Shown here in pieces: positions 1-32,879 of a stretch of DNA of 32,879 bases. The notes below the pieces were generated by a model. The model saw only the letters and a program-made list of their open reading frames with translations, made no database searches and was not told the origin of the DNA. The stretch spans positions 1 through 32,879 of the forward strand of contig PWHJ01000083.1 of the NCBI GenBank assembly GCA_003554865.1, read 5' to 3'. The first letter of the stretch is position 1, and the number at the start of each line of letters is the position of its first letter. The stretch is from Bacteroidota bacterium. Its GTDB lineage: Bacteria; Bacteroidota; Bacteroidia; Bacteroidales; PUMT01. The translations under genes were made by a program, and so were the position numbers.

Positions 1-47
1 CTGAAAATAGCATGATCATCTACTATTGCAAAATCTATTTTGTTCAT
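1..47 (-). CDS. Response regulator, N-terminal fragment (runs off the window)
   Basis: Reading the minus strand from the ATG at 45-47 gives MNKIDFAIVDDHAIF, which matches the start of a NarL/FixJ-type receiver domain: a short beta strand followed by the acidic 'VDDH' pair that binds Mg2+ in the phosphorylation pocket. Only 15 codons are inside the window. It lies 36 bp downstream of the histidine kinase on the same strand, as expected for a cognate two-component pair. The output domain and target genes cannot be seen. A LuxR-type HTH output domain is likely from the kinase subtype, but that is inference. Confidence 0.8.
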   Translation of the reverse strand, partial: MNKIDFAIVDDHAIF

Positions 48-83
48 ATCAATTAATTAAAATCAGCACAATTTAAAACTCTC

Positions 84-1244
84 TTATAATGTTACCGAAA
101 CTGTAACACTTACACCCTCCCCAGGCTTTGTTCTGAAATCATAATTTCCCCCGATCGACCTTACACGGCTTTCAATATTGCTGAGACCGTGACTATGATT
201 TTTTTCCCTTTTGCAAGCCTGGAAATTAAAACCTTTTCCGTTGTCACTGTAATGCAGCAACAGGAATTGACCGTTACGTATAAGGTTCAAAAAAGCCTGA
301 CTGGCCTCGGCGTGCTTAACGGTGTTAGTCAGCAGCTCCGCTGCAATTCTGTAAAAGTTGTTTTCAATGGTGCTGCCAAATCTCTCATCTGCATTTTTGT
401 GGGAAAATATCACCTTAATATTGCCGGTTTTATTGATTGTGCTGCAAAATTCTTCAAGCGCCGGCACCATTCCAAAATCCTTCAGCTTGCCTGGAGTAAG
501 CTTGTTGGCAATAGCCCTCGCATCGGATATGGCATTGTTTACAAGACCCTCGGCACTTGATATTAACTCTTTCAAAGAATCATTGCCGGCCGCCCTGCTT
601 TTTGCAACCCCAAGATACATATTTATCGAAGAGAGCAAAGGCCCCAGACCATCATGCAAATCCTCGGCAAACCTTCTTTTTTCCCTCTCTTCAGTTTCAA
701 TTATCTTTTTGAACAATAAATTCTCAGAACTTTTTCTCTGGGTTATATCACTTGCTATAATAATAGACCTTCCGGTTATATCCCAATCTTCCAGTACAGG
801 AAACCTGCGGTACCACACCCATCTTACTTCACCATCAGGCCTTTTTATGCGGAACTCCTCGTTAAGAAAAACCGTTTCCTGAAAATTGTTTATCTTTTCG
901 GCAAAGATAAGTCTCTCAAGATCATCGGGATGAATATACTTTAAATGTATATTGCCATTTTTTTGAAGTTCTTTTCTGCCTATTCCCCAGATAGTCTCAA
1001 ATGCTTTATTTACAAACCCTACATTGCTGCCTTCCTTTAGTATAACAGCCTCATTGATGTTATCGGCAAGGTGGCGGAACCATTTATCACTTTCTTTGTC
1101 GTTTGCCGACTGCGAACTTCTACAGCCGTAAGCATTTTTTCTCAAGCCGGCAGAGGTAATTTTCCTGCATATTTTATTGACGGTAAAACTCAACGATACT
1201 AAAGCATTTAAAAACAAGCCTTTCTGTACTATCTGTAATCCCAT
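84..1244 (-). CDS. PAS-domain sensor histidine kinase, HisKA_3 (NarL/DegS-like) type
   Basis: A 386-residue sensor kinase. Residues about 50-170 form a PAS domain with PAC-like end (FRIKRPDGEVRW, then ASDITQRK). Residues about 181-250 form a HisKA_3 dimerization segment with the phosphoacceptor in EDLHDGLGP (His197). The C-terminal HATPase has the N box ELLTNTVKHA (Asn307) and the G1 box DNGKGF (Asp334). The N-terminus (residues 7-22) is hydrophobic but short, and I do not see a clear pair of membrane spans, so it may be cytosolic or single-span. It would autophosphorylate and pass phosphate to the response regulator that starts 36 bp downstream. The signal is unknown. It is divergent from the M3 peptidase gene across about 190 bp. 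Confidence 0.9.
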   Translation of the reverse strand: MGLQIVQKGLFLNALVSLSFTVNKICRKITSAGLRKNAYGCRSSQSANDKESDKWFRHLADNINEAVILKEGSNVGFVNKAFETIWGIGRKELQKNGNIHLKYIHPDDLERLIFAEKINNFQETVFLNEEFRIKRPDGEVRWVWYRRFPVLEDWDITGRSIIIASDITQRKSSENLLFKKIIETEEREKRRFAEDLHDGLGPLLSSINMYLGVAKSRAAGNDSLKELISSAEGLVNNAISDARAIANKLTPGKLKDFGMVPALEEFCSTINKTGNIKVIFSHKNADERFGSTIENNFYRIAAELLTNTVKHAEASQAFLNLIRNGQFLLLHYSDNGKGFNFQACKREKNHSHGLSNIESRVRSIGGNYDFRTKPGEGVSVTVSVTL

Positions 1245-1434
1245 ATATGTTCGGAGTATGTTTAATCAATTACGTATACTCGTGCTAAAAGGTTTAAATC
1301 AGCAAAATTAAATATTTCCCCATAGCATAGTTTTATCTTATGAATCATGTTTAAACTGCTAATATGCGGTTATTGTAAAAATTTTATTAAATTGCATTAA
1401 TAACTTAGAGTGCTAACCTTTAAATTAGCCAGCC

Positions 1435-3534
1435 GTGAAAACAATAATTTTTTTTTCTGTTTGCATCACAATGCTTGTCTTTTCCTGTGCCCCGCCGGAA
1501 AATCCTTTACTGACCGACTTTGACACGCCGTACAATGTCCCGCCTTTTGACAAAATAGAGGAGGAACATTTCATGCCGGCTTTTGAGGAAGCAATGAATC
1601 AGCACAACAGGGAAATAGAAGAGATCACTACCAATCCCGGGGACCCAACTTTTGAAAATACCCTTGAGGCTTACGACAAAAGCGGGTACCTGCTGTCGGA
1701 GGTGAATAATGTTTTCCGCAACCTCAATTCATCTCACACAAATGATAAGCTGCAGGAGATAGCAAGGGAGATAACCCCTAAACTATCATCACATTATGAT
1801 AATATACTCCTTGACAGGGAACTATTTGAAAGAATTGAACATGTATACGACCGCAAAGGGGAGCTCGACCTGAACGATGAACAGCAAATGCTCCTTGATA
1901 AGGTATACAGGAATTTTATAAGGGCAGGTGCGGCACTGCCCGATGATGAGCAGGAAAGACTAAAGGAAATAAACGAGAGAATATCCTCGCTTACACTTGA
2001 TTTCGGTGATAATGTGCGGGAGGAGACAAACGATTTTGAGCTGGTTATTGAAGACCCGGAAGACCTTTCGGGGTTGCCGGAGGGAGTTGCTGAGTCAGCG
2101 GCAGAGGAGGCTGAGGAACGCGGATATGAGGATAAGTGGGTTTTTACACTTCACAATCCCAGCGTTATGCCGTTTTTACATTATGCAGACAACCGGGAGA
2201 TGCGCGAGAAAATAAAGAAAGCTTACATCAACAGAGGTAACAACGATAATGAATATGACAACAAGGAGATAATTGAAGAGCTGGTATCCCTGAGACTTGA
2301 AAGAGCTGGTATGCTGGGCTACAATACACATGCCGATTACGTGCTGGAGGAAAATATGGCAGAGAATCCCGGCAATGTTTATGAATTCCTGGATGAAATA
2401 TGGGAGGCCGCCCTTCCGATAGCAAAACAGGAGGCCTACGACCTTCAGAAAATGATCTATGAAGAGGGTCATGATTTTAACCTTCAGCCGTGGGACTGGC
2501 GTTACTACGCCGAAAAAGTTCGCAAGGAAAGGTTCGATTTCGACGAGGAGGAGCTCAGACCTTACCTTTCAATGGAAAAGGTGATTGATGGCGCTTTTAT
2601 GGTGGTAAACAAGTTGTGGGGACTTGAATTTGAAAAAGTGGAAGAAATTCCCAGGTACCATGAGGATGTTGAGGTTTATGAGGTGCTTGATGCCGACGGA
2701 TCGCATCTGGGTATTCTTTATATGGACAACTACAATCGTCCCACCAAAAGAGGCGGGGCATGGATGAGCAGTTTCCGCGAGCAATGGGTGAAAGACGGGG
2801 AGTTTGTTTACCCTGTAATAACTATCAATTGCAATTTTTCACGTCCAACAGCAGATACTCCATCACTGCTTACCTTCGATGAGTATACAACATTTTTCCA
2901 TGAGCTGGGTCACGCCTTGCACGGTCTGATGTCGAACTGCACCTACAGAAGTCTTTCGGGAACATCTGTGCCGCGCGACTTTGTGGAACTGCCCTCACAG
3001 ATCATGGAAAACTGGGCAAAACATCCCGATGTTATAACAATGTTCGCCGAGCATTACGAAACAGGTGAAGTTATACCTGATGATATGCTGAAAAGGCTCG
3101 AGGAAAGCCAACAGTTCAACCAGGGTTTTGCAACTGTTGAGTATCTTGCCACATCTTTCCTGGACATGGATTACCATACCCTCTCCGAGCCTTTCGAAGA
3201 GCTCGATCCCATAACTTTTGAGGAAGAGTCTATGGATGATATCGGACTGATACCGGAAATTGTACCACGCTGGAGAAGCACATACCTTAACCACATTTTC
3301 AGCGGCGGCTATTCGGCCGGCTACTACAGCTATATATGGTCGGGATTGCTGGATGCGGATGCATTCGAGGCATTTAAGGAGACCGACCTTTTTGACAGGC
3401 AAACTGCTCAAAGGTTCAGGGAAGAGATACTTGAAAGAGGAGGAACAAGGGAGCCGATGGAAATGTATGTGAACTTTCGCGGACATGAACCCGATATTGA
3501 GCCGTTGCTAAGGCAAAGGGGACTGATACGCTGA
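1435..3534 (+). CDS. M3-family metallopeptidase (Dcp / oligopeptidase A-like) lipoprotein
   Basis: A 699-residue zinc peptidase of family M3, which trims short peptides. The zinc motif HELGHALHG has His489, Glu490 and His493, and the following FVELPSQIMENW supplies the expected third ligand Glu. The start is a GTG, chosen because it preserves a full lipoprotein signal, MKTIIFFSVCITMLVFSC, with the lipidated Cys at residue 18; the next in-frame ATG would remove most of it. The enzyme is therefore predicted to be anchored in the periplasm or outer membrane and to digest oligopeptides there. Length is normal for the family. I cannot separate peptidyl-dipeptidase (Dcp) from oligopeptidase A activity by sequence alone. 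Its TGA stop is part of the first copy of a degenerate 20-bp-spaced repeat running to 3668. Confidence 0.93.
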   Translation: MKTIIFFSVCITMLVFSCAPPENPLLTDFDTPYNVPPFDKIEEEHFMPAFEEAMNQHNREIEEITTNPGDPTFENTLEAYDKSGYLLSEVNNVFRNLNSSHTNDKLQEIAREITPKLSSHYDNILLDRELFERIEHVYDRKGELDLNDEQQMLLDKVYRNFIRAGAALPDDEQERLKEINERISSLTLDFGDNVREETNDFELVIEDPEDLSGLPEGVAESAAEEAEERGYEDKWVFTLHNPSVMPFLHYADNREMREKIKKAYINRGNNDNEYDNKEIIEELVSLRLERAGMLGYNTHADYVLEENMAENPGNVYEFLDEIWEAALPIAKQEAYDLQKMIYEEGHDFNLQPWDWRYYAEKVRKERFDFDEEELRPYLSMEKVIDGAFMVVNKLWGLEFEKVEEIPRYHEDVEVYEVLDADGSHLGILYMDNYNRPTKRGGAWMSSFREQWVKDGEFVYPVITINCNFSRPTADTPSLLTFDEYTTFFHELGHALHGLMSNCTYRSLSGTSVPRDFVELPSQIMENWAKHPDVITMFAEHYETGEVIPDDMLKRLEESQQFNQGFATVEYLATSFLDMDYHTLSEPFEELDPITFEEESMDDIGLIPEIVPRWRSTYLNHIFSGGYSAGYYSYIWSGLLDADAFEAFKETDLFDRQTAQRFREEILERGGTREPMEMYVNFRGHEPDIEPLLRQRGLIR

Positions 3535-3668
3535 CCGTGGGAGCTATACGCTAAACCAGGGGCCAATGCGCTGATCGAATAATGATACGCTAAAAAGGGG
3601 CGGCACGCCAAATGATAGACTAATACGTTGACTGAAAAGGAAATACACTGACCGCCCGATTACGCTAA
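3527..3668 (+). repeat. Degenerate TACGCTRA motif repeated about every 20 bp after the M3 gene
   Basis: Copies begin at 3527 (TACGCTGA, includes the M3 stop codon), 3547 (TACGCTAA), 3567 (TGCGCTGA), 3586 (TACGCTAA), 3604 (CACGCCAA), 3624 (TACGTTGA), 3644 (TACACTGA) and 3661 (TACGCTAA). Spacings are 20, 20, 19, 18, 20, 20 and 17 bp. An extra partial match, TAGACTAA, lies at 3616. The sequence between the motifs is not conserved. Most copies end in a stop codon, and these fall in different frames. No family is recognised. Confidence 0.7.
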
Positions 3669-3677
3669 AATAAACTG

Positions 3678-3715
3678 AAACCGGCAAGCTGCTCAATATG
3701 CGGCTTTGCCGGTTT
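3678..3715. terminator. Bidirectional hairpin between convergent M3 and PP-loop genes
   Basis: AAACCGGCAA (3678-3687) pairs with TTGCCGGTTT (3706-3715) in a perfect 10-bp stem. On the plus strand it is followed by GCTTTTCTATTTTTA, which suits termination of the M3 transcript. On the minus strand the tail TCAGTTTATTTT is weaker. The right arm overlaps the last codons of the minus-strand PP-loop gene. Confidence 0.7.
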
Positions 3716-4721
3716 GCTTTTCTATTTTTACCTCCACGTTCCTGCCCCTTGCATTTTTCTTGTAATAACCGGCCATTAAAGCTACCGCACTTAGAATATC
3801 TTCGGTTGTATTTGCGGAATCAAGAAAGCGGGGTTCCCATTGCATCGGAACGAGAAGTTCTCTTATCCACTGACTATCACCCGGAGCTGTATTTAACCCT
3901 CTTACCAGAATAACCGGACCGGGGATGGTCTGCATTTCAGCTCTCAAATCACCAGGCTGCATCAATTGGGTAAGCCTGTCACCTTCCTGCTTGTTCCTTG
4001 CAACCATTATCAATATCCGTTCATTATCGTTACGAGATGCCCAGAAAACCCTTCCGTTTTTCAACAGTTCAATATCCACTGGGGTACAGCAAGGCCAGTT
4101 TCTGACCATCTGCCCCACTTTCATACTGAAGGAGGGGTCGGTTAGCAAACAGCCGCCTGCAGCATTGGGATAGTCTTCAATACCGAAATACGATGCAAGC
4201 TCCCGCTGCCTTTCCCTGCTCCGTCCCCTTATATCCAGCAACTTCTCCCTGTCAACCAGGTTATACTCCTCATATGATGTGGGAGGCAACAATTTAGCCG
4301 AAAGAGGCCTTAAAACCTCGACACCTGCAAGCTTCTCAACCCTCTCAAGGGCAGATCTGTTCTGCGAAAAGGGCCTCTGCGACAATACCTCCCCTGTGGC
4401 AACAAGGCAGTTATCTCCACACTTGTCAACAAATTCCTCTTTAACACGCCTTATCATAAAAGCATGGCAATCGATACACGGATTCATATGCTTTCCGTAG
4501 CCACTTCGGGGATTTTTAACTATTTCAAGCATTTCAGGGGTAATATCTAAAACCTTCAGTTCTACCCCCAGCTTTTTTGCAGACTCCTTTGCCTGCCTGT
4601 AACCGTAAAAATTGCTGACAAAATTGACCGCTTTCACTTCAATCCCCTGTGACTGAAGAACTCTTACAGACAATGTGGAATCAAGTCCACCGGAAAAAAC
4701 CGAATAACAACAACTGCTCAT
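3693..4721 (-). CDS. PP-loop (ThiI/MnmA-like) ATPase with probable C-terminal NFACT-R-like RNA-binding domain
   Basis: A 342-residue protein. The N-terminal PP-loop SGGLDSTLS (residues 10-18) binds ATP and adenylates a substrate in ThiI, MnmA and related thiolation enzymes. A conserved-looking PCIDC pair (Cys82, Cys85) and a later GGCLL Cys could be redox-active or bind a metal or Fe-S cluster. The C-terminal third (about residues 210-310) resembles the NFACT-R-like domain found fused to ThiI-type PP-loop domains in some bacteria. Together this suggests a tRNA thiolation-type enzyme that is neither classical ThiI (no THUMP domain) nor MnmA. Databases often name such proteins as MnmA-like methyltransferases, which I think is misleading. 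The start gives MSSCCYSVFSGG, with the PP-loop right at the N-terminus as expected. The exact modification is unknown. Confidence 0.75.
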   Translation of the reverse strand: MSSCCYSVFSGGLDSTLSVRVLQSQGIEVKAVNFVSNFYGYRQAKESAKKLGVELKVLDITPEMLEIVKNPRSGYGKHMNPCIDCHAFMIRRVKEEFVDKCGDNCLVATGEVLSQRPFSQNRSALERVEKLAGVEVLRPLSAKLLPPTSYEEYNLVDREKLLDIRGRSRERQRELASYFGIEDYPNAAGGCLLTDPSFSMKVGQMVRNWPCCTPVDIELLKNGRVFWASRNDNERILIMVARNKQEGDRLTQLMQPGDLRAEMQTIPGPVILVRGLNTAPGDSQWIRELLVPMQWEPRFLDSANTTEDILSAVALMAGYYKKNARGRNVEVKIEKQTGKAAY

Positions 4722-4867
4722 GTGAAAAATCGATTTTTAAATACCCTGTTTTTTTAACGAAAAAATTGCCGGTTTTATGTATTTGGCTGCCGCTCACTTA
4801 TGAGTACAGAAAACACTATGTTATCAGTTCCTTTGTATTTAAGCATGCACTTTTCACCAAAATAAAA

Positions 4868-4886
4868 GCCCGCGGTTTTCGCGGGC
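4868..4886 (-). terminator. Rho-independent terminator of the 4938-6047 lipoprotein gene
   Basis: On the minus strand a GC-rich 7-bp stem, GCCCGCG / CGCGGGC, with a 5-nt loop is followed by TTTTATTTT. It lies about 50 bp past the stop codon of the lipoprotein gene. Confidence 0.85.
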
Positions 4887-4937
4887 CTCTATTTTGCAAA
4901 TTTAACAAATTTTGCTCAAAATCAATATTTCAGTTAA

Positions 4938-6047
4938 TTAACCAACCGGCTCACCGATTAAATCCTCAATCCACTTTTCAAATTCCTCGATCATTGGTTC
5001 AACGTATTTCTCTACAGGCTCTTTGGAATCATCGGGGAAAAGCAGATATGCCACTGGCTCATCCTTGCCTTCCTCATCAACTGCAACCACATCGGCAACC
5101 TTTCTGCCGTCGGGATGCGAGAGAAGAACCAGGTTGACATGCTGGTTAATATCGTCTGCAACCGGATCATCAAGCTTTTCAAGCTCCTCAATGTTCATGC
5201 TGCCCTCAAGCCTGAAAGGTCCGTACTGAACATATCCCTCAACATATGTGGGCACTTTCTGCTCCCAGCCCCACTCATCGATTTCAGTGGTATAATCTAT
5301 GGCAAGATTGACCGACATTATTGAAGTGTCGTCATGCTCAATACTGGCCTGTATTGACATCTGACTGCCAGTATCACTAAATGATGCACTAAAATCAAAT
5401 TTGCCCAAAAGCACATCCAATTCAGCACTCAAGGGTTCCCCTTCATTGTCGTATGTGGCTGACATTATAAATTCCATTTCCTTGTTGCCATCCACAAACA
5501 AGTCCAGATGCACGCTTGTGGGCTGCTGCCATTCACCCCATTCATCCTCAAAAGTCTGCTCCTCAAATTCATGAAGAGTTAAGGTGGCATTGTTATCCTG
5601 ACTTTGGGGTCCGTCGGCAGGAAAAACAATTACTACCTTGTCAGGCGGATTATTGTGGTCAACATCCCACTCCTGCTGACCTGCATTCCATGTATAGGTT
5701 CCGGCAAACTCTTCAATATCCATTTGCTTGAGGTCCTTCTGTATGGATTTGAGTTCTTCGCCCCTTTTCATCGAAGGCAGAATCTTGTTTTTGTATGCCG
5801 ACTTTGAAGCATAGGGATCATCATAAAAGGGGTCGCTTATTTGCATGGTCTCCATCATAGCCATCAATGCTTGAAGACCTTTTGACTCCTTCATCTCATT
5901 TGCATCGGATATAACATAATCACTCAGGTTTTCCAACAATTCCTTGTCTTCCTTAACCTGTTCCTCCTTGGTTATTTCGTCCTCTTCACATGCAGGAGCA
6001 AACATTACAAGTGCAGCGGTTAAAAATAAAATTAATCTCTTTTTCAT
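4938..6047 (-). CDS. Hypothetical lipoprotein, no recognised family
   Basis: A 369-residue predicted lipoprotein. The signal MKKRLILFLTAALVMFAPAC has its lipobox Cys at residue 20, followed by a strongly acidic and lysine-rich linker (EEDEITKEEQVKEDKE). The rest alternates short polar and hydrophobic segments suggestive of beta structure, with several Trp in the middle (for example YTWNAGQQEWD and EDEWGEWQQP). I recognise no enzyme motif. It is probably exported and surface- or periplasm-facing. It is a single-gene unit: about 215 bp from the next minus-strand gene, with its own strong terminator, and about 580 bp from the divergent MATE gene. Function unknown. Confidence 0.8.
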   Translation of the reverse strand: MKKRLILFLTAALVMFAPACEEDEITKEEQVKEDKELLENLSDYVISDANEMKESKGLQALMAMMETMQISDPFYDDPYASKSAYKNKILPSMKRGEELKSIQKDLKQMDIEEFAGTYTWNAGQQEWDVDHNNPPDKVVIVFPADGPQSQDNNATLTLHEFEEQTFEDEWGEWQQPTSVHLDLFVDGNKEMEFIMSATYDNEGEPLSAELDVLLGKFDFSASFSDTGSQMSIQASIEHDDTSIMSVNLAIDYTTEIDEWGWEQKVPTYVEGYVQYGPFRLEGSMNIEELEKLDDPVADDINQHVNLVLLSHPDGRKVADVVAVDEEGKDEPVAYLLFPDDSKEPVEKYVEPMIEEFEKWIEDLIGEPVG

Positions 6048-6624
6048 AACATTAAAATTTTATAAGTTACTAACTGTTTTTAAATTTACTTCAGGCTGAA
6101 GTCCTTGCCTGCAAGAAAGGGGCATTAAAATATCCCCAGGAAGAAATTAATCCTCACATATACTATTTAAACGAATTTATATTTAAAAAGTTAACAAAAA
6201 AGCACCCAAAATTCTTTATAAATTAAACTTTTTTTAAACACAGATACAGCGGGCAAGTAAAATACTCATAAAACAAACATTGGTAGACTGAATGCTACAT
6301 CGAATATCCCTTGCTGACTTTTCATCATTTTGCCCCGTATCCGGGATCAAGGGGTTACTTCAATCTTTTAAAAAAGCAAAAACAAACTAAGACTATTATT
6401 TACAAACATATAGACATACTAAAAAAAATAAAAATTCATATATCTATATAAAATTTTTCAGTAAAAAAGATTGACATAAAGAAATAACCATAATATTTTT
6501 TTCATGTTTCAGTGTGTTTTACATATAGAAAATTGGCCAGCCTCTTCTAAATTTTCCATGATTATTCTTTCTATCATGGTTTAATTTCATGTATATTTGA
6601 TACCTTTTAAAAAGCTGAAGCCGG
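6048..6624. other. 577-bp AT-rich gene-free region between divergent lipoprotein and MATE genes
   Basis: I see no credible coding sequence or structured RNA here. Content is very AT-rich, especially 6361-6500. At the right edge lie a perfect 7-10-7 inverted repeat and a TATATTTG element upstream of the MATE gene (separate entry). On the minus strand, 6413-6420 reads TATGTTTG, a possible -7 element for the lipoprotein gene, but no -33 partner is evident. Confidence 0.6.
6556..6599 (+). promoter_or_regulatory. Candidate MATE promoter with operator-like dyad
   Basis: TATATTTG at 6592-6599 fits the Bacteroidota -7 consensus TAnnTTTG and lies 25 bp before the ATG. A perfect inverted repeat, CCATGAT (6556-6562) and ATCATGG (6573-6579) with a 10-bp spacer, covers the place where the -33 box should be; only TTTC (6568-6571, 20-nt spacing) resembles TTTG. 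The arrangement suggests a regulator straddling the -33 region. The regulator is unknown. Confidence 0.5.
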
Positions 6625-7974
6625 ATGAAGGACCTTACCGAAGGCAAGGAAAGTAAACAAATCTTCAAATTTGCAGTCCCTCTGCTGATAGGGAATGTTT
6701 TTCAGCAGCTCTACAACATAGTTGACAGCGCTGTTGTGGGAAACTATATTGGCAAAGATGCCCTTGCCGCTGTTGGTGCCTCATTTCCCATTGTATTTGC
6801 TTTAATATCTTTTATAATAGGAATTGCAACAGGTGGCACCATAGTTATTTCCCAGTATTTCGGTGCAAAAGATTATAAAAGTGTAAAAAGGGCGATCGGG
6901 ACAATTTATATTTTTATTTTTGCAGCATCGCTCATAATCAGCATATTAGGCATCATATTCAGTGAAGATATCTTCAGGTTGCTGCGTCTGCCCGAAGAGC
7001 TGATGCCGCTGGCCAAAACATATCTGACCATATTTCTCGGCGGACTGGTCGTTTTTTTCGGTTTTAACGCCACAAGCGCAATACTCAGAGGACTGGGCGA
7101 CTCAAAAACTCCTCTCTACTTTCTGATAATTGCCTCGCTGCTGAATGTTTTATTTGATCTTCTTTTTGTTCCTGTATTCGGCTGGGGAGTTGCAGGCGTG
7201 GCTCTGGCAACAATATTTTCCCAGGGCATTGCTTTTCTTGCCGCCATAATATACCTCAACAGAAGACATGAACTGATCCGCATATCAGTGCTAAACCTGA
7301 ATTTCGACAGGGACATATTTAAAAAAAGCCTGCGTATCGGCCTGCCCACTGGTTTTCAGAATACCTTTGTGGCTCTTGGCATGATGGCTGTTATGGGTAT
7401 TGTCAATACTTTCGGGACAGAAGTTATAGCCGCCTATTCGGTAGGACAAAGAATAGATTCTTTTGCCTCTATGTTTGCAATGAATTTCGGCCTGGCACTT
7501 TCAATTTTTGTCGGACAAAATATCGGGGCAAACAAAATGGAAAGGGTGAGAGCAGGATTATTTGCGACCCTTAAAATGGCCGGGGCAGTTACATTAACCA
7601 TAACAGCCGTTATTTTTCTGGGAAGCCACACACTTATGGGGTTTTTTACAAGCGATGCGGAAGTAATAGCTATAGGCTCTGATTACCTTTCAATAGTAAG
7701 CATTTTCTACCTGGTCTTAACTTTCATGTTTATCATAGGCGGGGTCATGAGAGGGGCAGGAGATACCCTCATCCCTATGTTCAAAACTTTTGTTTCGCTT
7801 TGGATAGTAAGGATCCCGCTTGCATGGTATCTCTCAGGTGAAATAGGTGTAATAGGTATCTGGTGGGCTATCCCTATAGGATGGTCAATAGGGCTGATCT
7901 TTTCATTTCTTTATTATATGACAGGGAGATGGAAGAAAAAGGCGGTTGTAAAGCATGAACCGGAGGCTCTCTGA
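6625..7974 (+). CDS. MATE family efflux transporter (NorM/DinF superfamily)
   Basis: A 449-residue polytopic membrane protein with about 12 predicted helices. MATE hallmarks include the N-terminal FAVPLLIGNVFQQLYNIVDS segment and repeated gating sequences such as NATSAILRGLGDSKTPL in the first half and VMRGAGDTLIPMF in the second. Such transporters export cationic drugs or organic compounds in exchange for Na+ or H+. Length is normal for the family. The substrate and coupling ion cannot be read from sequence. It has its own candidate promoter with a dyad (6556-6599) and a 104-bp gap to yicC, which has a separate candidate promoter, so it is probably transcribed alone. Confidence 0.93.
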   Translation: MKDLTEGKESKQIFKFAVPLLIGNVFQQLYNIVDSAVVGNYIGKDALAAVGASFPIVFALISFIIGIATGGTIVISQYFGAKDYKSVKRAIGTIYIFIFAASLIISILGIIFSEDIFRLLRLPEELMPLAKTYLTIFLGGLVVFFGFNATSAILRGLGDSKTPLYFLIIASLLNVLFDLLFVPVFGWGVAGVALATIFSQGIAFLAAIIYLNRRHELIRISVLNLNFDRDIFKKSLRIGLPTGFQNTFVALGMMAVMGIVNTFGTEVIAAYSVGQRIDSFASMFAMNFGLALSIFVGQNIGANKMERVRAGLFATLKMAGAVTLTITAVIFLGSHTLMGFFTSDAEVIAIGSDYLSIVSIFYLVLTFMFIIGGVMRGAGDTLIPMFKTFVSLWIVRIPLAWYLSGEIGVIGIWWAIPIGWSIGLIFSFLYYMTGRWKKKAVVKHEPEAL

Positions 7975-8041
7975 TGTGAATTCGCTTTCTCATGATTTTT
8001 TTCACCCGTCTGTGTGTATTTTAAGATAAAAAAAATTCATG

Positions 8042-8049
8042 TACATTTG
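8042..8049 (+). promoter_or_regulatory. Candidate -7 element for the yicC-gmk-nadD operon
   Basis: TACATTTG matches TAnnTTTG and lies 29 bp before the yicC start. Nineteen bp upstream is TTTT (8019-8022), a three-of-four match to the -33 TTTG. Confidence 0.45.
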
Positions 8050-8078
8050 TAACAAGTTAACTGTGAATATCAATCATT

Positions 8079-8960
8079 ATGATAAAATCAATGACCGGCT
8101 TTGGCAGTTCCGAGCGCCAAATAAACGGTAAAACAATCATCATAGAGGTAAAATCGCTCAACAGCAAAGGATTCGACCTGAACCTGAAACTTCCCCAGCA
8201 ATACAGTGAACTGGAACAGCAAATCAGAAGCAAAGTGGCCGGGACAATAAGCAGGGGGAAAGTAAACTTAACAATAAATCTTGAAATAACCGGCACACAA
8301 GACCTCCCACATATCAACGGGGATGCTGTTATCAATTATGTTGCCCAAATCGAGGAGGTAAGCAGGAAGATAGGTATCGAGCAACCCGACCGGAACATGT
8401 TCCTGCGTACCGCGTTGACTCTCCCTGAAAGCCTCAAAACGGGAAAAAGAGGAATTGATGAAAAAGAATATGAAGCTTTCATGGAATGCCTGCAGGAGGC
8501 TATCGACGAGACAGACAAATTCCGCACACAGGAAGGCAAGGCAATGGAAAGTGATCTGGAAAAGAGAATCGAATCAATACTGGGATACCTCGGGGAGGTC
8601 CCGCAACACGAAAAAACAAGGACAGAGACAATACGAAACCGCATACAACAAAGTCTTCAGGAGACGCTTCAGGAAGGGGATATTGACCGGAACCGCTTTC
8701 ACCAGGAAATAATTTACTATCTCGAGAAAATTGATATAACCGAAGAAAAGGTGCGCATCGAAAACCATTGCGAATATTTCAGGGAGGTGATAAAAAAGGG
8801 GGAAGCACCGGGAAGAATAATGAACTTCATACTCCAGGAGATGTTAAGGGAGATCAATACACTGGGATCAAAATCAAATGATTTTCAAATACAGAAACTG
8901 GTAGTACAGATGAAAGACGAACTGGAAAAAATAAGGGAACAGGCTATGAATATAGAATAA
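8079..8960 (+). CDS. yicC: YicC/YloC family endoribonuclease
   Basis: A 293-residue protein that opens with the family signature MIKSMTGFG and ends with the conserved DUF1732-type segment (PGRIMNFILQEMLREINTLGSKSND region split across residues about 246-270). YicC proteins are ring-forming endoribonucleases linked to small-RNA turnover in other bacteria. Length is normal. It is the first gene of a yicC-gmk-nadD operon that is common in Bacteroidota, with 43 bp to the chosen gmk start. No domain is missing. Confidence 0.93.
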   Translation: MIKSMTGFGSSERQINGKTIIIEVKSLNSKGFDLNLKLPQQYSELEQQIRSKVAGTISRGKVNLTINLEITGTQDLPHINGDAVINYVAQIEEVSRKIGIEQPDRNMFLRTALTLPESLKTGKRGIDEKEYEAFMECLQEAIDETDKFRTQEGKAMESDLEKRIESILGYLGEVPQHEKTRTETIRNRIQQSLQETLQEGDIDRNRFHQEIIYYLEKIDITEEKVRIENHCEYFREVIKKGEAPGRIMNFILQEMLREINTLGSKSNDFQIQKLVVQMKDELEKIREQAMNIE

Positions 8961-9003
8961 ACCAGCAAAGGAGGTGGTACTTTATCAACACAGAGGTGAA
9001 AAC

Positions 9004-9567
9004 ATGGGTAAAATGGTAATTTTTTCCGCCCCCTCGGGTGCGGGCAAAACAACTCTTGTAAAATATCTTTTAAAGCAGGACCTCAACCTGGAATTTTCCG
9101 TTTCAGCATGCAGCCGGCCCAAAAGAAAAGATGAAGTTGACGGGAAGGATTACTACTTTCTGACGCCGGAGGAGTTCAGGGAAAAAATAAAAAACAATGA
9201 ATTTGTAGAATGGGAAGAGGTGTATGAAGACAATTTCTACGGAACACTTAAAAGTGAGATCGAAAGGATATGGAAAAACGGGCGTAATGTTATTTTTGAC
9301 GTTGATGTGATCGGTGGACTGAACATAAAGAAACAGTACCAGGATAAGGCTCTTTTGGTTTTTGTTATGCCTCCCTCGATCGAGGAGCTGGAAAGGCGGC
9401 TGAAAGGACGCTCTACCGAAAGCTCTGTAAGCCTGAAAAAAAGAGTTGAAAAAGCACGTCATGAAATAGGCTTTGCTTCCCGCTTTGACAAAATTATTGT
9501 AAATGACAGCCTTGAAAGGGCTAAAAATACCTCATACAAAATTGTCAGCCAGTTTTTAAAAAATTAA
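9004..9567 (+). CDS. gmk: Guanylate kinase
   Basis: Phosphorylates GMP (and dGMP) to GDP with ATP, an essential step of purine nucleotide synthesis in the cytosol. I place the start at ATG 9004, giving 187 residues beginning MGKMVIFSAPSGAGKTT. An upstream in-frame start at 8974 would add ten residues not seen in the family, and a good Shine-Dalgarno-like GAGGTG sits just before 9004. The P-loop SAPSGAGKTT covers residues 8-17, and the GMP-binding sequence SACSRPKRKDEVDGKDY follows with the usual R and Y. It is in an operon with yicC and nadD, the latter starting 4 bp after its stop. Confidence 0.95.
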   Translation: MGKMVIFSAPSGAGKTTLVKYLLKQDLNLEFSVSACSRPKRKDEVDGKDYYFLTPEEFREKIKNNEFVEWEEVYEDNFYGTLKSEIERIWKNGRNVIFDVDVIGGLNIKKQYQDKALLVFVMPPSIEELERRLKGRSTESSVSLKKRVEKARHEIGFASRFDKIIVNDSLERAKNTSYKIVSQFLKN

Positions 9568-9571
9568 CACA

Positions 9572-10159
9572 ATGCAAACAGGACTTCTTTTTGGTTCATT
9601 CAACCCGGTGCATACCGGGCATCTTATAATTGCAACCTTTATGGTCGATTTTGTTGGACTTGATGAAGTATGGTTCATAGTAAGTCCGCAAAACCCCCTG
9701 AAGGAAAGGGACTCACTTGTGAATGAAACCCACAGGTATGAAATGGTAAAAAAGGCACTTGAGAAGTACCCCCAACTTAAGGAATCGGACATTGAGTTTG
9801 ATATGCCCCGTCCCTCCTACACCATCGATACTCTCAAAAAGCTTGAAAACGATTATCCTGAAAGGGAGTTTGCGGTAATTATCGGAACCGACAACATTGA
9901 CAATATAGACAGGTGGAAAGACTACAAAGAGGTTGTTTCTTACAGGTTCTATATTTATCCCCGCCTTGGCTCCAAAAACGAAAAATTATCCCTTTTCTCA
10001 AATGCAAAACATATAAGCGCCCCCGTTGTGGAGATCTCTTCCAGATTCATAAGGAAAGCGGCCGGGGTGGGTAAGGAATTTCGACCCTACCTGCCCGCCG
10101 AAGTCTATGAATACATTAAGGACAATAAGCTTTATTCGCGAAATTCCATTATTGGTTAA
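9572..10159 (+). CDS. nadD: Nicotinate-nucleotide adenylyltransferase
   Basis: A 195-residue cytosolic enzyme that transfers AMP from ATP to nicotinate mononucleotide, forming deamido-NAD. The nucleotidyltransferase signature GSFNPVHTGH (residues 8-17) includes the catalytic HxGH, and the C-terminal ISSRFIRK matches the second ATP-binding motif (S/T-x-x-R). It follows gmk by 4 bp. Together with pncB (16003) and pncA (17582) the window encodes nicotinamide salvage through to NaAD. The stop codon TAA overlaps the stop codon of the convergent DUF362 gene in the palindrome TTAA. Confidence 0.95.
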   Translation: MQTGLLFGSFNPVHTGHLIIATFMVDFVGLDEVWFIVSPQNPLKERDSLVNETHRYEMVKKALEKYPQLKESDIEFDMPRPSYTIDTLKKLENDYPEREFAVIIGTDNIDNIDRWKDYKEVVSYRFYIYPRLGSKNEKLSLFSNAKHISAPVVEISSRFIRKAAGVGKEFRPYLPAEVYEYIKDNKLYSRNSIIG

Positions 10160-11262
10160 AGCTTGACAAGCTTGTAGTCACGGCTGCCGAGGCCGATTTT
10201 TCGGGCATACTCTAACTGCACCTCCCAGTCAACATCAGGATAAAGGACCCTGAACTTGTCAGAACCGGCACCGGCTTTGCCGTCTATACAAGACCCGGGC
10301 ATTGCATCCTGATCGTTCACCAGGTCAGCACTTGCCTGATCAATAGCAACAGGATCTTCCGATGCAACAATCCCTATATCGTGAACTACCGGCACATCAT
10401 TGTAAGGTGCGCAATCACATGCAGGTGAAATATGGTTAATGAAATTTATGAAAAAGGATTTCTCTTTTTTATCCTTCAGAACCCCGGCACAGTATTCCAC
10501 CATTGTCTCCATCAAAACGGGTATACTTTGATTCCACCTGTTCTTTATGGCCTTCTGTTCGCATATAAGGATGCATTCGGCACAACCGGTACATTTGTCG
10601 TCCAGTATTACCGGTTTTGACTCTCTCATTTCAATGGCCTGACTTACGCAATAGCGGGCACAAATACCACAGCCGATACATTTTTTTTCATCTATCCTGG
10701 GTGAAACACCCGCATGCTGCACCATTTTTCCCTTACGGGAAGCACACCCCATCCCGACATTCTTCAGGGCACCTCCGAAACCGGTAAGCTCATGTCCCTT
10801 GAAATGAGCGATTGAAACAAAAGAGTCCGCACGGATGATCTCGCTCCCTATATAAGCATGGCTTATATGCTTGCCTTTTACCTCTACTGCTGTTTCAGTG
10901 GCTCCCCTTAAGCCGTCGGCAATAATCAGGGGGGCTTGTGTTACAGCATAATCAAAACCGTTGGTTATGGCCGTTTCAAGATGGCTGGGCGAATCCCCTC
11001 TTGATCCGGCATAAAGGGTGTTTGCATCGGTTAAAAAAGGAACTCCCCCACCCTTCTTGACCGCCTTAACGGCCTGCCTTATATAGACCGGCCTTATAAA
11101 AGCCGTATTGCCGTATTCACCGAAATGTATTTTCAGGGCAACAAGATCGCGCTTGCCGATAGACTTTGAAAACCCCGACGCATCAAGAAGGCGCTGGAAC
11201 TTGCTGAGTAAATTTTCACTATAACTTGCACGAAAGTCAATAAAATAAACTTTACTTGCCAT
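10156..11262 (-). CDS. DUF362 domain protein with two 4Fe-4S clusters
   Basis: A 368-residue protein. An N-terminal DUF362 domain (about residues 1-185) is followed by a double 4Fe-4S ferredoxin domain with Cys195-198-201-205 (CIGCGICARYC) and Cys224-227-230-234 (CTGCAECILIC). The start at 11262 is chosen over 11292 because a strong GGAGGGAG ribosome-binding site lies immediately upstream and the protein then begins MASKVYFIDF, as family members do. The exact reaction of this family is not established; an electron-transfer role is likely from the clusters. It lies downstream of, and on the same strand as, the 2-oxoacid oxidoreductase operon, consistent with a shared low-potential electron economy, but about 200 bp separates them. 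Confidence 0.88.
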   Translation of the reverse strand: MASKVYFIDFRASYSENLLSKFQRLLDASGFSKSIGKRDLVALKIHFGEYGNTAFIRPVYIRQAVKAVKKGGGVPFLTDANTLYAGSRGDSPSHLETAITNGFDYAVTQAPLIIADGLRGATETAVEVKGKHISHAYIGSEIIRADSFVSIAHFKGHELTGFGGALKNVGMGCASRKGKMVQHAGVSPRIDEKKCIGCGICARYCVSQAIEMRESKPVILDDKCTGCAECILICEQKAIKNRWNQSIPVLMETMVEYCAGVLKDKKEKSFFINFINHISPACDCAPYNDVPVVHDIGIVASEDPVAIDQASADLVNDQDAMPGSCIDGKAGAGSDKFRVLYPDVDWEVQLEYARKIGLGSRDYKLVKL

Positions 11263-11369
11263 ACTCCCTCCTTTTTTCTGCAAGTTTAACATTTAAAAAC
11301 AAGGTTGAAACACCGGGGCCAAAACACCTTTAAACCCCCGGTCCCATCAAAACCATTAAAGCTGTAAAT

Positions 11370-11511
11370 TTAACCAAACCGGAGCATCGGATTACTTTTC
11401 AACCTCGTGTACTGTTTGTACAACCCCGGCATTATCTACACCTTTACACTTTTACACTTAACCAAACCGGAGCTTCGGGTTACTTTTCAACCTCGTGAAC
11501 TGTTTGTACAA
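11370..11511 (-). repeat. Direct duplication of the 3' end of the gamma-subunit gene
   Basis: A 54-bp block at 11458-11511, which encodes the last codons of the gamma subunit (VQTVHEVEK-stop) plus its downstream sequence, recurs at 11370-11423, offset 88 bp, with only three mismatches. The one mismatch inside the coding part is synonymous (both GTx, Val). The copy therefore still spells VQTVHEVEK-stop but has no gene in front of it. The 34 bp in between contain the small direct repeat TTTACACTTTTACACTT. Confidence 0.9.
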
Positions 11512-12037
11512 TCTCCAAACCTCTTTTTATAGCCTCTTCATTGATCGGAAGCATTGCGTGGTGCCTCTCGGGCAAAGATTCCTTTAGTCCCTTTACCACA
11601 TTTTCCATTTTTACAAGCGGTTTAACCTTCAGGTAACCTCCGAGAACGATCATATTGAAGACTCTTTTGTTTTCCATTTTGGCAGCTTCCGCCGCGGCAT
11701 CCACACGGTATATGTTTATATCCCTGCGTTCGGGATGACGGGTTATCCCGTTGCCGTCATAGATAAGCATGCCACCGGGCTTTACCGCTTCCTCGAACTT
11801 GTCCATAGACTGCTGATTTAGAATTATTGCAGTATCAAAAGTGTTCAGTATAGGCGAGCTTATTCTCTCATCGCTTATAATGACATTGACGTTGGCGGTA
11901 CCACCCCGCATCTCGGGACCGTATGAGGGCATCCAGCTTACTTCCTTGTCTTCCATTATACCTGAATTAGCCAGTATTTCACCCATGGTTAGAACTCCCT
12001 GCCCTCCAAAACCCGCAATTATAATTTCTTCTGACAT
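11480..12037 (-). CDS. 2-oxoacid:ferredoxin oxidoreductase, gamma subunit
   Basis: A 185-residue subunit of a 2-oxoacid:ferredoxin oxidoreductase (KGOR/VOR type), which oxidatively decarboxylates 2-oxoacids to acyl-CoA and reduces ferredoxin. The N-terminal motif IIIAGFGGQGVLTMGE (GFGGQG at residues 9-14) and the internal PSYGPEMRGGTANVNVIIS are hallmarks of the gamma domain. I start at 12037 (MSEEIIIAG) rather than 12091; the longer version would run into the beta-subunit gene and lacks family support. It is the last gene of the delta-alpha-beta-gamma operon, 31 bp after beta. The 3' end is duplicated downstream (11370-11423). Whether the substrate is 2-oxoglutarate or a branched-chain oxoacid is uncertain. 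Confidence 0.93.
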   Translation of the reverse strand: MSEEIIIAGFGGQGVLTMGEILANSGIMEDKEVSWMPSYGPEMRGGTANVNVIISDERISSPILNTFDTAIILNQQSMDKFEEAVKPGGMLIYDGNGITRHPERRDINIYRVDAAAEAAKMENKRVFNMIVLGGYLKVKPLVKMENVVKGLKESLPERHHAMLPINEEAIKRGLEIVQTVHEVEK

Positions 12038-12068
12038 AATTATATCTTGTTTTAATTTATTACAATGA

Positions 12069-12857
12069 TTACTTTGCCATCCCGCCGTCAACTTTCAAAT
12101 CCCCAAGCTCATAGAAGGGAAACATATTCTCTTCCATCCACTTGTTGGATTGCAGCGGGGTCATTTTCCACCCGGAATTGCAGTTGGATACTATCTCAAC
12201 CAGTGAAAGGCCCTTTTCCAGCTTTTGATTCTCAATCGCTTTACGAATGGCCTTTTTAGCTTTACGCACAGCTGCCGGTGTATGAACGGCCTGCCTGGTA
12301 ACATAATATGAGCCGGGCAATTGTGCAACAAGCTCGGTCATTTTCAGGGGATTTCCCATCATTTTTACATCCCGGCCGTAGGGCGAGGTGGATGACTTCA
12401 TATTGGGAAGTGTTGTGGGGGCCATCTGACCTCCGGTCATACCATATATACCATTGTTGATGAAAAATATGGTGAAGTTCTCTCCCCTGTTGGCTGCATG
12501 GATGGTTTCCGCAGTACCTATAGCCGCCAGATCACCGTCTCCCTGGTAAGTAAAAACGAATTTCTCCGGCTGCAGCCGCTTAATCGCGGTAGCGAGCGCA
12601 GGGGCACGGCCATGGGCAGCCTCCTGCATATCTATATCAAGATAATTGTACATCAAAACAGAACATCCTACCGGTGTAATGCCTATGCATTCGGACTGGA
12701 TATCCATTTCTTCAATTACTTCGGCTATCAGCCTGTGGGCTGTTCCGTGCCCGCATCCCGGACAATAGTGCATTACCTTGTCGAGCAAAACATTGGTTTT
12801 TTTGAAAACCAGGTTTTCCTCTTTTACTATATCATTATTTTCTGTTTGCTGAGACAT
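12069..12857 (-). CDS. 2-oxoacid:ferredoxin oxidoreductase, beta (thiamine-diphosphate) subunit
   Basis: A 262-residue subunit that binds thiamine diphosphate. The ThDP motif begins at GDGD (residues 106-109) and ends at the NN pair at 134-135 (INNGIYGMTGGQ). An early YCPGCGHG has Cys32 and Cys35, typical of this subunit type. It starts 3 bp after the alpha-subunit stop, with GGAGG just upstream, so the two are translationally coupled. Length and motifs are complete. It works with the alpha, gamma and delta subunits encoded alongside. Confidence 0.95.
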   Translation of the reverse strand: MSQQTENNDIVKEENLVFKKTNVLLDKVMHYCPGCGHGTAHRLIAEVIEEMDIQSECIGITPVGCSVLMYNYLDIDMQEAAHGRAPALATAIKRLQPEKFVFTYQGDGDLAAIGTAETIHAANRGENFTIFFINNGIYGMTGGQMAPTTLPNMKSSTSPYGRDVKMMGNPLKMTELVAQLPGSYYVTRQAVHTPAAVRKAKKAIRKAIENQKLEKGLSLVEIVSNCNSGWKMTPLQSNKWMEENMFPFYELGDLKVDGGMAK

Positions 12858-12860
12858 AAT

Positions 12861-13931
12861 TTATCCTCCAATGATTTTTTGTTCCAAAGCGTTTACTATC
12901 TCTTCGGCCGAGGGGATTATCCCGCCCATACGTCCGAAATGGTCAACTTTTACTTTTCCGTCAACCGAAAGCCTAACATCCTCGACCATTTGTCCGGCAC
13001 TCATTTCAACCGACAGGATACCTTTCAGACGGCCGCACATTTCCCCAATCTCTTTTTTCGGGAAAGGATAAAGGGTAATTGGTCTCAACAGACCCAATTT
13101 TATACCCTTCTCCCTGGCAAGCTGAACAGACTTCTGGCAAATCCTCGAGCTGGTGCCGTAGGCAACAAGCAAATATTCCGCATCATCACAGTCGATTGCT
13201 TCATAACGAACCTCCTTTGCCTCCAGCTCACGGTATTTTTCCTGAAGTTTTTGATTGAACTTCTCCTGCATGGCCGAATCAAGATCCAGCGATGTTACTA
13301 CGGTGCGTTCTTTGCCTGGCTTCTTACCGGTTGTAGCCCATTCGGGGAACTCGTTCATACGTGGCTGCTGTTCTTCAAGCCAAACCTTTTCCATCATCTG
13401 CCCTAAAGCCCCATCTGTAAGTATCATGGCCGGATTCCTGTATTTAAAAGCCAGGTCGAACCCAAGCTTAACAAAATCATACATCTCCTGAACTGATGAG
13501 GGTGCCAGCACTATAAGCCTGTAATCTCCGTGGCCGCCACCTTTGCATGCTTGAAAGTAATCCGACTGGGAGGGCTGAATGGTACCCAGTCCGGGCCCCC
13601 CGCGCACAACATTGACAACAAGACATGGGAGCTCGGAACCGGCAATATAACTTAGTCCCTCCTGCTTGAGACTTATTCCGGGACTTGATGAGGAGGTGAT
13701 TATCTTTCTCCCGCAGGCTGCCCCTCCATATACCATATTTATTGCAGCAACTTCACTCTCAGCCTGCAGAACCACCATTCCGGTACGTTCATGAGGTTTC
13801 TCGGCCATAAGGTATTCCAGTATCTCCGACTGGGGGGTAATGGGATACCCGAAATAAGCATCGGCGCCTGCACGTATGGCAGCCTCACCTATGGCCTCGT
13901 TTCCTTTCATTAACTTTAGTTCTTTCTTCAT
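12861..13931 (-). CDS. 2-oxoacid:ferredoxin oxidoreductase, alpha subunit (VorB/KorA-like)
   Basis: A 356-residue alpha subunit. The N-terminal MKGNEAIGEAAIRAGADAY followed by FGYPITPQSEI is the classical pyrimidine-domain start, and the conserved SSSSPGISLKQEG region follows at about residues 80-92. The C-terminal section (about 230-350) is the usual domain II, including SVEMSAGQM. An internal Met at 13910 is an alternative start, but homologues usually carry a few residues before MKGNEA, so I keep 13931. It has a 141-bp gap to the upstream ferredoxin subunit and 3 bp to beta. Databases often call this arrangement 3-methyl-2-oxobutanoate dehydrogenase VorB. 2-oxoglutarate is equally possible. 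Confidence 0.93.
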   Translation of the reverse strand: MKKELKLMKGNEAIGEAAIRAGADAYFGYPITPQSEILEYLMAEKPHERTGMVVLQAESEVAAINMVYGGAACGRKIITSSSSPGISLKQEGLSYIAGSELPCLVVNVVRGGPGLGTIQPSQSDYFQACKGGGHGDYRLIVLAPSSVQEMYDFVKLGFDLAFKYRNPAMILTDGALGQMMEKVWLEEQQPRMNEFPEWATTGKKPGKERTVVTSLDLDSAMQEKFNQKLQEKYRELEAKEVRYEAIDCDDAEYLLVAYGTSSRICQKSVQLAREKGIKLGLLRPITLYPFPKKEIGEMCGRLKGILSVEMSAGQMVEDVRLSVDGKVKVDHFGRMGGIIPSAEEIVNALEQKIIGG

Positions 13932-14061
13932 TCCATTATATTTATTAAGTTAATTTTTAATTGATTGCTTCAAAAACAAAATGCGTTTTCGTTAAGGTTA
14001 ACATGAATACCGGTCATACCAAAATGAACATAAGCCCGGATTACCAGTTAATCAAAACGGT

Positions 14062-14086
14062 AAAAGCTTCTGTCAAACAAGCTTTT
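14062..14086 (-). other. Hairpin straddling the delta-subunit stop codon
   Basis: AAAAGCTT (14062-14069) and AAGCTTTT (14079-14086) form an 8-bp stem with a 9-nt loop. The minus-strand stop codon (14073-14075) lies inside the loop. There is no clear U-tract on the minus strand, so this could be an mRNA stability or processing element setting subunit ratios rather than a terminator. Confidence 0.4.
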
Positions 14087-14300
14087 TCCTGTAAACTGTA
14101 ATGCAGGCATCAGGACAAACCAGCGCACAATTGTTACAGCCGGTACAATTATCGGGGTTCTCCATGTATACATAATGAAAACCCTTAGCATTTAATTCCT
14201 TCGACATGCTGAGAACATTAGTCGGACAAACCGGCGGACAAAGCTCGCAGCCTTTGCACCTTTCTATATCGACCACAATGGATCCTTTAACTTTAGCCAT
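14073..14300 (-). CDS. 2-oxoacid:ferredoxin oxidoreductase, delta (ferredoxin) subunit
   Basis: A 75-residue ferredoxin with two 4Fe-4S motifs: Cys15-18-21-25 (CKGCELCPPVC) and Cys52-55-58-62 (CTGCNNCALVC), plus an extra Cys66. It would carry electrons from the ThDP site to free ferredoxin. It is the first gene of the operon, ahead of alpha, beta and gamma. It is separate rather than fused to another subunit, which is the four-subunit arrangement. Confidence 0.93.
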   Translation of the reverse strand: MAKVKGSIVVDIERCKGCELCPPVCPTNVLSMSKELNAKGFHYVYMENPDNCTGCNNCALVCPDACITVYRKKLV

Positions 14301-14341
14301 ATTTATTGAATAATTAGATTTAAACTCAATTAACTTCCCTC

Positions 14342-14349
14342 CAAATCTA
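14342..14349 (-). promoter_or_regulatory. Candidate -7 element for the oxidoreductase operon
   Basis: On the minus strand this reads TAGATTTG, matching TAnnTTTG, 41 bp upstream of the delta-subunit start. No matching -33 TTTG is evident, so this is weak support. Confidence 0.35.
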
Positions 14350-14394
14350 TAAATAATTTAAAAAAACTATAATGATTAATATCATTCTCAAATA

Positions 14395-15717
14395 TTAGCT
14401 CACAGGATGATGCTCATTGAATTTTTTCAGCCTGTACTCAAGATCGGGGAACTGACTGCGCGAAATCTGCGAAACGCAGGCACGGAGTCCCTCGGTACGC
14501 TCACTTCCTGTTATGTCAAGCGAAATGGCGCTTATACCGTAATAAAGAAGCCTCTCCAAAAGATCAACCCCTTCAAAAGCGGGATAAGATATAGTAAAAT
14601 AAAAGCCGTCAGCCAGAGGTTTATCCTCATCCTTGTCGTACACAATTTGAAAGCCGTTATCTGTGAACATCTTTTTCATTATTGCAGCCCTTTCTCCGTA
14701 TTCCCTGACATCTTCAACAAAATTATACTCCCCGTCGTTTGCAGCTTTGAGCATTGCAGCCAGACCGTACTGGGGAGAATGTGATGTGCCGGCGGAAAGT
14801 GCATAAAGAGTACCGTAAACCATTGCATATCCGAGGATATCGGAGGAGTAATACCGCTTAAGATCGGGAAAACGCCTCTGGTAAAGTTCGTCTGATATTA
14901 TCATAAGCCCCGAACGCTGTCCTGCATAACTGAAAGACTTGGAACTTGAGATGAAAAGTATATAATTACCGGTGTAATTTGCAACAGTCGACTGGTAAGG
15001 GGGCTCTCCCGGCTTCGAGAGATCCTTGCGGAAATCCATGCAAAAATAGGCAAGGTCCTCGAGTACCACCACGTCATACTTGTTAGCCAGCTCACCTATT
15101 ATATTAAGCTCCTTTTCGGTAAAGCATATCCAGGAAGGGTTGTTTGGATTAGAGTAGAGGATACAGTTAATGTTACCCTTTTTCAAATATGACTCCAGCT
15201 TTTCGTAAAGCTTGTCCCCGCGATAATTGTAAACATCGAAAGCCTCGAATTTCTGGCCAAGGACTTTTAGCTGCTGTTTATGGACAGGGAAACAGGGATC
15301 TATCAAAAGGGCGGTATCTTTTTTTTCATCCCTGCGACCTGCGGTAATAAATGCGGCAAAGCTTCCCTGAAGCGAGCCTACCGTGGACAAACATCCCCGG
15401 GGGGAAACATCAATGTTTAAAAACATTTTCACAAATCTTGAAGCTTCCTCCTTTAAACTGGCAACACCCTCAATCATAGGATACTTGGAGGCCAATCCCC
15501 GCCTCAGCGCATCGATCTCCGCCTCAATACCCACAGAAGGCGGTTCAAGTCCGGGCACCCCCATCTCCATGCGTATGTATTTCTTACCGGTAGCAGTTTC
15601 AATATCGTTAACCAGTTTTACAATCTCTCTTATAGTACCACGCCCAACCTTTTCAAGCCCTGTTTCTTTAATTTTACCTTCAACGGTTTTAAAATCAATG
15701 GGTGTATCTTTATTCAT
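14395..15717 (-). CDS. PLP-dependent aminotransferase, class I/II (fold type I)
   Basis: A 440-residue cytosolic aminotransferase. The PLP-binding lysine lies in SSSKSFSYAGQRSG (Lys260), with the downstream Arg268 for the PLP phosphate. NPNNP (190-194) and the acidic residue in VVLEDLAYF (Asp221) that pairs with the pyridine nitrogen are also present. The C-terminal Arg-containing segment would bind the substrate carboxylate. The amino-acid specificity is unclear. It sits 94 bp upstream of the oxidoreductase operon on the same strand, so it could feed amino-acid-derived 2-oxoacids to it. That link is inference from position. Confidence 0.9.
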   Translation of the reverse strand: MNKDTPIDFKTVEGKIKETGLEKVGRGTIREIVKLVNDIETATGKKYIRMEMGVPGLEPPSVGIEAEIDALRRGLASKYPMIEGVASLKEEASRFVKMFLNIDVSPRGCLSTVGSLQGSFAAFITAGRRDEKKDTALLIDPCFPVHKQQLKVLGQKFEAFDVYNYRGDKLYEKLESYLKKGNINCILYSNPNNPSWICFTEKELNIIGELANKYDVVVLEDLAYFCMDFRKDLSKPGEPPYQSTVANYTGNYILFISSSKSFSYAGQRSGLMIISDELYQRRFPDLKRYYSSDILGYAMVYGTLYALSAGTSHSPQYGLAAMLKAANDGEYNFVEDVREYGERAAIMKKMFTDNGFQIVYDKDEDKPLADGFYFTISYPAFEGVDLLERLLYYGISAISLDITGSERTEGLRACVSQISRSQFPDLEYRLKKFNEHHPVS

Positions 15718-15978
15718 GGCGTTAAAATTTTAAGTTTATAAGTGATTTTATTATAACATCTTCTTTGCCGCTTTCCAGGCAGCGGATACAGGAACGCTTC
15801 AACAGCAACCCGGTTTACTGGCTACCGGCTTATATTAAATGTTTATGTTACTGAAACAAGTATAAATTAAATATTTTTCAAAAACAAAATCATATATCAT
15901 ATATTTTTCTCAATATAGCTGAACTTTTAAGCTTAAACTACAATTTAGTTAAACTCTGATTTTCAACTTCAATTTTAT

Positions 15979-15986
15979 TACTTTTG
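15979..15986 (+). promoter_or_regulatory. Candidate -7 element for pncB
   Basis: TACTTTTG fits TAnnTTTG 16 bp before the pncB ATG. No good -33 box is seen; the rest of the 285-bp gap is AT-rich with nothing else recognisable. Confidence 0.35.
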
Positions 15987-16002
15987 CATAAAGTAAAAAA
16001 TT

Positions 16003-17430
16003 ATGTCACTACTCGGAGAGCATACAGGCCTCTACACCGACCATTACGAGTTGGTTATGGCCCAGGGATATTTTCTCAGCAGCAAAAGGAATGATTCGGC
16101 CGTTTTTGATTACTTTTTCAGGGGAGCCCCTTACAGGGGGGCTTTTGCTGTGTTTGCCGGACTGGAGAACCTGCTTGAGATGATAAGCAACTTCCGTTTC
16201 AGCGAAAAAGATTGCAAGTTTCTCAGGGAACGTGGCTTTAATGCCGAATTTGTCGATTACCTCAGCCGGTTCCGCTTCAGGGGCAACATTTACGCTCCGC
16301 CTGAAGGAGAGGTGGTTTTTCCCCTCGAACCGGTCATTCAGGTTGAAGGCAATATTATTGAAACACAACTGATCGAAACCCTCCTGCTTAACACTGTAAA
16401 TTTTGAAACCCTCATTGCCACCAAAGCCAACAGGATAAGAAATATGGCCGGCGACAAGCTGGTTGTGGACTTTGGAATGCGCCGGGCTCAGGGAACAGGA
16501 AGCCTTCAGGCAAGCCGTGCTGCAATTGTGGGGGGAGCCGACAGTACATCGAACATTTACAGTGCCATGCTCTACGATATTGAATCAACAGGCACCCAGG
16601 CGCATTCATGGATACAAAGTTTTGATGACGAATTAACCTCTTTCCGCGAATTCGCGAAAGCTTTTCCCGATAAGTGTATTTTGCTGGTTGATACCTACGA
16701 CACGCTTAACCAGGGTATACCCAATGCAATAACGGTGGCAGGGGAAATGGAAGAGCGCGGCCAGAAGCTGTTGGGGGTGCGCCTCGACAGCGGAGATCTG
16801 GCCTACCTTAGCAAAAAAGCAAGAAAGATGCTTGATGATGCCGGATTTGAATATGTTAAAATCGTTGTTTCAAATAAGCTTGATGAATATGTTATCAGAA
16901 GCCTGCGTGAGCAAAAAGCCCCGATAGATGCCTTCGGGGTGGGAACCAGTCTTATAACGGGCAGGAATGATGCGGCACTCGATGGAGTTTATAAGCTGGC
17001 AGAGTGTGACAATAAGCCGCGGCTGAAAATTTCAAACGATCTAGAAAAAATTATTCTCCCTGGCAAAAAGAAGGTTTACAGGTTCTTTGACAGCTGCAAT
17101 TATTTTTATGCCGACGGTATCTGCATGAAAGATGAAGATGACCCCAAAATTATATACCATCCTATACATCCTGAAAAGCATGTTGACGTATCTGCTCTCC
17201 GCAGGGAAGAGCTTGCAAAACCTGTAATGCTGGAAGGCAAGAGAACAGTACCTCAAAAAAGCGTTAAGGAGATTGCAAAATATGCCAGAAAACGCCTGCA
17301 ACACCTTGAGGATGAACACAAAAGACTTGAGTTCCCTCATATATACAAGGTTGGTATAAGCCAAAAGCTTATGAATATTCGAACCAGCATTGTAAATGAA
17401 ATGAAAAACAAAGTAAGCGGTAAAAGCTGA
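16003..17430 (+). CDS. pncB: Nicotinate phosphoribosyltransferase
   Basis: A 475-residue enzyme that joins nicotinate and PRPP to form nicotinate mononucleotide, with ATP hydrolysis. The N-terminal LYTDHYELVMAQGYF and the central FGMRRAQG (157-164) are family signatures. The HSWIQSF motif carries the His that is phosphorylated in this family (His201). The long C-terminal region places it with the larger class of bacterial NAPRTs. It is followed 151 bp later by pncA, which makes its substrate, and its product is used by NadD, also in this window. A terminator hairpin begins inside its last codons. Confidence 0.95.
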   Translation: MSLLGEHTGLYTDHYELVMAQGYFLSSKRNDSAVFDYFFRGAPYRGAFAVFAGLENLLEMISNFRFSEKDCKFLRERGFNAEFVDYLSRFRFRGNIYAPPEGEVVFPLEPVIQVEGNIIETQLIETLLLNTVNFETLIATKANRIRNMAGDKLVVDFGMRRAQGTGSLQASRAAIVGGADSTSNIYSAMLYDIESTGTQAHSWIQSFDDELTSFREFAKAFPDKCILLVDTYDTLNQGIPNAITVAGEMEERGQKLLGVRLDSGDLAYLSKKARKMLDDAGFEYVKIVVSNKLDEYVIRSLREQKAPIDAFGVGTSLITGRNDAALDGVYKLAECDNKPRLKISNDLEKIILPGKKKVYRFFDSCNYFYADGICMKDEDDPKIIYHPIHPEKHVDVSALRREELAKPVMLEGKRTVPQKSVKEIAKYARKRLQHLEDEHKRLEFPHIYKVGISQKLMNIRTSIVNEMKNKVSGKS

Positions 17431-17452
17431 AAAATCTCCCTGCCGCTTTTTT
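17415..17452 (+). terminator. Intrinsic terminator of pncB
   Basis: AAGCGGTA (17415-17422) pairs with TGCCGCTT (17441-17448), an 8-bp stem with one G-U pair, followed by a run of T to 17452. The left arm overlaps the pncB coding end, so pncA is likely transcribed separately. Confidence 0.7.
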
Positions 17453-17581
17453 GTGTACAGCAGGAAACCCGGGTATTTTACTGAATCAAGGAGAATTTGA
17501 GTGCAAAAATACTAAAAAGTCTTTTTATATAGTTTAATAATTATGTGATAAATAGATTATTAACCAAACAACTATTATATT

Positions 17582-18130
17582 ATGAAGGCACTGCTTATAG
17601 TTGACCTGCAAAACGATTTCTGCCCGGGAGGAGCTTTGGGAACTCCCGAAGGCGACATTGTCGTTCCCGTTATTAACAAGCTAATAGATAAGTTTTCTCT
17701 TGTTATAGCTTCAAGGGATATTCATCCTGAAGATACGGTGCATTTTGAAAAATGGCCGCCCCATTGTGTAAAAGGAACTAAAGGGGCGGAATTTCACCCG
17801 GATCTCAACACAGATAAAATATCCAGCAAACTTGAAAAGGGAACGGGTAACCGCGACGACGGTTACTCGGCATTTGAGGCTACAAATGCCAATCTGGAGT
17901 ATCTTCTCAGAAAAAATGAAGTTACAGAGCTTTATGTTGCGGGACTAACCACGGAATACTGCGTTAAGGAAACGGCTATCGACGCCGTCGAAAAAGGTTT
18001 TAAAACAATTGTTGTTACTGACGCCGTGGAAGGTGTAAGACAAAACCCCGGAGACGAACAAAAGGCGATGGAGGTAATGAAACAGAAGGGTGTTGAGTTT
18101 ACCACATCAAAGGAGATCGAAAAAGAGTAA
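17582..18130 (+). CDS. pncA: Nicotinamidase (isochorismatase-like hydrolase)
   Basis: A 182-residue enzyme that hydrolyses nicotinamide to nicotinate and ammonia. The catalytic triad is visible as Asp8 (IVDLQNDF), Lys86 and the nucleophile Cys127 (GLTTEYCVKETA). The metal ligands Asp46, His48 and His54 lie in RDIHPEDTVHF. It is 151 bp downstream of pncB, separated by a terminator, and convergent with pgeF. With PncB and NadD it forms a complete nicotinamide deamidation route to NaAD. Confidence 0.95.
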   Translation: MKALLIVDLQNDFCPGGALGTPEGDIVVPVINKLIDKFSLVIASRDIHPEDTVHFEKWPPHCVKGTKGAEFHPDLNTDKISSKLEKGTGNRDDGYSAFEATNANLEYLLRKNEVTELYVAGLTTEYCVKETAIDAVEKGFKTIVVTDAVEGVRQNPGDEQKAMEVMKQKGVEFTTSKEIEKE

Positions 18131-18168
18131 AAAGCTGGCCGGGTTTCAGAATTTACTGAATTTGGGAA

Positions 18169-18960
18169 TTAAAAATCAAGCAATATGCCCGCCCCCATCC
18201 GGCCGGTCCTACCCTTTGCAGCACGTACCGAGAAAAAATTGCCTGACTCACAAATGGTGCAGCGGTTGATAACCTCAATCCCGTCCGGGTTAACTCCCGC
18301 ACTTAAAAGGGTTTGCCGGTTGGCCGAACGCATATCAAAATAATATCTCCCGCGGGAAGCGCCTGAAGTAATTACCCTTTCACCGGCAACAGGCATTTTC
18401 ATTACAGCCTCTCTTACCTCCTCTCCCACCTCATAACAACAGGGGCCAGCTGACGGACCAATACCTGCCTCTATATCTTGCGGGCGTGTTCCAAACCGCT
18501 CATGCATTACCTTGAGTGTTTTGCCTGCAACATTTTTAACTGTCCCCCGCCATCCTGCATGCACAGCGGCCACCACTTTTCTGCAGGGGTCAAACAAAAG
18601 CAGGGGGACACAATCGGCTGTTCGCACCATTAAACAAATTCCACCCACAGCCGTTACCATTGCATCGGTATCTTCAAGCACGGTTCCCGGAACGGTGGGG
18701 TATCCCCTTTTTTTATTCTTTTCAACTACAATAACATTATTGCTGTGTGTCTGCTTTGCAATAACAAAATCTGACGGGAGAATGCCCAGCTCACCGGCAA
18801 GAATCTCATAATTGCGCTCTACATTTTTGTATTTATCCCCCACGTTGAACCCTAGATTCAAAGATGTGAACTCCCCCACACTAACTCCCCCGTGACGGGT
18901 TGTAACAAAGTGACTCACCTGATCCCGGTAAGAGAGATTATTAAACTTCAGCAACTCCAT
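18169..18960 (-). CDS. pgeF: Peptidoglycan editing factor / multicopper-like purine nucleoside phosphorylase (YfiH family)
   Basis: A 263-residue YfiH/DUF152 protein. The metal-binding His and Cys are present in the usual order: His72 (KQTHSN), Cys117 (RTADCVPLL) and His134 (VHAGWRGT). Members have been reported to act as purine nucleoside phosphorylase/adenosine deaminase and, in E. coli, to limit mis-incorporation into peptidoglycan precursors; the older 'polyphenol oxidase' label is doubtful. It is convergent with pncA (38-bp gap), and the 270 bp upstream hold the promoter of the divergent symporter. Confidence 0.9.
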   Translation of the reverse strand: MELLKFNNLSYRDQVSHFVTTRHGGVSVGEFTSLNLGFNVGDKYKNVERNYEILAGELGILPSDFVIAKQTHSNNVIVVEKNKKRGYPTVPGTVLEDTDAMVTAVGGICLMVRTADCVPLLLFDPCRKVVAAVHAGWRGTVKNVAGKTLKVMHERFGTRPQDIEAGIGPSAGPCCYEVGEEVREAVMKMPVAGERVITSGASRGRYYFDMRSANRQTLLSAGVNPDGIEVINRCTICESGNFFSVRAAKGRTGRMGAGILLDF

Positions 18961-19131
18961 TGCCTTACTTTTATTACGGTTTTTTCCGGAAAGCCGGTTT
19001 TTTAGGAAACATTAAATTTCCGTCTTTCCTGGGTAAAGGTCTCAACCTTCATGAAATGTGCAAATTTAATTTTTTCCCCGGATCCAAAGGGTTAAAAAAT
19101 CCAAATAATATTAAGCTTTTTGTAAAAAGGG

Positions 19132-19162
19132 TTTGCTCATTAATATCAATAATTTATTTTTG
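19132..19162 (+). promoter_or_regulatory. Bacteroidota-type promoter for the symporter
   Basis: TTTG (19132-19135), a 19-nt spacer and TATTTTTG (19155-19162) match both consensus boxes. Transcription should begin near 19170, leaving a leader of about 60 nt before the ATG at 19233. Confidence 0.75.
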
Positions 19163-19232
19163 AGATCCCATTCCGAGAGAGTATGTGACATATACAGCCG
19201 GTTAACGGGGAAAAATTTGCTGACATAAGAAA

Positions 19233-21074
19233 ATGACACTTCAAACGATCGACTGGGTAATATTGCTGGCATTTTTTGCCGTGCTTCTGTCAATTGGTCT
19301 CATATCTTCACGACATGCGGGTAAAAACACTGCAAACTTTTTCCTTTCCGGACGGAATATGCCGTGGTGGCTGCTGGGGGTCTCCATGGTTGCCACAACT
19401 TTTTCGGCCGACACTCCCAATCTTGTAACAGACATGGTGCGCACGGGAGGAGTTGCAAGCAACTGGCTCTGGTGGGCATTTCTGCTGACGGGAATGCTAA
19501 CGGTATTTATATACGCCAGGCTGTGGAACCGCTCCAGGGTAATGACTGACATGGAGTTTTACGAACTCCGTTACAGCGGTAAAATAGCCGCATTTTTAAG
19601 GGGTTTTCGTGCTATCTATCTTGGTTTCTTTTTCAACGTTATGGTCATTGCCAGCGTTTCTCTTGCATTTATCAAAATCTCAGCAGTGATGCTTGGGCTT
19701 CAGCCCGAGCCTGCACTTATAATGGCTGCTGTTGTTGTGGTTTTGTATGCCGGACTAGGTGGATTGAAATCTATTTTGTGGACCGACCTGTTCCAGTTCA
19801 GCTTTGCAATGCTGGGAGCGGTAATAGCTGCGGTATATGTTGCAGGATCGCCTGAAGTAGGCGGACTCAGCGAGCTTTTGAGTCACCCGAACGTTTCGGG
19901 CAAGCTTCGAATAATTCCTTCGCCCTCGCAGCCTGACATCTTTCTCAGTATTTTTCTCATACCCCTTGCCATACAGTGGTGGGCAGCCTGGTATCCGGGA
20001 GCAGAACCTGGAGGTGGCGGCTATGTAGCACAGCGCATGCTGTCGGCTAAAAGCGAAAATCACGCCATCGGCGCTACCCTTTTGTTCAATATATTTCATT
20101 ATGCGCTCAGGCCTTGGCCGTGGATTATCGTGGGACTGGGTTCGCTGATCATATTTCCCGACATTGCATCGCTGAAAGAAGCGTACCCTGATGTGAACCC
20201 GCAATATATACGGGACGACTTTGCCTATCCGGCAATGCTCAAGAAGTTCCTGCCGGCCGGATTGCTGGGACTGGTGGTTGCCTCCCTTATTGCCGCCTAT
20301 ATGTCCACGGTTGCCTCCCAGCTTAACTGGGGATCGTCATACCTTGTAAATGACTTTTACGGAAGGTTTTACAACCCAGGGGCAGGCGAAAAACAGAAAG
20401 TGCTTTTCGGAAGAATTTGCACAGTTACCATGATGTTCTTCTCGGTGCTGCTTGCACTTGCATTGCAAAACGCGCTTCAGGCTTTTCAGTATCTGCTTAT
20501 GATAGGGGCCGGAACCGGACTCATATATATTCTGAGGTGGTTCTGGTGGCGCATCAACGCTTATTCGGAACTGGCGGCGATGATCGCTGCCGGAACCTTT
20601 TCGCTTGCCTTTATACTGGTTGAAAATTTTGGGATAACACCTCTTGAAGGTGAAAAAATAGATATTCTGGGAAGGGTGACCACAACAACCTACTGGAATA
20701 TTTTCAAATTTACCGGCATTGTCTTTCTAACAACCATTTCATGGCTTGTGGTCACCTTTTTGACCCCACCGGAAAATCCGGAAACACTAAGAGGCTTTTA
20801 CAGGAAGATAAAGCCTGGCGGACCGGGCTGGAGGAGGGTTGTAAACGAGGCGCGCCGGGAAAATGTGGAGCTGGTCAAGGAAGAGGATCTTAAATGGGAT
20901 GTGCCGACCGGGGTGCTTTGTATGACTATAGGGTGCATTGCCATATACGGCACGCTTTTCGCTATCGGCAACTTTTTGTACGGCAATACGATAACCGCGG
21001 TGATTTTTACTACAGTAGCGGCGATTTCGGCAGCAGCACTTTTTAAATTGTGGAACTCTCTTACTTCAGGATAA
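19233..21074 (+). CDS. Sodium:solute symporter (SSS family)
   Basis: A 613-residue inner-membrane protein with about 13-14 hydrophobic helices. The early FFLSGRNMPWWLLGVSMVATTFSADTP, read in two parts, is the typical SSS sequence covering helices 1-2, where the Na+ site is built. The central helix MSTVASQLNWGSSY provides the second conserved Ser-rich Na+ site segment. It would couple Na+ entry to solute uptake. The substrate (sugar, amino acid or other) is not evident. It has its own promoter; the nucleotidyltransferase starts 94 bp after its stop. Confidence 0.92.
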   Translation: MTLQTIDWVILLAFFAVLLSIGLISSRHAGKNTANFFLSGRNMPWWLLGVSMVATTFSADTPNLVTDMVRTGGVASNWLWWAFLLTGMLTVFIYARLWNRSRVMTDMEFYELRYSGKIAAFLRGFRAIYLGFFFNVMVIASVSLAFIKISAVMLGLQPEPALIMAAVVVVLYAGLGGLKSILWTDLFQFSFAMLGAVIAAVYVAGSPEVGGLSELLSHPNVSGKLRIIPSPSQPDIFLSIFLIPLAIQWWAAWYPGAEPGGGGYVAQRMLSAKSENHAIGATLLFNIFHYALRPWPWIIVGLGSLIIFPDIASLKEAYPDVNPQYIRDDFAYPAMLKKFLPAGLLGLVVASLIAAYMSTVASQLNWGSSYLVNDFYGRFYNPGAGEKQKVLFGRICTVTMMFFSVLLALALQNALQAFQYLLMIGAGTGLIYILRWFWWRINAYSELAAMIAAGTFSLAFILVENFGITPLEGEKIDILGRVTTTTYWNIFKFTGIVFLTTISWLVVTFLTPPENPETLRGFYRKIKPGGPGWRRVVNEARRENVELVKEEDLKWDVPTGVLCMTIGCIAIYGTLFAIGNFLYGNTITAVIFTTVAAISAAALFKLWNSLTSG

Positions 21075-21168
21075 AAAAATAAAAATATTGCTATAAACCC
21101 CAATAAACCTTTGGCAGACAAAATAAAATAATATAAAAAACAGATCAGCCGTGGAAGAAAAAAATAAT

Positions 21169-22068
21169 ATGAAACCCTCACTTCTGGTACTGGCTGCCGG
21201 CATGGGCAGCCGTTACGGAAGCCTCAAGCAGATCGACCCGGTGGGTCCCTCAGGTGAGACCATCATTGACTATTCGGTATATGACGCGCTGAGGGCGGGA
21301 TTCGGTAAAATTGTCTTTGTAATAAGAAAAAACATTGAAAAGGATTTTAAGGAAACACTGCTGAAAAAATTCGAAAAATTCACTCAAGTGGATTATGTTT
21401 TTCAGGAGCTGGATATGCTTCCTGCCGGATTTGTGCCGCCCGGGGAACGAAAAAAACCCTGGGGAACGGCCCATGCCGTACTTGTTGCAGAAAATGCAGT
21501 AAAAACCCCTTTTGCTGTTATAAATGCGGACGATTTTTACGGGTATGACGCCTTTTATCAAACAGCCCGCTTCCTTGAAGAAAATCAAGAGGGAACCGAG
21601 TACTCAATGATAGGGTACCTTTTGAAAAATACCCTCTCGCGGCACGGGACAGTTTCAAGAGGAGTATGCAAAACTGACAGCAACGGTTACCTTGTCTCGG
21701 TCACAGAGCACACGCGGATAAAAAAGGAAGGAGATGAAATCGTGTGCAACGGTGAGGATCAAAAAAAGGTGTTGCCCGCCGATACACCGGTTTCTATGAA
21801 CTTCTGGGGGTTTACTCCTTCAGTCTTCGGTCAGATAAAACAGGGGTTTTCCGCCTTTCTAACCGAAAATATATGTGATGAAAAATCTGAATATTTTATT
21901 CCAGAGGTAGTTGACAAGCTCATAAAAACCAAAAAGGCAAAAGTAAGGGTCCTCCCCTGTAACTCCTCCTGGTTCGGGGTAACCTACAGGGAAGACAAAC
22001 CAGCAGCAATAGAACATATCAGGAAGCTGGTGGAAAGAGGCGAGTATCCCGATCCCCTCTGGAAATAA
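21169..22068 (+). CDS. Sugar-phosphate nucleotidyltransferase family protein
   Basis: A 299-residue protein with a GT-A-like nucleotidyltransferase core. The N-terminal LAAGMGSRYGSLKQ is a variant of the GxGTRxxPxTK pyrophosphorylase signature, and VINADDFYG carries the metal-binding Asp. These enzymes usually join NTP and a sugar phosphate into an NDP-sugar. I choose ATG 21169 over the in-frame GTG at 21151 because the protein then starts MKPSLLVLAAG, as expected, and GGAAG lies upstream. The sugar is unknown. It follows the symporter on the same strand, but a shared role is not certain. Confidence 0.85.
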   Translation: MKPSLLVLAAGMGSRYGSLKQIDPVGPSGETIIDYSVYDALRAGFGKIVFVIRKNIEKDFKETLLKKFEKFTQVDYVFQELDMLPAGFVPPGERKKPWGTAHAVLVAENAVKTPFAVINADDFYGYDAFYQTARFLEENQEGTEYSMIGYLLKNTLSRHGTVSRGVCKTDSNGYLVSVTEHTRIKKEGDEIVCNGEDQKKVLPADTPVSMNFWGFTPSVFGQIKQGFSAFLTENICDEKSEYFIPEVVDKLIKTKKAKVRVLPCNSSWFGVTYREDKPAAIEHIRKLVERGEYPDPLWK

Positions 22069-22090
22069 ATATAAAATAATGGCTCCACAA

Positions 22091-22121
22091 TTTGGTTAAC
22101 GCAAAAACGTTATTATATTTG
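22091..22121 (+). promoter_or_regulatory. Bacteroidota-type promoter of the metH leader
   Basis: TTTG (22091-22094), exactly 19 nt, then TATATTTG (22114-22121). The predicted transcription start is near 22128, about 27 nt before the riboswitch P1 helix. Confidence 0.8.
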
Positions 22122-22154
22122 CAAGCAATTGAGCCTCCTTTCTTTTAAAAAGTA

Positions 22155-22267
22155 GGTTTAATTTATAAAGAAGAGCTGAGAGAACAGGCTCTGCGAAGCT
22201 CTAGCAACCGCCCTCCAAAGGGAAATGGTGCTAAAACCTGCCCGAATGGGAATGATAAATTAAAACC
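22155..22267 (+). ncRNA. SAM-I (S-box) riboswitch
   Basis: Closing helix P1 is GGTTTAATTTAT (22155-22166) with ATAAATTAAAACC (22255-22267), with one bulge. Inside are AGAGCT paired with AGCTCT (P2), the conserved AGCAACC, a CCCT/AGGG hairpin (P3), GGTGCTAA, a GCCC/GGG hairpin (P4) and GATAA. The SAM-I pseudoknot is also present: CAGG in the P2 loop (22185-22188) can pair with CCTG (22237-22240). Binding of S-adenosylmethionine should lower metH expression. No U-tract terminator follows P1 directly. Instead the P1 3' strand ends 7 nt before the ATG of a short ORF. Confidence 0.93.
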
Positions 22268-22274
22268 GTATGCA

Positions 22275-22409
22275 ATGAAAACAACAATCAGCTTTACAAG
22301 TAATTTATTATCCGGCAAATACCCGATTAAAGGTATTTTTGTATATGCCGGGCACACCGCTGTTTTCCTTCTCACTGTTCGAATGTGCAGCATGATGATG
22401 CACCATTAG
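22275..22409 (+). CDS. Putative methionine leader peptide (44 aa)
   Basis: A short ORF from ATG 22275 to TAG 22407-22409 lies between the SAM riboswitch and metH. It is 44 residues and ends RMCSMMMHH-stop: four Met in seven codons just before the stop, next to a Cys. Clusters of codons for the pathway product just before the stop are the hallmark of attenuator leader peptides. The middle (GIFVYAGHTAVFLLTV) is hydrophobic. No homologue is recalled and translation is not proven. Its start codon is 8 nt from the P1 3' strand, so the riboswitch could affect its initiation. A strong hairpin follows at 22502-22535. Confidence 0.6.
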   Translation: MKTTISFTSNLLSGKYPIKGIFVYAGHTAVFLLTVRMCSMMMHH

Positions 22410-22592
22410 CTGAGAGAAACCGGAGGCCGGTCCGGGCCCTTCATTAGCCACAGCAGAAGGAAGAACCAAGCTGTAACAAGACCGGAGTCCGAACAAAAGC
22501 CGGCACATGGCAGGTGCTTCATTGCCGCCTGTGCCAACGGGCCGATTATTATTAAATAAAACAAATAAAAACGATTATAAAAAACACAAAAT
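22410..22592 (+). promoter_or_regulatory. Structured region between leader ORF and metH (candidate attenuator)
   Basis: Three hairpins can be drawn. ACCGG-AGG-CCGGT lies at 22419-22431. ACAGC (22450-22454) pairs with GCTGT (22470-22474). The large one spans 22502-22535: GGCACA / TGTGCC outside, then GGC/GCC and GG/CC with single-base bulges. The last is followed by an ATTATTATT stretch 11 nt later, a weak terminator-like tail. The remaining 40 bp to the metH ATG are AT-rich and lack a Shine-Dalgarno. The competing folds needed for attenuation have not been worked out. Confidence 0.5.
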
Positions 22593-25277
22593 ATGAAAAC
22601 GACCGATAAACTTTTAAACAGACTGGAAAAAGAGATACTGGTACTTGACGGTGCAATGGGTACCGTTATGCAGGAATATGATCTGAAGGAAAAGGATTTC
22701 CGGGGTGAGAAGTTCCCGGATCATAAAACAGACCTCAAGGGGAACAATGATATACTGTCACTTACAAGACCCGGGGTTATTTCACAGGTTCATAACAGAT
22801 ACCTGGATGCCGGTGCAGATATAATAACAACCAACACTTTCAATGCAAACAGGGTATCCCAGGCCGATTACGGCACGGAAGATTTTGTTTACGAAATGAA
22901 CCTTAATTCAGCAGCCGTTGCCAAAGAGTGCGCAAACAGAAAGAATCGTGAAAACCCTGACAAATGGAGATTTGTGGCAGGCTCTGTCGGACCGACAAAC
23001 AAGAGCTCATCCATACCAGTCGTACCGGAAAAACCCCACAAAAGGGAGATATCTTTTGATGAACTGGCCGAGTCTTATATGCCTCAGGTTGATGGACTGA
23101 TCAAGGGGGAGGCAGATATACTGCTTATCGAGACCTCCTTTGACACCTTGAACACAAAGGCTGCCATTTTTGCCTCACTCAGGCTTTTTGAAAAATACGG
23201 ATTCAAAATCCCTGTTGTGCTGTCCTTTTCTCTTGATTCGCTTGGCAAAAGGGTATTGTCGGGACAAAGTGTTGAGGCTTTCATCAATTCAGTCAGCCAT
23301 GCCGACCCTTTGGCTATGGGACTTAATTGTACGGGCGAGGGATCGCTCCTGAAGGATTCTTTCATTGAGCTCTCTGAAATATCACCTTATTACACTATAT
23401 TCTACCCCAATGCGGGAACTCCCGATTCCAACGGTGAGTATTCGCAGACAACCGGTGAATTCCGCTCGCAACTTGAACCTCTGCTTGAGAGCGGCAAAAT
23501 AAACATTCTGGGAGGGTGCTGCGGAACTTCGCCTGATTATATTGAAATGCTCAGCGAACTTGCCGGAAAATACACACCAAAAAAGCCTGCTAAGAAGGAA
23601 GGGGGTTTAAAGCTAAGCGGACTGGAAACGCTTGAGCTCAAACCGGGCAACCTCGTTATTGCAGGAGAAAAAACGAACACGGCCGGGTCAAAGGCTTTTG
23701 CAAAAAGTATAGAAAACCGCGATTATGAAAAATCGGTCAGCATTGCCCGGCAACAGGTAGAAAACGGTGCACAAATACTGGATGTGTGTGTTGACGATCC
23801 CCTTGTTGACGGGAAAAAGGCAATGCGAAGAATTCTCCATTCATTCGGTTCGGATCCTGTCACTTCACGTGTTCCTGTAATGATAGACTCCTCGGATTTC
23901 GGGACTGCTGAAGCCGGACTTAAATGCCTGCAAGGCAAAGGAGTTGTTAACTCGATTAACCTCAAGGAGGGTGAAGAGGATTTCCTTGAAAAGGCCAGGC
24001 TTGTCAAACACTACGGAGCATCCGTTGTTGTAATGCCCATTGACGAAAAGGGTCAGGCAAACTCCTTTAAGCGCAAAACCTCAATTGCATCAAGGGCCTA
24101 TAAGCTGCTTACGGAAAAAGCGGATTACGAGCCTTCAAATATCCTTTTCGATCTAAATGTTATGGCCGTTGGGACCGGAACGGATGTTGAAGAAAAGGTT
24201 GCAGCGGATCTGGTTGATACATGCCGCTGGATAAACGAAAATCTTCCGGGTGCAGGAACCGTTGCCGGGGTAAGCAATCTTTCCTTCTCCTTCAGGGGAA
24301 ACAACGAAATACGAAGCGCCCTTCACGCGGTCATACTGGAGCATCTGGTGGAGGCAGGACTATCGCTTGCCATTGTGAACCCTGGAGAACCGAAAGAGAC
24401 CGGTGATTTCAGCAGCGATCTGATAAGCCTTTGTGAGGAGCTTCTTTTCCGTCCCTCGGAAAAAGCACTGAATCAGCTTATGGAGTGGAGCGGGGATTCT
24501 TCTTCTCAGAGAAAAACGAAAGATGACGGTCAAAGCAAATGGCGTGAGCGTGGTGCCGAAGAAAGACTTGAATACTCGCTTTTACACGGTATAACCGAAT
24601 ACCTTGGGGAAGACATAGATGAACTTTGCGGGCATTATGAAGACCCCATGGAAATAATACACGGTCCGCTTATAAACGCAATGAAAACTATAGGGGAATT
24701 GTTCGAGAAAGGAGAGATCTTTTTGCCGCAAATAATCAGAAGTGCCGGTATAATGAAAAAAGCGGTAGACCACCTGCAGCCAAAAATTTCCGAAAGTACA
24801 GCTGGCACCCAGGCCAACACCAACGGTAAAAAGCTTATACTTGCAACTGTAGAGGGAGACGTACACGATATAGGGAAAAACATAGCCAAGCTGGTCCTCT
24901 CATGCTACGGATATAAAATAATTGACCTTGGCATAATGGTACCCTCAAAAGATATTGTAGACAGGGCTGCTGAAGAGAAGGCCGATTTAATCGGACTAAG
25001 CGGTCTTATTACCCCTTCGCTTGAAAAAATGGGAGAGGTTGTACAGATGCTGGAAGACAGGGGTATGAACATCCCGGTAATAATCGGCGGTGCGGCAACT
25101 TCTAAAAGGTATACGGCGCTGAGGCTGGATCCGCTCTACAGCGGTGCCGTGGTCCATGTCAACGATGTTGCTGGAGCCCCGATAGTGGCAAGAAAACTTA
25201 TTTACAGCGATAAACATCCCGGCTTCCTGAAAAAGGTTAAAAAACAGTACCTGCAAATTCAGGAGGAGGAAGAATAG
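22593..25277 (+). CDS. metH: Cobalamin-dependent methionine synthase lacking the reactivation domain
   Basis: An 894-residue MetH that transfers a methyl group from methyltetrahydrofolate to homocysteine through cobalamin. The homocysteine domain (about 1-330) has the zinc Cys246 (GLNCTG) and Cys309-Cys310 (GGCCG). The pterin domain spans about 350-610. A B12 cap domain (about 650-740) leads to the B12-binding domain with the lower-ligand His758 in EGDVHDIGKN. The protein stops shortly after the B12 domain. Classical MetH (about 1,200 residues) has a further AdoMet-binding activation domain of about 330 residues that is absent here, and no such gene follows. Reading is intact to the stop, so this looks like a natural short form. 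It is controlled by a SAM-I riboswitch and probably a Met leader peptide. Confidence 0.94.
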   Translation: MKTTDKLLNRLEKEILVLDGAMGTVMQEYDLKEKDFRGEKFPDHKTDLKGNNDILSLTRPGVISQVHNRYLDAGADIITTNTFNANRVSQADYGTEDFVYEMNLNSAAVAKECANRKNRENPDKWRFVAGSVGPTNKSSSIPVVPEKPHKREISFDELAESYMPQVDGLIKGEADILLIETSFDTLNTKAAIFASLRLFEKYGFKIPVVLSFSLDSLGKRVLSGQSVEAFINSVSHADPLAMGLNCTGEGSLLKDSFIELSEISPYYTIFYPNAGTPDSNGEYSQTTGEFRSQLEPLLESGKINILGGCCGTSPDYIEMLSELAGKYTPKKPAKKEGGLKLSGLETLELKPGNLVIAGEKTNTAGSKAFAKSIENRDYEKSVSIARQQVENGAQILDVCVDDPLVDGKKAMRRILHSFGSDPVTSRVPVMIDSSDFGTAEAGLKCLQGKGVVNSINLKEGEEDFLEKARLVKHYGASVVVMPIDEKGQANSFKRKTSIASRAYKLLTEKADYEPSNILFDLNVMAVGTGTDVEEKVAADLVDTCRWINENLPGAGTVAGVSNLSFSFRGNNEIRSALHAVILEHLVEAGLSLAIVNPGEPKETGDFSSDLISLCEELLFRPSEKALNQLMEWSGDSSSQRKTKDDGQSKWRERGAEERLEYSLLHGITEYLGEDIDELCGHYEDPMEIIHGPLINAMKTIGELFEKGEIFLPQIIRSAGIMKKAVDHLQPKISESTAGTQANTNGKKLILATVEGDVHDIGKNIAKLVLSCYGYKIIDLGIMVPSKDIVDRAAEEKADLIGLSGLITPSLEKMGEVVQMLEDRGMNIPVIIGGAATSKRYTALRLDPLYSGAVVHVNDVAGAPIVARKLIYSDKHPGFLKKVKKQYLQIQEEEE

Positions 25278-25331
25278 CAGTACACCAAGCGGATTATCCA
25301 GGCTGAAGAGGATCGGGTGGTTTTTTGTAAC

Positions 25332-26426
25332 TTACAATCTTTCAATCCTTTCACCGGAGAGCAAAATGTAGGATCTCATGGAGGCGGCGGTAAGGCAGGC
25401 ATGAACGGGAAGTATATATATTATATCCCCTATGGAAAGCTTTTCCGCTTTTTCCTTTCCTGCATGTATTATTCCGTGATCATGTGAAAGAGATTTTACA
25501 TACATTCCCGTTTCCCCCGCATCCCAGCCATCTGTGACAGGGGTTGCCACTTTCCCGTAATGTTTTGTACCGTCCGGCAAAAATGAATAATCCTTTGAAA
25601 AGTGCTCCCCACCGCCATATACCACTATTTCATCGCGATGAGGGTATTTTGCCACAACGGGGCATCCCATTGCTATGGCTATCTCATCTTTGTCACATGA
25701 GCCGATGAAATTTTGTGCCAGGTCATAAAAAACCATATTCCCGGGTCTTACCTCGTCGATTCCGGTAAAATCGCCGGCTACACTGAAAGTAGGGGTGTCG
25801 CCGTCGGAAATTACCAAATCCGGGTATCGTGAAATGTATCGTTCTTTAAGAGGTATCATTCCATCTTTGGTTTCCCTGTGCACCGAGAGGATCTTTTCCC
25901 TGTCGCCGGCCGCCTTGTAGCTGTGACCGGCATGGGTCAAAAACCCTTTGAATTCAAAGTCCCGATTTTTATCCAAAAGAGCAAGTATCTTTTCAATTGT
26001 ATCAAGGTTGCCGGGATCCAGGCCTGTGCGACGGTAGCCACAGTCAATCTCGATAAAAAAACCCACCTTTGATTTAATTTTACCTGCTACTTTCTCTATT
26101 GCTTCAGGCGAATCGACAAGCAGGTTCAAAGAGACCTTTCCGGCAACTTTGTTGATCCTTTCAATCTCCAGAACATTCAACGGAAAAGAGACGGTTATAT
26201 CCCTCCAGTTATCGGCGGCAAAATACTCTGCCATTTTAAGGGAGGAAACCGTTATTTTGTCAACCCCCATATTGCGGTACCAGCTGCCTATATGATGCGA
26301 CTGGTGAGTTTTAAAATGGGGGCGCAACTGCAGATTATTAGCTGCCGCCTTGTCGACCATTTTTTTAATATTCCGGCGGCACTTTTTTTCATCAACCAAT
26401 AGTGAAGGTTCGATCAATTCAACCAT
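25332..26426 (-). CDS. D-threonine aldolase / D-serine dehydratase-like PLP enzyme (alanine racemase N-terminal fold)
   Basis: A 364-residue PLP protein of the DSD1/D-TA family. The N-terminal RPHFKTHQ carries the PLP lysine (Lys39). FFIEIDCGYRRTG and FLTHAGHSY are barrel signatures. The C-terminal metal site appears as SLSHDHGII and PVHAC (His342, Cys344). Enzymes of this family cleave or dehydrate D-hydroxyamino acids such as D-threonine or D-serine, using a divalent metal; which one applies is unclear. It starts 3 bp after the stop of the M20 peptidase gene, so the two are an operon and may work on the same peptide-derived material. Confidence 0.87.
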   Translation of the reverse strand: MVELIEPSLLVDEKKCRRNIKKMVDKAAANNLQLRPHFKTHQSHHIGSWYRNMGVDKITVSSLKMAEYFAADNWRDITVSFPLNVLEIERINKVAGKVSLNLLVDSPEAIEKVAGKIKSKVGFFIEIDCGYRRTGLDPGNLDTIEKILALLDKNRDFEFKGFLTHAGHSYKAAGDREKILSVHRETKDGMIPLKERYISRYPDLVISDGDTPTFSVAGDFTGIDEVRPGNMVFYDLAQNFIGSCDKDEIAIAMGCPVVAKYPHRDEIVVYGGGEHFSKDYSFLPDGTKHYGKVATPVTDGWDAGETGMYVKSLSHDHGIIHAGKEKAEKLSIGDIIYILPVHACLTAASMRSYILLSGERIERL

Positions 26427-26429
26427 AAC

Positions 26430-27767
26430 CTATTGTTTTTCCGCAAGTCCGGCTTCCGCAACAGTTATCAGCAACGTGCGCTGAATGGCAATATGACCGT
26501 CCCTGTTAAGCCACCATTCGTCAAGGGAATGAACTCCCCCGCCTACAGAACCTCTTCCAATTGTTACGGCGGGAACACCCAGGGAGATGGGAACATTTGA
26601 ATCGGTTGAGGAACGGGCCAGGCGGGGCTCAAAGCCGAATTTTGTTATGGCTGCCATTGAACGCTGAACAAGAGGTGTTGAGGGGTCAATTTCACCCGAG
26701 GGACGGTTGCCTATCTGCTCCAGATCGAGTTCCAGTTTACCGTTGGAGGAAATTCTTTGATTTTCCTCTTCAAGTGCTTTTTCCATTGAACTTACAAAAA
26801 TCTCCTCAATTCTGCCGAGATATTCATTGTCTACCGAGCGCATATCAACCTCCATCCAGGCTTCATAGGGTATGGAGTTTACCGAAGTGCCCCCACCAAT
26901 ACGTCCCACATTATAGCTGGTACGGGGGATATCACCGCTGACAAACTCGCCGGCTTTTCCATCAAATTCCCTTATAGCACGCCCAAGGGCATGAGCAGGA
27001 TTAACTTCCCCGAAGGCTCCCCAGGAATGGCCGCCGGGTCCTTTGAACTTTGGACGGTAACGAATCGACCCAAGCGCCTTGTTGACAATACGGTCCTCTC
27101 CCCCGCCGTCAACCGAGATAAAAGCATCTATTTGCCGGCCCTCTTCCCTGAAAAGGTGTTTTACACCCCTCAGATCACCTATACCCTCCTCTCCCACTGT
27201 ACCGACAAACCAAACATCGTCTTCTGTTTCAATCCCGGCCTTGTTCATCGCACGCAGCACAGTAAGCACAATGGCCATACCACGGGAATCGTCACCCACA
27301 CCCGGGGCAAACAGAGTGTCACCTCTCATTTCCACCGAAACATCGGTACCTTCAGGGAAAACAGTATCCATATGGGCCGACAGTACCAATACCCTGTCGC
27401 CTTTTGTACCTTTTCTAACTCCGATAACATTGCCCTCCTCATCAATGAATGCATCATCAACACCGGCCCCGGCTATCATGTCCCTGAACGCGGCAGCCCT
27501 CTCGTCTTCCATAAAAGGAGGAGCAGGAATTTCAGTTATCTTGATATGGTCCTCAAGTGTGCGGTCTTCAAGCGCGAGAATAATATCAAAAGCCTCCTGT
27601 ATCTGAGGATGCTCCGCCAGATTTCCGGCTTCTTCTTTATATTTTTCATCTATTTTCATCTCTGATACATCATTTGATTCGCCACCTGACTCCACACTGC
27701 AGGAAAATGTAACAACAACGGCAATCGCCGCAACACAAAGTCCCTTTAAAATATTTGTAACCTTCAT
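26430..27767 (-). CDS. M20-family metallopeptidase lipoprotein (PepT/carboxypeptidase-like)
   Basis: A 445-residue exported peptidase. The lipoprotein signal ends TFSC with Cys23 as the lipid anchor. The di-zinc site is complete: LSAHMDT (His132, catalytic Asp134), GVGDDSRG (bridging Asp159), GTVGEEGIGD (catalytic Glu193 and ligand Glu194), then ISVDG and a late GGGVHSLDEWW His. GPGGHSWG marks the dimerization lid. It probably trims small peptides at the periplasmic or outer membrane face. It is the first gene of a two-gene unit with the D-threonine aldolase-like enzyme. Confidence 0.9.
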   Translation of the reverse strand: MKVTNILKGLCVAAIAVVVTFSCSVESGGESNDVSEMKIDEKYKEEAGNLAEHPQIQEAFDIILALEDRTLEDHIKITEIPAPPFMEDERAAAFRDMIAGAGVDDAFIDEEGNVIGVRKGTKGDRVLVLSAHMDTVFPEGTDVSVEMRGDTLFAPGVGDDSRGMAIVLTVLRAMNKAGIETEDDVWFVGTVGEEGIGDLRGVKHLFREEGRQIDAFISVDGGGEDRIVNKALGSIRYRPKFKGPGGHSWGAFGEVNPAHALGRAIREFDGKAGEFVSGDIPRTSYNVGRIGGGTSVNSIPYEAWMEVDMRSVDNEYLGRIEEIFVSSMEKALEEENQRISSNGKLELDLEQIGNRPSGEIDPSTPLVQRSMAAITKFGFEPRLARSSTDSNVPISLGVPAVTIGRGSVGGGVHSLDEWWLNRDGHIAIQRTLLITVAEAGLAEKQ

Positions 27768-27858
27768 AAATTAAGTTTAGCATGAAAAATTTATACTTTA
27801 ATGCCTTTTTGGCCCCTGACCGGCTTCAGTAAGGAGATTTTACCAGTCAAACCACCTT

Positions 27859-27866
27859 CAAATATA
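27859..27866 (-). promoter_or_regulatory. Candidate -7 element for the M20/D-threonine aldolase unit
   Basis: The minus strand reads TATATTTG here, 91 bp upstream of the M20 start, but no -33 TTTG is found at the right spacing. Confidence 0.35.
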
Positions 27867-27901
27867 TAAAAATAATCCCTTTTAAAAACATTCTGAATTA
27901 T

Positions 27902-27951
27902 TTTGATAACAGCATACAATTATATAGATTTGCAATATCGAATTTCGATAT
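27902..27951 (+). promoter_or_regulatory. Promoter with overlapping palindromic operator for the ABC-PadR operon
   Basis: TTTG (27902-27905), exactly 19 nt, then TAGATTTG (27925-27932) is a full Bacteroidota promoter. Starting 2 bp after it is a perfect palindrome, ATATCGAA-T-TTCGATAT (27935-27951), which covers the expected transcription start near 27939. A protein bound there would block initiation. The PadR-type regulator encoded at the 3' part of this operon is the natural candidate, but that is inference. Confidence 0.7.
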
Positions 27952-28013
27952 AATCTTAATAAGATCCCCTCACTGGCTTTGCACATAGTCGGTAAAGATA
28001 AAAAGAAAGTTAA

Positions 28014-28607
28014 ATGATAATAACTAATAACATATCACTCTCTTTCAACAATTCATATATTTTTAAAAACCTGAGTTTCAAAATAGAAAAAGGAGAGAAT
28101 ACCTGTGTTTCGGGTCCATCAGGCAAAGGCAAATCATCGCTGCTGAAGATGCTGCAGGGTTATCTCCTGCCCGAATCGGGTTTTATAGAAATAGCCGGTA
28201 TGGAACTGAATATTGCAAATATTAAGGAGATAAGATCCTTAATGGCTTATGTGCCCCAAAATATAAATCTTCCCGTTTCAGACGGGATGGAGCTTTTAAA
28301 GCTGGTTGGAGTGGAAAACAAGAGTGAAAAGGTTGGTCACTTTGCGGAAAAACTCGGAATTCCTTCCGGTATGCTTGACAGGGACTTCGATGAAATGAGC
28401 GGTGGACAAAAACAGCGAATAGTTATAGCCGTTTGCCTGTCACTTGAAAGGGATATTATTTTGCTTGATGAACCCACCTCTTCACTTGACAACGGATCTA
28501 TTGAAAAATTAATGAATCTGATAAAAGAGATTGAAAACAAAACGGTAGTGTCCGCCTCCCATAATCCTTTATGGATGGGGCTTGCAGACAAGATCATAAC
28601 ACTTTGA
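28014..28607 (+). CDS. ABC transporter ATP-binding protein, FetA/YbbL-like
   Basis: A 197-residue ABC ATPase. Walker A is GPSGKGKSS (residues 34-42), the signature SGGQKQR starts at 129, Walker B is IILLDEP (Asp152, Glu153) and the H-loop is SASHNP. Its small size and its pairing with a UPF0014/FetB permease point to the FetAB type, which in E. coli exports iron and protects against oxidative stress. It is the first gene after a strong promoter with an operator-like palindrome. A 180-bp gap filled with tandem repeats separates it from the permease, which is unusual for partner subunits. Confidence 0.88.
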   Translation: MIITNNISLSFNNSYIFKNLSFKIEKGENTCVSGPSGKGKSSLLKMLQGYLLPESGFIEIAGMELNIANIKEIRSLMAYVPQNINLPVSDGMELLKLVGVENKSEKVGHFAEKLGIPSGMLDRDFDEMSGGQKQRIVIAVCLSLERDIILLDEPTSSLDNGSIEKLMNLIKEIENKTVVSASHNPLWMGLADKIITL

Positions 28608-28653
28608 AAGGCTTTGCAAATGTGTTTGACTGCATATATTATACAATCATCAA

Positions 28654-28794
28654 TATGCAAATATTAAGACGGCTTTTGACAACGACAGTATGCAAATATT
28701 AAGACGGCTTTTGACAACGACAGTATGCAAATATTAAGACGGCTCTTAACAACGAACAGCATGCAAATATAAAAACAGCTCCTGACAATGAATG
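28654..28794 (+). repeat. Four tandem 35-bp repeats between the ABC ATPase and permease genes
   Basis: The unit begins TATGCAAATATTAAG and ends GACAACGACAG. Copies: 28654-28688 and 28689-28723 (identical), 28724-28759 (36 bp, a few changes), and 28760-28794 (more diverged). The period is not a multiple of three, and no long ORF crosses it. The last copy has ATG in place of ACG, and that ATG (28788-28790) is the predicted start codon of the permease. Confidence 0.93.
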
Positions 28795-29594
28795 ATATGG
28801 TTGATATAAAAATATTTGACCTTGCCCTTGGGTTTGCTATACTTGCAATTCCTCTGCTGGTTTTTCTCTACTTCAGGGTCAGAATGGTAAGTGACCTTTT
28901 TATAAGCATTGGGAGGATGATCGCTCAAATGTTCCTTGTGGCACTCTATCTTGACTGGATATTTGAGATGAACAATCCATGGATAAATTCCCTCTGGGTT
29001 TTTATTATGGTTTTAATAGGTGCAGGCACCATAGTTCACAGGGTCGGGATTAGCTGGCGCATCTTTCTTTTCCCCCTTATCCTGGCCGGACTTTTGTCTA
29101 TGGCAATAATTGACGGTTTTTTCATCGGACTTATCATACGGCTGGACTACTTTTTCGATGCACGCTATTTTATACCTATTTCAGGAATGGTGCTGGGAAA
29201 TTCAATAAATCACAATATAGTGGGACTTACAACTTATTTTGACGGTTTGTCAAAACGCAAAGAGCTTTACTATTTTATACTAACTAACAGCGGAAGCCGG
29301 AAAGAAGCTATCCGCCCTTATATTCAGGAGGCTATTGTAAAAGGGCTCAACCCCCTGCTTGCCAATATGTCGGTTATAGGACTTATTTCCCTGCCGGGCA
29401 TGATGACGGGGCAGATACTGGGAGGCGCCCCGCCGGTTACGGCTATCAAGTACCAGGTTATGATAATGATTGCAATATTTGTCGGCTGCACATTGATATT
29501 GATATTGAGCATACTCTATTCAAACTTGTTAGTGTTTGACTCATACGGAAATATTAAGCTTTTGCAACGAAAAAAACACACAAATAATCAATAA
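28788..29594 (+). CDS. ABC transporter permease, FetB/YbbM-like (UPF0014)
   Basis: A 268-residue membrane protein with about seven hydrophobic helices. The central YFIPISGMVLGNSINHNIVGL and the later SLPGMMTGQILGGAPP are UPF0014/FetB signatures; the second is thought to be the interface with the ATPase. With the ATPase at 28014 it would form an exporter, by analogy with E. coli FetAB for iron. A second in-frame ATG lies at 28797. The 28788 start lies within the last tandem repeat and has no clear Shine-Dalgarno, so either start is possible. Confidence 0.87.
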   Translation: MNDMVDIKIFDLALGFAILAIPLLVFLYFRVRMVSDLFISIGRMIAQMFLVALYLDWIFEMNNPWINSLWVFIMVLIGAGTIVHRVGISWRIFLFPLILAGLLSMAIIDGFFIGLIIRLDYFFDARYFIPISGMVLGNSINHNIVGLTTYFDGLSKRKELYYFILTNSGSRKEAIRPYIQEAIVKGLNPLLANMSVIGLISLPGMMTGQILGGAPPVTAIKYQVMIMIAIFVGCTLILILSILYSNLLVFDSYGNIKLLQRKKHTNNQ

Positions 29595-29605
29595 AGGAGT
29601 TTATT

Positions 29606-30202
29606 ATGACAGATTGTTCAGGATGCAAAATTTGCAGCTGCTACCGGGGGGAAGATTGCGTTCGCGGTCATAACTTTGAAAGTTACGGCGAACCAACACA
29701 AAGAGAATACGGCAAAACGGAAAATAAAAAAATCATGGAGGTTTCAACCCGCATTGAGGGGGAGCATTATATGGAGTGGACAAGAATTGAGGAGATAATC
29801 GGTTTTGCAAGACGAATGGGATACAAAAGGATAGGAATCGCTCATTGTGCGGGACTGACCAATGAAGCTAAAACCCTGAGGGATATACTCAAAAAGAATT
29901 TTGAGGTTCACGCCGTTTGCTGCAAGTTCTCGGGAGTTGACAAAAAAAAGTTTGATCTGGTACAAATCAAAGAAGAGAGATACGAGGCTATTTGCAATTC
30001 GATTGGACAGGCAATGGTGCTGAACGATTTGAAAACTGATCTTAATATAACGGTGGGCTTGTGCGTGGGACACGATATTTTGTTCACACAAAATTCTGTT
30101 GCACCCGTAACAACGTTTATTGTAAAGGACAGGGTTACAGGTCATAATCCTGTTGCCACACTTTACTCAAATTATTACAAAAAAAAGTTTGGTGTCGAAT
30201 AA
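29606..30202 (+). CDS. DUF1847 Cys-rich putative metal-binding protein
   Basis: A 198-residue protein of the DUF1847 family. The N-terminus is Cys-dense: CSGCKICSCYRGEDC within the first 20 residues, which could bind zinc, iron or an Fe-S cluster. Later conserved-looking Cys are in IAHCAGL, AVCCKFSG, AICNS and GLCVGHD, and the GLCVGHDILF segment is typical. The biochemical role is unknown. A strong AAAGGAG site sits 8 bp before the ATG, unlike most genes here, suggesting high translation. It follows the permease by 11 bp, so it is co-transcribed with the FetAB-like exporter. A metal-buffering or sensing role is inference. Confidence 0.8.
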   Translation: MTDCSGCKICSCYRGEDCVRGHNFESYGEPTQREYGKTENKKIMEVSTRIEGEHYMEWTRIEEIIGFARRMGYKRIGIAHCAGLTNEAKTLRDILKKNFEVHAVCCKFSGVDKKKFDLVQIKEERYEAICNSIGQAMVLNDLKTDLNITVGLCVGHDILFTQNSVAPVTTFIVKDRVTGHNPVATLYSNYYKKKFGVE

Positions 30203-30243
30203 CTCCTTAAACAGTTGTTTATAAGTTAAAACATACTTGTGCT

Positions 30244-30552
30244 ATGGAAAACAAACTTGTAAGAGACCTCTTTATAGGCTTTATAAGGGTGCACATACTC
30301 TACCACACTTCAAAAGAGCCGGTATTCGGGGCCGAATTTAAGGATGAACTTAAAAGGCACGGCTATAATGTTTCTTTTGGAACGCTCTATCCCATTTTTC
30401 ACAAGCTTGAAAGGGACGGCTATATAACTTCGGTGAAAAAAAATGTAAAAGGGAAAATAAGAAAATATTACACGATAACAGACAAAGGCAGGGAAGCACT
30501 GCTAATAGCAACCGAAAAAGCCTGCGAGCTGGTTGATGAACTCAAAAGCTGA
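30244..30552 (+). CDS. PadR-family transcriptional regulator
   Basis: A 102-residue winged-helix protein. The core VSFGTLYPIFHKLERDGYI is the PadR recognition helix and wing region, followed by KIRKYYTITDKGREAL. It lacks the long C-terminal dimerization extension, so it belongs to the short PadR class that dimerizes through one helix. It lies 41 bp after DUF1847 and 37 bp before the hydrolase. It may repress its own operon through the palindrome at 27935-27951. The effector is unknown. Confidence 0.9.
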   Translation: MENKLVRDLFIGFIRVHILYHTSKEPVFGAEFKDELKRHGYNVSFGTLYPIFHKLERDGYITSVKKNVKGKIRKYYTITDKGREALLIATEKACELVDELKS

Positions 30553-30589
30553 TGTTAAATAATTATCAAAATAAAAAGCTGAATAATAT

Positions 30590-31378
30590 ATGATATACAA
30601 AAGTCAATACGGCGATATATTCTATAAAATACAGGGCCCGGAAAATGCACAGGTTGTGGTTTTCACCCACGGGATGGGGGCCGATCATAACACTTTTGAC
30701 CCCCAGACGGCTAAAATCGGGGAAAAATACCGTACAATCGTATGGGACATGCCCGAACACGGAAAATCCTTCAAATCAGGAGAAGATTTCAACTTTTCAG
30801 TAGCAGCAGAATGTCTGGCAGGTCTGCTGGATGAAACCGGAACCGGAGAAGCGGTCCTGGTAGGCCAGTCTCTTGGCGGATTTATAAGCCAGTATGCTGC
30901 AATTAAATATCCGGGACGTGTCAGGGCTGTCGCGGTAATCGGCTCTACGGCGATGGACAGGGGGTTAAGCAGAGCCGAGTATCTGCTGATGAAGGCTTAT
31001 TCTTTTGTCAGCATGCTGATACCCTGGAGAATGATAAAATTTTTTGTGAAAAAGACAATTGCTAAAAAAGAGGCCACAAGGCGGTATATAGAAAAAAGGA
31101 TGGAAAAGGAGGGCAGAAAGCAGCTGCTTGCAATATCCAGGGGGACAAAAAAAGCAATATACAAAGGGATGCAAAAACCTGTCCGGCACCCTCTGCTGAT
31201 TACACACGGTGAAAATGAGATACTCTTTCCCAGGCGAAAATTCAAAAAATGGCACAAAAGATCGCCTGAGAGTGAATATTTTGTTATACCCGCTGCCGGT
31301 CATGTCGCAAACCAGGACAACCCCGCTGAATTCAACTGTATACTGCTGCGCTTTTTGGAAAAGTTGAACAGAAAATAA
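30590..31378 (+). CDS. Alpha/beta hydrolase
   Basis: A 262-residue cytosolic hydrolase with the nucleophile elbow VGQSLGGF (Ser94), an oxyanion-hole HGMGAD near residue 28 and the catalytic His in AAGHVANQDNP. The acid is probably in THGENEILFP, where a Glu rather than the usual Asp is present. The substrate is unknown; esters, lactones or C-C bonds are all possible in this fold. It is the last gene of the ABC-DUF1847-PadR operon. Confidence 0.87.
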   Translation: MIYKSQYGDIFYKIQGPENAQVVVFTHGMGADHNTFDPQTAKIGEKYRTIVWDMPEHGKSFKSGEDFNFSVAAECLAGLLDETGTGEAVLVGQSLGGFISQYAAIKYPGRVRAVAVIGSTAMDRGLSRAEYLLMKAYSFVSMLIPWRMIKFFVKKTIAKKEATRRYIEKRMEKEGRKQLLAISRGTKKAIYKGMQKPVRHPLLITHGENEILFPRRKFKKWHKRSPESEYFVIPAAGHVANQDNPAEFNCILLRFLEKLNRK

Positions 31379-31763
31379 ACGTTTCAGATCAAATTTACTG
31401 AAAAAATGGTCATTTAAAAGCTTTGTCAGCTCCAGGCCGGGATCCCATCTCCAGATTATGCCTCCCTTCTTTCAATAATGCTAAAAAGACCAAAAGGCGC
31501 TCAGGATTCCCACTCCTGAGTATGCTGCTTTCAGTTTAGCAAACCGGGACTATGTTCTATGGCGTAACTTCTGAAAATATTTTTAATACTGTTGGTAAAT
31601 CGTATTTATTGATTACAATAACCAAAGCTGTAATTAATCAAATAATTTTTGAAAATAAAAAAAATCTCAATTATATTGTGTTGATAAAACAGCAGCAACG
31701 AATAAACACAACAATACTTTCCCCTGCTTGAATGAATTTTTAATATATTTAAAAACAAAGTCC
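31379..31763. other. 385-bp gene-free region; possible decayed coding remnant and dyads
   Basis: There is no intact gene. A 7-bp hairpin, CTCAGGA (31500-31506) with TCCTGAG (31514-31520), could follow the hydrolase transcript but has no T-run. On the minus strand, 31546-31481 stays open and reads RFAKLKAAYSGVGILSAFWS-F-stop, which looks protein-like but has no start or flanking gene. ATTACA (31612-31617) and TGTAAT (31629-31634) form a dyad near 150 bp upstream of the lipoprotein start. The right half is strongly AT-rich. Confidence 0.45.
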
Positions 31764-32766
31764 ATGAACACAAAAAAGTTTCAATCACAGCTTTATTTGT
31801 TAGTAGTACTGACAGGTATATTGGCCATTACCTTCGGATGCGAAAAGGTAATGTTTTGGAAAGATGAAGTCCCTTCTGTTACAACACTACCGGTAACGGA
31901 TATCTCTGTTCAGCCTGAAAGCAATTTTTATTCGGCAACGGCCAGCGGCGAGGTTACCGAAGACGGGGGGGTCAAGCGTGACACACCGCGGTGTGATCTG
32001 GTCTACCCAGGAAGACCTTGGTGTTGTTCTGCAGGATGATGGCAGCGTGGTCAGCAAAGACGGGGTCTCACCGGTAAAGCTTCAAGGGACCGGCACAGGG
32101 GAGTTTTCAAGCAATTTAACAAACCTGGAACCTGATACAAAATATTATGTAAGGGCCTTCGGGGTCAACAGCGAAGGTGTGGGCAGCGGGGATGTTTTGG
32201 AATTTGAAACCGGTCCGCAACCCGAATTTACACTGACACTGATGGCAGAACCGGAAGAAGGGGGTTCAGTTGGAGCTTTCGATGAAGAGGAAACATTCCA
32301 TGAGGGGGGCTTGGAACTAAAGTATAACCAGAGAGCATATATCGAGGCCGAGACCAATGAAGGCTACAATTTTGAAAACTGGAAAGATGAGGAAGGAAAC
32401 ATTATATCTCACTCATCAAGTTTTGAATACACGATGGAGGCAAGAGATGTTACCCTTACAGCCAATTTTTCTGAAATACCTCTCTACACTCTTACCCTGA
32501 TTGCCAAACCTGAAGATGGCGGAACCGTTGAAGGCTCAGGTGAGTATGAAAGATGGGAATTTATTAATATAACTGCAACACCCAACTTCGGATATGAATT
32601 TGTAAACTGGACCGATGAGCAGGACAATGTGATCGAAACCGATGCAAGTTTCAGATACCAGATCAGCGAAGATGCTACCCTTACAGCCAATTTCAGGGTG
32701 CCTGACGGTGTTGAAGGAACCGTAACTGACATTGAAGGCAATGAATACAATACTATTTATACTTGA
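31764..32766 (+). pseudogene. Surface lipoprotein with a G7 frameshift and truncated end
   Basis: The start MNTKKFQSQLYLLVVLTG... has a lipobox TFGC with Cys26. An FN3-like segment reads YSATASGEVTEDGG and then breaks: the 7-base G-run at 31965-31971 pushes translation into a frame that stops near 32039. With six G the reading continues as GGSSVTHRGVIWST, the expected family sequence, to a TGA at 32764-32766. Two InlB-B-type repeats follow (about 32220-32475 and 32480-32700, each ending LTANF). The last residues DIEGNEYNTIYT look like the opening of a FISUMP domain that is then cut short. It may be a true pseudogene, phase-variable, or a sequencing error in the G-run. Function is probably surface binding, but this is inference. 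Confidence 0.75.
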
Positions 32767-32858
32767 AAAAGTAAAATAAAAACAAGGAAAAGTGATGTAT
32801 TTTGTTTATATTTAAGTCGTTACACAAATAACACAAACAAAAAAACACCACTTTTCAG

Positions 32859-32879
32859 ATGAAAAATACAAAGAAAAAA
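32859..32879 (+). CDS. Possible start of next gene (7 codons in window)
   Basis: ATG at 32859 opens MKNTKKK to the window edge, a lysine-rich start like a signal peptide N-region. It is preceded by CACTTTTC (32849-32856), which can pair with GAAAAGTG at 32787-32794. Too short to identify. Confidence 0.35.

Follow-up and report, generated by a model that had tools for sequence, protein, structure and literature searches.

Here we report the organisation of a methionine-gene leader from a Bacteroidota bacterium (contig PWHJ01000083.1, positions 1 to 32,879), the whole stretch of 32,879 nt being referred to below as the window. A promoter, a SAM-I riboswitch aptamer, a short open reading frame (ORF) with a Met-rich end and a hairpin precede metH, all on the forward strand:

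22091..22121, forward strand: promoter of Bacteroidota type, TTTG plus a TAnnTTTG box (sequence; set-wide TAnnTTTG count)
22155..22159, forward strand: P1 extension, 5' strand GGUUU, able to pair with 22262-22267 if one A is bulged
22160..22261, forward strand: SAM-I riboswitch aptamer with an A/U-rich outer P1 (Rfam RF00162, 75.6 bits)
22262..22267, forward strand: P1 extension, 3' strand AAAACC, ending 7 nt before the leader ATG (pairing excess over mate swaps)
22275..22409, forward strand: leader ORF of 44 codons, C-terminal RMCSMMMHH-stop (sequence; orthologues; dN/dS 0.33 and 0.29)
22383..22406, forward strand: putative control codons ATG TGC AGC ATG ATG ATG CAC CAT (Met enrichment in leader tails)
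22385..22403, forward strand: inverted repeat within the Met tail, GTGCA...TGCAC (read from the sequence)
22419..22431, forward strand: possible short hairpin 3' of the stop, ACCGG-AGG-CCGGU (read from the sequence)
22499..22542, forward strand: late hairpin, core 22502-22535, then ATTATTATT; possible weak terminator (MFE fold, sequence)
22593..25277, forward strand: metH, cobalamin-dependent methionine synthase without the C-terminal activation domain (TIGR02082 model)

Anatomy of the metH leader

The first-pass annotation had claimed a full promoter, and its parts are present: TTTG at 22091-22094 and, after 19 nt, TATATTTG at 22114-22121, which fits TAnnTTTG. Among the order and family loci surveyed below, 75 of 99 have a TAnnTTTG box in the 90 nt before the aptamer, against 7.0 in shuffles (2 of the 101 loci had too little upstream sequence to be counted). 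Such a box is reported for flavobacteria in the accessible part of PMC9723704; the output of a sigma-70 scan did not contain the TAnnTTTG promoter. The aptamer was correctly named as SAM-I, with a sequence-structure match to RF00162 of 75.6 bits against a cut-off of 44.4. It is the sole family above its gathering score in the window, no T-box match reaching that level there, and a second known RNA element before metH was rejected after a search of 22060-22700 gave three other matches with E values of 0.26 to 8.1, far below the cut-offs. One SAM-I copy was found in the genome, the assembly of which has 96% completeness. The distance of 7 nt first given between aptamer and leader holds if the P1 extension (GGUUU:AAaACC) is included; from the end of the Rfam model the leader ATG is 13 nt away. 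As had been claimed, no terminator lies between the aptamer and this ATG, and an earlier ATG in the spacer, at 22270, meets a stop after two codons.

The 44-codon ORF described at the outset, MKTTISFTSNLLSGKYPIKGIFVYAGHTAVFLLTVRMCSMMMHH, runs to a TAG stop at 22407-22409, with metH following after a gap of 183 nt. The idea that it encodes a member of a known protein family was dropped, there being no Pfam match, and a search for further copies of the leader in this genome gave one weak match only (E 0.593). The hairpin proposed at 22502-22535 (GGCACA...UGUGCC) is recovered and widened to 22499-22542 in the minimum free energy fold of 22374-22592 (z -2.46), with a weak tail, CGATTATTATT, behind it; the window's best terminator-like site is likewise weak. 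In the same fold the bases of the possible post-stop hairpin at 22419..22431 pair further downstream instead. The metH product has 894 amino acids and covers only the first 880 of the 1182 positions of the MetH model TIGR02082. Its nearest named relatives, at 68-69% identity, are from metagenome-assembled genomes that carry the label Bacteroidales or Bacteroidetes and isolate names containing 'Sed'.

Distribution of tailed leaders among SAM-I loci

We compared 198 SAM-I loci, drawn from 158 genomes within the window's phylum. Searches with RF00162 gave a match in 89 of 295 genomes of the order, 14 of 16 of the family, 314 of 395 of the phylum and all 24 of a hand-picked set from the class. From the order we used 91 of 101 places, leaving out the 10 lowest-scoring (G013, G199, G176, G097, G223, G229, G198, G287, G276), and from the family 10 new places of 17, five being duplicates and two (L101, L106) being dropped because they were cut by contig ends. 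The phylum set comprises 47 loci hand-picked from the best-scoring among the matches listed, which favours GC-rich P1, and the class set 50 of 59 matches from the 24 chosen genomes, many of them with several or lower-scoring matches. Since loci were picked by hand or by score, the class and phylum fractions given here are not unbiased frequencies. Loci whose 5' P1 strand contains TTATC or TCATC were called C P1 (72 loci) and all others non-C P1 (126 loci). The order and family loci were split in two ways, into AU and GC classes (88 and 13) and into non-C and C types (87 and 14).

A leader with a Met- or Cys-rich tail was found at 64 of 126 non-C P1 loci and at 0 of 72 C P1 loci. Within the non-C type, tailed leaders occur at 53 of 87 loci in the order and family, 11 of 35 elsewhere in the class and 0 of 4 elsewhere in the phylum. 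Counts by genus are the safer figure because related genomes are not independent; on this basis, among genera of non-C P1 type, the order set has the leader in 27 of 44 and the class set in 7 of 15. To be counted against the pairing, 17 of the non-C loci in the order and family have an ORF without such a tail, several of these having one Met, and a further 10 have no ORF. The main gene itself starts at about the leader's position in 9 non-C loci. GTG starts were sought post hoc in 37 loci, 7 of them direct-gene loci, and six fitted, all from one genus, with GTG at the same place and a Cys-rich or Cys/Met-rich tail. One genus with several SAM-I copies (L199, L200, L206, L214, L217, L224) has GTG-started, Cys-rich leaders.

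The window's own gene is not the typical partner. Among the 29 metH loci of non-C P1 type in the order set, 8 have a tailed leader, 7 a direct metH start, 7 an untailed ORF and 7 neither, which speaks against a universal rule for metH loci; in the class set the tailed leader is found at 0 of 5 metH loci of this type. Before genes other than metH the order set has it at 45 of 58 non-C P1 loci and, given 8/29 against 45/58, the window represents the rarer metH form of a design often found ahead of other genes, many of which belong to the sulfur pathway. In seven metH loci (L038, L051, L064, L011, L016, L028, L065) metH itself begins 11-20 nt behind the aptamer; these leaderless arrangements suggest direct control of the metH translation start.

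A proposed nested switch and its alternatives

The architecture itself, an aptamer followed by a leader, is near certain. The reading that we favour, with a probability of about 0.7, is a nested two-input switch in which SAM would block translation of the leader, and the leader, once translated, would sample the charging of Met (or Cys) tRNA; both parts, gating by SAM and tRNA sensing by the tail, are likely on the evidence of sequence and comparison. Judging from the anatomy and the related loci, high SAM would close the A/U-rich, extended P1 so that ribosomes cannot start the leader, and low SAM would leave P1 open and the leader translated. The tail codons suggest that poorly charged Met-tRNA would then stall the ribosome at the Met codons at 22383-22400, just before the stop. 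In the last and least certain step, the stalled ribosome would let transcription proceed into metH, by preventing termination at downstream hairpins or by shielding the RNA behind the stop from Rho in the manner of tnaC. A leader that is untranslated or quickly finished would lead to early termination, and the net logic would be that metH is on when low SAM coincides with uncharged Met-tRNA. The tails of sister loci have Cys codons beside the Met codons or in their place.

The tails depart clearly from chance. The AU class of the order and family contains 67 ORFs of 15-60 codons, of which 49 have at least two Met in the last ten codons (52 tailed ORFs if at least three Cys are also counted), as against a mean of 13.2 ORFs and 0.245 Met-tailed ORFs (maximum 2) in 200 dinucleotide shuffles. 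Per ten codons, tails contain 2.13 Met, compared with 0.10 in the remaining leader, and the two alternative frames give 0.06 and 0.12; this is the in-frame enrichment of pathway amino-acid codons that characterises a leader-peptide attenuator. The composition of the tail also tends to fit the pathway downstream, with Met before metH and often Cys before metY and cysH. Tails before metH (n=8) contain on average 2.38 Met and 0.25 Cys, those before metY-type genes (n=30) 1.97 Met and 2.37 Cys, with runs such as MCMCCCC; metY-type here means O-acetylhomoserine sulfhydrylase, the family (PF01053) having been checked in L030 alone. Three of the four tails before a gene with a TAEEV motif, which we take to mark a gene of homocysteine-synthesis type, end MDMRCMR. 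These gene labels come from short motifs, which left 15 of 63 tails unlabelled and mislabelled at least one (L102, with an aspartokinase-type start, was labelled metX). Cys-rich leaders precede the PAPS/APS reductase gene cysH (confirmed in L217, with L224 similar), an ATP-grasp protein (L214) and a permease for amino acids (L199). For metY and cysH a connection with sulfur supply is clear; for the ATP-grasp protein and the permease it is not. Three loci of the window's order (L037, L058, L060) have Cys-run tails with no Met, such as SLCCCCCCC and FCCCFCCC, L037 lying before a periplasmic-binding-like protein.

The RNA between tail and gene is more structured than its shuffles: in 47 loci the whole stretch had a mean z of -2.11 and the best 48-nt window -1.15, compared with 0.09 for 48-nt windows inside genes. 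A strong intrinsic-terminator-like site was found in 6 of 51 leader loci, and in 17 of 51, these 6 included, at a lower threshold (shuffles 1.6% and 12.7%); the leaderless, mostly C P1 set has 29 of 66 strong and 37 of 66 at the lower threshold. Five leaderless loci from elsewhere in the phylum (L168, L169, L172, L174, L180) have similar CCTCTT-type terminator stems with a U-tract. A trp-like set of 1:2, 2:3 and 3:4 pairings fixed by distance from the stop gave duplex z values near 0 in up to 39 loci, a result that applies to fixed geometry only. By eye, aspartokinase leaders of the window's family have a Met-tail hairpin, in most cases a short post-stop hairpin, and a later hairpin; from 11 family leaders RNAalifold recovered the Met-tail hairpin alone, of which the inverted repeat at 22385..22403 may be the counterpart in the window. 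Because strong U-tract terminators are rare and the fixed-pairing test was negative, termination by Rho, relieved when a ribosome stalls at the end of the leader, is at least as likely as an intrinsic attenuator.

These same features bear on the alternative that the leader merely couples translation to transcription, SAM acting as the gate and ribosomes excluding Rho, with a tail that senses no amino acid and in which AUGCGC/GCAUGC is a hairpin motif. The rarity of strong U-tract terminators would suit this arrangement, and control by a riboswitch of a small upstream ORF with Rho termination is described for Mycobacterium tuberculosis in the accessible part of PMC12810186. Repeats of AUGCGC/GCAUGC are predicted to fold the Met codons of family leaders into a hairpin, GCAUGC-gca-GCAUGC in the aspartokinase tails, and Arg in the tails is mostly CGC (42 of 69 codons in 47 loci), compared with 4 of 45 in the remaining leader, where AGA is commonest (17 of 45). 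Met is confined to the reading frame, however, and the Cys runs, several of them before sulfur genes, mix TGT and TGC; we regard pure coupling as unlikely.

Conservation of the ORF and its Met codons in relatives, on which the first-pass annotation had staked its reading, was found, in two 44-codon orthologues with dN/dS of 0.11-0.33 and in tailed ORFs from the 27 and 7 genera counted above. The two orthologues, L034 (...VRMRGMMYGF) and L099 (...LRMRNMVYGF), belong to the window's genus and differ from each other at 6, 4 and 18 sites in codon positions 1, 2 and 3, with dN/dS of 0.11; the window's leader compared with the two gives 0.33 and 0.29, all three ratios being rough because dS exceeds 1 for every pair. 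Identity between the window and L034 is 0.60 in the leader and 0.32 in the gap behind it. A conserved short ORF under coding selection is what a leader-peptide attenuator should have; counted against it, the tail is only loosely kept, with 4, 3 and 2 Met in the last ten codons of the window and the two orthologues. In the window's family the body before the tail is constrained too (FPLLIPKHM...), dN/dS being at most 0.5 in 28 of 31 usable pairs (45 pairs in all). This constraint would be expected if the leader worked as a small protein in its own right or as a nascent-chain arrest peptide that senses a metabolite (Met, SAM or some other) within the tunnel, rather than as a sensor of tRNA charging, and the 42-48 codons of family leaders are enough to fill the ribosome exit tunnel. 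Across families, however, what recurs is the start position and the Met- or Cys-rich tail, and leaders elsewhere shorten to as few as 18-26 codons, so that we consider this alternative improbable.

The gating step of the nested switch had been put forward in the first-pass annotation as possible control by the aptamer of whether the leader is translated at all, and it gains support from the spacing of starts, from extension of P1 into the spacer and from the loci in which the main gene starts there instead. Among the 101 order and family loci an ATG lies 7-26 nt behind the aptamer in 82 of 88 of the AU class (76 of these at 8-16 nt) and in 2 of 13 of the GC class. Of the 95 non-C loci that have a start codon followed by an open frame behind the aptamer, 44 allow extended P1 pairing, whereas 200 mate swaps gave 23.5 on average and never more than 33; a small excess in C P1 loci too (8 of 72; swaps mean 3.6, maximum 8), which counts against the point, means that the extension is not exclusive to the non-C type. 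The commonest distance from the last extra pair to the ATG is 6 nt (13 of 44), and the extensions are built of several different base pairs. The spacer is A-rich (49% A), and the window's group is not known to rely on Shine-Dalgarno sites. Spacing and P1 extension together are what a direct block of initiation by a closed P1 would need. An aptamer and a leader acting independently, with separate outputs and ungated translation, would leave the late hairpin at 22499-22542 as the leader's own device; the gap of 13 nt without a terminator in the window, the dichotomy of P1 types, the start spacing and the direct-gene loci all oppose this, and we think it highly improbable. Finally, a chance ORF behind an ordinary SAM-I riboswitch, for which one might cite the 21 of 29 order-set metH loci of non-C P1 type that lack a Met-tailed leader, is contradicted by the shuffles and by conservation within the genus and the wider set, including the orthologues, their dN/dS, the wider-set counts and the GTG-started leaders.

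Relation to known systems and significance

The locus resembles other SAM-I (S-box, RF00162) riboswitches in having a full aptamer above the curated cut-off before a Met gene and differs from them in what follows: a leader ORF begins next, with no terminator directly behind the aptamer, and the A/U-rich P1 can possibly be extended. Known outputs of the family are an intrinsic terminator or sequestration of a start region beside P1. With the amino-acid leader-peptide attenuators of the trpL and hisL type it shares a short ORF in which codons of the regulated pathway are abundant, with RNA structure behind it; unlike in those systems, the leader here stands behind a metabolite aptamer and strong U-tract terminators are mostly missing. 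In E. coli tnaC a ribosome stalled near the leader stop shields the RNA from Rho, as we propose here, but the tnaC stall is brought about by the nascent chain and free Trp and not by tRNA shortage. A further leader-peptide attenuator, cysS uORFC-8-2, is described in the accessible part of PMC8632094.

Closer in logic are SAM-I/T-box(Met) tandems before Met genes, for which the available portion of PMC9481103 describes sensing of both SAM and Met-tRNA charging with a predicted 'NOT A AND B' logic. The same two signals would be read here, but the tRNA is read by a T-box RNA in the tandems and, by our inference, by a translating ribosome in the window, where the sensors look nested. The Xanthomonas SAM-I riboswitch likewise reads SAM and Met-tRNA state in one leader: as far as the consulted part of PMC7270179 goes, it senses uncharged initiator tRNA, which binds the expression platform and frees the Shine-Dalgarno sequence. 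It differs in that the tRNA acts on the expression platform, and the term 'leader peptide' has 0 occurrences in the text of that paper. In M. tuberculosis, the abstracts on the B12 riboswitch/uORF (PMC11260477) and Mbox/uORF (PMC12810186) leaders describe interplay of a riboswitch with, or its control of, translation of an upstream ORF, with a Rho output for Mbox, and they mention no tail of regulated-amino-acid codons such as that seen here. Leader peptides have also been remarked on in Bacteroides and Flavobacterium transcriptomes, according to the portions available of PMC7366714 and PMC9723704. Both halves of the locus are thus well-known devices; in the literature searched, largely seen in part and exclusive of preprints and most subscription papers, we found neither a SAM-I riboswitch joined to a Met or Cys leader peptide nor a riboswitch gating a leader peptide that contains codons of the pathway under control.

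More generally, on the sequence comparisons we think it somewhat better than an even bet that the window belongs to a widespread kind of gated attenuator in its class, in which the expression platform of an A/U-rich-P1 SAM-I riboswitch would be the start codon of a leader, the Met or Cys control codons would be exchangeable and chosen by the downstream gene, and the metabolite sensor would decide whether the tRNA-charging sensor is read. If this is true, the leader type (Met or Cys) would be predictable from the downstream gene, and the nested logic would be distinct from that of tandem riboswitches with independent platforms. It would also suggest how SAM-I works in these bacteria without a terminator adjoining the aptamer. 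As the same combination is found across dozens of related genera, the cells probably consult two signals, one after the other, before they make methionine, and many genera of one phylum would then possess a nested RNA circuit for sulfur amino acids.
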